Assembly (NCBI GenBank): GCA_036320915.1
Contig: JAXBDG010000016.1
Coordinates: 248,001 to 312,000 of the forward strand
Source of the DNA: Linnemannia elongata
Taxonomy: Eukaryota; Mortierellomycota; Mortierellomycetes; Mortierellales; Mortierellaceae
Reading direction: 5' to 3'
Length of the DNA: 64,000 nt
Shown here: positions 1-64,000 of the stretch, piece by piece
How the letters are laid out: each line of letters starts with the position of its first letter
Position numbering within the stretch: the stretch's first letter is position 1
The notes under the pieces: generated by a model
The model's input: only the letters and a program-made list of their open reading frames with translations
Databases searched by the model: none
Told to the model about the DNA's origin: nothing
Translations under genes and position numbers: made by a program

Positions 1-1782
1 TCCCGCATCAAAGTCACCTGGGAAGTCCGACGTGATGAGGCCGATAGTGCTACCGCCACCGGTACCAGCGGTGCTATGGCTGCCGACTCTGCTGCTATTG
101 CGGCGGCTGGGAGTAGGGATGGGCTCCTTGGGGCCGTGGGCCTCAATAAGGTTGCGGAACTCGACTTGATGCCACAAGGCCTCCTGGATGATGGACGAAC
201 GGACGAACCGGGAACCCGAGATGGGGTCAATGTCGCGTTGGATGCACTGCAGCTGCTCGAAACTCATGTGCATATAAATAATTCCGCTCGAGAACAGAGC
301 CTCATACGCCATTTCGTCCTCATCTTCGTATTCCTGCTCCTCCGAGTTACGGGCAAGATTGTCAGCACCGCCAATCGTCGTCGCCTCAGCGCCATCACCA
401 GATTCCGACCGAGTGCCAACAGCAGAAGAGTTATCACCAGGAGGGAGAGTGCGAACTATGGCAGATATGGCTCGACGTCGGTGCACAATCTGTCGACAAC
501 GCTCGTACCGCTCCCACTCAGAGGGCACCCAAAAGGCATCCGAGCCCAAAACCTTTAGCAGCCAATCCACGGGCAACTGCTCAAAGACCTGCAGACAGAT
601 CATCTTGGGATCCTCAAACCCGTTCCGACAGAGGTACGAATGACAGGCCTCAACAATTTTGTCCGACCAAGGGTAGTAGTCACTCTTGTAGCTGAACTCG
701 ATGTAGGGCAAGAGGTGGTCGGTCCTAAGCGTCCTGATCGCAAATTCTGTGCACTGCTTGCAGAGTGATTCGATCCCAAGGTAGGCTGCGATCGCCAAGA
801 CTGAAAGTACGTTCTGTGGGCTCAGAATCGAAGGCGGTACAGGCTGGCTACTTTTGCTTGGCGAGTGTATTGCATCCATGTCCCCATGCTCATCCGCCAA
901 TCCAGCTCCATAATCCAGTTCGTACTCTCCGTCCTCTACATCACTCTCATCCTCGCGCTCAACGACCCAGATCCCATAAAGTCGGCCAATCGCAATATCG
1001 AACCCTTCCTGCGTAATGTTGGAGTCGTCAAATGTCATGTCCACCGTATCATTGCTGTTCTCCTGCCAGGGGCCTTGTAGCATGTTCTCAAAGAAGGTCG
1101 CCTGCAGCAGTACAAGTCGGTGGAGACGATAGGTCTTGCCGAACGCCCGTAGCGAGATGTCGGAACCTACGCCGTGGACCAATCCATGAAGAGCGAGATG
1201 CTGAGAGACGTTGGTGAGGTACTTCAGCATGGATGACGACACGACGGTTGTGGATGGTTGTGCTTCAGTCTCATTTGATGTTGTTGTAGTAGTTTTAATC
1301 ATCGTGCTATTCCTTCGGCTGCGGGTGTTCCTCACTGCTGCTGGTCCCGTCCATGTGATCCCCACGGCGGCAGCAGCAGCCATTCCAGTCCAGGGCGTCC
1401 TAAGTGACGACGAAGTCGCAGGTGTGGCCCTAGCAGCATTAGTAACCGGAAGATCCTGTTCGTTCTGATGATTGGTGCTGAGTGATGATGACGACGGATT
1501 AGACGACGAGGGACGACCGCCGATGTTGTTATTGGTATCATGACCCATGTGAGGGGGTCTAACTGACGTCCACTGCGGACGAGGAGACAAACTCGCCAAG
1601 GATGTGTAGAATGTCTGTTGTTGATGATGCATGTGGTGTTGGCGTTCAAAAAGTATATGTGGCGGTTGTTGGGTTCGAGGGAACGGTGGACTAGACGAGC
1701 CTATGCCTCCTGGAGGGTTCGGCCCTGTTGATCTTCCTTGAGCAGGCTCTGGACCTGTTCCTCCAGTGTAGGTAAAATCCAT
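1..1782 (-). CDS. BTB/POZ protein, germ cell-less-like (3' end cut by window edge)
   Basis: An uninterrupted frame of 594 codons runs from an ATG at 1782 to the window edge, so the C-terminus is missing. Residues 1-185 are low complexity (Pro, Ser, Thr, Gln, His). A BTB/POZ fold begins near residue 200: VGSDISLRAFGKTYRLHR is followed by LLQATFFENMLQGPW, the pattern of the germ cell-less branch (G-S-D-I, K-x-x-R-L-H-K/R, then S/T-x-F-F-x-x-M). An acidic insert follows (near 280), then a helical BACK-like region (VLSVLAIAAYLGIESLCKQC). BTB proteins of this kind dimerise and often act as Cullin-3 substrate adaptors or nuclear-envelope proteins; which applies here is unknown. The family assignment rests on the BTB signature; specific function is inference. 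The neighbouring 13 kb contain no other gene. Confidence 0.85.
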   Translation of the reverse strand, partial: MDFTYTGGTGPEPAQGRSTGPNPPGGIGSSSPPFPRTQQPPHILFERQHHMHHQQQTFYTSLASLSPRPQWTSVRPPHMGHDTNNNIGGRPSSSNPSSSSLSTNHQNEQDLPVTNAARATPATSSSLRTPWTGMAAAAAVGITWTGPAAVRNTRSRRNSTMIKTTTTTSNETEAQPSTTVVSSSMLKYLTNVSQHLALHGLVHGVGSDISLRAFGKTYRLHRLVLLQATFFENMLQGPWQENSNDTVDMTFDDSNITQEGFDIAIGRLYGIWVVEREDESDVEDGEYELDYGAGLADEHGDMDAIHSPSKSSQPVPPSILSPQNVLSVLAIAAYLGIESLCKQCTEFAIRTLRTDHLLPYIEFSYKSDYYPWSDKIVEACHSYLCRNGFEDPKMICLQVFEQLPVDWLLKVLGSDAFWVPSEWERYERCRQIVHRRRAISAIVRTLPPGDNSSAVGTRSESGDGAEATTIGGADNLARNSEEQEYEDEDEMAYEALFSSGIIYMHMSFEQLQCIQRDIDPISGSRFVRSSIIQEALWHQVEFRNLIEAHGPKEPIPTPSRRNSSRVGSHSTAGTGGGSTIGLITSDFPGDFDAG

Positions 1783-4601
1783 TGACTAGGTTGACGAGAG
1801 TCCGTGTGTCCTGCTTGAGAGTGCAGACTCCTGCTTTCGTGTTAGTTCTTTATTAGAAGAGGAGAAAGATAAGGAGGGAGATTATTGTCAACGTTTGCTG
1901 TTTGTTTGTTCGCTTGCTTTTTTTTTTTTTTTTTTTTGGTTTGTGTAGTGCAGTGACGAAAGGTATTGGATGAGGATTCTAGAGGGAAGCAGAAAGAAGC
2001 GTATAAGAAGGGTAAAAGAATCAGTGTAAACAGGGAGAGTGTAAAGGTTTAATAAGACATTTGATCAAGGCAGAAATGGCTGTCTTTTGTAGGCCGCTGC
2101 AAGGCTCTTTTCTCAGGCAAGGGTGGATAGACACTATGACAAGCCATAAGAGAGGGTATGTGGAGAGAAGAGGAAGAGTTGCAGGCCTGTAGAGTAGAAG
2201 GAAGATACTGGTGTTCCAAGGAACAAGGCAGGGAAAAGGATGAGTAATGGCATGTCTTTTTAATGGGAAAAATTAATAACAAATTTACAAGGGTTGTAGA
2301 GAGAGGGGGGTAGAGCGAAAACAAGGAGTGGTCGGGATAGACCAACATCAATATGACAGGGGACAATCCTATTAATGTTCTGTTGTTGCGTGCAAAGAAA
2401 AGCGGCATAGATGCATAGGTTCTCAGCAGGAGAGTAGGGGTGAAATGAAATATCGTCGTTTACCATTGGAGGGACGCTGGACCGTCGATGGTTCAGAGGC
2501 AATGAGGACAGCGTGGACAACAGTACAGCAGGTTAGAGCAAGAAGACTGGGGGTGCGCTTGGTGGCAAGACACAACAGCAGAGAGCGGCGAGGTGCTGAA
2601 TTGGCAAGATACTGGATGGAAGGAAAGGAGAAAAAGGAATAAAGCGACACTCAGGCAACTGATGGTCAACATGAACGCGACAAAGGAAATGCATCAGCAA
2701 ATGGCTACCTTGACGTCAAGATATTTTTTTTGAGCATTTGCCACCAATATGAATGGGTGATTTGATTGGACGCATGGATTATCACTTGAATATCCATCAG
2801 TTCTCCATCGCCTTGGTGGGTTCCTACTGTCCAAAGACTATGACGAGTTACTAAAAATCCCCACTGATAGCTTTTGAGAGGGTAAGGGGTAAGGGAAAAA
2901 TGAAGTAAGGAAAGGTCTAGAATGGCTGGAAAGGGAATGGGGGAGCGTATGTTGGGTGTTCTCAGGGGGAGTGAATCAATTGATGAGGCAAACAATGACT
3001 GGAAAGACGAAATCAAAAAAGGAAAATGAAAGGAAAGCAAGGGGAGAAAGAGAATGGAGACTTGATGTTCCTTCCTCAGTTCTCCCTTTTCATGCCAACC
3101 CCCTGTGTCGCAGAAATAAAATGAAAAAAGCGCGACCGAAGGGGTGCTAGTGTGTTTGCATATCACATCGACCACTGCAGGGTGCAAGACGAGAGAGAAG
3201 GAAAAATAGCATGATCCTACTCGTAAGAGACAACTGCAAAAAGATGAACGATGTAGCAAGGGAGAAAGGCTAACGTGCCCAAATGGCATGAGAAGGTATC
3301 AACAACGGTCGACATCCCCCCTTTTCCTCCTCCTCTTCTATTGCTACAATACACCCCACTCTAATATCCTTTTTTTTTAACATAGAAAAAATGCTGGCAC
3401 GGTGGAAGTCTCTATTCATTGCAATTCATTCTTTTTTTTTTAAATGGGACTCTGTTCTACACCCAAAAATTCTAGATATACACGAACGTTGAGTGAAGAA
3501 ATGCTCTGCCAATACAAAAAAAAAAGAACGCGGCGCGAGACCTAAGCTCAGTCTACCAATGCGGTACTAATTCGTCCTATATCCAACCTTATTTTTTCCC
3601 TTGCAATGGTCCAACGTGGCCATTGTATTCTGTGAATGCAATGCAAGTGACGGAGAAGAAATCCAAAAATGAAAACAAAGAAGGAAGCAATTGAACACCA
3701 CTTCGAGGACATGTGTTTAGGAGGTTTTTTTTGTTCTTTTACATTGCATTCTGTACACTCTTTCAAGCCCAGGTAAGTCGTTACTAACCTTTCTTGGTCG
3801 TCTCGTCGGGAGAACAAAATACAATAATGTCGAACCTTTGTACCGTACCAATAGGGCAAGGGATGTGTTACTACTTTGAGTTGCAACATGGTAAGTTCAA
3901 GTGTGTCAACTGGCGACCTTCTTTTCTTTGTCAGTGAGGAAGGTTATCGAAAGAAAAACCTTGCTCGGAGAGTTCGGTCTTCTCTTTCTCCATCTCGCGA
4001 TCCTTTGGCGCCCCAAAACAACAAAATGTATTGTGCGTTTCAAATGAGTCGATTGCCATTTCTCGAAGAGTGAGCGCTAGGCTTTTATGGATCATTTTTC
4101 TATTTGAACCTCACGCTGTGAAGTATGTTAGTAGCAAGAAAACAGAGTGCAGTGCCCAATGGAAAGGAAGGCGATGCAAGTCATACAAACAATCAGACGA
4201 CGATGTCGAAGATGGACATGCCTTTCTTCTCTTTTTCCTCTTGAGGGCGAATAAGCGTATGACCTGTTCCATTCACTTGGTTAACATTTTTGTTCATAGC
4301 TCAGATCATTTGTTTCTCTTTACAAAAGGAGGCATCAAAGAAATAGGGGCAACCTCGAGGGTACACAGACAGAGTGACAAAACACCTTTCCTTCATGTCA
4401 CTCACAAGCCCCTGTTTGTGGTCCTGCGTGGTTCAAAATTAAACTTGTTGATCCATGTACCTCAACCACGGTACCTATCTTCGTTCTCTCTTCCCCCACC
4501 TTTTTCTGTGTTTTTGCTCTCGTTGCCCTTTTGCCCTTGAACCTTGTTTTTCATTTCTTGACAGGTCCGTCCTCCCTTGTGTCCATGTCGACTCTCCCTC
4601 C

Positions 4602-4632
<31 letters not shown>

Positions 4633-7600
4633 TCGCGTCTCAATGGAAGGAAGGAACAAACAAAGACCTTAAAGGGCTTACTCATCGCAATTTTACATCT
4701 TCCCCTCCTTCGAAATGACAACAACAACCACACCAATAGGTGTTACACAAGCCCTGTTCATCGTTTTCCCTATTTGTTCATCCACTCCACTCCACGGACA
4801 ATGGACATGGAGATGTAAACACAAGGACTAGGATTGGCTCACTCACTCATTTGCTCAAGTAGCTCATTGACTGAAGATATGGAACCCTCCATCATCCACC
4901 TCCCAGCATCATCATTCCCCAAGGGAGGGAGGAGAAGGAATGAAATATGAAGCTCTTTGATATTTGTTTGTTTTGTTTTTTTTCCCGTCGTAATATGAAG
5001 TGGAGGTGAGGATCGAGACACCTTCTTTTTCTTGTGTTCCCAATGGACGTACATGTACTAAATGTGAATCATCTTGCCCTTGGTAATGTATCTCTCCCCA
5101 TTCATTGGATATGAACAACAATAACAACAACAGCAGCAACTACAACAACAACAACAACAAGGAGAGTCGATAATCTCTATGCCTACGATCAGCTCATAAA
5201 AATGAAGAGCAGTCGTGTCGTGCCTTGTCATGCATGGCCTACCAGAAAATAAGGCGAAGATTGATTCAAGACTTATCAATCAGAAGCAGAGCAAGGCGGT
5301 ATCGTAAATGAATATAGTCACAAAAAGCTTGCCCTAGGATCAGACCTCACTTTTGAACGACATAACGGCTTTTTTTCTTGACTCTCGGCTGATGTATAAA
5401 CCACGGAGAGCACGTTGATGAGCGGTTGAACCACGATTTATTAATATTTCTTCTCATTTCTCTTTTTTTTCTTTCCTTGTCTTTGTTGTTGATTGTTGAT
5501 AGAGTACTGTTAGTTGTGTTGTTGTGGAAGTAGACATGTGGAGAAACCTCCTTCATGAAGAGTATTTACCCTATGATTTGCTTGAATTTTATGTTCTAAA
5601 TCGGGGCATGTCTCATTGGACAGTCCAGGCTGTGTCCAATCCAGATCCCTCCTGACATAGCCCTTTTCTTCTTCATGGCGGGTACGGTTTCTAAAGGGTG
5701 TCGGTACGAATCAATCCTCATACTGTACTAGAGTTGTTCCAAGAGAGGGACCGAGAGCCATCATCTTTAGGTACATGTAGCCATGTATCGGAGAAAAAAT
5801 CCCCGAATATTTCTAGACGCCTTCTAGGAGGACACAGACACTCACCCTCCGCACATCTTTTTTTTTCATTTTTGTCGCCGATCTCCTCTCAAGCTCAAGG
5901 GGGGTTCGAGGCTTGTGTGGCTGGCTGAATTGGCTGAATTGACTGAATTGGTCTTACAGAGGAAAGATAGGGTTCTGATCTGGTCTGGGTCAGCCATTCT
6001 TTCCTTCCAATTTGTTGTTTTCGCCTGTTGGCCTTTGCCCAATTTCTTTGGTTACTTTCATTTGCTTTTTCTGTTTTTGTCTCTCAATTGCGCAGAGGTG
6101 TAAAGGGAAAAAGATGGAGAGAAAGGAAAGGAGGGAAAAGTACCCCTTTGTCCGTGGGTTGTTGGGCCGTTGCAGAGAAGTGGTCCCTGACCTGACTGAC
6201 TGTGGCCCGGGAAAGTGAAGTGGATAGATGCTGCCCAATGACGAAGTTGGGAGAGGGGAAAAAGAAGACGGCACTAACCAGATTGATCGTTGAAGGAAAG
6301 ACAGATCATTGACTAAGCAACAACCAAAGCCACACTAGCCATCATCTGACACCAGCTCAAGGAGGGATCTACAGGGGGTGATCTGGATGGAAACTGATGT
6401 CAATTAAGTAAAAATTGTAGATTCAAAAGGTACGCAATCCACAGAACCATAAGAACGAAAAGGAAAAACCCAACTCGGATACCCTCTCCTTACCCTCTTT
6501 TGTTCATTGTTCGCTAGAATTGAACTTGACCGACCACTATCACCTTTTCCTCTTGTTTGTGGGGTGAGAAGGGTAAGACGTAGGGTGACTCCTCGCTTCA
6601 GGTGAGCTGTTGAGCGGAGGTAAAACAATATCGTCGAAAATGGTTGGGGCTGACATTGAAATTAAGGAAAGAAAAAAATAAATAAAAAAAAAAAAAGGGC
6701 GAATGGTAAGGGAGTGCGTGCCCTGTTCAACCATCCCTTTGTACTCTTCTCCTCCACTTTCTCCGCAACAAAAGAAGAGACGAGGGGTGATGACACTTCT
6801 ACTCTAGGAAGGTAGGAAAGGAGGGGTAAGGGTGTTCCGTGGACAAGTAGGACAAGCTGACTCTGATCTCTCCTCTTATTTCTCGGACACATATACACAA
6901 TCAGACAATTAGTTACATATAAATATTAGGCACACCCACAGGCAAACACAGATGCATATATAAAGAGCTCTTATCATGTAGGTGTAAACAGCGGCAGTGC
7001 TCTCACAATTGTATTTAGTTTCTTGGAAACATGACTGGACTGGTGGACTGACGGGTAGGTGCAGCCGTAATATTTAGCTTTTAAGATTATTAACATCTGG
7101 CAATGGTGGTGTGGAAAGGGAGAGAGTGAAAGGAAGGGTGTGTGAGAGAGGGATGGTACTCAGCTTATTGACTGACATACAAAGGGTCGCAAGTGAACGA
7201 ATAGGATGATCAGTAACACCACAAGTAAGGATGGATTGATTACCCCATCTCGCAGGTGTGTAACACTGTTCATGTATTGCAATTACGACTACAGGCGCCA
7301 AGCTTAACCAATCCTTTTCCTCTGCCTTGTTCATTCGCCCAACTTCCTACTCAAGGCCAAAAGATAGAGAGAGAGAGAGAGAGCGGCAGAAAGGAGGAAA
7401 GGCTCGAAGCCTTATTCCCGTCGTTGTGTCCTGTTCAAGGAGTCAAGCAAAGGACGAGAGAGGATCAACAATAATTAGCTTATTATTATTTCGAATCCAT
7501 TGCACCGAGCCACCATTTTTCATTCACAAAATGCAAAAAATTCTCAAAACACAAAGCCGACAGACCACAGGCTGACAAGAAAAAAAAAGGTAAAAAAAAA

Positions 7601-10600
7601 ACAATGGGCGAAGGACCAAGGGATGTATTGTTCGTTCATACGTTCAAAAAAATGTTGACTCGGTGGAAATGTGTTTTGTTTTGTTGTTGATGTTTGATTC
7701 TTTTGGTGCTTCTTTATTGGCGTTAACGATGAGAAGAGCAGATGTCATGAGCCATTGATAGTTCCGATACTCATATGCGGTCTTTCCTTAAGGCCTTGGA
7801 CCAATTCGACTTGATCAGAAATACTAATGATAGAGTAAGAGTGGGCAGTAGATACTCAATGATTTGTGACGGCATGGGTATTGGATCGCGGCAGAAAATG
7901 AAGCGAAGGATGTGTCTGTAAGAGAGGTTCACCTAAATAAATAATACCAAATACGTCGTTCAAACGGCCCGCTATGTCATCTTTTTCTCGTTGTTCTTCT
8001 TCGTTTTCCTCAACCTTTAGCCCTTGCATTTGGCTCTCTTGAACTTGTTCTGTTTGTTGTCGTTGCGCTTCTTTTTTGCTGTCTGTGGGGTGCGCTATGG
8101 TCGATATTTTTACGTTCTCTTTTCCCTTTCCCATCTGTCCAGTAGAAGTAGCAGGCCAATTGTGTATGCATGAAGTGGCGTCAAATAAATATTTTTTTTT
8201 TTTTGGCTCTCTCCCTTCCTCCGAGGCTTACACGTCCCTACAGCCGTGGAAATAAAACAGACATACAGCTCTTCGTCTGCCCCTTTTCATCCATCTACCT
8301 CTTAATTGACCGACTCGTCCTCTTTCTTTCTCTTTCCCCCCTCTTCCTTCTCCACTCCACTCTCTCCTTTCCTTCCTTCCTTGTCTTCTTCTCCTTTTCC
8401 TTCTCCTCCTTCCTCTTCTTCACTCTTCTCCACTCCGAAAAAGTACTGAATTACCTCCTTCAGTTTCACACTCGTTCACTATCTCTCTTCTCTCTTTCTC
8501 TCATTCATACTTCATTCTGTCACTCACTCACTCATACATACATACCCTTCATTCACTCACTCACTCATTCTCCACGGTGCACATATACACTCACTCTGCA
8601 AAAGACAAAGCAAGCCTTGTAGCACATATACACCTTCGGTTCATGTCACTCCCTACCCTCGTACTTTACCCTGTCTTCTAATTCACTCAAACACATCCAT
8701 TGCCACCCAATCAAGCAACAAAGGTAACAGCAAATAACAATCAGGAATCAGGAACCTTCCCCCTTTCTCCATTTATTTTAACCCCAGATTCGCTCAATCA
8801 GCGCAACAAAGAACATTCAAACATCAGCACCCTTTTCCCCCCATATTTTCCTTTGCCCACCCGCACTGACTGGCTGCTGTGACCCAGTGGAAGCGAAAGA
8901 AGTCACCTCAGACGAAAGTTATAAGGTCATAGAACAAGAAAAAGAAGTGGAACGAGAGCTAGTATATCGAGCGTGCAGAGCTAGTTTGTATTCATGTATG
9001 TATGTGTGTGTGTATGAGTTTTGCTTTCCACCATTTGCTAAACAACACCCATGGACAAAGATTGGTGGCGGTTGGCGAGTTCTCCCTTACTTTGCTGGAC
9101 TGTATTGGATGTGCGTGTTTGTGTGTATGATGATGACAAGGAGTGAGGGTGCTGCCCCTTTTTTTTATCTCATCAGTTCTATTGAAGGTGCACTCGACTT
9201 TCTTTCCTCTCTTTGTCCTTCTCCTTCTTTCTCTCTCCACACCTTTTTTGTATCTATTTCTTACCTCTCAATCAATAACATTGGTATAACGACCTATACA
9301 AAAGCCAACAACAACAACAACAACAACAGCAGCAAAGGCAAGGAAAAGAAGCAAAAGAGAGCAAAGAAGGATGGACGATCTCAATTGAACTCGCTCTGCT
9401 TCTGTTATTATGAATTCCGCATCCATACTCAGACTTCATTCTTTCCTTCGATCGACATGGTGACCCCGGACACAACAACCTGGGCTACAAATTCAACCCA
9501 ACTCAACACACGACCAACAGCAACCAGAAAAAGTATATTGACCATAGTCCATACGTAACGGAAACGACCTGATTATCGTACATCAGCCCACACGCATTAC
9601 ATCCATATTCTCCTTCTATCCACCTGTCATTCTCCCTCTCTCTCTCGTTTTCTCTCCACCGATTACCTTGGTTTCTTCTTCGTTACCGTCTTCACCTCTC
9701 TCTCCAATTCAAGGAACAAAAAGAAGAGACAGAGAAAGACACGCCAACTCAACCCAACTCAAAACAAACAACGAACAAGTGAGCAAACAGACCAAACTGA
9801 GAGCACCAACAATACATAACAACAAATGCCAACAACCTTGCAACAAGACCCTGTCGAATATAGTACTCTACAATCAATTATACATCAAACATATGTCCAA
9901 ATCCACTTCATTCCCTCGCACCCTATTCTGACTGCATCCCAATCCAATTCAACCATCGGCCCTTTTTCCTTCTTCGGGCTTTGCCTTTTTCATACAAACG
10001 CATGCTCTGCCTACTCAGTCCAAGAAATCGTACTTACCTGTAGCTATTCTTCACTTCTCCGGGGCCTTGTTCCTAGGATCTACTGCCCTGCCACGCTCGC
10101 TCTTATTCGGTACCGTGGACAAGGTAATTTAAGCAACACCACCACCACCAGATCGGGACTCCACATCCCTGATCAATCGAATCCTGTTCACGCCTTTTGC
10201 TTTGGACATCAACACCTTGCATGTTGGCGTTTTATTGAAGCCAATGTGGTTTCTCGGTCGTCTTTTTCTCCTTTCTCCTCCTCCCTGTCATCTCCTGAAT
10301 CTTACTACTCAACACCCCTTTGTAACCATATAATGCCCAGTCTGAGGGAAAACAAAGTAAATGGCCGCAGACAGGCCACAGACCTCTCCACATTTCACTC
10401 CCTACTTTTCTCTTTGAACTTCAACCCCGTCCTTTTTCCTTCTCCTTCTTTTCTATCCCCCTTGAGTTACCCTTTTTTTATGAGTGTTCGTTCCTATTTC
10501 TGTATGGACCAAATGGTCTAGAGGACGATTACCCCTACTTTTTTTTCGTTCTGTAACCTTCTTTTTGCCTTGTGGTTGCTGTTGTTGTTGACACAGTTTG

Positions 10601-12739
10601 CAGGTTTGCTAGGAGCATGAGGCTTTTTTTCTATGCTTCGAACGACAGTAGACCATGGGATGGAATGTCTACCTGGGAGGATATGAACATGCGCAGGAAG
10701 AGAAGCACGAAAGGACTGCAGGCTATGTGGAAGAAAGCATGTTGCAATCGAACACTTTTTCCCCTCGTTTCTTGAGGTCATCACACATTTCACCACTGTT
10801 ATGTATGCACCATCCCCTCCCTTACCTACTATGCGCTGCCTCTCTCCGTTTCTTTTCCTATCTCTTACTTCCTCCCTGCTTCGTCTTCCTCCTCCGCTCC
10901 TTCCTCCAGCCTTTGGCCACAGGTGGGCTCGCACAAAAAAAAACAAACTCAAGAGGGTAAGGGAGAGGTGTTACTGCGTCAATGAAACCTGTGTATGCAA
11001 GCATGGAAATGAACAGGAGGAGAGGTATTCAGACAGAGGAAAGGCGAGAGAGAGTTTATTAAGTGGTGGGTGGGTCAAGGGCAATGGTTGCACAGCATCA
11101 GAGCCAACATCAGAGCCAATGTTTTTCTTGGCTTCATTTCAAACAAGGCAGGGAAGCAATTGTCAGCCAGCGCCATTGGTATATTTTTGGTGGACCAAAA
11201 TAACAGCAGCAACAAAAGAACACATCATCAACTGGGTTTGCGCGTCGCCATAGAGGTTACTATTATCACAAGAAACTTGCAATGGAGAACAACGGGAATC
11301 AATTGAGATCCTTTCCAGAGCTCACCCCTGACTGCCCCCCTTGTCTTCATATATCATCATCAACCACTTCTCGTTCAATGGAACATGGGGTTCCATCTGG
11401 GTCATTTGTCTTTTATTGGGCTTTTGTTCATTGCAAGACGAAGTTCTTTATATCCATTCAATAAGGGTAGAGAAGGCACTGTATTCTCTCTCTTCATGCC
11501 ATCCCTCATCCCTTCCTTCCCTCCTTGCTCCCTTCTTCTTTTACCCCCCTCTTCTCCTGTCAATTTCAGTCTGGCCCAATCGTACAATCTCCTGCCTTTT
11601 GCCTTTGATCCATTCATTTCATATCCTTTTCTACACAACCCCGCTCGCGCCTCTTTCTTTCCCTTGTTACCTTGGTGTACCTCGTCTGGGCGTTCATACA
11701 TAATGTGGATTGGCTATGTTCATCCGCTAGAGAAGCAATTCTCATTTAGAGCAAGGCAGTAGTTGACCACTCTCATTGTGAGTAAGAAAGAGCAGAAGAA
11801 AGAAGAACAAAAAAAAGGCGCGTTGCTGGCTGTCTTGATTGGAGTAGGCTACGAAAAAGAGAGAATAGAAGCGCACTGATGTTTGTTTTGGGTGGTCCCT
11901 GGTCCCTTTTTTTCTCCTTTTTTCCTTCTTTCCTTTGTTCTTTTTCACTTGCCACTCCTCTCCTTCCTTCCTTTTCCTTCAGTCGTTGCTGTTGTTGATG
12001 TTGCTGTTGTGTTTTTCGTGCTCGGAAACCTCCTTTTTTTTTTCTTTTCTCTCGCCTTTTTCTGTCTTTTCTTCCCCGTCCGCCTGTCTGGTCTACGCGT
12101 GAAGGTGAGGGGGACAAGGAGGGGCATTGCTACACCATCATACGTGATTGCTCTCTCCTTTTATTTTATTTATTACCCTTTTGATATCAAAGGACGGTGG
12201 ATTGATGATATCCATCTCCATTTCACTTGTACTCATTGGTGTGTATGGTATTTCATATGCGAAATACCAACACCAACCCTTGGGGCTGCATGCGCCCTGA
12301 CTCTTTGTTTTTTCTCTTTGTGTCTTTCCTTTGGGGAGGGGGGTTCACTTTTGGAAGGATTGAGATGGCAGAGTGTGTGTCAGTCAATTGAAAGTGTTTG
12401 TTGCTGTTGGTGGGATGGGATGTTCTTTTTGTCCAAGCGATGCGATGCTATGCCATGCAGAGCAAAGTGGGGGAAAAGTAGACGTGTGTATTGTGTGTAC
12501 GCGATGTAAAAAAGAGACACCAAGGCGTGTTGGCATTCTGACACGAAGGGAACAATTTGTTCAATTGGAGAAAGGTGATAGTAATAGCTAATCGTCTTCC
12601 TCGCGCGCGACAGAAAGGGGTTTTGAACGCGGGACGAGGGTTATGTCTGTGGTCGTTTTTCTGCCGGATCTCCACTCACCTCCTGCTCCCCTTCCGTATC
12701 CTCCTTTTTGTTGCTCTCTCCTTTCCACGACGATTGTCA

Positions 12740-12777
<38 letters not shown>

Positions 12778-13133
12778 CAATTCGTTACTTTTACTTTACT
12801 CTATTTTTTTATACTAATCGACAATGCACACACCTCCACCTTCACCTCCTCATCCTCTTTCTTCCTTCCTTCTCCCTTCCCCCTTCCCTTCGTCTTTCCT
12901 CTCTCACACTCTCTCTCTGTTTCCCTCTCCCCCCCCCTCTCCTTCGCGTTTCCGTATGTGATATATAACCAGCCCAGCCAATCTTGTCCTACCCGTCCCT
13001 TTTTTATAACTCTCCATCTTCCTTCCTCTCCGTTTGTCTGGGTCGTGGGTTGATTGTGGGTTGTGAGTGAGTCCTCCCATTTACTGCTCGCATTATTACT
13101 TCTTCAACCTTATGGCTTTTCGTCGCGTCCTTT

Positions 13134-13170
<37 letters not shown>

Positions 13171-15088
13171 TACCCCGATACATATGACAACAATGGAAGG
13201 TCATTTTTCTCGTGTCCAATATGTCTCTCCACACACTACCAGGGCGGAGGATGATAGCAATGATACTGGTTGAGCATGTCTCTAGTCCTTTTGAAAAGTA
13301 TTTCTTTGGGTCCGTGTTACATGTCTCGTCGTCCATCCACGATAGCCTTGAAAGTAGCGAACAACAATAACAAGAACAACTCTACCCTCCTCAGCGTCTT
13401 TTTTAGCCACGTCTCCTTCTTCCTCCCTCCCCCCTTTTCTTTTCTCCTTTGTTATTATCGTATTCCTCCTTACTCTCAGTCCCCTTTGTATTTCAGTCTT
13501 TGCACCCACCACCATTTACTGCATACACACACCGACTCCATTTACTCGACACAAATCTATCAGCTCACTTTACTTCACTGTCACCCCGAGTATCACTGCC
13601 GCGTATATACAATTGGCCATCTCATTAACGCTCATCTCCTCCTCCTCCCGCTCTATTCTCTATCGATTTTCAATTAGCTTCCTTCTTGCCTTCTCTTCCT
13701 CACTATCTCTCCGACCAACTGTTTTATCCTGGCCCCTGCGCTCTATTTCATCCTCTCTCTCTCTCTCACTCTTATTCTCCATCGGTCCATCCTCCCTCTT
13801 CTACCTTTGCTCTACTTTCGATACCAGGTCAGTCAACCCTCCTACACTTCCCTTCCCGTCTCATCCTCGTTTATGTGATCATGTACTTGTTGTACATGTG
13901 TGTACTGTGAGCGGTGTTTCGATATATGGGCGTCCTTTCTTGTTTAGTTCTTCTCTCGATTATCATCCCCTTTCAATCCTTCCCTCCTTCCCCAAGTTCA
14001 CCCTCTGCTCCAATTCCTCGTCATATCTCATTCCTCCCCCCCTTTCGTCCTTCTCTTTTCTCTCTTTCTCTCTCTCCCTCTCTCTCCCTCTCTCTGTCTC
14101 TTTCTTTGTCTTTCTCTTTCTGTTCCTTTCACTTCCTTTCTCCACCTTTTTGTTTTTATTTTATTTTTTATCTCGCATTCTTTCTCCTCCTTCCTCCTTC
14201 CTTCACTTCCTCCTTCCTTCACCACCTCCCATCACCTTCTACACCCAATTCCTCCTCCTCGGGTATTCTTTCTTGTTCTAATCCCTTATTCGGGTTGGAC
14301 AGATATCTATCACCGTTCATCCGACGGCGATCCATTTTATCCTCTCCTATCCACTCCCTGCCCTCCCATCTTTCTTCTCTTCATCTCATTATCGCTCTCA
14401 TCTCACTTTTCTTCTTCTTTACTTTCTTTTGTTTGCGTCTTTTGCTGAACTTGGCTATCTTCTTCAGTTGCTCGCCCAGCCTTTGCCAACGACATCTTGT
14501 TGTAGGTGGATGAGTGTGTGCGCGTGTGTTTCATTCGTGCTTTTTAGAAGTTGGTTGGCATCCTATATTCGTTGTTAACGTGAGCGGTTAAAAAAAGTGC
14601 CCAACGAGAGCCAGGACCCTTTCCTTCCCTCCCCTCCCCTTTGTCGGCAGATCCCCCCCCTCGGCTCAAAACAGTCCTCTGTCTTTCTTCCTCTCCATCT
14701 TCCCTCACTGTTGTGTCCAATCGTGCCCTTTTAGCTTCCCCCTCGGCTCTTTCTTATCCGTCCATTTGTTATTCATTTTTCATTTTGCATCCTTCTTTCT
14801 TTCCTTTCCTTTCCTTCTTTCCTTCTTTCCTTCTTTTGCAATAGCTCACACACTCACTAAACCAAAAGAACATGTCAAACTAATGCATTTACTCGACTCC
14901 TTTTGTCACCTTATCGCTTCTTTTGTCTATTGATCTTCTAGTTCCCTCAACTCCTCGTTCTGGCATCCCCTTTTCCTATAACCTGTTATACCGGATCCCT
15001 GCCTTCCTTCTTCCTTTTTACCAACCCTCCAGTCAGACTTCGTTCATCTTCCACTTCTCTCTGCGCGGTTGGTCTCACCCCAGAATAG
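1783..15088. other. 13.3-kb stretch without a convincing gene
   Basis: No conserved protein was recognised in any frame. Open frames here (for example 2705-3289 minus, 8887-9558 plus, 9826-10521 plus, 13613-14281 plus) are products of strand-biased composition: the plus strand is strongly C/T-rich from about 8200 to 15080, giving Ser/Leu/Phe/Pro strings. Contents that can be named are homopolymer runs (T at 12748-12772; T24A17 at 13130-13170), CT/GA microsatellites near 4600-4636 and 7369-7382, and an AAC run near 9308-9330. The stretch lies between the divergent starts of the BTB gene (minus) and the CSL gene (plus), so it is upstream sequence for both and may hold long leaders and regulatory DNA. 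Undetected small or multi-exon genes cannot be excluded. Confidence 0.6.
13130..13170. repeat. T24A17 homopolymer palindrome
   Basis: A run of 24 T (13130-13153) passes directly into 17 A (13154-13170). It forms a perfect A/T inverted repeat with no loop. Confidence 0.9.
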
Positions 15089-18000
15089 ATGGCCGATATC
15101 CAAGCACGGTCGATGGAAAACCAGTTGTTACCCCCAAGCCCCTCCTCTACTCAAATGCCTCACTCTCACCCATTGACACAGCTCCAGCGGTCCAGCTCAG
15201 ACGCAGGCGACCAGGACGTTCTTTTCTCTAGTGCCATGGAGGCAGGTTCAACGCTGACCCCAGACTGGATTCAATCGTCCAACGACTACAACAACCTGAC
15301 CTCGCTCGGCTTCGACAACATGTTCTCCTTCAACGGACAGGCTGACCCTTTCCCTATTGACCACACAGAGTTCGCTTCCAATGACTTTGGGTTTCCTCCA
15401 GGCATGGCAGCGCCTATTTCAACCATCTTTGATACGACTTCCTCGAGTACTGTTGTGACGGGGACCACACTCGATACCAGCTCAGCCCAAGGCATCATGG
15501 ATACGGCCTTTCATAGCGGCAACAGCAACAACGGCCAGTCCACCAGCGCCCACGGGTCTCCTGACACCAACGGTCACGGCCATATCACCAGCCTAGGTAT
15601 CAGCTCTAGCATTAACATGGAGCATGGAACCAGCAACAGCAACTCTCCTTCACTCCTCTCTTCATCGTCTACCATGGATGCGGCGGAATTGATCAACCTC
15701 AACATGGCCCTCAAGCCTCAGTATATGAACCGACTCAAGGCATCTGCCTCTGCAGCACTTTCCAACACTCTGGCTCAACCATCGCCAACGGTGCATTCTC
15801 AGAAGCAACTGCAACTGCAACAAGGACAGCAACAACAGCAACAGCAACAGCCCCAACTGCAATCACAACAGCAGCAACTCCAACAACAGCAACAGCAGCA
15901 ACAACAGCATTTGCATTTGCAACAGCAGCAACATCATCAACAGCAGATGCAGCAACAGCTGCAGCAGCAGTCGATGCCTCAACATCCGTTTCAAGATCAA
16001 GCGTTTGCTGCTCCCATGGACCTTTCTCAATCTCTCCCAGTCTCGACTTCTTCGTCACAGCAACACCCTCCAACGCTCTTCAGCAGACCCTCCGCACGAC
16101 CCGGTCAAGATCCGATCCCCACATCGCAGTCGCAGTCACAATCACAGCAGCAGACCCACCCCTTCATGTTTGCCCAAGATCAGACCTCGTCCTTTCAGCT
16201 TCCCTTCCACCCGCACCCTCCCCAACACATGGATGAAGACTCGCTACCCCAGAACCACCCTTTCGGTCACTCGCGCCCACTCTCCATGGGAGGCGCCACA
16301 CACCAGCAGCAGTTTGAGGACATGCTATTCCACCAACAACAGCAACAGCAGCATCAACAGCAGCAACCGCAACAACCACAACTGAGCTCAGACATGAAGG
16401 GTCACTTCCGACACTCCTCTTCGCCCAACCTTTCTGACATGATCAAGCAAGAGAAACCTATGCGGCAGCGCGCCCGCCTGCAGCAGCAGCAGATGCAGTT
16501 ACACCACCAGCAAGAGTCGTTACAGCTCTCTCAGCAACAACAACTCCAACAGCAACAGCAGCAGGGTATCCACGCCTCCAGTATTCACCCCTTTTCGACA
16601 CACGCTATGAATACCAAGAGCAACGCCATGCCACCAGTTCGCACCATCACTAAGCGACCAAGCGACCTCCATGTCGACATTTCAGGACGGTCAAGCTCCT
16701 TCCGTCTTAGCGGTGATGTCAGGAATGGCGACTTTCGGTTTGGAAACGAAGGGCGCGAGACAACAGATACGACCTCGGCGCCTCTTTCGCCGACGACGGC
16801 GAGTATGACTGCACCTCTGACACCCGCCTTTTTCTCCCCAGCCTTTGGAGAGGCATTGGGCAGCCCAGGCTCGGTTTTGTACCAGAACAGCCCATTCATC
16901 TTGAGTTCACACGATCGGAGCCGGGCTTCGATCCAGACGGATACCTCAATGGGCTCTTTTATGGACATGCAGGCCTCGAGCGCGTCGTCTCCGTCCTCGC
17001 TGGGTTCGCTCAGCGAGGTCGGCCACCGCATGTTCAGGAACTCGACGGACTCGATGCAGGCGCCCGTGGAAACAGTCACACCTATGGACATTGCTTGCGG
17101 CTTTGGCGATATGACCGGCAGCGAAATGACCTTCTTGGATAAGACCGACTTGTCCTCGACCATCTCCAACCCAACAGCTATTCAGCATCGTGACTCGTTC
17201 TGCCACTCCCCAGACCATATCGACCCCCATAACGTCGAAGTCAAGCCAAGCTACTTTTCAACCTATCAGGACGAGCTTAAGAACGTCAAGATGGAGATGG
17301 TTGCCACCCCAGATATCGACCACGATCATGACGGTACCCGCAACGTCTTTAGGGATGGATCCCTCGGAGACACGCCCAACACCCCTGGCAGAAGTGTTAA
17401 TGGAAGCCCTAATGGAAGCGTCCCACCTGCACCTAAGATGGCGAGGAAGCGTCGTTCGAACGAGGCTGTCTCTTGTTCCCCTGCGGCTAGTTCTCCTTCG
17501 AACGCAAGCAGTCCTCCCCGTCCTGCTCGCAGTCGTACCATTTCGACTACCTCATCTATGGTGGACGATAAGGATGAGCCTACCGAGTTCTCCAAGTCTG
17601 TTTGTTATGGACCCGCTGCTTCTCTCAAGCCCATCATGCTCACTCGTGACCTCAAGCCGCCTTCCACCAAAGCCATGAGGTACGTATTCTCTTTTCTCTA
17701 TTTCATTTTGCTTACTTGTGATATTATGATATTGTGGTAATTGGTTGTTAATATTTGTGACACCATCCGTCTATCTCTATTGATTGTAGGACAATCATCA
17801 AGCGGTTCTTGGCAGCCAAGACGCCTGGATTGGGTGGCGAAAAGTCAGTGTTGATTCTGACATCCAAGGTGGCACAAAAGTCGTATGGAACGGAGAAGCG
17901 GTTTTTATGCCCTCCCCCAACGACGATGCTTCTGGGTAGCAACTGGTGGTCTGCACCCCTGTCGGATGACACCCCTGTTCCTATCCCTCCCAAGATGGTG

Positions 18001-20478
18001 GTCTCGATCTGTGGTGAAGCTGGAAGCCAACAAGGAGTGATCGATTGGACGACTACTAAGGACGACACTGTTACGCCCATTGTTACTGGCAAGTGTGTCT
18101 CGAAGCAGCTGTATATCAACGATGCCGATGAGAAGCGCAAGAAGGTCGAGGTACTGGTGAAGTTTATGATGGCCGGTGATCTGGAGCTGGGCACGTTTGC
18201 CAGTAAGCCCATCAAGGTCATTAGCAAGCCCAGCAAGAAGCGACAAAGCATCAAGAACATGGAGCGTAAGTTGACTATGCACTGTGTTGTTTTCATTGGT
18301 TCTGCGTACATGCATACATATGTCGGAGTTGTAGTGACTAACCGTTGGCTCTATTGTTTGCAATGTATCTTTAGTTTGCATTCATCACGGCACTACGATT
18401 TCGCTGTTCAACAGAATTCGATCGCAGACAGTTTCGACAAAGTATTTGGGCGTCTCAACAACCACCCAGGCCTCCGCTCACGCACCTTGGAATTATGGAC
18501 ACAACAACCTGAAGGATTGGCCCAGCCTGGACAACATGGGCGACTCATCGCCTGTCAACACTGACGGAGGCACTTGCTTTGTCGCACGTACGGGCGGATG
18601 GGACCCATTTGTAGTTTGGATCGTCTCGCCTGGCCAAACCCGAACCGAAACCTTACAGGAGCACTCCCAGCGTCACCCAGGATTCCCTCCTCCTCCCGCG
18701 ATTGCGATCAACTCTCCGGCCGAGAATACGCCTCAGATCCCTATTCACTACAACCAGCCCATTGTCCTGCAGTGCCTCTCAACCGGTCTGGTCAGCCCTG
18801 TAATGGTCATCCGCAAGGTTGACAAAGGAAGCATGGTCCTCGGTGGTGGCTCTACTGGTCATTCCTCTGCCGAGTACGATCAGGAGGCGATTGGTGACCC
18901 CGTGTCGCAGTTGCACAAGGTAGCCTTCCAGATCACCGGACAAGCTACTCCCGCCACCACCTTCTCGCATGCCAAGCTCCAACAAGGAACTTACCTTGCA
19001 TGCTTGGGCGACGTGGTCGGTATGCAGCGGGCCAACGAGGGCAAGCGGTACTTGCCTGATCCTAAAGTGGTTCCCTCTCCTGCCAGCGAAAGTGCGAACC
19101 CGTTCTCGATGGACATTGTGCCCGAGGTCCCTGAGAGCAATGTCCCAGAAGGGCTCATGGAGGCTTGGTCGGCAGCAGATGACCGCGCTATGGAGATGGG
19201 ACCCTGCCAAGCAGAAAAATCGATGGTTACCACCGCAGATGGACACCGGATTGAGCGCAAGAGGCGCGTGTCGTCGTCGGTTGTGATCAAATCGACGGGT
19301 GCTACCACCAAGGCGGCTGTTAAGTCTCGGCGGCGTGTCAACAGTATGAGCGCTACACAGTCGGAAGCTCAACGGATCCGGGCGAGCGCATTGGCAGCCA
19401 ACCACCAGCAGCAGCAGACTGCCGTTCATACCTATGTCAACGTTCACGCTTCTTCGAGCGGCAGTTCGGATGCCAAGGAGAAGCCAGTGAAGGAGAGCAG
19501 CAAAGCTCAGGCTCTTCAGCAGCGTCGTAGCTCTTCTGTCTGGACAGAGGATGTCACTGATGCTGCTGTCTGGACTATTGTTGGAACAGGTAAGCCCTTT
19601 TGCTTATATGCTTCGTTCTTGTTCTATTTTGAGGTTATGTGCTATTCAAGATCGTGATATTAACCTTTTTTTTTTTTTTTGTAGATTGTGCACAGTACAA
19701 CTTTTGCACACCTGGAGGATCGGACGCAATGTCTTTGCCCCGTTCACCAGTGACACCGTCGCCCAAGGTGCTGGAGGTCTGTTTGAATGGCCAGAACTAT
19801 GGAAGCCGTGCAACCCCCGGTCCGATTTCGGTCAATGGTGGCTCTGGTTCTGGCTCCGGAAGCAAGTCGTCCAACAAGGGTCACGGAGGCCATGGACAAA
19901 ACAAGGCGCTCCGAGTCATGGAGCCCAACTTACATGGTCATGGACATCACGGCGGTCACCACGACCATAATGGTCAGCATCATCATCACCACAATGGCCA
20001 CGGTCATCACCAACGCAACGGCAGCAGCGCTTCTGCAGGCGGTAGCGGTGGGATGTTCAATGCGTCACTGCCAACACGGTTGATGACTTTGAAGGGTCAA
20101 GGATTCAGCCCGGATCTGTCGGTCTGGTTTGGTACGATCAAAGCGCCCGTGACGGAACTCCAGTCAGGTGAGATCCTGGTGGCCCATGTGCCTGAGGAGG
20201 TATCATTGGGATCGTCGTTCTATTTCACCAAGGACGATGATGAGGATGACATGGAGGATGATGACGACGACGAGGCTTGCTCTTCAGTGCTTGTAGGAGG
20301 AGGCAGTGATGGATCTGATAGTCCCACTGGCACAGCAGCAACAACAGGCGATCAGCAACAGGACAGGTTCCGTCGGAAGCGTGTCAAAGGCCAATTTGAA
20401 TCGGACCGTGTACCGATCCTGCTGGTTCGTAAGGATGGTGTGGTCTACCGATCAGGCCATAGTATCACTCTTGGGTGA
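15089..20478 (+). CDS. CSL-family (RBP-J/Su(H)/Lag-1) transcription factor, Cbf11/Cbf12-like
   Basis: Four exons: 15089-17679, 17790-18265, 18375-19589 and 19685-20478, all with GT-AG introns and matching phases (2, 1, 1), giving about 1691 residues. Residues 1-830 are low complexity, with poly-Gln around 245-300 and 420-490. The CSL core starts near residue 840. Exon 2 carries the Rel-homology N-domain motif VLILTSKVAQKSYGTEKRF, followed by CPPP. Exon 3 opens with the beta-trefoil start LCIHHGTTISLFNRIRSQ, then TVSTKYL. Exon 4 holds the C-terminal IPT-like domain (PKVLEVCLNGQNYG...), split by a Gly- then His-rich insert. CSL proteins bind GTGRGAA-type sites; fungi lack Notch, and the fission yeast members act in adhesion, cell cycle and lipid gene control. 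Start chosen as first ATG in frame; an AG precedes it, so a leader intron is possible. Confidence 0.92.
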
Positions 20479-21051
20479 ATGCAACTCTTTTCTTTTCTTC
20501 TTTTCTTTTGCGTTCTCATTTCTTTCCTATTTTGTACAGTTTTTTTTCTTCTTTTGCATTTTCCACATTGTATCTTTATTTCCTTTTTTTTTCTCTCTTT
20601 TTCCTTTTCTTTTTCTATACCCACAATCCAACGCAGCACATCCGTTTCATTGCCTCAGCAAAGGAGGTGATGGTAGTGGCGCACAGCAACAACACAACCA
20701 TAACAACCAAAAAAAAAAACGAACGACGATTTTTTTCAGTTTTTCTTTTCTTTTCTTTTCTTACTTTTTTTTTTTTTCTTTCTTTTAGCATCAAAGCGAG
20801 GTGGCATGTCATATGTACATACAACAGGTGGGGTGAGATAAATGCGATGAGTTATCTAGCAACAGTCAAGCAAATAATAAATAAAAAAAAAAATGCAGAA
20901 AACAAAAACGACTGTTCGTTTGTATGTCCCCCAGTTTGCAACTTTGTCAAGAAATGTATAGCTAAAAAGGGAAACAATTTTGTATTAAGAAAAACCAACG
21001 ATTCGTTATTAAGGATTGCACTTTTTTTTTTTTTTTAATTGTTGCTGGTCA
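20479..21051. other. Short convergent intergenic region (3' UTRs)
   Basis: T-rich sequence between the stop codons of the CSL gene (plus) and the bHLH gene (minus). It contains AATAAA-like sequence near 20876-20884 and long T runs, consistent with 3' UTRs. No gene seen. Confidence 0.6.
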
Positions 21052-23718
21052 CTATTGTTGTTGTTGCTGTTGTGAATGTGGATGGTATGTTTGTTGTTGA
21101 TGATGATGATGTTGTTGTGGATGCGGGTGCTGTTGTTGCTGTGGAGGATACTGAGAGGAGGAGGAGGAGGAAGAGGAGGAAGAGGGGTGTTGCTGCTTCT
21201 GATGTTGAAGCCGTTGCACTTCTTGGCGGAGGGCCTCGACCTCCTTGGCCATACTATCCTGCTCATCCTTCATGCTTCCAATATAGTCCACCGCTAGTAT
21301 TTTTATAAAGGAGGGGGGAGAAGAGGGGGAAGAGGTAAGGGAAGAAAATGTGTGGGGGTGAATGTTAGTCATTGTACATACATTTCCTTTGATACCATCA
21401 CCAACGTGTCTGTGGAGAAGAAGGAAAAGGAGAAAAGAAAAAAAAAAAGAGTTTGGGGTGATGATGGAATAACAGGAAAGGAGGCCCAAAAAAAACAAAT
21501 GGGATGAGAAAACCTTGATCTGGCCTTCAAAAATAACAACCCAAACCTTGCTCCTTCCTCCCCTCCCCCAACGGCAACATGACACTTATGACGAACAAGG
21601 GGAAGGAAATGGAGAGAGTATTAGCCCAGACCGGTCCGTCCGTCCACGCTGCTCTCACCTCTTTGGACCTCCTTTCCCTATTTTCTTTTTTGCTCCTCAC
21701 TTCATTACATAAAAAAAAACAAACACTCCGACTCCCAAAAATAAATTCAGTAGTCAAAAAGGAAAGGAATACGTTGCGAAACGTGGAGGACATGAGGACA
21801 ATGATGTATGTGTGTGTGTGTGTGATGTACCTTTGCTGAGGATCTCCCATTTACTGGTCTTGAGGGATCGGTCAACCGGCAAGGAATCCCGCAGCTCATC
21901 AAAAAGCTCCTTCATCTCCTTGCGACGTTTCCGTTCGGCCAACTTGTGTGACACCCTAAGTTCCGGAGACCGCGAGTAAGGTGTGTCGCCCTTGGGAGGG
22001 GCCAGCAACTCGCCTGGCGGTGTGGTCGTCGTATTGTTGTTGGTAGGCGAAGTTCCGTTGTATCCGGGGTACAGATGTGGTGGTGGCGGTGCTCCTGAGG
22101 AAGAAGAGCTGCCCTTCAATGGCTCCGGACCCTGACTCGACAAGTGCATCCGCTCCATATCCATGTTCATCCGGTGATCGTACTCGTGTGGCGGGTAGGC
22201 ACCTGGACCCGAGGGTGACCCTCCGTTAGCATTGTTGTAAGGATGATGAAGGTCTGCGACCGATGACCGACGAGATCCAGATTCGGACAGGAGGGAGGGG
22301 CGACGGGGTTGGTGGAGAGGGTAATGGGGGCGGCCGTATTCCATCATCGACGACGATGCAGGCGAGGATTTGATCTCGGCGGGCGGTTGCAAGTTCAATG
22401 CCGGGACTGCGTTTGCTGGAGATGATGAGGGCCCTGCTGCGATGGAGCCTCGACGGGGTGGACTTGAAGGAGCTGAGAAGGAGCTCCTAGGAGGGTAAGG
22501 TCCATGTCCATGTCCATGATGAATATGATGGTGATGTCCAGGCGTCTGGTGATGCCCATGGTTCGGGTAGGAATAACCTCCTTGACTATGACTGGCAGCA
22601 GCGAGGGCAGCGGCAGCCGAGGAGGTGGGAGCGTCCGGGATAGAATCTCGTCGTTTAGCTGGATGTTCCAGAAGAGCGTCTGATAACAAATGGACCTGTG
22701 AGAGCCGAGTTCCTGATGATTTCCGTTTCAGAGGTCCCACTCCACCACTCACAAGCGGATCATTGCTCGAGTTGGTGCCGTTGTTGCCGTTGTTAGGATG
22801 GTGGAGGTGGTGAGCGATCGAATGTCTCCGCGGAGGTTCCTGTGCATATAGCTGGCCCAGGGGTCCGGCAGTGCTGTGGATAGAGGGGAGGGATTCTCGG
22901 CGCCCTCCTGCTGCTGCCGCTGCTGCCGAGATCTCGGCATGACGGAGCTGTGTCGGTGATACTCCTCCTGCTGCCTGGGGTGGTACTACAGATCCCGAAG
23001 ATCCTGGCGAAGCACCTCCATTGACTCCATGGTTGCTGTTATAATAGTGTCCACCTGCATTGTTATGAGATGCTGGTGGTGGTAATGGCGAAGTATTAGA
23101 GGTAGTAGTCGAAGGCGAAGAGGTATCATGGACAGCGATAGAAGGTCTACGATAGATCATATCCCTGTCAGTATAAGGCTGCTGCTGTTGATGATACTCA
23201 GGGTCAGCACTGGAAGCACCAACGGCGAGGGAACCCCTTCGGGAGTTGGACATATAGCTGTGGAGCGGGTGCGAGGGCTCAATGGGCGGGAGGGTGCGGC
23301 CATGGAAGACATCTGTGGCCGAAGATGCTAATACGGACAAGGACGAAGGAGCAGGTGGCGGAGAGGGGGTATGTTGTTGTCTGTTGCTGTTGTAGTGGTC
23401 GTATGGGGGGCTGTGACCATTGGCACTGTTGTTATTGCTATTGCTTTTGTTGTTGTGATGAGAAGGAGGGGTGCGATCATAATACCCTTGCTGCTGTTGC
23501 TGTTGCTGGTAGTGGTGATGGCCAGTGTTGGAGTCGGATGAATAGGTTGGTTCTCCTGGTCCTTGTTGGTGGTGATGGTGTGAAGAGGGAGGAGCAGGAC
23601 TGGTGTTGTCGATTGACATTGATCTCCTGCGGGAGTCGATGTCACCATTGTTGGATGAGGACGAGTCGTGATTCTCGTTGTCGGAGAGGGAGTGAGAATG
23701 GTCTGTTGTTGTCCTCAT
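21052..23718 (-). CDS. bHLH-leucine zipper transcription factor
   Basis: Two exons on the minus strand, 23718-21831 and 21293-21052, joined in phase 1 across a 537-bp GT-AG intron; about 709 residues. Residues 1-585 are low complexity (Ser, His, Gln, Pro, Gly). The DNA-binding domain is split by the intron: exon 1 ends with the basic region and helix 1 ([20 protein letters not shown]) plus the start of helix 2 ([10 protein letters not shown]), and exon 2 resumes with AVDYIGSM and a short heptad stretch before a Ser/Gln/His tail. H-x-x-x-E-R-x-R-R in the basic region is the E-box (CACGTG-type) reading pattern. The start at 23718 is the first ATG with plausible downstream protein; the frame stays open upstream to 24114, and an AG at about 23802 could be the acceptor of a further 5' exon. 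Target genes unknown. Confidence 0.85.
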
Positions 23719-24388
23719 TGTTGTTTGGTTTTGGTTAAACTTGAGGTAGGGAGGATGATCTTGAGACGGCGGAAGGTAGGGGGGTTGGGGGTCTTGACTT
23801 GATTCCTGAAGACGGGCAGACAGAGAGGAGGGAGAAAGGTAGGCGTGAGGGACGATGAGATTAACTAAGAAGAAGAAAAAAGAAGGAAGGAGGAAATAGG
23901 AGATGAGCAGAAAAAAAAAAGAAAAAAAAAAAGAAGGAACAAAAAAAACGTGGGTGTTCGTTGGAGATGGATCAAGAAAAAAAAAAAAAAAAAAAAAAAA
24001 AGGTGTGCAAGCAGGGGTTTGGATGGACAAGGGAAACGGAAAACGGAAAAGGGAAACGGAAAAAAAAAATAAAGCGTCCATAACCCAACAAACAATAGGA
24101 ACATGTAATTGCACATGTGCACAGCACAGATATTTTCACATCCCTCTCTTCCTGCACATCCTTGCCTTTTGTTCTATTGTTACACACAACCCCCCAACTC
24201 ATGGTCCATGGCTCATGCTCACATGGGCACCCCTCACTGACTCTTACTCACACTCTCGGGACTAATAAACTCTTTTTTTTTTATTCCTCTCTACTGGTCA
24301 CTTTCATGGACATTTGTGTCTTTCAGTGAACAGTATTCTTTGACCATGGCCATCATCATGTCTAACGGTCCAGACCCCCTTTCCTCCT

Positions 24389-24419
<31 letters not shown>

Positions 24420-25778
24420 CTTTTCGTATTGAAACAAAGCGTACAACACGGCTGGACACGCTGACACACGCCCAAACACATCCATTTATATATCTCATAC
24501 GCATTACCATGTCGTTGATTTTCTATGTCACTTCATATCAGATTCTTCCCTCCGGACTTTTAAAGAGAACCTTGTTTCCTTCTCTCTAGTCTACTTCTCT
24601 CTTCCCTTCAAGGGAAAAGGTAGAAGTGACGACAGGAGTGAGGAAAGTGAGGTCTCGACCTTTTTCTTCGATCAAAGACAACACTAACCCGAACGACAGC
24701 AATTAATCCGTCCCCCCCTGCTCTTCCTATTGGACTGAGAGGATTGATGAAGGCTGAGTTGGGATCTGCTAATTGCACCTGGCCCCATATGACCCCAGTG
24801 ACCATATTCTCCTTCATTTTTTTCTCATTCCGCTCCTAGGTCATGCAAAACATGTGGGTCCTTTGTCAAAATCTTCGTTAGCAACTCTTATAACAATTGA
24901 CGAATGAAACAAGAGGGGAAGGAGAAAAAAAAAATAGCATAACGACAACAACAACAACGTGCTCAATCAAGGAACATAAAGGACGTTGAGTTGTGGGTTG
25001 ATGTGTGGTGAATCATTTCTTCTTTCCTTTAAAACAAACCAACCTTTGACAGATGTGGTTTTCGTTCGTTCAACTTCAATGCAGCAGCGGCAGTAGAGGA
25101 TGATTGAGCAGCATGCATTACATCTTGGGAGTGATGGGACAGACAGGAAAAACTGCTGAAGGGAACGGGACAGGCATAGGTGGTCAGGGTTCTGGGAGAG
25201 GAAGGGAAAAAGAAAGATGCTGCATCAAGCATCGTGCATCTGTTTTGTTTGCCTTTGTCGAACAGGTCAGAAGTGTTACAGATGATGCATGGGCCAGTCT
25301 CCCAGGTGGGACGAAAGAAAGTACGAAGGGAAGAGAAAGACAGAGGAGGATAGGGGCATTATCAGACCAATTGGCATTCTCCAACTCCTTTTCCCAAAAA
25401 AAAAATGGCCAATGGTGGCCCTCCCAAGTTAATGAAGCTACAGAAAAGTCATGTTTTCCATTCTTGGCTGTGTTCGTCCACTTCGCATCCAACATGGATC
25501 CCATTAATGGCCACCATTCAACTTCAGACCCGCTTTCAACGAGGACTTGGATACTGAGAGAAGGAGAAACAAAGAAAGAGGTCGCCGTGAATTCCAGGAG
25601 TTCTACCTCCACCGCAATTGACCCACATTTTCTCTTGTAACTTCTCTTCTTTTTCCAGCGAAATACCGTAAGCAAGAAAAAAATTAGACCCTCTTCGCCT
25701 CCCTCACTTCTATATAGCTTTTGTTTATTCCATCTACCCATCGTGTCGAATAAACACACGCAAACGTACTCTTTATTT

Positions 25779-25858
<80 letters not shown>

Positions 25859-27546
25859 ATTATTATTGTTGGTAGTAGTGGCGAGTTCCTTTTTTGTAGT
25901 GGTACTCGTACTTATCTAAGGGACATGCGGGCGGGAAGGAGGTGAACAAGACACAACATCTCGAAACACCAAACAACAACAGGACAAACAACGAGGATAG
26001 GGGCAGGGAGAGGTGGAAGAAATGACAAGTTTGGGTCTCTTCTGTTACGGGAAGATGGAAAAACGACAACAGGAAACGGGGGAGAGAATCAGGCCCTTGG
26101 AACAGAACGCCTCGAAATCGCGCTTTGTCCCTTGTGCCACAATCTGGCAGACGGTTGGCAGGCAGTTGGAACGGGCGGGTACTAACTTGGTTGCGTTTTC
26201 GTTCTTCCAAGAAATCGAGGATTCTGATCATGATCAAAAATTGCTCCCGTTCCTCTTTTTTCATATGAAGAGAAGGCGAGCGGAAAAAAGAAAATACAAC
26301 AACGGACGCCCAGATGTAGAGTACAGTGCAAACCACTGGTTCACAACAACACCAATCCTTCCTTTTATTGATCATTATTATTTATTAAAATCTTAAAGGT
26401 TCTTTTCACTACATAAAGGAGAACGTATAGCGTGTGTTTAGTGGAAAAAGAAAAAAAGAGTGAAGGCGGTCAAGCGACATGTCAGTCGCGTTTCCCAGTC
26501 TTCATTTCTTGATTGGCGAAGACGTCCCAAGAATAAAAACACGGCTCTATACCAGTCCATTTCTATGGCATACATTCTTCTCCACCTCCCAACATTCTGA
26601 GTCACATATTTGCCTATTTCCACCTTTTTCATGGTATCCTTTCATCCTCCCTCTGTCCTCAATATACTTGGGATATCAAGTTATTGTTTTATTTCGTCTG
26701 AAAAGTAATAAAAACTCCCAAAGAAAAATTGTCACCATTTCAATCTCTACAGCCTCTTGGCCCTCATTTCTCTTATATTTACTTGCAATAAGACAAACAG
26801 GCATTTACATATTTCAAAGGGGAAAAAACAGAAGAGGGCGCCATGGGTTCCCAGGGGGGGGGTGATCGTCAGAATATTCCTACACCATTTTTTTATCCTT
26901 GTCAGACATAAACATGAGAACGTGCGCTTCTTTTTATTAATTTTTTTGTCACTCTATTCTTGCCTCTTCTACACTCTCCTCCGCACTCTCTTCCACACCA
27001 TTTCATACCACAACCCACCGCCATCTTCCCTCAGAATCCATAAAGTCGTTATCCATTAATGAGTCCCGTCTGTCGTTCAAGGTAAAATAAACAAATCGAT
27101 CAGGGAAACCTTCACCTTACATAAAATTGGCCATGGTCTCCACAATCTCTCCCACACACATACCATCTCTCTCCCTTTACTTCGTGATGCCTGCTATCTT
27201 CCTATCCTTCCCTTTTTTTCCTGAACCATCAACACCCTGCCTTTATCTGCCTAAGAGCCTGGCCGGGTATATTGCAATGATATCATGGCTCCGGTGGAGA
27301 ACACCGCAAAAACTGTACGAGTACAGCCTTACCAAAGCTGATCTACTGTGGTCGTGTCACACATTGAACTGAAAATACGAATACAAATGGTATTGGAAAA
27401 ACATTGCTGTCCCATTTTTATTGTTTCTGTTGTTTTGTTGTGTGGATGTTGTCGTCCGCACTCCATTTCCATGATCTGCCAAACATTGTTTAAAATATTT
27501 AAACAAGGGCTATTATCATTGTAAAGTAATAACAAGAGAACAAACG
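23719..27546. other. 3.8-kb stretch without a convincing gene
   Basis: Upstream DNA of the bHLH gene and downstream DNA of rpl21. It holds poly-A/T runs (23977-24001, T29 at 24391-24419) and a long TTG microsatellite. Open frames such as 25184-25759 minus and 25863-26375 minus show no recognisable domain and biased composition. Nothing else seen. Confidence 0.55.
25780..25866. repeat. (TTG)n microsatellite, about 26 units
   Basis: Uninterrupted TTG/GTT trinucleotide repeat of about 79 bp from 25780 to 25858, passing into TTA repeats. It lies in non-coding DNA. Confidence 0.95.
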
Positions 27547-28458
27547 TTAGTAACCAGCCTCTGACAAATAAAGCATTCAGCACCGAAAAAAACACAAAGG
27601 AAGGCCCAACTTACTGTCGTAGGGGATGGGGTTGAGGGTGGTGGGGATGTTGTGCTTGATGGAGACGAAACGGGCCTCACGGGGCATGGCGGGCTGTCTC
27701 TTCAAGTTGACCTTGACACCGTCGGTCTTAGCCTGCAACTTGGCGGCGGCGTTCTCCTTGACGCGACGCAAGAAGTCATCACGGCACTTGGAGTGCTTAA
27801 TGTGCTCGATGCGGATGTTGACGCGCTTCTCGAGGAAACGGTTGCCAACCTTCTTGTTGATGATGATACCAACAGCGGACTTGGTCACGTTGTAGATGAT
27901 ACCGGTGCGACTATGTTTATGGTGAAGGGGGGCCGGTCGTAAGGTTAGTTTCGGGACGCGAGTCTTTGTAGACTTCGTGCGTAGTGTGGTGGTGAAGGCG
28001 GCTCCTTTGTGCAAGGTGCCAAATGGTGCCGCAAATGTCCGGTGAAGCGAACGAGGCTAGTTTGAGGTCAAACTATGCCAAGTACTGCTTCAGCCGTTCA
28101 AAATGCCATCCCAAGTCTTCGTTACTGAACAATTCCAGTAGCTAGACTAGGGGGTTCCTCCTTGACTGTCCCGCGGCAGGCAAGGAGATCATAATATCAT
28201 CATAGATGACAATGACAGAACAGGGCAATAAGAGATGACAGCTTAAAGAGGCAGAGAACAAATAAGAAAGAATACGTACCCGTGGTAAAACTTGTGGGGC
28301 ATACCCTTGTGGATAGCACCATTAGCCTTGATGTCGACGATATCGCCGACCTTGTAGGTCTTCAAGTAGGTGGTAAGCTTGATGGGCATACCATGCTCCC
28401 TGAAGTTACGGGCGAACATGTGGCGGGTGCGAGCGCGGATACCATACGAGTGAGGCAT
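27547..28458 (-). CDS. rpl21: 60S ribosomal protein L21 (eL21)
   Basis: Three exons on the minus strand: 28458-28280, 27910-27615 and 27560-27547, giving 162 residues (the yeast protein has 160). Exon 1 starts [17 protein letters not shown] and contains the family hallmark [20 protein letters not shown]; exon 2 resumes with [20 protein letters not shown] and holds [20 protein letters not shown]. Exon 2 ends PIPYD before a GTAAGT donor; the last exon supplies only K-A-G-Y and TAA after a TTTGTCAG acceptor 54 bp on. Reading through the donor instead would give a longer non-conserved tail. The first intron is long (369 bp, 28279-27911). The protein is a structural part of the large ribosomal subunit. 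It is divergent to rps9, with which it shares an upstream region. The terminal micro-exon is inferred from splice sites. Confidence 0.93.
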
Positions 28459-29203
28459 GTTGAATCAATTCTGGATTTGGGTTCAAGTTGAGAGGAGAAT
28501 GGGCATAAGTTTTCCATGATCTTTTCAACTTTTGGAAAACAACGTGATCCTGATGTCGATGCTGAGGAAGGAGTTAGGAGAGACGATTGATGGGATGGGT
28601 GTAGGTCGGTTGTAAAAGATGTTGGATTTGGCATGGATTTGAATGCCGAATCAATCAAGATCCTGCTTCCCGCCTTGAACACGGTCAAGGATCTCGATCC
28701 GAGTGCCAGCAGGATGATGATGGATTCATCCTAATCTCAACAAAACGCCGATCATGATCCTGTTCCCTTTACTGTTGAGTCGATTCTGTTGCAGTTCATC
28801 CCAAAGTTCCTCAGTCAGCCAGCCACCCCGAGCCTAGCCATGCAAAAGATTCCCATACCCCAGGAGGTCAAAGAAAGAAGAGAAGGAACCAACATCATCC
28901 GCAAGAAAGGGACAAAGATATCTACCTCCAATTGCTCGTTGCTGATTGGCTGATGGTTCAATCTATTTTTTTTGCTTTTTTTTTTTTACTAATTTTTACG
29001 TGACATCTCATTTTCTTATTTCACGTACAGCCGCAGCACTCTGAACCCCGGCAATTGACCGGGGGTTATTACTTTTTTAAGACATTACTCTGTTGACATC
29101 AACAAACATTTCGCTTTCTACGAAGGTTAAAACCACCTAGAGGTTCGCCATTCTTCTTCTACCATTCAACCTACGCTTCTTCCACAACCACAACTACTAC
29201 AAC
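28459..29203. promoter_or_regulatory. Shared upstream region of divergent rpl21 and rps9
   Basis: The two ribosomal protein genes are transcribed away from each other, and about 745 bp separate their start codons. The region contains a T-rich tract (28970-28989), CACGTA/ACGTGA half-palindromes at about 28998-29005 and 29023-29028, and a pyrimidine-rich leader before the rps9 start. This arrangement suggests a bidirectional promoter coordinating the pair; that is inference from layout. No specific factor site is claimed. Confidence 0.55.
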
Positions 29204-29923
29204 AGTAAGTCCCACTACTATCCTCCCCTTCCCTTCCTTACCACCGCCTGCGCCTCCTTTTGCATCACCCAACACGTTCGCCCTCAAATGTAATCCCTAA
29301 CCATCGTGCCTCCCCGTCTCTCTTCGCCGTCCCTGAAAATAGTGCCTTCAGGAGCCCCCGTAAACTGTTCAAAGACCTACAAAGTCCCTCGCCGTCCCTT
29401 CGAAGCCGCCCGCCTCGACCAAGAGCTGAAGCTCGTCGGTGAATACGGTCTCCGCAACAAGCGCGAGATCTGGCGCATCGGCTACACTCTCTCCAACATC
29501 CGCCGTGCCGCCCGTGAGCTCCTCACACTCGAGGATAAAGACCCCCGCCGTCTCTTCGAGGGTAACGCCTTGATCCGCCGCTTGGTCCGCATCGGCGTTT
29601 TGGACGAGGACAAGATGAAACTCGATTATGTCTTGGCCTTGAAGATCGAAGACTTTTTGGAGCGTCGCCTTCAGACCCAGGTGTTCAAGTTGGGTCTTGC
29701 CAAGAGTATTCACCATGCCCGTGTTTTGGTCCGTCAGCGCCATATCCGTGTCGGCAAGCAGGTCGTTGATATCCCCTCGTTTGTCGTCCGCCTCGACTCC
29801 CAGAAGCACATCGACTTCTCCCTCACCTCCCCCTACGGTGGTGGACGTGCTGGTCGTGTCAAGAGAAAGCGTGCTGCCGCCGCTGCCTCCAAGGGCGACG
29901 GCGAGGACGAGGATGAGGAGTAA
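29204..29923 (+). CDS. rps9: 40S ribosomal protein S9 (uS4), start codon split by an intron
   Basis: The coding sequence is A (29204) joined to 29343-29923 across a 138-bp intron (29205-29342) with a GTAAGT donor and an AATAG acceptor. The splice makes ATG, and the product starts [20 protein letters not shown], matching the usual fungal N-terminus in position and style; total 193 residues (yeast 197, human 194). Conserved blocks include [27 protein letters not shown], the S4 RNA-binding region [19 protein letters not shown] and [18 protein letters not shown], and the acidic tail. It binds 18S rRNA early in small-subunit assembly and is central to decoding accuracy. An in-frame ATG at 29306 would give a longer, non-conserved N-terminus and lies inside the intron, so it was not used. 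Confidence 0.95.
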
Positions 29924-30466
29924 ACTTCTCTTCCTGTAAAGAAAAGATCCGTATGAACCACTGGTTATTGTCTCTTCTTTTTTTTTTGTGGAGGACAACC
30001 TTTTGGCGACGATCTTTTCCTTTTACAAACTATATGCCCGTAGCTTCGTCGAGCCTTTCTACCCGTGTCGTTTGCCTCCCATTTTATTATGTAGCCATTT
30101 CTTAAATGACAAGTAAAAAGAGGACAAACAAGGGGCTTGACATTCAAGCGTCTGTGTATTGCCAGCACTCTTTCGTGCTTTTAACCCATAACTATATATT
30201 TCCCTTGTGCATCTACATGTATCTTGGCATAACCACTAAAGTGGCGGCAGTTTATTTTATAAACGTCTTTCTCCCTTTCAATACTTTCACCTCATTCACA
30301 TGCAATCACCCTTATGCTAATCGTTAGCTTGATGGGCCCGTTCTCCGCTAAGCTTGTTTCACGTCGGTGCTTTGGCCATCTTTTGTGATTATGATGCAAA
30401 CTCAACATACACATATAATATGTACACAGTACTCCCTCCTCAACCTGCCCCCACTCACACTCAAAT
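29924..30466. other. rps9 3' flank up to the truncated element
   Basis: A/T-rich 3' UTR and spacer. No coding signal. Similarity to the element family begins abruptly at about 30467. Confidence 0.5.
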
Positions 30467-31383
30467 TTCAGTTCCGGAGGTGGTTGGAAATAGAAAAGAA
30501 GGCGGTCCCGGTCGGCGAGGATGAGTCAGTCCAAAATATTGAGTCCAGATTGCCTCCTCTTAAGGGACAAAAGGCAAGCGTTGTCGAATACATCAGGGAG
30601 CTTGAGTTGGTCGAGACGCGTTTGTTGGACTTTTACTCTGGAAGCGACGATCGATATAATAAGCATGTTTGGGACATGCAGCGTTGCCAGGCATATGGAA
30701 TTCTCAATTGCTCGCGGTCCAACTCCTCAAGATTATCGGCGGCGGACTTGGTGTCCGGTATGATCCCTCAAAACCAGCCATTATTGGCATTGGCCCCGGC
30801 CAATTTTCGACAAGTTCCGGACTCTCCTCCCTCTACTCATCTTTTCTCATGTACTTTATTCAGAAGGTAAGCATTGCTTTAGGAATTTTAAACTAATTAA
30901 CAAACCCTTCCGTATCTTCATATGTGCAAAATACTAACATACACTTTTTATTAGGCCCGATCGCTTGGTTACCTGGTGGTTGGACTCAATGAATATTACA
31001 CAAGCAAAAAATGTCCTGCATGTGGATCATTTGTGGGACATGTCGACATTCGACGCTTCTACTGCTCAAACTGTCAAGTCTATCACCACCGCGATGTCCT
31101 TGCTGCAGATAATATGGCAAACATCCTCCAGGAGTACCTCGCGCGGCAGGAGCGTCCAGATTACCTCCATCCGGCTGCCGAGGACGGCTCCCTTCCTTGG
31201 AAGGCGAGGCAATCAAGCTCAAGCTCGTGCTCCACCACGACCAGCAACGCAAGCAGCAGTACAATTGGGGTCCAAGGTCGTCTCAAGAGGGCTTCAAACA
31301 CCTCATCGCCAGAGCCTCAAAAGTCCTTCAAGTCCTTGAAGTCGTCCCAGTTGGCCAAGGCGTCCAAGGCGACCAAATCGTAG
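30467..31383 (+). pseudogene. Truncated Fanzor/TnpB-like copy B (RuvC C-terminal part only)
   Basis: This is the 3' third of the protein family seen complete at 37430-41831. It begins at FRRWLEIEKKAVPVGEDES, equivalent to FRRWLEHEKSLVPEGQDES in the complete copy, and has no upstream nuclease domain. Two frameshifts fall at about 30692-30725. The last intron is kept at the same position (30867-30954). The 3' exon is intact and holds the catalytic core: GLNEYYTSKKCPACG (alternative RuvC-II Glu plus first zinc Cys pair), YCSNC (second pair) and HRDVLAADNM (RuvC-III Asp), then a Ser/Lys-rich tail ending at TAG. It lies 0.5 kb downstream of rps9. It cannot make the full protein as it stands; whether the intact 3' exon is expressed is unknown. 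Confidence 0.8.
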
Positions 31384-31465
31384 ATTAGTTTTTTCGGGTG
31401 TTCGTCCACACCCATTAGTGCAGGTAAGGGACGCAGTGGTGGCATGATTAGTCCTTCGGTGACGT
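31384..31465 (+). ncRNA. Candidate omega-RNA scaffold at the 3' end of copy B
   Basis: Just after the stop codon lies a 6-bp stem with a 6-nt loop (GGGTGT 31396-31401 with ACACCC 31408-31413). The invariant box TTCGGTGACGT follows at 31455-31465, 72 nt past the stop. The same layout is found behind copies A and C with different but still paired stem bases. Fanzor and TnpB guide RNAs arise from this position. The RNA itself is inferred. Confidence 0.4.
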
Positions 31466-31522
31466 AAATATGGAGTTAAATTTAATCATCACTTTTTTTT
31501 TTATGTTCCTTCTTTCATTCAG

Positions 31523-31962
31523 CACTCCAGCAGCCAGTTCAAGCACTTCGACACATCTCTCGCTTATTCATGATGGACGACCTTTTGGTTTTTGCGAGGG
31601 TCACACAGGATTGCCACACCAAATATTTGGAGGATATCGCCGAGGAGGATCTTCCGTCGCTAAAGAGAATTGCCGAACGTTGTAACAAATTCGACGGTTT
31701 TCTCTTCCACGAAATTATGAAATCAGGTTCATCGCCTATGCCATATCAGTTTGAAGTGGTACACTCTATGCTCGCTACCATATCCGTCCCAACGTTCCGT
31801 CCTGCTCCCGATAGTGACGGTATAAGGGAAACCAATGGAATGGTTTTGAGCTTGCTTGATCCTTCTAGAACACAAAGACAAGACGTGATAGCTCATCTGC
31901 GCAGGATCGGATTTTTCGAGAAGGACATAGTGAAGAAAGTCATCGAGTTCTCCGAGAAATAG
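31523..31962 (+). CDS. Hypothetical protein, possibly the last exon of a gene
   Basis: An open frame ends at 31962. An ATG at 31570 would give 130 residues starting MMDDLLVFARVTQDCHTKYL. The frame is also open back to a good polypyrimidine-AG acceptor at 31522, so this could be a 3' exon whose 5' part is upstream or was lost when copy B arrived. Composition is protein-like: mixed, predicted helical, ending in an amphipathic segment (VIAHLRRIGFFEKDIVKKVI). I do not recognise a family. Codon use is ordinary and there are no repeats or membrane segments. It lies between element copy B and the 3' end of slu7, and convergent with slu7. Confidence 0.4.
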
Positions 31963-32388
31963 ATTTCACCATATACTTGTAATTAGCCTCCGATTTATGA
32001 ACAATACTTCTTGGACTTCTATCATATCCGACATTTTAAATTGACAGACTTCTGCAATACCCGCCTTGAACACGGGCAAGGATCCCGATCCGAGCGAGTG
32101 AAGGGGCGAGTCAAGCCAAATTCGCTATTTTCAAATAATCAAAAGGCGATTCATTCGTCGCGGAGGAGAGGGTAAACAGCTCAAAAAGAAATAAACACAG
32201 AGTTGCACACTAACGATGCAAGTAGCACATGAAGAACAGAATGATCCGCTTGTGAGAGTAAGAGATGTGTGAGTGCTGGCAAGGGCTACACTTTTTTGGC
32301 GGCCGTTAAAATAGTAAAGTAACGAAAAAGCAAGTAGACGAGGTTGTCGGAGCAAGAAAAAAAAAGGGTGGTTGTATTAAGAAGTCAA
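31963..32388. other. Spacer between the hypothetical ORF and slu7
   Basis: Non-coding. It contains one of two copies of a 35-bp repeat (32060-32094); the other is at 28671-28705. Confidence 0.5.
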
Positions 32389-34205
32389 CTATGAAGAAAG
32401 AAGGTTACTGGCTTCCTGCGCCTCAATACCAGCGGTTCCCGTACAGTAAGATCCTTTGATGAAGGATCGACAGCACTTGTAGCCCCACTTGCCATCGGCC
32501 CAGAACGAGCCCCACACCGTCGTATGGTTGTTGATGTAAACATCTTCCTGGTACTTCGACTTGACCTTGGCAGGTTCGAGACCCTTGAGAACCCTTCCTG
32601 ACCTTGAGTACTCGACATAGTTCTCCGTCTGGGCCAACAACAGCTCGCGAGCAGGCGCGTCCAAATGTTCCTCGCCTCCGTACTTGGCCAAAATGCTGAC
32701 CTTGTTCTCGTCCTGCTGCTCGGCCTTCTTCTCCTTGAACTTTTTGTGCAGCATTTCGGCCTGTGTTGGGTTCGCCTGCAGGTGCACATCGGATCCTTTC
32801 TCGGCTGCCTGCCAAGCAAACAATTGTACATTCGCCATATCTGTGATGCTTCCAGAGTACCGTGAGAAGTTGTCTCCGGCGTAGATGAGATTGTTGGGGT
32901 CCTGGTCCTTGAGAGGATTCTCGCGCATCGAACGTGTCTTGGGATCGTAATGGGCAGAGCTGGGATCCAGATTGTACAAGTACTTTGCGCGATCTTCACG
33001 AATTCTATCATCAACAAGGTATAAGTTATTAAGAGTGAGTCCATACGATTCTATCATTCCAAGATGTATATAGAAGTAGAGCGAGTACCATACAGAGCGC
33101 TAGTTGAAGCATGGTAACATACCTGAGGTTGCGGATGGTGGTGCGAGTTTTGGGGTTAACTTTCTGTCCAGGCATATCGGACTTATCCGCATACCTCTCC
33201 TCATCATCATCGTCATCCTCACTATCCCCAAACTCATTCGCGTTGTTCTCCATCCTCTCCGCCATAGCCGCAGCCTTGGCATCCTGCTTATCTAGCTCAC
33301 TCTCCTTCAGTTTCCTCCTTGCCTCCTCGATCTGTTCATACTCCTCGTAGATTTTCTTATGCTCTGTAGTATCGTAGCCGTTCCAGCGATCGCGTTTGGC
33401 GTCAAAGGACATTTCGACTTTTTGGATGATTTCGTCTTCTTTGATGTTTTTCCCGGTCCATTTGGCGCCTTTCTTGCGGGGCCGTTCTACACAGTCCTTG
33501 GTCTTGTGTGTTGCTGCTCCACAGTTCTCACATGCTCCTTTCCTGTACTTTGTTGCTGCTGGGCCCTATTTTTCATATGTTTTGAGATTCTAAGTCAGTT
33601 TTTGTTGTTCATTGTCTATAATGCTTATAAACCATTTTAATCCAGAACCGCGATTATAATGTCGACTTACAGCTCGCTCTCCACGCTGGTACCATTCATC
33701 TGTGAACCTATCCTCATCTGTCCTTGGTGCTTTCTGATGCTTCAACGACGCATGTCCGTCATTGATATACCCTATTTTTTCGAAGAACAAAGTTTTACCA
33801 TATCAGTCGACTGTAGTTCTGTGCAACACAAGACAAGCACAAACCAAAGGTTCGTTTACAAAAAAAAAAAGTCAAACGTCAAAGGGAGGGTCTAGAACTT
33901 ACATGGTGCTTCGGAGATGTATTGAGGGATATGTGGGTTGATTTCGCGACCTTCTTCGTCCCTAGCGGCGGGTGCTGTTCCAGCCTTTCGAGCGGCTTCC
34001 AGATCCTTTTGTTTCCTGTATTCCTCTCGACTCAGTTTTGTGCCTATAGAGAAGCGTTTGTCAAGCCAAAAGTAAAAGTGATGTGAGTCTGGTGGTTCAT
34101 GGTAAAGAGTTGTGTCATGGTAGTCTCCGGTATATCGTTGTCTCCTGCTGCTGTTGAAACTGTTGTTTGGTGGTAGCGGTATTGTGTTGCTGCTGACTTA
34201 CTCAT
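32389..34205 (-). CDS. slu7: Pre-mRNA splicing factor Slu7
   Basis: Five coding exons on the minus strand: 34205-34202 (ATG plus one base), 34043-33903, 33771-33671, 33565-33123 and 33004-32389, joined by GT-AG introns of 105-158 bp; phases agree and the product is about 434 residues. It starts [17 protein letters not shown], then has [17 protein letters not shown], a CCHC zinc knuckle ([14 protein letters not shown]), the block [19 protein letters not shown] and the conserved [13 protein letters not shown]. Slu7 acts at the second catalytic step of splicing, helping to hold the free 5' exon and choose the 3' splice site. The first exon contributes only the start codon and one base. It is divergent to SF3B5, another spliceosomal gene, 7.8 kb away across the mobile DNA. 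Confidence 0.95.
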
Positions 34206-34579
34206 GATGTGCTGTGTGTTCTTTGTGTGTTGATGTGTAGGTTGTTTGCTTCTGTTCGAAGGCAAAGTAAAAAAAATATATATGTGCGATCAGAAAAGGT
34301 GGAGAGAGGGCCATGGCTCGCAACTGCACCGCCCCTCAGCCAAAAAATTAAGGTGACGTCACCATGAAATCTTTCCTAATATGGTTTAATTTCTACTGTC
34401 AATTGACACCATAATACAATGAAAATAGGCAAAATGAGATCATTTGACACAATACGTTTATTCACTGGCATTTTCGCAAAGCACTGCTCTCATTCGGGCC
34501 TTTGACTTGAAGATAGGCGCTGTGTAGCAAAGCTACTGTTTCTTGGAGGTACTGTAAGAGGCTTTCTTTTCCTAGAGTA
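34206..34579. promoter_or_regulatory. slu7 upstream region with CRE-like palindrome
   Basis: The region holds the perfect 12-bp palindrome GGTGACGTCACC at 34352-34363, about 147 bp upstream of the slu7 start codon. It contains the ATF/CREB octamer TGACGTCA. This is a reasonable promoter element; it also resembles the TGACGT box at the far end of element copy A. The pogo element begins at 34580. Confidence 0.5.
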
Positions 34580-34687
34580 CAGTCGATTCGAGTTTTTGTC
34601 ATTTTTTTGCCTTTTTGTCAAGAATATAAGGATCCGTGCAATGTCATTTGTCAATACCCTGTTTAATTTAAATCTTTTTATTCTATC
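34580..34687 (+). repeat. Left 108-bp terminal inverted repeat of the pogo element
   Basis: Identical by eye over all 108 positions to the reverse complement of 37076-37183. TA dinucleotide outside. Confidence 0.95.
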
Positions 34688-34704
34688 TTTTTTGAGTCAG
34701 CTGA

Positions 34705-36891
34705 CTATGTGAACCTGCGTAACGGAAAGTGTGTTTGGGGGTATTTCTTCTTGATTCTAGCATCCTCCTCCTCAAGCAACCGCTCTTCCTCCATCCTCTC
34801 GCGCTCTCTTTTGTTGTAGTTCCTCACGAATCCTGGCTCCGCAAATCCCTCTGCAGGCGTGACTAGTTTCGCTGCAGCAGCATCCAGGTCGCGTCGCAGA
34901 TCGCTGTACTCGTAATCCTGAAGAACTTCAGCCGCCCGGTGTAAAATATCAATACGCTCGTCCACGCCTATCCCCTCGCTCCAAGTCCCACTCTTCTCAT
35001 ACTCCAGCAACGACTGATCTGTGCTGTCGGAAGCATACAGATCATCCGCATCCATGATTGGATCCTCATAGTCGTCATCATCCGTGTCATTCTCATTAGT
35101 AAATAACTCGTCCAACGACACCATTCTAGGATCCACATTAAAGCACTCCATAAACTCAGGTTCCTGCATTCGCTGATAGATAATATCATTGACAAGAGCC
35201 GACCCATCCAGAAGCGTACTGAGCCTTGAGTAGTAGTCCCTTGTGTTGTCGGGATGTGTTGCTGGGATACAGTTGCTGGCCTTGGTTGGTTGATTGATTG
35301 CTGGTTCAAATATGTCAGGGAAGCGCAGCGCTACAGCCATCCTTGGATTACTGTCCATCATTGAGGCTCGGTCAGCAATATCCTCGCGCGTATCCGTAAT
35401 GGCTTCCTGCACATCTGGATCGACTCCGTTGCCCGCCCTCAGCTTCTCTCTCTGGTTATCGCTCAGTATAGGGACATGTGCAAAGCAATCTCTGATGGTC
35501 CTCGGCGTAACCTCGCTCCAGGCTTGTGCGGCAAGCTGCCAACCCTCAAAGTTGGAGATCCTGGCCATAGACACCCTGACCGCCCTTGAGGAACTTCCTG
35601 TATCAGCACTAGCTTCTGCAAGCAAGCTATTTTCATAGGCGCGCCTGGCGACATGGTGACGGTAACGCCGCTTAAAAACCGCAATGATCCCAGCGTCCAA
35701 CGGCTGAGTAACGGATGTAGAGTTGGCCGGCAATGCCTCGACTCTAATATTAGGAAAGTCCAGAGGAAATCGCATTGCTGCTGTATGCGATCTATAGTTG
35801 TCAACCAACAACAGGATCCTTCTGCCAGGTGTTTCCGTTTCAACGACATGCTGTGTATGCTTCAGCCATGCCAAAAAAGCACCTGCGGTCATGTAATCCG
35901 GGCGCACCATCCTCGACTTCCTGGTCCTGTCTTTGTCATCCTCTTTCCAGCAGTTGCCCCATCCGTCCTGATTATCTTGGCCTGGAACCCAAGGCAACAC
36001 GTCGACCTGACCCCGTAGACGAGCGCCTGCTCCAGTCTTGAACCCACGTGGAAGAGTCTGGCCTAAAAAAATAATAATAATAATTAATTAGAACCTTGGT
36101 ATCAAATGGTACTATAACCATCTTGTTTATAATAGCAAAATCCCTTAAGAATGCATACTCAGAACAAACGGCTTCCTCTTATCTGTGCCAGTTGCATTCA
36201 CACAAAATAAGATAGAGACCCGTGTTGAAACGGACTTGGTTCCGGGTTGGCGATCAAAGTCAAGCGTCCATGGAGACATTGTTTGCAGAAAAAGACCAGT
36301 CTCATCTGCATTGTAAATATCGTCCAGTGAATACTCGGCAGCGATGGCCTTGACTCGATCAACACCGGCAGCGATCACATCCATATCCACCGAACCCGCC
36401 TCGCCCTGCATCCTATGGTAATCCAAACCCCAGGCCTTCTTAAAACCCTCCACCCAGGAACTGCCAAAGTCTGGACGAGGAAAAGGCATAAAGCCCATCC
36501 GATTCCACAGGATCGTGTAAACATCATGCGCCAGCGCTCTTAAGAGGACAGTGTCGACTGACAATTGACGAGATCGTATGTCATCCACCATATCAATCAA
36601 TACAGCCTCAACAGCATGGTAAGGACGCTTGTCAATGCGGCATCTATTGGCTTGGTTGGGTCTTATCGCCTCGAGTCTCTCCTTATCCTTCATGAGTCGA
36701 TCGATGGTATGAGGGGACCAGCCATGGTGTCGCTCGTATGATGCCTTATTGGGATCGGATCCAGTTGTAGCTCGGACGATATCACGGTGCGCAAGCCATT
36801 GCTGAAGGCGCTCCCGTCTCTCTTCCAAACTGAGTCGCCCTTTGCTGTCTTGTACATCTTCCTTTGGTGTTAGAAGTTTGAGGTGTTCCAT
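34705..36891 (-). CDS. Pogo/Tigger-type DDE transposase (CENP-B HTH plus DDE_1)
   Basis: Two exons, 36891-36159 and 36062-34705, joined in phase 1 across a 96-bp GT-AG intron; 696 residues. The N-terminal 150 residues are basic and helical with a CENP-B/HTH-like layout (SLEERRERLQQWLAHRDIV; later FPRPDFGSSWVEGFKKAWGL). The catalytic core follows: first Asp in YNADETGLF, second in LLLVDNYRSHT, third in VTQPLDAGIIAVFKRRY, the standard DDE_1 spacing for pogo elements. The protein cuts and rejoins the element ends at TA sites. The C-terminal 250 residues are acidic (Asp/Glu-rich) and end with a basic tail. The stop codon overlaps the subterminal palindrome. No disabling change is visible, so the gene may be functional; nothing shows that it serves the neighbouring element. 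Confidence 0.95.
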
Positions 36892-37075
36892 GATGAATGA
36901 AAAGAGATGGTAAGGAAGCAGAGATGTCTTTGTTTCTGGGATATTGATGAAAGATGTGCAAAAGGCTATCTACAGTAGGAAAGATATGTCATTCCCATGC
37001 TGTTATGTTGCAAGATTACGAGGTGTGATGTCAAATACGCGGGTTCACTCCGTAGTCAGCTGACTGAAGACATCG

Positions 37076-37183
37076 GATAGAATAAAAAGATTTAAATTAA
37101 ACAGGGTATTGACAAATGACATTGCACGGATCCTTATATTCTTGACAAAAAGGCAAAAAAATGACAAAAACTCGAATCGACTG
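37076..37183 (-). repeat. Right 108-bp terminal inverted repeat of the pogo element
   Basis: Reverse complement of 34580-34687 without a mismatch. TA at 37184-37185 outside. Confidence 0.95.
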
Positions 37184-37429
37184 TACATGGTATGAGAAGA
37201 AAGCGCTCCATACTCTGAAGTGGCGTGGGCTTCCTATTTTTGGCACGTGCCTCAACTGTACATAACTCTGAAACAAACCATGATTCTGGCAGGATTTACT
37301 GTTGGTGGAAATAAAGTATATCTATGACTGACAATAACGAATTGTGTTCTATATTCAACCATTGCAATAGTTACTTTCTTTTCCCATTCACCACCTCCCA
37401 CTCCCTCACATGTAATACTATCAAGCGTC

Positions 37430-40400
37430 ATGGGACTCACCGGCTGGTACCCATTTATTCGAAAGAAGTACGAACCTGTCGTTTTACATCCAACTACTCT
37501 CAACACCATCCCAAACCGACGCCTCCTGGATGTACTCGGCACCTGCTACAGAGTCATTCGCGACTCCTACTCTCACAACCCGGAGGACGTGGCGCATGGG
37601 CGTCTGGAAAAGGAGATTTCTCGGTTTGGTTCACCTCAGCAGTTGAGAATTTTCATTGATGGAGATCAGTCTCTTGAGAAGCGCGCCACAGCTCTTGAGA
37701 GAGAGCGAATCAGAACTAAGGCTCTAGACCGCACGACGAAAAGCCTGGAAACGCTGGAGACGCGCGTCGCAACTGGCTCACGCTTGAGAAAACGCCATTT
37801 TAGCGATGTCCGGTCCGGACTTGCGTCTTCATTCTACTGGTCCAAGGAGCATCGGATGGGATTCGCTCAGTACATGCGCGACAAGGGATGGATCGTCATC
37901 GAGGCCGAAACGGAGGCAGATGTAGCTATTGCAGTCGAGGCACAGGATGATGACATTGTCATATCTGCTGATTCGGACATGCTGGCGTATGAAACCATCA
38001 GGACTCTTTGGCGTCCTGTGTCTGGAGGACAGGCTCTCGTATACTCCATCCCGGCCCTGCTTCAATCCCTTGGCATCACCCGCACCCAGTTGACGGCCTT
38101 GGCGGTCGTTTCAAGAAACGACTACAACCGAAATATTGCCTCATTGGGACCAGCGACCAACTATGGCATTATTAAAAACATTCCTGGAACAGGTAATTGT
38201 TGGAAATGGTTATTCAGGATCTTTATTGGTTACATATATATAAACATATTAAATACTAACGACACTTCATGCCTTTTCCATCATACAGATCCTAGGGATA
38301 TTGTCTCAGCTTATCTGTTAGAAGACAAGGTCATATCGAAAAACAAGGACATGGAGAAGTTCCATAACGCCTTGAGCGTTTTTGTTGACCGGCAACAGAC
38401 AAAAGTCGTGGATAGCGGCTCCCAATCTGACATTCAGGTCCGGTATGAGAGACTTTCGGCTAGGTTCGAGGATGTATGCGCCAAGCACAAGGAATCCAAG
38501 AAATTCCAATTACAAACGACCCAGTCCAGGTATTTTTATTTATTTGTTTATTTACTGCAATGGTTGTGTTGAGCGACTATTATATGCTCATATGAATTAC
38601 ACCCCTAACCGTTGTCCCCTTTTTTTTAAAAAATAGTCCCTCCCACGATACCATCGTTCGATTACGAGTTTCGAGGTCTTTCAACAGATTTCGGACTGTG
38701 GAGTCCCCGTCAGGTGTATCCAAGGAGTTGAAACCCCTTCAACAGCAAGAAGAGCTTTCCAGGATCGTTTCAGAGTCTACCAGTGCGATATTGGATGTGG
38801 AGGATGCAGGTCATGCAGCATTGACTAGGACAAGGATACCGCGCCATCGCCCGAGGTACTCATTCAAGAAACGTACGGGCTTAGGTCACCATGAGCCTCC
38901 TTCCGCAGCCAAACAGCTCAAGTGGAAACCTCCCAAGATGGTTCCTAAAGTCGCCAACAATCCGTCCACTACATCCGTCGCCAAGAAGGACACCGACAAG
39001 AAGGCCAAGGCTATACCAAAGGAAAGATCGACGAACTCCTCAAAAACCGTCAAGCAGAAGTACCTGAAGCCTCTTAGCTGGCACCATCCTACATCGTCGC
39101 TAGAGGTGGGTTTACTGGAACCCAACACCAAGCGCGTTTTTACGGACAGGCCGGACCTACAGCAAGCGGTTGTGGATTGTATCAGGAATGCCTCTACCAA
39201 AGCGGTTGACGTGAAGCGACAAGCACAGCGACTCATCGGAGGATTTATCGAAACATTGAAAACTCGGATTGAGAACGAGGTCGCCGAGGCGAGAGACGAC
39301 GTTTCAGAGGGTGAGACGCTTTCGGAGACCAAGAGGTTGGAGATAAGGCGCAAGGCCGTAACGGACGATGAACGAGTTATTCTGGAGTATCTGGGTGGAA
39401 AGGTGAAGCCAAAAGAAGGTGGTGACGGTGAGAACAGTACCGACGGTAGCCAGCAGCACTCAGACGACACTGACTTGGATGAGAAGGGTGACAAACAAGT
39501 ACATTTCTTGCAGTCATTTTTGGTTTACCTGTACTCCAACAACCTCCCGAACAAGAACTCGGAAATCGGCAAAGCAGTGGACGGCTTTGTCGCCATGTTG
39601 GTCAAGTTTGGACTGTTCGTCGTCACCAGGAGCCGAGGGGAGATAAACCAAAGAACGCCATTTACACCGACGCATTTGGTTCGATCAGTTGTCGGAAATT
39701 TGGCATGGGAGCTTAAAAATATGTACCAGGGTGGCAGCCATCTGCTGCACGACAAGGTTAGGTTACAAGTGCCATCGATAAATATGCACGTTGGGTTATT
39801 GCAACGAGAATCAAGGTCTGATGGTTTTAATTTTTTTTTCAAAAATATAGGTCAGCGCCCTCAAGGACAAGGGGCGGTTGGGACAAGATATCGTATTTTG
39901 CATTCAGGAGGATGTATCGGCTGTCGAAAACTACCTTGCCCTGAACGAGCATATACCAAACCCGTGGCGAATTGTCCCAATTACCTCGTCTCAGCCAGCG
40001 TTTGTATCATTCTCGGAGTTGGAGCTGGGTCATTTTTTTTGGAAATCGGATCCTTTGAGGAACAGGTTGATCGAGCTGGCCAGTTCGGATAGTACCACTA
40101 TTACATCTGCTATGGACCTTGGTGCATGGATCGGAGGACGAGAGCCGGGGTTCCTGATCAAAAACTTTGTTTGTGACATTGATCCAACTGGTCTGTCAAA
40201 TCGTCAGCGCCGCAAGTCTGGACACCGTGGAGCCATCCATCTGCGGTCCATGGATCAGATAGGTACTCATCTTCGGTTGATCGAGGCGACCAAGCCCAAG
40301 GACTACAATGAGAAGGGGTATATACCTCGAGGGTCGATTCGATGCGACGGGTTCCGGATCCAGGTCTTAGCGTTTAAGATCCGAGAACGGCAAGATGCGA

Positions 40401-41831
40401 GGTTCAAGAGATTGCCTGAGGAAGACTTGCCTCCAAGACTGACTAGCACCGTGGCCGGCGGGGACTACTTTCTTCAAGAGATAAGAAACGTTATCAGAAC
40501 TGAGGAGGACATTGCGAGACTCTGGCCAGGAAAGAACGTCGACAATATGAAGATCCTAACCTTGGATGCCGGTCAAGCCTGTCCCATCGGTGCGTATGCT
40601 TATCTACCCAATGGTTTGATCGAGACCGACAAGGGCAAGGAGAAGGCAAATCAGGGAGCAGCCATGGAAGGAGTAATCACCACCGATCTGGAGCCTTCAG
40701 TCGACGCCACAAGTGGTCCCTCGTCTATGCCAGACGTCGCGTCCTCTTCCTCCAGAGCAATAACAGCCGATTCAACCTCGGTGTCTGCCCCATCCCCATC
40801 CTTCGATGTGGCTTACACCTCCGCCCAAGAGCAAGCGACCGATCCTGATCCAGGAGGGGCCCCGTCGTCGTCGTCATCGTCGCCGGTTCACTTTAACTTG
40901 GCCATAAAACAAAAGGCCGTTTACCAGCCTGTGTTCCGATTTCGGCGATGGTTAGAGCACGAGAAGTCATTGGTCCCGGAGGGTCAGGACGAATCTATCC
41001 ACAGCCTCGAGTCGCACCTGCCTCCACTTCGCGGCCACTCTGCAAGTGTTATTGAGTATGCCAGGGAGCTTGAGGAAGTTGAAGAGCGATTGAAGACGTT
41101 TTATACTGGCGACCACCATCGGTTCAATCGATCCAAATGGGATATGAGTCGGGCCAAACATGAGGAATATCAGTTGATGGCTGAGCGTTTACTCAATATC
41201 GTTGGGGGCAGTCTTGGCCGTCGCATCGAGGACAATAAGGAGCAGGATCCCATTTTGATTGGTGTTGGTCTGGGTCAGTTTGAAAGCAACATCAAGCTGA
41301 GCTCACTAGACTCAACATTTCTCGCATACTTTATCCGAACAGTAAGCCTTTCATTGATGGCTCTGATGATGGTTTGTTTATACAAATCAAACGCCGGGGA
41401 TTGACTTGGCTTTTATTTTTGTTATTTAGGTACGATCTCTCGGTTACATCGTCCTGGGAATAAATGAGTATTATACTAGTAAGAAGTGCCCCCGTTGCAC
41501 GCTTTTTGTTGCGCAAGTAACCCTCAGAAGTCTCTATTGCTTCAATTGCTCAACATACTTTCACCGGGACGTTCTCGCCGCAGAGAATATGTCGCTTATT
41601 GTTCGGGAGCGTCTCAAAACGCAAACGAGGCCACGTCATCTACAGCCCATAAACGCTGATGGATCTTTGCCTTGGGAGGCCGTCCCCGATACAGGACCTA
41701 CAGCGAGCTCGAGCAGTGCTGAGGTCAGCAGCAGCAGCAAGCCAAATCCATCCCATACACGCCGCAAGAGGACCACCACCGCCTCGAGCCAAGGACTAGG
41801 AAGGCGTGGTGAGAAGGCAGCCCGAGTGTAG
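37430..41831 (+). CDS. FEN1/XPG-type nuclease fused to Fanzor/TnpB-type RuvC nuclease (complete copy A)
   Basis: Five exons, 37430-38192, 38289-38529, 38637-39756, 39851-41341 and 41430-41831, with GT-AG introns of 88-107 bp and agreeing phases, encode 1338 residues. Residues 1-300 look like a FEN1/XPG nuclease: MGLTGWYPFIRKK at the start, Asp34 (RRLLDVLG), Asp77 (IFIDGD), Glu162/Asp164 (ETEADVAIAV), Asp181/Asp183 (VISADSDMLAY) and Asp231 (VVSRNDYNRNIASLG, the helix-two-turn-helix region). A basic linker follows (near 400-560). Residues 709-1338 are Fanzor/TnpB-like: RuvC-I Asp947 (LTLDAGQA), alternative RuvC-II Glu1218 (GINEYYTSKKCPRC), zinc Cys 1225/1228/1242/1245, RuvC-III Asp1252 (HRDVLAAENM), then a Ser/Arg-rich tail. 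Fanzors are RNA-guided DNA nucleases of eukaryotic mobile elements. The fusion and joint role are inference from one open frame shared by two copies. Confidence 0.85.
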
Positions 41832-41939
41832 ATTAGTTAGTTGTAAGTGTATCAGATTATACACATTATTGCCGGATTGTAGGGGCTGGACCCAAGATGA
41901 CTTACTTCGGTGACGTCATTTTGGCGTCTATTCTCCTGC
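41832..41939 (+). ncRNA. Candidate omega-RNA scaffold and right end of copy A
   Basis: Sixteen nt past the stop is a 6-bp stem with a 6-nt loop: GTGTAT 41847-41852 pairs with ATACAC 41859-41864. TTCGGTGACGT follows at 41906-41916, then about 23 bases shared with copy C. Every stem position differing from copy B is changed on both sides. A guide, if made as in other Fanzors, would come from flanking DNA after 41939. RNA existence is not shown by sequence alone. Confidence 0.45.
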
Positions 41940-42015
41940 AGCCGGATTGGAAAGATTCTGACACATCACCCTGACATCCTTCACCTCCAACCACAAACCA
42001 AGACCACAGACGACC

Positions 42016-42812
42016 ATGGTACGCAAACAGGACAGGACGAATACAGGAAGCCATGGACAATCACAAAGCTAACAAAGAAAACCGAACTTGCCAGGAGGTC
42101 ATAGAGATGAATGCATCACTAACCAGGTCAAAACCTTTATTAAATCCCTTCTCTCCAACAAAAAATAGGACCGCGCCAACTTGAACAGCCAGCTCGAGCA
42201 CTTGCAATCCAAGTACGTCGGTACTGGACACGCCGACACCAGCAAATAGTAAGTTCCCCTTCACCTAACCCCTCTCGGGACATTTAACAATAGCACTGTG
42301 CTGTCAACAAGCAACCTAAGTAACTGACCATCGTCTCCTTGTTATACCAAATCAATTTTTTTTAGCGAGTGGGGTGTGAACCAAGCAAGAGACACATACG
42401 CATCGTATGTGGGCCACTACCCCATGATGTCCTACTTTGCCCTTGCCGAGAACGAGAGCATTGCCCGTGTCAAGTTTAACATCACCGAGGTACAGTACCT
42501 TGCCTACTAAAGTCAAGCGACCTTATTATCAGCGGCTTTTCAAGGACATTTTGTGAACAGGACTAATACAGCATGGATCATGGAGTGCGGCACAGGCAAC
42601 AAGAACTATGATATGATAGAAAGGCGGTATCAGCTATCTATAACATGTCGCCCTTGTCCACGGAAGCACAAAATGGAATACAGAAAGCATAGTGCAGGAT
42701 CGAAAATACCGTGTGCAATGCGAAGACTAACACCACTACATTACTTTCAATTATCTTCCCATAATAGAAAATGGTGCAACCTTGCGGACCCCCACCAGAG
42801 CGCCGGGAATAA
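42016..42812 (+). CDS. SF3B5: Splicing factor 3B subunit 5 (SF3B5/SF3b10/Ysf3)
   Basis: Four exons: 42016-42018 (only the ATG), 42169-42248, 42366-42489 and 42768-42812, with GT-AG introns of 150, 117 and 278 bp; 83 residues (human 86). After the initiator Met the product reads D-R-A-N-L-N then SQLEHLQSKYVGTGHADTSK, YEWGVNQARDTYASYVGHYP, MMSYFALAENESIARVKFN and ends KMVQPCGPPPERRE, nearly colinear with animal SF3B5. It is a small structural subunit of the SF3b complex of U2 snRNP, which recognises the branch site. Exon 1 holding the start codon alone is required to obtain the conserved N-terminus. An AATAAA overlaps the stop codon (42808-42813). Start lies 77 bp after the right end of element copy A, so its promoter may include element DNA. 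Confidence 0.95.
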
Positions 42813-43219
42813 AGAATTCAACACACCTCGGATGCAACACACAGGAAGGACGGCACCATGTCGCATCCATTCAGGACATCGACCTTCCCAAATTTTTGTA
42901 TTTTTATAAAGAACTTCTCACAACACACTTTTATCGGCATGGTCAGTCAGCATAGTTTTGGCCAACATTGTTTCATGCGGAGGTGTGACTCCAGTATGTT
43001 CAGGATATCGGACAATGGGATCTGGCAGAACATCATCAAAAAGCGCAACTGAGGGTCAGCAGGATATTTAAAGAGAAATATGGATTTAATACAGTACAGG
43101 ATCAAAAAGTAGTATTGTGTGCGCACGTGTGTGTGTGTGTGGGTATGTTGTTACAGAATGATGAAGAAAGATGAAATGGATCGGCAAAGAAAACGTGCCA
43201 TGGTCAACGGGTTGGACTT
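42813..43219. other. Spacer with a (GT)n run
   Basis: Non-coding 3' flank of SF3B5; a GT dinucleotide run at about 43127-43142. Nothing else seen. Confidence 0.5.
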
Positions 43220-43612
43220 TTAATGGCGCGAGAAGAAAGAACCGGAGCCAGTCTTCTTCTGCCGCTTCCGGGTCCGCTCCGCCTCGGCCTTGGCCTCCTT
43301 CTTGGCCTTGATCTTCTTGGCCTTCTTCTTCTTTTCCGCAATCGCCACGGGCGTCGCGTCCGAGGATGGATTCAGTTTCGCTTGGAGTTTGTCCATGGTT
43401 GTAGGCTCTGGTGTGCGTCTGAAGCGGCTCATGAAGGGGGTCTTCTTTTTCTTGGACGAGGAGTTGGAAGAGCCCGAGGACGACGAGCTGGAGGAAGAAC
43501 CGGCGAAGAAGGAGCGCTTAGGCTTGGAGTGGGAACTCGACGAGGGGGAGAAGATTCGGGACATGAAGCTTGGTTTCGTTTTGGGAGTTGAGGATCCGAG
43601 TGTGAGGGTCAT
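43220..43612 (-). CDS. Small basic Ser/Lys-rich protein, unknown function
   Basis: A frame of 130 residues from ATG at 43612 (start MTLTLGSSTPKTKPSFMSRI) to a stop at 43220; the frame extends upstream to 43741 but that part looks like leader. The middle is a Ser run and a Lys run; FMSR occurs twice (FMSRIF, FMSRFR); the C-terminus is Lys/Ala/Glu-rich (EKKKKAKKIKAKKEAKAEAE) and strongly basic, ending FFSRH. Such composition suggests a nuclear or nucleolar protein, but no domain is recognised. Low complexity makes the gene call uncertain. It is in the same orientation as the MARVEL gene upstream. Confidence 0.5.
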   Translation of the reverse strand: MTLTLGSSTPKTKPSFMSRIFSPSSSSHSKPKRSFFAGSSSSSSSSGSSNSSSKKKKTPFMSRFRRTPEPTTMDKLQAKLNPSSDATPVAIAEKKKKAKKIKAKKEAKAEAERTRKRQKKTGSGSFFSRH

Positions 43613-44204
43613 GACTATGATGTTCTTGGGAGTTATGAAAAGGAGGGGATTGTTCTTGAGTTGGGCTGTTGAGTTGTTAAGAGAGGATGATAATGAAGAA
43701 GAAAATGAAATAATGGGCGAAAAGGACCATTTTATACACAACGAGACGCGTCGTGCTTAAAATGATGGTGATGGCATTGTTTACATTGTGTGCACTTTGG
43801 TCAGCCAAAGGGCTCAAAAGAATGCCTATCGATCCTAAAAGTCAAAATCAAGCTAACAAATAACATCGTGTATGACGACGAACAAAGTTGGAGTTCATGG
43901 TTCTTAAGGGTGTAGCCTTCGTTCAAGAGTGGATTCATGCATTCACAAATAAAACAATGACGAGGAATTTAGGGTAACAGGGGTGGTGGTGGTCTTGGAG
44001 TCGTTTTTAGCTTTTCTTTGAGCAAAAAAAATAAACACTACGAGCGACGTCATTAGGTTACACAAACGAGGTTGCAGCAAAACAATGAACAATGACATAA
44101 CGATAAGAAATATGAAAAAAGGGTCCCTGAAGAAAGAACCAGAACAAATGTTATTAGACACGCGCGCGCGAGTTTTCTAAGGGGTCCATGCAGGCACACA
44201 CTCT
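43613..44204. other. Spacer between small basic protein gene and MARVEL gene
   Basis: Non-coding; no domain in any frame. It contains a CG dinucleotide run at 44160-44169. Confidence 0.5.
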
Positions 44205-47133
44205 CTACCAAAGGGCTTTACTGTTTTTAGGCTTCTTAAGCGGCGCACCACCCTGTCCAGGCACCTGGCCCATCCCCTGACCAGGATAAGCGCCAGGCGG
44301 CACTCCCCCCTGCCCTTGCATATGCATCTGTTGCCCTGGCTGTCGACCAACACCAGCACCCTGCTTCGCCAACGGCTTGCGATCAAACCCAGGTGGTGGC
44401 GGCTTAATCCAAGGTCCCTTGCCGAATAACTTGGAATCTGAATGGTCGAAGGAGCCCCAGATGTCCCAGATGAATGCGGCGAGGAAGCTGAGGAATGCGA
44501 TTATTGATAAGAAGATACTTGAGTTGTACATATCACACCTGCACGCCCGAAGAAGTAGAAAGAGATGTGGTTAGAGAATGCAATGTCAAGTGCTTCTTCC
44601 TTCCACAGTGTGCCGTAGACAACAAGAGAAGAAAAGAAAAGGAAAGAAGAAAACCTACCACCCGTTAAGTTCTCCGACGCCACAGGGGAATTTGGAGATA
44701 CAGATGAAAACGTCGATGAGCCAGAGGAGGGACATGAGGATGTCGAGACCGAAAAGAAGGTAACGCTTCATTTTCTCTTGACGACGGAGACGGCGGCTGA
44801 AGTAGTTGAAGACGAAGGCGAGACTGACCAGTGTCGAGATAATACTAACCACGTAGTGGAAGGCTAGTCCTGCTTGTGTTGAAAATGGGGATGATGCTTT
44901 CGATACCTATTGCAATAGTTGAGTAGGAAGGTGTCTGTTAGGTGTCTGTTACACATTACTTTTCACAAGAACAATAAAAGTGTGAGAGACGTACGGGTGA
45001 GGCGGCGATGAGGAGGACGAGGACGAGGATACTGGACGAGAGACTGATGAGGCGAAGGATCAAGCGTCTCTTATTGGGCGGTTTTGCTTGCAACACCTGA
45101 CCCTCTTCATCCCCTCCCACAGCAGGCAGCACCGGTGTCCGTCCATCAAGACCCAGTTTCCTATTCGCATCCGGCGACTTCTCCAACCCAGCAACTTTCC
45201 CCTTACTAAAACCATCAGTTGCAGACCCAGGTGCCAAAGTCGAATCCGTCTCATCATACTGGTCCAGATCATCTGGTCCTCCAGGCGCATACCCATAATA
45301 CGGACCAACTTGTCCACCGCCTCCTTCGTATTCATAATCTACACGATTCTGACGATACCGATCCCGTTGCTCGTACCCCTCCAACTGCCGGTTCCAATAC
45401 CGCCCATCATCTTCCACGGCTGACATGCTATGCCTATACCCACTCCTCTGCAAGTCCTGCATCCGAATCTGGTCCACCATCGCAATTCGTTCCCGGGGAT
45501 CGTACCCTCCACTCCCGCGTCCGGCATTGGCGAAATAGCTGCCTCGTGGTGGGGTGATGATCGAATAGTCGTCAAAGGAATCCATGGACCGACGGTGGGG
45601 AGATCGGGAGGGAAACGCTCCTGGGAGGGAAGCCAGTGCAACCTCTCTGTCCATGACGGGTGCTGGAGTCGCAATGCTGTTGTTCTTGCTGTGGCTTGCC
45701 ACCCACTCCTTTGCCCTGCTCAGTCGATCAGGAACGGATCTCTGAGGCGAACGATGACGATCTTCGCGGGAAGAGAGTCTCTCTTCATCGCCCAGCTCGG
45801 AGGAGGTCTTGTTGGTAGAGGCGGCATTGGTGACCTGATAGAGTCCCGACTGCCGGCGTTGGCCTGCTATGTCTCGTCGCATCCTATCCGCCTCGTTGTT
45901 ATTGCGTTCGCGAGACTGCAGACGACGACGATCTCCGTTGGCGTGCCGCGAGTATTCTCCATTGTCCGAGTCGCTTGCTTGACTAAGCGCGCGGGATCTT
46001 CCGTATTGCTGTTGTTGCTGTTGCTGTGAGCGCGAGTTGGGTTGATAATGAGATGAAGAAGTCTGTGGGAGGAACGGGCTCATCTGCTCCTGGTCGTCCG
46101 GATGAGATCCCTCACGACCATTTGGCCAATACGCAGCGGAACCACGATGTTCCTGGCCGGGTGCGGGAGGAGGCGATAACGAATGAAGGCGGGCTCGACG
46201 GTCTTGAAAGGCTTCACGACTTTCCCTTTCCTTGTGATAACTGGAAGACCCTGTATCTTCCTCGTCCCTGACTCTCGATCCCCGTCCGCCAGCGCCATTG
46301 AGTCCAGGCCTACCCTGGTGATGAATGGGTCCACTGCGAGTCCGTTGACGCTCCCTCGGTCGACCGCGCTGTCCCCTCGAAGACGAGACGACATCCTGCT
46401 CCTGCGCATACCGTTGCTGTTGGTGGTAGTGCTGTTCCTGCTCACGTATATGCAATTCCTGCTGCTGTTGCTGGATCTGAAGATGATGCTGTAACACTGC
46501 ATCAACCTCCTCTGGCTTATTGGCACTTGCTCCAGTCTCCTTGGTCGACGTTGCTAGTGCACGTTCCTTGTCCTGAGTCTTGACGAGTCCGGTCTTGGCC
46601 AAAGCACCCTTTAATCCAGCCCCGAACTTGGACATTGCCGTCGTATTCGTCCTCCTCGATACTTCATACTCACTCTCCTCCATATCGAACTCCCTGACAT
46701 ACTCACTCCTCACACCCCTCTCCAACTCAACACTCTGCCGACTCCGTCCAGAAACAAATCCCTTGGTCTCCTCAACCTCGATATCCAAATCTACCGTCTC
46801 CACCTCCCTGGTCTCTTTTCTTGTGTGCTTGGCCGTGTACGCATTAAACCGACTAACACCGTCAGGTTGCGTAGGATCGAGAGGGAAGGGATTGGGTTCA
46901 TAGACGGTGCTAGGGAGGTGTGGACGGGGTGCGAGGGAGTCCATGGAGTCGTGGGATGCTACTGCTCGGAGGGCCTTCTTTTTGGCGGGGTTCTTTTTTT
47001 CTTGATTGGTGGTGCGGAGGGGGGATGTTGGTGCAGAGGAGGTGGAAGAGGAGTTGATGTGAGTGGAGGATAGGCGGGGTGGGGGATAGAGGTCTTTGTT
47101 GGATGATGATTGGAGGCCGAACTTTTTGAGCAT
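44205..47133 (-). CDS. MARVEL-like four-helix membrane protein with long disordered N-terminus
   Basis: Three exons on the minus strand: 47133-44995, 44906-44659 and 44538-44205, GT-AG introns, about 906 residues. The first 685 residues are polar and low complexity (Arg, Ser, Gln, Glu; poly-Gln near 225 and 375). Four hydrophobic helices follow: LILRLISLSSSILVLVLLIA, GLAFHYVVSIISTLVSLAFV, YLLFGLDILMSLLWLIDVFI and SIFLSIIAFLSFLAAFIWDI, with C-G-V near helix 3 and C-D-M before helix 4, the MARVEL arrangement found in proteins of membrane apposition and vesicle traffic. The cytosolic tail is Gly/Pro/Gln-rich. Start taken at MLKKFGLQ because the upstream in-frame sequence is not protein-like. Specific role unknown. 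Confidence 0.8.
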
Positions 47134-47543
47134 TTTCTTTGTCTGTTCCTGTTTGTTACAGTGAGGGTGTTGTCTATGTGGTCTGTGTGTAGACGAGGTG
47201 ATGAAAAACAGATAGAAGGATGGAGGCAAGGAACAGTGAGTGGGGAAGGAAGTAGGAAAGAGAAAAAGAGGGTAAAAGAGAGAAAAGAGAGAAGAAAGAG
47301 ACAGAGGTCGTTATTTGGCGTAAGGGAGGATACTCTGTTAGTCCAAAGAAGAAGGGGATGATGTTTGCCAAGGCAAGGATGAGTATTCCAGAAAGTAGAG
47401 AGTAGAGAGTAGAGAGCAGAGAGAAGTGTGCCTCCTTCCCTCGAAGGCGAATGTCACCCGTGCCCACAACAATATCCACTCCGAACAGAGCGTGATGTGC
47501 CTGCATGACCCCTATTCAATTTTCCCTCTGCACCTTCACCGTG

Positions 47544-47581
<38 letters not shown>

Positions 47582-49290
47582 CGTAAACAACAAGTGCCAT
47601 GGTAGCATATGTAAAAATCAAAACCCCCTTTTTTTTATCATCATTCGCTCGTTGTTATTTTTGCCCTCTTAGGGATCGAAAAAATGTCCTCTTGTCACTC
47701 AGTCACCGCTGCACGCAAGACAGCCTGTCCACTCTCCTCTACTCACCCTTTCTTCCGATCCCCTCACAAAGAAATAAAAATGAAAAAGCCCTGCACACAG
47801 ACAGATGATCCATCCACCACTCTCCCCTTTTTTCGATTCAACTAAATTTATCGTACATCCTCTCTCTCTCCTTCTAACTTTGTCCTTTGTGGACTTACTT
47901 GCGAAATGAGGTATGCACATCGAAATGGCAGAACGGACCAAATGACGGACTGACAAAAGGAAGGAGAGAGGGGACAGAGAAAAAGTATCGCCTGTTTGTC
48001 GCAGAGCCAAGCCTTCGCTAATTACACTCTCTTTCCCCTGGCTTGTGCGTAATTCGATCACATTGAACCCCTCCCCTCGAATGCTTCGCCTAAAGAATTA
48101 TCAGGATCACACCTACTTTTTTCTATGGATGGGAAACATAGAAAGGTAATAACTCATTGTTATTGCTTATCCAACGAGTCAACACTTTCCTTCGTAACAA
48201 CACAGCCCTCATCAGAGCGAATGCAGACAGGGGCAGCCAAAACACGACATCATGCTGTCCAAGAAACCTTGGAGAATTGGTCTCACTCACACTCTGGAGC
48301 AATTTAATACCTTTTTCTTATGTCTTTTCGCAATTGATGCCCTTTTACTTGGGACACCCTCATTCCATATGCATATCCCATTTTGATGCTCCTAGAAATC
48401 CTGTCAAGATACCATCATCATCTTCACAAAATTAAAGCCCAACACTGGGTGATTCGATGGCGACTGTTTGTGTGACTTTCGCACTTATCCTTTCCACTGC
48501 ACTTTGAATTCGACACAATATTGTGCCACAAAAAAATTGTGTGCTGGGCTCATGCACTCCCATATGATAACTTACAAAAAAAAAGAGGGTTACTTAGTTC
48601 GAGTCCCATTCTTCACACGCAAGCCCTGGGGCCACAGTTCTTTTTTTATATATATTATTTCTTCATGTTCAATTGTATCTTGCGTTTTTTTACGGGAGAG
48701 GGAAGCTGTAGAAAAGCTCATAAAAAATTTCGAAGCAATTGCGTGTACCAGCCAGGCACAATGGGATGTCACAAGTTGTACATTTCCAACCAGTCGTTGC
48801 TCTGACATCCTCTCCGTCCGGGGCAGCATTTTTATCGACAGAGAAAGCAGTGTGGTCGTCATTCGACGAGTGGCAGGGGCGGATGTGATTGCACTTTGTT
48901 CTTCCTCCTCCTCGTTTTTGTTGTTGTTGTCGTTGTTATCCGTATCGGCTGTTGTGCGAGTGATAGCAAAAGGTCTCTTGTCGTCGTCGTCGTCGTCAAA
49001 CTTGTTGGTGGAAGGGGCGCTCATTGAAGGATTGGGCGAAGTAGGATAGGGGTCTAAGAGAATGGAATGGGATGAAGAAGGAAATGAATGAATTCAGGAC
49101 TGACGACGATGATCATCATGACTCAAACAACCAAAACGAACTCGTTCGGCGTATTGTTGTCTGATTCTTTTTTGTTAATCCTAGTCCGTTATCGAGAAAC
49201 ATGCGCGAATTTTAAAAAATCATTTTTCAACATCGAGTCTCCATAATTCTTCACCATTCAGTCTGTCCTTTGTTCGTCCTTTCTATCGCC
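47134..49290. other. 2.2-kb stretch without a convincing gene
   Basis: It holds a (CA)n repeat at 47547-47580 and pyrimidine-rich DNA. One frame on the minus strand (49024-48590, MSAPSTNKFDDDDDDKRPF...) has a plausible ATG but an acidic simple-repeat start and no recognised domain; it could be a 5' exon but I do not call it. Confidence 0.45.
47547..47580. repeat. (CA)n microsatellite
   Basis: About 17 uninterrupted CA units in non-coding DNA upstream of the MARVEL gene. Confidence 0.95.
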
Positions 49291-49295
49291 CAGGT

Positions 49296-50450
49296 GATCA
49301 TAGTGGCACAGAAAGTATTCTACTTACTGACGAAGATCTTGAGACAAGACTAAGATATCTTACTCGGCTGGTTTATCCAGCGATATCGGAAAAGAGCAAG
49401 GAAAGCCAAGACAAGATGGTGGCCAGGTTCAACAAGGCACACAAGCCTGTCGACTTTCCGAATGGCACCATGGCTATGGCAAGAGATGAACGCAGAGAAG
49501 GAACCACGGCTCTAAAGTTTGAAGAGCCTTTTATGGTTGGTGATAGGCATCATGGCAATTCATATATCTTGCTTGATGGCACAGGATCACCACTAACACG
49601 TCGCCATGCTCATTTTCAATTGAAGTATTATTAGCAACGCAGTTCACAGTCCCTGCTGTTAGTGAAGAAAAGAGTTCAGATTCAGACGCTACATCAGAAT
49701 CTTATGAGGTAGAAGCCATTCTCGATCATGCACAAGACGAGAAGAACACTCATATGTACCATTACTATGTGCGTTGGAAAGGTGATGGCCCTGAACATAA
49801 CAGCTGGATGCCATTCACAAACTTTGACAACATCCAAATAGCGCGTAACTATTGGCGTCAGCAGAGAAAACAATTGTTTCCTCCATATGTTCTGGATAAT
49901 GTATCCAACAAAGAGCAAGACAGTATCAAAAACAAGGGCACGTTGAACAAAAGAAAAAGGCTGACCACTGACGGTACCATGCCTGCTCAGATTGCTTCCT
50001 CATCTCAGATTCAAGACTTGCGAAGATCAAAACGCAACAGACTCTATGTTTTTTATTTTTTTTTACCCTATTTCTCCACATCTGAGAGGAAGTGAGCACA
50101 GACAACGTTGATATCACTTTCATTCACAATATGAGGTTTTGGTAACCATGCCTTTTGTCCTTCCACATTTTCGAGGTTTTGACTTTCATGTCTTTTACCT
50201 TCCTGTACCTTTATGAAGTTTTGTCTGCTTGGCCATTTATCATCGAGGTTTTGACCCATTGGTCTTTTCCCTCATTTCTGATTGTTTCAGTCTCAATGCA
50301 CGATGCGCGTGGGTTTTGTTGCTTTCCCACGTCCCTCATCTTTGTCTTCTCAGCCTGGGCTATTTTCTGGCCAGGGGGTTGATGAGATATAGGGTACTTT
50401 TATTTGACAAAGAATCTCTATAAATTTGTGCTCAATAAACCGGTCAACAA
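49296..50450 (+). mobile_element. Ty3/gypsy chromovirus remnant: integrase C-terminus with chromodomain
   Basis: Frame 49296-49634 matches the integrase tail of Ty3 elements: RLRYLTRLVYPAISEKSKES, KMVARFNKAHK, and later GPF-like EEPFMVGDRHHGNSYILLDG. After a stop and a frameshift, a chromodomain follows (about 49660-50095): YEVEAILDH, YHYYVRWKGDGPEHNSWMPF, NFDNIQIARNYW, with the aromatic residues that hold methyl-lysine. Chromodomains steer such elements to marked chromatin. Everything upstream (gag, protease, reverse transcriptase, RNase H) is missing. The following 350 bp contain imperfect repeats of GAGGTTTTGA and an AATAAA, possibly the start of an LTR. It is a 5'-truncated, inactive fragment. 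Confidence 0.8.
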
Positions 50451-51381
50451 CAACGACCTTCTTTCTCGTCCTGAATTTTGACTCTACTGGTGCGCCTTCT
50501 CCCTCCCCCTTTTCCCTGTCCGTCTCCTTTTTCTGTAACACTAGGGTTGCTACCATCAGACTTGCGTCCTGTGCTGCTATAATTGCCCTTCTTGTTGCTC
50601 CTGCTGCTGTTGTTGTGGTGTTGCCAGAGCCTTTGTCCTTGTTGTTCTTGGGCTTGTCCCTGGATACTTGCCGTTGGAGTTGCCAGACTTGGTTGAGTCA
50701 TGTTTGTCCTGATCCTTGTTGGGAGGCCTGTTGTGCTTCTTCTTGGCAGGAAAAACGGGCATTGATGGCGTCCAGGGCTGCTTTTCTCTCGGCGACGTCG
50801 GCAAGAGTAACCGCAGCGAGTTTGGGACGTAGGATCGCCCAGACCCATTTGTCGGTAGAGGATGTTTTGACGAGACTTGTTTGCTTGGGCTGTGATGTCC
50901 ACCTGCGAGGTATCGGATCGTGCTGGCGAGTGCAACTGCTCGGTCCTTCCATATGTTTTGACTGTGATCTTTGGCTGCCATGACAGCGAGGGTGTCCAGA
51001 GGGTGTGTGAGATGGGCCAGTTTGGATTGGATCCTGGCCAGTTCCGTCTCTGCGAAACTGTTGTGTGTTGAGCCCCTTATGTTGAACGTCCAGAAGTGGA
51101 TGGGATGGGCGTCGTATTTCATTCCTTCTACGAAGTGATAGTCGGACATCTCGATGAGTTTCTCAGCGGGGTGGAGCTTGGCTTTGAAAAAGTCCTTCTG
51201 AAGAGTAGATATCGAGGAGTGCTTTTGTAGGTACAATGAAGGCCAGTCGAGGTTTTTCAACAATGAGAGTGGGGTCGTCGGTGTTTGCGTTTCTGTGCTT
51301 GTTCTGCTCAATGGCTTCGGAAAGTTGATCCATCCGTGCCAAGAGGATGGCGAATTGCTCTTGAACAGATTCGTGCGACAT
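50450..51381 (-). pseudogene. Gag-like retroelement fragment with frameshifts
   Basis: Starting at ATG 51381 (MSHESVQEQFAILLARMDQL, a coiled-coil-like start), the protein sense continues in a second frame (LDWPSLYLQKHSSI, DFFKAKLHPAEKLIEM, LAHLTHPLDTLAVMAAKD) and then in a third (ILRPKLAAVTLADVAERKAA), so at least two frameshifts occurred. The P-S-L-Y ... D-F-F ... P-L/H-P-x-E-K and T-x-P-L-D layout resembles gag proteins of DIRS/Ty3-type elements in Mucoromycota. The C-terminal third is Gln/Ser/Thr-rich. It lies tail-to-tail with the chromodomain fragment on the other strand, so the two are probably separate insertions. Assignment is tentative. Confidence 0.5.
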
Positions 51382-51624
51382 TGAGACGGATCGATCGGTG
51401 GAGATCCGGTGATGTGTATCATGTGTTCCAACCGTGATTAAAAGAAAGTAGAGGGCAAGGTATCTGGAGGTCCCCCTTTTTATAGTAGCAAGCAATGATA
51501 CACACAGATGGAGTCCCTGGGAAGGAAGAATAATACGGGTTGTAGACACCGTGCACGCGACTCGTCTCATGGCCCCTGTAGTTCCTCACTTGCTAGGTTT
51601 ATTTTTTCGGTAGACTTTGTTATA

Positions 51625-51656
51625 TATATATATATAAAAAAAAAAAAAAAAAAAAA
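51625..51656. repeat. AT repeat followed by poly-A
   Basis: (TA)n of about 7 units passing into a run of about 21 A, between the gag-like fragment and the large minus-strand gene; could be a decayed insertion tail. Confidence 0.7.
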
Positions 51657-51699
51657 TGGGAACCTCTTATCATATTGGTTGCTTGGAGTTGTAACTAGA

Positions 51700-54600
51700 T
51701 TAATGGCTCAGGAGGTCCACCAACTTTTCGAGAGCTGTGGCCATTCTGGTCACGTCAGCACCCAGGGACTCGAGTTTCTTCTCCAGTGTAGCCACACCGC
51801 TCGAAAAGACCGCGGCGTCCAGAGAGTTTGTTGCTTTGGAGACTTCAGAAATGGCAGCTGTGACGGAAGAAGACGCTGCAGTGGCAATGGCGATGATGGG
51901 GTCGGATGCTTGGGCAGTGACAACAACCTTATCATCATCAACGTCGTCATCACTGACCACATTTAAAACCTCTTCCGGTTCGAGCTCTGGAAAGAGCGAC
52001 TTCTCATCCGCATATCGAATAGGCCTCTCCTCAAGGTTTCCTTCGCCATAGATAGGACATGGTGCATATCCGAGTGCGGCTGTCGTCTTCTTGCTCCGGC
52101 TTGAACTTTGCATCAGCAGGACCTTGAACCCATAGACCCGTCGGCAACTCAAATCGACTAGAGCCCAGGCATCCCACTTGAAAAGATCAGAGTCTCGATC
52201 TCTGATATGGACCTCCGTCACACCAGTTTGTTCAGCCTCGTAAACAATCAAGTTCAAGTCCTCGACCGAGAGTTTACGGTCTTGCCCTATATTAATGATG
52301 GTGTCAGACCCTTCATCACCTTTCTTGATGCGCATGACGCTCCTATATGCAGAGAAAACATCATGGATTTGAAGAAATAGGATGTCGTCTGAGGCTTTGG
52401 CTTCCAAGTAATCCCTTGGATCGTGGACATGTTCTTGGACAAAGACAAACTCTTGATCCTCGATATCCTTGAATGTGAGACGGATGCGGACAGGATGATG
52501 GAGCGCAATCATAGCGAAGCCCCTGCACATCGACTTCTGAGCCGCCTGGGCAGCATTGCGAAGGATATACGTCTCGAAGGAAATATCCACAGATTGAGTA
52601 GGTGCAATTGAGACTGGGAACTTTGTGTTGCCTAGACTCAAAGACCTGACATCCTTGTAGTCCTTGTCGCCCACAAATCGGTAGTGCGCGGTACAAGACA
52701 CCAGTGTCACATAGGTTTCGCTGGACGGCAGAGCCTTGTTGAAGATGCGGAGTGTGCCCTCGAACTGGTCATCCTCACCGTGCATGAATGGGCTAGGGTT
52801 GGCCTGCATCTTGTCCTGGGGGATCACTATCAACGGCAACTTGGTCCTCGCCTTGAACTCCCGCTGCTCTCGTAAGGGTGTATCTCTTGCAATGTGACCG
52901 ACATGGCGAATCCCGGGGAAGGTGTAAGGCTCCGCAGGCTTGTAGACTCGGAATCTTGACCGTGACAGTGTTTGGACCTCTCCTGACAATGATAGAGTCT
53001 CGATGTTGATAGGGACGGTCTTGACCGTCGCAGTGTCACTTGTAGCCACCTTGGAGGACAGCACAACCCCGTTAATGACACCAGCATCATCTAGAGTCCA
53101 CTCTCCCATCGAATACTCGCTCTCGTCCTGCACTGTCCTAAAGATCAAGGTCTTGCCTGTTTGTCGAACTATTGCGTTGACAGACTTGATCGCGTCGACA
53201 TCAAGCACTCGGAAAAAATAGGAGCTTCCGAAGTTGACTCTGCCTATACGGATGACCATCAAGGGCTGGGTGATCTCCTCATGAAGGCTGCTCCACCGGA
53301 TCAACTTGCCGACGCTAGCATATTGGTCGATATTGGTCGCCATATCCGTCTCCAAGACCTCGGCCCATTTGTTGATGTTGTTGCCATAACCAATAATGCC
53401 ATATGCATAGTCGAAAAAGCTCGTGTAAGGGTATTCACAGTGATGCACTGATCGGTGGTTGGAGAAGGCACATGGTGATTTTTGGCCACAGCAAGTGAAC
53501 GTGCCCTTGATCTCCGGGCTCTTGTGGAACGAGCATGCTCCGGCCCCATTGGCCGCTTCGCGGTACTCCTTGCCACACTGAAGGCAGGGCAAACGCTGCT
53601 CCGCCTCCCGCTCGCGGACCTCTGCGGCCAAGGCCTTGATAGTATCTGCAATGGCATTGCTAGAGTTCTCCTTGAGCAGAGTCTCGATCCGAGACTGGTT
53701 CTCTTCCAGGATATCCCCCACGTTCAACTGCATCTGATCCATGACTTGGTCGCTCATCGTCAGCTGCATCTTTTCTGCAAACTTCTCCACCAACTCTGGG
53801 TTGCACTATACGTGGTAAAGAAGAAGAACAACATCAGCATTAAAACATGTGAAGGACAGGTCGCAACATGCAAAGGCGCCATTCTCTTACATTGATCACA
53901 GACTGGCCACCATGAGTTGAAACAAAGATTTCTGCTTCCTTGTCCTGATTATCCACAGGCACAGAACGGGAAAGTACAGAAAGGTCTCCTGTTTGCTGGA
54001 TCTGCAAGCTGAGCATCAGATCCTGTGAGCAAGCCATGATCTTTTGAGCCATTTGAACAAAGTTTTGGCTGTTGGACATGTTGAGGCGTCTCGCAATGGC
54101 GCCTTGCTTGCGATAAGCCTGAATCAGCGAAGCGGCCGACTTCAAGGTGCTGATAGTCTTTTCGATCACAACCTTGAGCGGATCAATAGCCTCGACCTTC
54201 TCCAGGACGGTAATATTGCTGACCATAAAGTTGATACGCTCCAGCAGGTCCTCGCACTTTGCATCGGCATCCCTAGCCTTCTGCTCGATATCAATGATGA
54301 TCTAATAGAGAAAGAGTACGAAAAGCATCCATGGGTCAAAATCAAGGTCAGAACTGCGTTGTCCTATCAATACGTTGGTGAGCGACAAGCTGTAACACTA
54401 CCTTCAAAATGACAAACGCCGGTGCAATGAATGGCACTGACTTGCCAATGTCTACCAGCTTATCCGCCAGTTGGATGAGGTGATTCAGGGCAGGGTTCTT
54501 TTCAATGTTACTGATAATGTCTTGGGCCTGGCTACCTTCCAACATCTTCGTGGCAACCGCCACTCCTTGATCCAACATCGTCGAGCCAGTCGTCACAGTC

Positions 54601-55016
54601 TCTGTGACCGTGATGGCTACATCAATGCCCTTGTTGAAAGACTTTTTGTAAATGGAGTCTTCCTTATTGCTAGCCTGCAGCTCGTCGACCTGTTGCTGAA
54701 TTTCTTGGAAACCGGAGTGGACTGGCTGATCGATTTTGCTGCCACCCTCAACTACGCTGTTCGTGTTTTCATGCCCATGGCTCGCGGACTGCTGTCTTGG
54801 GAACTGGGCAGGAGGGACAGGATGTCTGCCAGGTGGGCTCGGGAAGTTGTTGCCCATATTAGGTGCTCCCAAAGGTGAGAGCTGTCCAGGAACAGGAGGG
54901 CCTTGAAATGGCCGGAATGGTTGTTGCTGTTGAAATGGCTGGAATGGTTGTTGCTGCTGAGATTGCCCTTTCGTGCTCTTTTTGAAACGCGGGTCAAAAC
55001 TGTTATTGTTCCACAT
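51700..55016 (-). CDS. 1043-residue protein of unknown function with a Cys/His cluster
   Basis: Three exons on the minus strand: 55016-54402, 54301-53891 and 53805-51700, GT-AG introns of 100 and 85 bp, all phase 0. Residues 1-75 are Gln/Pro/Phe-rich (repeats of QQQPFxPF). Residues 110-330 are helical with the segment LADKLVDIGKSVPFIAPAFV followed by ILKIIIDIEQKARDAD, reminiscent of helical-bundle N-terminal domains in fungal signalling proteins (tentative). Near residue 415 is CLQCGKEYREAANGAGACSF followed by H and then TFTCCGQKSPC, a CHORD-like arrangement of Cys and His. The rest is mixed beta-rich protein without a motif I know, ending in an acidic linker and a coiled coil (ATLEKKLESLGADVTRMATA). 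No disabling mutation is seen although it is surrounded by mobile DNA. No function is assigned. Confidence 0.7.
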
Positions 55017-55747
55017 TTCTAGTCGCGGGACAATGGACGGCAGAAGGGAAGATGATGACGAATTAGCAGAGCACCATGGTGTATTTTGGTAATTGTCGCC
55101 ATCAGCACTGTGCTATTAGCCCATTACCAAGAAGTTTCAATCCCAGTGGTTGTACTGCCAAGCGTGTGCGTCGATGCGGTGGGTGGGATCCAGAGATGAT
55201 TGCAAAAGAGAGGAGACGGAGAAAGCGATGTGTGAGAGGTGGCCCATCGTCTTAAATAATTTGAGCCACACATACAGTCTGCCAGGGGCACAGTCTGCCA
55301 GGGGCACAGTCTGCCAGGGGCACAGTCTGCCAGGGGCACAGTCTGCCAGGGGCAACAGCCTGCCAGGGGCAACAGTCTGTTCGTCTGGATTGACACGCAC
55401 CATATACGGCATGTCAAATAGGTCGTTGGCCTCGTTCCTGAAACGCAGACCGCGTTTAAGACGTGCGTTGTGAATCTCGACTTGTGATTGGTTAAATTGT
55501 GAGCTCCCTTAATAGACTTGAGAGTTGGGGGTACGAGATAATTCTAAACGTCATTTCTCGGTGTGTGGAGGACAATGGACGCCATAATTCTCTTATTGGC
55601 CAAGGGATAGCACTTGTCTTTTAAATAAAAAAATTCAGCTCGCATTTTGCTCAATCCTTTTCTTCTGCCAGTACTTTCATACACACTCCAAGTTCCCTTG
55701 TCAACACACACTCTACACCAAGCCTTCTCAGCACATGTAACCTCAAA
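55017..55747. other. Upstream region shared by the 1043-aa gene (-) and element copy C (+)
   Basis: Contains the 16-bp minisatellite, a TATA-like AAATAAAA stretch near 55622-55630 and, just before the copy C start, CACATGTAA (also present before copy A). ACGTCATTT occurs at 55548-55556 and is a possible partner of the TGACGT box at the right end. Confidence 0.5.
55275..55379. repeat. Tandem minisatellite, 16-bp unit
   Basis: Five identical head-to-tail copies of CAGTCTGCCAGGGGCA (55275-55354), then two 17-bp variants with an extra A and partial remainder to about 55379. No spacers between units. Confidence 0.95.
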
Positions 55748-58700
55748 ATGGGGTGCCGATCCCTTTGGAAATTTTTTGCAAGCAAAAAACACCAACCATC
55801 AATACGGTATCATCGACACTTGGCGAAAGGTCTACAGGAATGCCGCGTCAGGCACGCGCCGACAAACACGAATAACAAGGTCAGGGTGGACGTCATGGGC
55901 AGCATCTTCTCTACCATCCAATACGCGTACACGCATTGCTCTCGGGAGGCAGCCCATGCCCTGGTCCACAAGCGACTGAAGAAGCTGGCTAATCCCCTCA
56001 TCTCGGTACTCTACTTCGACGGCGACCCAACAACGGAAAAGGAATCTACTCATGACGAACGGGCAAAAGTCCGGCGTAAGGCTGAGGAGTTGGCTGACGA
56101 GAAGATCAACGAGTTTGAGGCGCGAATCAACAACGGGCAGAGAATACGGAAACAGCATTTTGTTGGGATCCAGAAGCAGCTCAGCAGGGCATTTCAGTGG
56201 AACAGCGAGGATCGTCTCTCCCTTATCGACTACCTGCGCGACCATCAGTGGATCGTCCAGCTATCGCCTTACGAGGCGGATGTCCACATCGCTGATGATT
56301 GCGCGCCGGGCGATATTGTCATCTCAGGCGACTCCGACCTCATAATCCACCCAACAGTGACTACAGTCTGGCGGCCTATTTCGGGTAGTCGATTTCTGGA
56401 GTATATCGTGGACGAGGTCTTGGCAGTACTCGGTATTGGTCGGCCTCAATTGGTGACCCTAGGAGTCGTCTCTCACAACGATTACAACAAGAATATCTAT
56501 GGACTCGGATGTGCTACAAATTACAAGATCATCAAGGACCTCCCCAAAGCTGGTATGTGTAATTAAGGCTTGCTTGTTTGTAACTCCTTATTTTTTTTAT
56601 TAGACTTATTGACCCAGATAATCCTTTTTATGCAACTAGAAACCGATGTGCCCAAGTTGGTCGCGGCATACCTTGCTGACTCCCGTGTGGTCATCAAGAA
56701 CACCGACCACCTGGACTTTCGCAACTCTATCAGGGTCTTTGTACAGCGTTTGCAGGAGGGTGTGAAAGCTCTCCCGGATCTTGATGCACACTCAGGCAAT
56801 AGGCTCAGGACGCGGTTCGAGGAGGCGATGAAGAAGTACCAAGAGCGAAAGAAGTCTGAGGTTGCAGCAACACTGGCGAAGAAAAGGTATCGTTTACCTC
56901 TTCCAACTTTTTAGCTTATTATCTCTTCATGCCTGCAGTGTTTTTTTACAGTTGATATTAATGCTGCTTTTGTAATATAGAGCATTGGTCGACCATCCAA
57001 GGAGACACAAAAGATCCCAACAATACAACCGTTACAGAACGATAGACCAACCGCCACCTACGGATGTCAAGCAGGGCAACGTCACCGCAATCCGTACTCG
57101 ACCCCGATATTCACCCAAACGACGATCCAAATCAAAAAAGCACGCACCCCCAAAAGCCATGACCCTCTACAAATGGAAGGCCTGGAAAAAGAAGCCCGAG
57201 ACTCCGGACGACACCTCAACCACTACTGATGCCAAGATCAAGGAGCTGAAGCCAAGGAAATACGTTCCCCCGAAAATCAAGTTGGAACTTCTCCGAAGTC
57301 TCAGCAGGGAACATCCCATTGTTTCCCTTGACGTCGGTACTCTGAGAGCCAACGTGCGTTCAGCACTCAAAGTCAAAGTCGAGCCGACTTCGAACGATGG
57401 AGCTGGATTACCGGACAAGGCTACTCCGACAATTGGAAATGGATCATTGGTGGAGGTGGGCAAGACTGTCGGCTTAGATATGGCGGTAGAGGCTGGCCTG
57501 ACCGAAGCATCAACAGTTCAGGTCGAAGCCGGTGTGGCAGAGAGGGTTGAGGTGGCCAACGCTGTAGTCGCTTGTCTGAGAGGCGCTGCTCGCCAAGCCT
57601 GCAAGGTCAAGAGACGGTGCCAGGGTATCTTTGGGAGGTACATCGAGCGAGTTACTGTGGGTGAGGTTTCTCCAGCAGACCGTCGGTTCTTAGACTTTAT
57701 CTGCCCCAGCATCCCTTCAAAGGACTTGACTAGTACGGATGGCGCTAACCAGAAACAGGACGATGACGACCACAAACTAGACCAACAGGAAGCCTTCATC
57801 GGTTGTTTTATGCGTTATCTGTACTCAGGCAAGACCCCTGCTGCTTCTTATACTGGCGCTTCGACGGCCTCTTCTGGCAAGGCTTCTAAGGTGGGACAGA
57901 GCGTTATGGAGTTTATTACACGCCTCAAGCAGTTGAAATCCTAGAGTCGCGCGGCCAAGCGTTGATGAAGGATGGTTCCGAGTACACTCCTGCCTCTATT
58001 GTCAGATCAGTTGCCACCCAGCTTGCAGTCGAGTTGAAGAGAATTTATCATCATGGAACTTTCGAGCTTCAGGAACAGGTAATTAGCATACTTAATGCAC
58101 CTTTTAATGACCTTAATATATTTGGAATGAATTGAAACAAGCTATTAACATCAACCAATCGCAATATACTTTTTACCATTGTAGCTCAAAGCCCAATGGG
58201 ATAGGGATCAGAAGGCAAAGCAGGAGGCTTCTGGTTTGGAGGAGGCACCCAAGGCGGAGCAGAAGGCGAAGTCAGGCAAGCATTCGACAACGGCCGAAAA
58301 GGACACCGCCCAGGACTCGAAAGCAGCCTCCGTCGATAAGGAATTGCTGCTAAAGATGAAAGCGAGCAATGGAGCCGAATCCAGTAAAAAGGTGGCGACG
58401 GTCGGTCCCGATATGGAGATTCACAGGAATTGGAGTGCAATCGAGAACTTCCTAAGGTTCAACCGGCGTTCTTCTAACCCACGAAGGGTTGTGCCAATAT
58501 CGTCTCAGGAGGACAGGTTTGTCTCTTTTTCTGAGAAGGAGATCCTTGCCTTTTTCTGGGGCAGACCCATCCTGCAAGCCGTTCTCAGAGAGTTCACAAG
58601 CGCCCAATACCCCTCTGGCGTTGCGTTGGATGATCTCTATGAATGGTTGGGAAAAGAGCCACCTGGATACCTCATCAAGCTCTTCCTATCGAATATTGAT

Positions 58701-60343
58701 CCCAAGGGTCTCACCAAGCGACAAAGAGGCAAGGCAGGCTATCGAGGAGGAGCGATCAAGTTGATGAGCGTTGCTGAAATCAAACAGCACCTCTCCTCTC
58801 TTCGGCCCCAAAACCCCACGGACTTCAAGCCGGACAGCTACACTACAAAGGGGTATCTTCTGCACGGCTCGGTTCGTTGCGATGGCTTTCGTATACAGCT
58901 CACGGCCTTTAAGCTCAGGGAACTTCTCTGTGTCAAGTACCGTCAGCTACCTGAGGATCAGCTTCCCTTACAACTCACATCGACTGTCGGCGGATTGGAT
59001 TTCTATCTTACAGAGATCAGGAACATCGTCAAGACCAAATCGGACGTGGAACGGTTGTGGCCAAACGTCGATCCTAACGAGATCAAGGTTCTTTGCATTG
59101 ATCTGGGCCAGGCGTTTGTTGTCGGCGGGTGCGCCCTTCTTTCCGACTCTTTTATAACAGTTCCTTGCGACAAGATGGTTCTTGGAACAAGCGACGAGAC
59201 TCCATCTTCCTCGGCTTCCTCGACCTCTGCCTCATCCTCTACTCTGTCTACTGACTCTTCGTCCTCGGCTACCCCGACAACAACCGTGGTCCAGCCCAAC
59301 CCCGCCTTCTACAACCTGTCTGTGAGTCAGAAGGCCGTTTCACAACCGACCTTCAAACATCGTCGGTGGATGGAGGACCAGAAGAAGATTGTGCCTCAAG
59401 GAGCGCAGGAATCAATCGCGGACATAGAGTCGGAACTGCCTCCTCTCCGGGGAAAAGATGCCAATGTTGATGAGTATCTTGAGGTCCTGGAGCAGCATCA
59501 TGATCGGCTCGACGCCTTCTACAATGGAGATGGTATGCGATTCAAGCAACATGGTTGGGATGCGAAACGAGCACGAGTCGAGGAGTTCAACATCATCGCC
59601 AACCGTCTTTTAGGTCTTGTCGGAGGCTCCATTGGTGCCAAGCGCAAGGACGACAACCACGTCATCATTGGAATCGGGCTAGGCCAATTCACTTCCAAGG
59701 GAGGACTCAGTTCATTACACGAAACGTTTCTATCTTTCTTTGTACAGCTCGTAAGTACAACGTTCGTTTTGTGGTGATGTTTATAAACCATGCCTGGATA
59801 TATATTATAACATATTTTGTGCTGTTTCCCTTTTACTCGTAGGCCCGATCACTAGGGTATCTTGTTGTTGGAGTTAATGAGTTCTATACTAGCAAAAAGT
59901 GCCCGACATGTGGAGAGTTTGTTTGTCAAGTCAACCTCCGCCGGTTGTATTGTCAGACATGCCAAGCATACATGCACCGCGACATTATGGCTGGTCACAA
60001 CATGTGTAACATAGTCAAGACCCATCTATTGACCCAGACAAGACCGCTGTATCTACAGCCTATTGATGAGGAGGGGCATTATCCGTGGATGGAGGATGGT
60101 GAGAGCAACAGGATCGATGCAGGCACCAGCAGGGGCTTACCCTCGCAGAACCCCAAGGACAAGGCGGAGACAGTTGGTCCAACCCAAAGAGTCAGCAAGC
60201 GCAAGTCAACCAATGACTCTATGCCAGGAGACGGTTCAGTTCGACAAGACAAGAAGCGCAAGGCGGTGACGGACTCGAACCCAAGAGTGAGCCAATCCCG
60301 AGGTCCCAGGAAACGCTCACAAGTCAAGAAGGACACTAGATAG
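55748..60343 (+). pseudogene. FEN1-Fanzor fusion, copy C: full length but with one frameshift
   Basis: Exons 55748-56552, 56640-56886, 56981-58078, 58185-59750 and 59843-60343, with introns at the same five-exon positions as copy A. The nuclease half keeps its acidic residues: Asp48 (VRVDVMGSI), Asp91 (VLYFDGD), Glu176/Asp178 (YEADVHIA), Asp195/Asp197 (VISGDSDLII), Asp245 (VVSHNDYNKNI). The RuvC half keeps LCIDLGQA, GVNEFYTSKKCPTCG, YCQTC and HRDIMAGHNM. In exon 3 the frame ends at TAG 57942-57944 after LKQLKS, while the adjoining frame continues with EILESRGQALMKDG and TPASIVRSVA, the equivalent of copy A RSRGEINQRT and TPTHLVRSVV. So a net one-base loss (or two-base gain) lies near 57930-57941. 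No splice option repairs this. It may be a recent knockout or a sequence error. Confidence 0.8.
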
Positions 60344-60439
60344 TCTTTTGTGTGTTGCAACCACACTACCAAGTGAAGATAGTGGAGGATGCGCGTTTAC
60401 GTGGCTTCGGTGACGTAATTTAGGCGCCCATTCTCCTGC
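60344..60439 (+). ncRNA. Candidate omega-RNA scaffold and right end of copy C
   Basis: A 5-bp stem with a 7-nt loop (GTGTG 60350-60354 with CACAC 60362-60366) lies directly after the stop; TTCGGTGACGT is at 60406-60416, followed by a tail shared with copy A up to ATTCTCCTGC at 60430-60439. Layout and spacing match copies A and B. Function inferred. Confidence 0.45.
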
Positions 60440-60732
60440 TTTCCTCTCGGTTTAAGATGTCCATGCTATTGCAGGTATCAAAGGGATCGTTCGTCTTATA
60501 ATATACTTCCCTCTACATGAACAATAAAACTCCTATAATTTAGTGCGTGCCATTCAACATAATCATCAAACTGAAGGCAATATAATACATACCTTGGAAG
60601 TATAGGGAAGCATTGGAGATAAGATATCTCTCTATTATCTAAGCATTTTTTACAAACCAAGATGGGACCTCATGAAAATATATTTTTTGAAGACATGGTC
60701 CCTGATATTGTGGATATGGAAAACCTGCCAAC

Positions 60733-62015
60733 CCAAAGATATTGTTCTTCTGACTCAAGACCCGGACTTCTTTGCTTACGATTCGGTTACCATGATCTGG
60801 TGTCCTGTTGGCAAGTGGGACGACGTCAAGCCCTAGAATATAGTAGAGAGGCGGTGCCAGCCCAGATACAACTGTCGGACCACCACGCTTACTGCCCTGG
60901 CATGCGTTTCGAGTAATGACCAGAAAAAGTACATCCCATCGATGGGGATTCCCATCAACTACAGCATCATCAAGGATCTACCCGATAAGGGTAAGAACAA
61001 ATAACTTGCCAGCATGCCCATATCCCTTCTATTCCTTGTGGATATGAGCAGACTCATCATCTCATCATGACGCCTTTGAACCCTTTCCATATTAGACGTG
61101 CCGTCCCTGGTGAAGGAGTATCTCGAGAGTCCACGCATGGTCTGCAGCGATCAGGAAGGCATCGATTTCACGGCCTCTATTCTCATGTTTACTACAATAA
61201 CCCAGAAGATAGCTGCTCCAGCGGGAGTATCTTCTGTCCAGTCGCCCTTACAGTCAGCGACGCCTTTGATGGCCTCCTCTGCATCCATCATGTCTTACGA
61301 ACCACTCTGTCATCAGTACAAGGCGATGGTAACACATTAGGCGCTGTGTGATTCTTTCATATGACCTTGGTATGACTTTCCCATCACTTGCAATCAGTCT
61401 AACACGCTGTTTGCCTATTATCACACTCTTCAACATGCTCTAGCAACGCCCAACCCAATCGACAGGGCAAGTGCAGGGAATTTAGAAGGCACAGTGTGGT
61501 CGATCGGCCAGCTCACCAGTCTCAAGTTTCGAACAAGTGCAACGGCCGCGGCATTCGTACAAGGCACGCGCAGAACCACAGCACTACGAACAACCATCGA
61601 TCTGCAAGCAATATGAACGAAAGTCCTATACGGCGGAGTAAGAGATACGGTACCGGGAGTCGATTGCTGAGGCCAGGGGAAAAAAGGCGAAGAAGAAGCG
61701 GCAGCGTGAGGCTCGGCGATACAAAAAGGAAAGGAGCTAGCCGAGAAGCCGCCGCCCAAAATCGACGAGATGAACAAGACTCAACTGATCAATGCTATGG
61801 TGTACGAGCATTCCCTTGTCTCCCTTCCCGTCGGCACAGTCAATGCCAACAGTAAGCGGGCAGCGGCAGCGGCAGCAATAACTACCAATACCAATCAATT
61901 CCCCTTGTCTGACAGCAACAGCAACAGCAACAATAACAACAAGACGTCTCTGCCTGCATTTTGGATATTTTCAGGCACGTTCGCACGACGAAGAGACATG
62001 TACAAGAGTTTTTAG
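60733..62015 (+). pseudogene. Decayed copy D of the element (nuclease domain and linker only)
   Basis: Pieces in changing frames match the FEN1-like half: KDIVLLTQDPDFFAYDSVTM then IWCPVG (compare VISADSDMLAYETI, LWRPVSG), a stop, LTALACVSSNDQKKYIPSMG then INYSIIKDLPDKG (compare LTALAVVSRNDYNRNIASLG), an intron with GTAAGA donor, and DVPSLVKEYLESPRMV (compare ETDVPKLVAAYLADSRVV). Later KPPPKIDEMNKTQLINAM and EHSLVSLPVGTVNAN match the linker (VPPKIKLELL; EHPIVSLDVGTLRAN). The RuvC half and the 3' box are absent. It follows copy C by about 300 bp in the same direction. Stops and frameshifts make it non-functional. Confidence 0.7.
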
Positions 62016-62176
62016 GCACATGAATTCTGCTTCAGTATGATAGGAGTCGACATCAAAGGACTAAAAAGCAATGTCGCTCTGAGCGCTTGGCTGCCAACTT
62101 GTCTATTTATCGTTTATTGATATATATTATTGAAAAGATGAAATGAAGAATACTATACATATGTTTGTAATAAAAG
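62016..62176. other. Short A/T-rich spacer
   Basis: 3' flank of the permease gene (minus). AATAAA-like signal near 62168 on the plus strand; nothing else seen. Confidence 0.4.
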
Positions 62177-63944
62177 TTACTGAGTTCTCTTGATGTCGAT
62201 CGAGCTGCGACGCGCAAGCTCCATCTCTTCGTTATCGGACGAGTCACGACGTGAAGTAGAGATGGGTAAATCCAAATCGCCCTTGGGTGGGTCGGCGACC
62301 ATCATGACCGGATTGGCACCATTGCCCTTCTTGGACTTGCCCACCAAGGAGCGGAAAATATCGCCCCAGTCCTCGCGCAGGATCTGGTACAAGATAATCG
62401 CCGACAGGGTCGAACAACCAATACCATCGATCTTAACCACACCAAACGAGACCACAAGACCATTGACCATACCACAGCCCAGGACAACCGACACACCAGC
62501 GGTAATCAGGTTACGGGGGCGAGAGAAATCTACGTTGGACGTGACCCAGATACGAGCGCCAGTAACTGCGATAAGACCAAAGAGAATGATCGACAGACCG
62601 CCAAAGACACCAGAGGGGATCGTCTGGATGATAGCGCCAAAACCGGGGATAACTCCGAGAATAATAGCCACCACAGCAGCAAACAAGAATGTTTGGGTAG
62701 AGAAAATCTTGGTGATGCTCATAACTCCAATGTTCTCAGCTGTTTGTTGCGAATGTTTTTGGAAAAGAAGAAGAGATGTGAGTACACTTGTTTATCCCAC
62801 AAAAACAATGAACCTGATCACACCTCTACATCGCCCTTTTTTTTTTTTTTTTTGCCTATTTTTCTTTTCCAAGCTGGGCAACATCAACCTCTTCTCGACA
62901 TTCCAGCGTATTCGACTGTTCCTGATAAACCCTTCATTGTTTCCCGCGTCCTTTTATCCCAAAACCCAGGTATCCGCATCCTCTCCTGAGATTGTGAAGG
63001 TAATTACCATAAGTCGTGACACCGGTGCTGCCACACGCAGCCGAAACCATGGTGGCAATAGCGTCGCCCAAAAAAGCCCGACCCATGTACTTGTCCAATG
63101 AATGACCTGTCATGGCGCCGACAGCCTTGACGTGACCCGTGTTCTCAACAATCAGTACCACAGCAACGGGAGCAATGAGAGAGATGGCTGATCCTTCAAA
63201 AACGGGTGCGTGGGTAGGAGGCATGCCGAACCACTTGGAGTTCTTGACGCCTGTGAAATCAATGCCGGGTCCAACGCCGCAATAGCCAAGGATCAAATGA
63301 ACCAGGTATCCGGTAATCCCGCCAAGCAAAATGGGCAGACGACGCAAGGGACCAGGTGCATACATGGTGATCAATGCAACGGCAATAACTGTCGTGAATG
63401 ACATCCAAGCGTCAAAACCGGAGGCAGAAGCCTGAGCTAATGCGGCGCCGGCCAAATTCAAGCCAATCGCCACTACGACGGCGCCGGTCACCACGGGGGG
63501 CATGATGTAATCAATCCACCGGTGGCCAGCCAGCATGACGATCAAGGCAACAGCGAAATAAATCGCACCTGCGACCAAGATACCGCCAGCGGCCAGTGGC
63601 ACATTGGGGTTACCATGTCCACCGGGTACATACTTGAACCCCGTAGCCGAATTGACGACACCGATGAATGCGAAAGACGAACCGACATAAGAGGGGACCC
63701 GACCTCCCGTGCAAATGAAAAAGAGAATGGTGCCAATGCCGGAAAAGAACAAGGCCGTGTTAGGGTTGAAGCCCATCAGCAAGGGGCCGACGACTGTAGA
63801 ACCAAACATCGCCAGGACATGCTGCAATGACAAGAAAACAGTCTGGGCCACGGGCAAGCGCTCTGTTGGATTGACGACGCCACCACTCACATTCAGAGTG
63901 TAGCGGGGGAAGTAGTTGCTCAGCCACTGCTTGGTTGCCTCCAT
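62177..63944 (-). CDS. NCS2-family uracil/xanthine permease (UraA-like)
   Basis: Two exons, 63944-63008 and 62739-62177, joined in phase 1 across a 268-bp GT-AG intron; 499 residues with 12-14 hydrophobic segments. The start MEATKQWLSNYFPRYTLNVS is followed by LSLQHVLAMFGSTVVGPLLM (the QH motif of segment 1), VENTGHVKAVG (segment 8 substrate region) and, across the splice, GSTGVTTYAENIGVMSITK, which contains the NCS2 signature E-N-x-G-x4-T-K. Exon 2 contains IPSGVFGGLSIILFGLIAVTGAR, as three neighbouring blocks typical of bacterial UraA/RutG. It is a plasma-membrane proton symporter for uracil or related bases. The resemblance is closer to bacterial UraA than to the classical fungal UapA purine carriers; this is judged from motifs only. 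The C-terminus is a charged cytosolic tail. Confidence 0.92.
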
Positions 63945-64000
63945 GATTGTCTTTCTTCTTCTAGTTCTCTGGATATGGGAAGCGGGAAGGGAGGAATGAG
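63945..64000. other. Upstream leader of the permease gene, cut by window edge
   Basis: Purine-rich on the minus-strand sense; too short to interpret. Confidence 0.4.

Follow-up and report, generated by a model that had tools for sequence, protein, structure and literature searches.

A predicted protein of mobile elements in Linnemannia elongata joins a FEN1/EXO1-type nuclease to a Fanzor1 RuvC nuclease

Introduction

In most descriptions, RNA-guided nucleases make a cut and leave the break to the host. Among the Fanzor1 proteins, the available portions of the descriptions of SpuFz1, GtFz1 and PpFz1 mention no FEN-type domain, unlike the protein described here, and the extra part of PpFz1 is, in the accessible part of its description, a cyclophilin-binding insertion in RuvC (PMC11423790). 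The MuDR-like Fanzor1 elements ROr-4, PBl-3 and MCi-4 (from Rhizopus, Phycomyces and Mucor) are likewise fungal, carry terminal repeats and lack a gene for a transposase; they have 9-bp duplications where the elements described here have mostly 8-bp ones, and the available part of the source mentions neither a second nuclease in their proteins nor an ACGTCAC target (PMC3627910). The viral Mariner-type element PGv-1 also combines a Fanzor and a second nuclease, according to the available part of its description (PMC3627910), but its GIY-YIG nuclease is a separate protein of unrelated fold and not a fused FEN-type domain. Human EXO1 and FEN1 and yeast Rad2/XPG, on the other hand, are stand-alone repair enzymes, whereas here a nuclease of their type forms one protein with an RNA-guided-type nuclease, encoded by a mobile element.

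Here, we analysed a 64,000-nucleotide stretch of the Linnemannia elongata genome (the window; C8:248001-312000 of a 51.1-Mb genome) in which one gene is predicted, from its sequence, to encode one protein with a FEN1/EXO1-type 5' nuclease joined to a Fanzor1 RuvC nuclease. With both nucleases in a single protein, one molecule would perform the likely RNA-guided cut and also trim its ends. An earlier sequence-only reading of the window knew of no described system of this kind, and our search of mostly non-subscription literature likewise found no description of a Fanzor fused to an XPG/FEN1 nuclease. A structure-specific nuclease of a repair family built into a eukaryotic RNA-guided-type nuclease, and under selection, makes it possible to test how Fanzors serve their transposons once the cut is made, and would offer a natural model for guided cutters that also process the ends, with a predicted target-adjacent motif.

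Results

The gene lies in a mobile element copy hereafter called the B element, and its features are collected in Table 1. Its five exons are in frame and separated by GT..AG introns of 96, 107, 94 and 88 nt, with splicing read from the sequence, and the spliced product has 1338 residues and a single terminal stop. The single five-exon frame of the sequence-only reading was thus reproduced, and the residues which that reading had named are at the positions claimed: the FEN1-like acidic residues D34, D77, E162, D164, D181, D183 and D231 and, in the Fanzor part, the RuvC-I D947, the alternative RuvC-II E1218, the four cysteines and D1252. Exon 1 also encodes the gateway residues K84 and R91.

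Table 1. Features of the B element and related sequences in the window
Feature	Position	Strand	Content or basis
Decayed fragments of further copies	30352-31380, 60606-61001		Fanzor C-terminus and nuclease-domain piece
B element, left part	34363..34579	+	Match to left ends of intact copies
Nested Tc5/pogo-type DDE_1 transposon	34580..37183	-	60-bp perfect TIRs, TA duplication
Exon 1	37430..38192	+	FEN1/EXO1/XPG-family 5' nuclease domain, residues 1-254
Exon 2	38289..38529	+	End of nuclease domain, about residues 255-334; basis, spliced frame
Exon 3	38637..39756	+	Linker, then start of Fanzor part, about residues 335-708; basis, frame
Exon 4	39851..41341	+	Fanzor body, RuvC-I D947 (codon 40565-40567), Ser-rich RuvC insertion
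Exon 5	41430..41831	+	RuvC-II E1218 (41466-41468), four-Cys TNB zinc finger, RuvC-III D1252 (41568-41570), stop
Hairpin GTGTAT-loop-ATACAC	41847..41864	+	Minimum-energy fold; upstream of right-end hairpin
Right-end hairpin	41874..41943	+	Ends at last base of element
Copy C	55563..60443	+	Both ends, same fusion, 7/8 bases of target duplication kept

The claim that a FEN1/XPG nuclease and a Fanzor/TnpB nuclease share one gene held in Pfam, in a PDB profile search and in structure prediction followed by fold search. Both profiles scored above their Pfam gathering scores: XPG_I on exon 1 with 26.7 bits (gathering score 24.9) and Cas12f1-like_TNB (PF07282) on exon 5 with 39.8 bits (gathering score 26.3). 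A PIN-like FEN fold, the absence of which had been named as grounds for rejecting the claim, is present, with a helical arch, in the N-terminal part of the predicted structure. In the PDB profile search and the fold search the best matches of the nuclease domain were the DNA flap nucleases and exonucleases FEN1, EXO1 and Rad2/XPG, with 14-18% identity to EXO1/FEN1 in the fold search; in the database protein P0031 the EXO1 match extends to residue 297 and the Fanzor match begins at residue 445. That these closest matches are DNA nucleases, and that the K/R gateway pair, the K of which we take to correspond to FEN1 K93, is conserved in spacing, speaks against a nuclease that works on RNA and would process the 3' end of the mRNA into a mature guide RNA, a role we regard as distinctly unlikely.

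The Fanzor part fits the published Fanzor1 motif D-X(125,275)-[TS][TS]XX-C4-X(5,50)-RD, as given in the available part of the source (PMC3627910), with D947, a D-to-TS gap of 273, TSKKC, four cysteines and HRD. In the alignment of database proteins (A2), the first residue of the RuvC D-E-D triad is D in 24/24 rows, the second is E in 20 of the 21 rows without a gap there (K in the other row; three rows gapped) and the third is D in all 20 rows without a gap (four rows gapped). The predicted model of P0031 (mean pLDDT 76) has a REC/WED/RuvC/TNB fold like that of SpuFz1; since Foldseek superposes it only loosely on Fanzors (rmsd 11-20, target TM 0.37-0.50), the likeness holds at the fold level only. 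The fusion may carry out RNA-guided DNA cleavage that depends on a predicted TAM.

The joining of the two domains is not confined to one gene. The sequence-only reading had reported the same fusion in copy C, where we found it again, and at 31 of the 54 genomic TNB places this nuclease domain lies 2.9-3.4 kb upstream in the same orientation (in the other 23 no nuclease domain was detected upstream). With the domain at a like distance on the same strand in 31/54 places, the fusion is not a chance arrangement. Database searches returned 16, 33 and 16 proteins, partly overlapping. All matches with a named source come from Mortierella-type fungi (Linnemannia, Podila, Haplosporangium, Gryganskiella, Entomortierella, Benniella, Dissophora and Mortierella), and one protein, P0052, is nameless; since the search finds only relatives with shared short words, the fusion may also occur in other fungi. 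By profile, 29 of the 41 database proteins bear at least part of the nuclease domain, and several of the 12 that lack it start downstream of its region. The pieces are labelled 'hypothetical', 'Cas12f1-like TNB domain-containing' or 'XPG-I domain-containing' in the database. Two neighbouring genes wrongly read as one would make the fusion an artefact of the gene model, but the in-frame junctions and the exon order recur in diverged copies and in proteins of other species, and exon 3, which lies between the domains, is constrained as coding (dN/dS 0.33-0.49 between related copies), so that we consider such an artefact highly improbable.

Per-exon comparisons indicate constraint on both halves of the protein. 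The dN/dS values of exons 1, 3, 4 and 5 are 0.14, 0.49, 0.51 and 0.18 for the pair L043/L045 and 0.23, 0.34, 0.21 and 0.14 for L040/L049, and the divergences of the two halves are correlated (r 0.82, 15 proteins, 0/5000 permutations). For the nuclease exon, four overlapping pairs, which compare the same two sublineages and are hence not independent, gave dN/dS of 0.12-0.13 at dS 0.41-0.45; L014/L016 gave 0.12 and four other close pairs 0.23-0.30. Some copies contain stops, and two very close pairs with stop-bearing members, at 0.58 and 0.92 with dS of 0.02, look relaxed in these sequences. Pairs involving the B element are saturated in dS, which makes their dN/dS unusable. Judged by these comparisons of coding sequences, the nuclease domain is under purifying selection in Mortierella-type fungi.

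The same data bear on the view of the nuclease domain as a passenger that keeps its fold yet is inactive or does no more than bind DNA. Its Pfam score is near the cut-off, and the scores of P0031, with 21.6 bits, and of P0006, with 23.5 bits, are below the gathering score of 24.9 bits. A few rows of A2 have lost a FEN-type residue, with single rows lacking the equivalents of D34, R91, D181 or D231: among rows with a letter, the residue is kept in 12/14 for D34, 16/16 for D77, 17/17 for K84, 16/17 for R91, 16/18 for D181, 18/18 for D183 and 18/19 for D231 (E162 and D164 are uncounted). Against a passenger, the nine catalytic or gateway residues are invariant in all 15 aligned copies of this genome, down to 38% identity (the alignment, A1, keeps 15 of 30 fetched exon-1 loci, after removal of stop-bearing, truncated and near-duplicate loci), and the dN/dS of the nuclease exon is about 0.13. 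We therefore consider the passenger view improbable.

The B element itself is not intact. The first 46 bp or so of its left end are missing, TGACGTCAC is found directly 5' of its left part at 34354-34362, and its 5' part contains a nested transposon (DDE_1, E 5e-20; HTH_Tnp_Tc5 under its cut-off). The transposase beside B was excluded as a partner of the Fanzor, since it is part of this Tc5/pogo-type element, which has a TA duplication and 60-bp repeats of its own. Near-identical copies with sharp ends define elements of 4,691 bp (subfamily L043) and 5,090 bp (subfamily L040), copy C has 4,881 bp, and a third subfamily is represented by seven copies of 5.3-6.0 kb. The ends of the L043 and L040 subfamilies read GG[GC]TGCAGGACAATGGACGCC on the left and ..GGCGCCAATTGTCCTGCAGCC on the right. 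Among the 16 copies with both flanks read, an exact 8-bp target duplication is found in nine, a duplication with 7/8 bases in two, and, on inspection, a 9-bp duplication in L036; four (L041, L049, L029 and L032) have no matching duplication. In L068 (C9:205501-207800), a decayed Fanzor left end is broken by a long palindromic insertion directly after the terminal repeat.

Two intact elements were scanned for further genes. No extra frame of transposase size was found; the long forward frames coincide with the exons of the fusion, the eight reverse-strand frames of at least 100 codons reach at most 133 codons, and the four of these given to Pfam matched nothing over a cut-off. Nor was an autonomous, transposase-bearing element with the same ends found among the 35 of 39 end matches (at most 2 mismatches) that were read, the others being C3:1831035, C3:2235027, C5:1163322 and C12:4262397. 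Candidate partners were rejected: BLAST identified L067 and L068 as decayed Fanzor elements, L076 and L077 appear by eye to be decayed ends, and C23:420463 is a Fanzor-type left end that lacks the nuclease domain within the 1 kb that was read. A KDZ transposase profile had no match in the genome, yet its controls likewise gave none.

A short reverse-strand frame with a conserved peptide is present in the left part of some elements of two subfamilies (L035, L032, L040 and L084; for example C23:420594-420827). It has 75-128 codons in the best copies and 19 genome matches, mostly near known Fanzor copies; its scores in L043, C and L023 are low. It matched no Pfam profile over a cut-off, its dN/dS is 0.25-0.97 in seven pairs, and several copies have stops; the frame is possibly a small additional gene, or else a relic.

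The left flanks of the elements share a motif. In the seven-base stretch that stops two bases short of the 8-bp duplication, ACGTCAC is matched at 6-7 positions in 12/20 left flanks and at 5 or more in 14/20, where the motif was defined on the same flanks and loci without a left end had been left out beforehand; only 0.1% of window positions reach 6/7. The full TGACGTCAC is at this site in 5/20 flanks, and this 9-mer occurs 219 times genome-wide (51 Mb, both strands). Some insertions lie inside the ends of older copies, and those ends themselves contain TGACGT. Fanzors have the guide at the 3' end and the TAM 5' of the target, according to the available part of the source (PMC10432273). The motif ACGTCAC-NN is directional and lies to the left of the element in these flanks, so that an emptied site would read motif-NN-right flank, like the TAM and target of a Fanzor, and from these flanks we infer (TG)ACGTCAC-NN as the putative TAM. 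TGACGTCAC resembles a CRE site, and the insertions may therefore favour promoters. The B element lies closely upstream of an SF3b10 gene (Pfam PF07189, E 6e-32; region 41944-42500).

The right end of the element is predicted to fold. In 7/7 sequences the terminal 110 nt give a better fold than shuffles do (z -2.5 to -5.8; -5.75 for the B element), and in the predicted fold an arm further upstream pairs with the right end. When arms were swapped among five subfamilies, the native pairing ranked first of 120 for the outer and the whole arms, and the native inner arm ranked 13th of 120. RNAalifold on a MAFFT alignment gave a weak result (9 pairs, one with a compensatory change), and a search of Rfam gave no match. 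The right end is likely a guide-RNA scaffold, the alternative being a role at the DNA level. The right-end hairpin is predicted to be the 3' scaffold, with the guide beginning in the flank at 41944, and the smaller hairpin upstream is, in the folding model, a possible 5' stem. The loop of the right-end hairpin varies among L051, L057 and L059 (CUCG, UUCG and UCCG); UUCG and UCCG are UNCG-type loops, which fits an RNA role of this hairpin.

Discussion

We tentatively propose, with somewhat less than even confidence, that the protein is an RNA-guided cutter whose attached nuclease trims or resects 5' ends, and that repair then copies the element into emptied or allelic sites. In such a cycle, a guide RNA would be trimmed from the 3' transcript, with the right flank of the element as its guide. 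The complex would locate emptied or allelic sites at (TG)ACGTCAC-NN, and RuvC would cut there. The FEN/EXO1 domain would act at the guided break, where it would trim displaced 5' ends or resect, and this would favour homologous copying of the element. The sequence-only reading had suggested that both nucleases could act on one target, and the conservation of the two active sites lends this indirect support only. Because the 8-bp duplications look like staggered transposase cuts, the first insertion was probably made by a transposase supplied in trans. Transposase domains of the hAT and MULE types are multi-copy in the genome, with 44 and 24 matches, and these transposases could act in trans. 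We compared one hAT end and one MULE end with the repeats of the Fanzor elements, and neither matches; a likeness over 20-odd bases between the MULE end and the Fanzor left end was equalled by 30/300 shuffles and was discounted.

On another view, the nuclease serves integration itself, trimming 5' flaps at gapped junctions after a trans transposase has acted, while the Fanzor half only tethers. FEN1 trims flaps of this kind at retroviral integration, the 8-bp duplications imply gapped junctions, and both the lack of an extra transposase-sized frame in the two scanned elements and the hAT and MULE domains of the genome would suit such a role. On the other hand, the genome has four strong XPG_I matches, probably host FEN1-family genes, and the hAT and MULE ends compared are unlike the element repeats, which leaves this role unlikely in our view.

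The fusion might also be the entire mobility machine, performing excision and insertion by guided cutting and 5' processing with no DDE transposase. Each element has a single long gene, and 24 of the 25 exact 14-mer end matches are Fanzor-type ends, with one place (C3:1831035) unread. But the regularity of the 8-bp duplications, together with the inverted repeats, is characteristic of DDE transposases, some copies have the short second frame, and published Fanzor1 elements without a transposase have MuDR-like ends nonetheless, as the available part of their description states (PMC3627910). We regard such a machine as doubtful. Equally doubtful is the related proposal of one protein that, free of any transposase, would home by RNA guidance to TGACGTCAC-NN, cut with RuvC, open the 5' ends with its FEN/EXO1 domain and perhaps insert the element.

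Two minor observations concern Fanzor genes at other places. In Linnemannia hyalina, the gene model KI688_006789 (P0038) has a Fanzor with a PF20147 domain further on, which we take to be a Crinkler-type domain; this join is perhaps a mere fusion of gene models beside an insertion. Seven of the 54 TNB places in the genome studied here (G000) lie no more than about 15 kb from a contig end and are all directed away from it (C2:8289, C3:12111, C6:6338, C32:6152, C9:1447301, C27:2931583 and C31:2724596). At L075, a contig-end place, the nuclease domain is absent from the 3.3 kb upstream. The contig-end places possibly form a separate subtelomeric Fanzor lineage.
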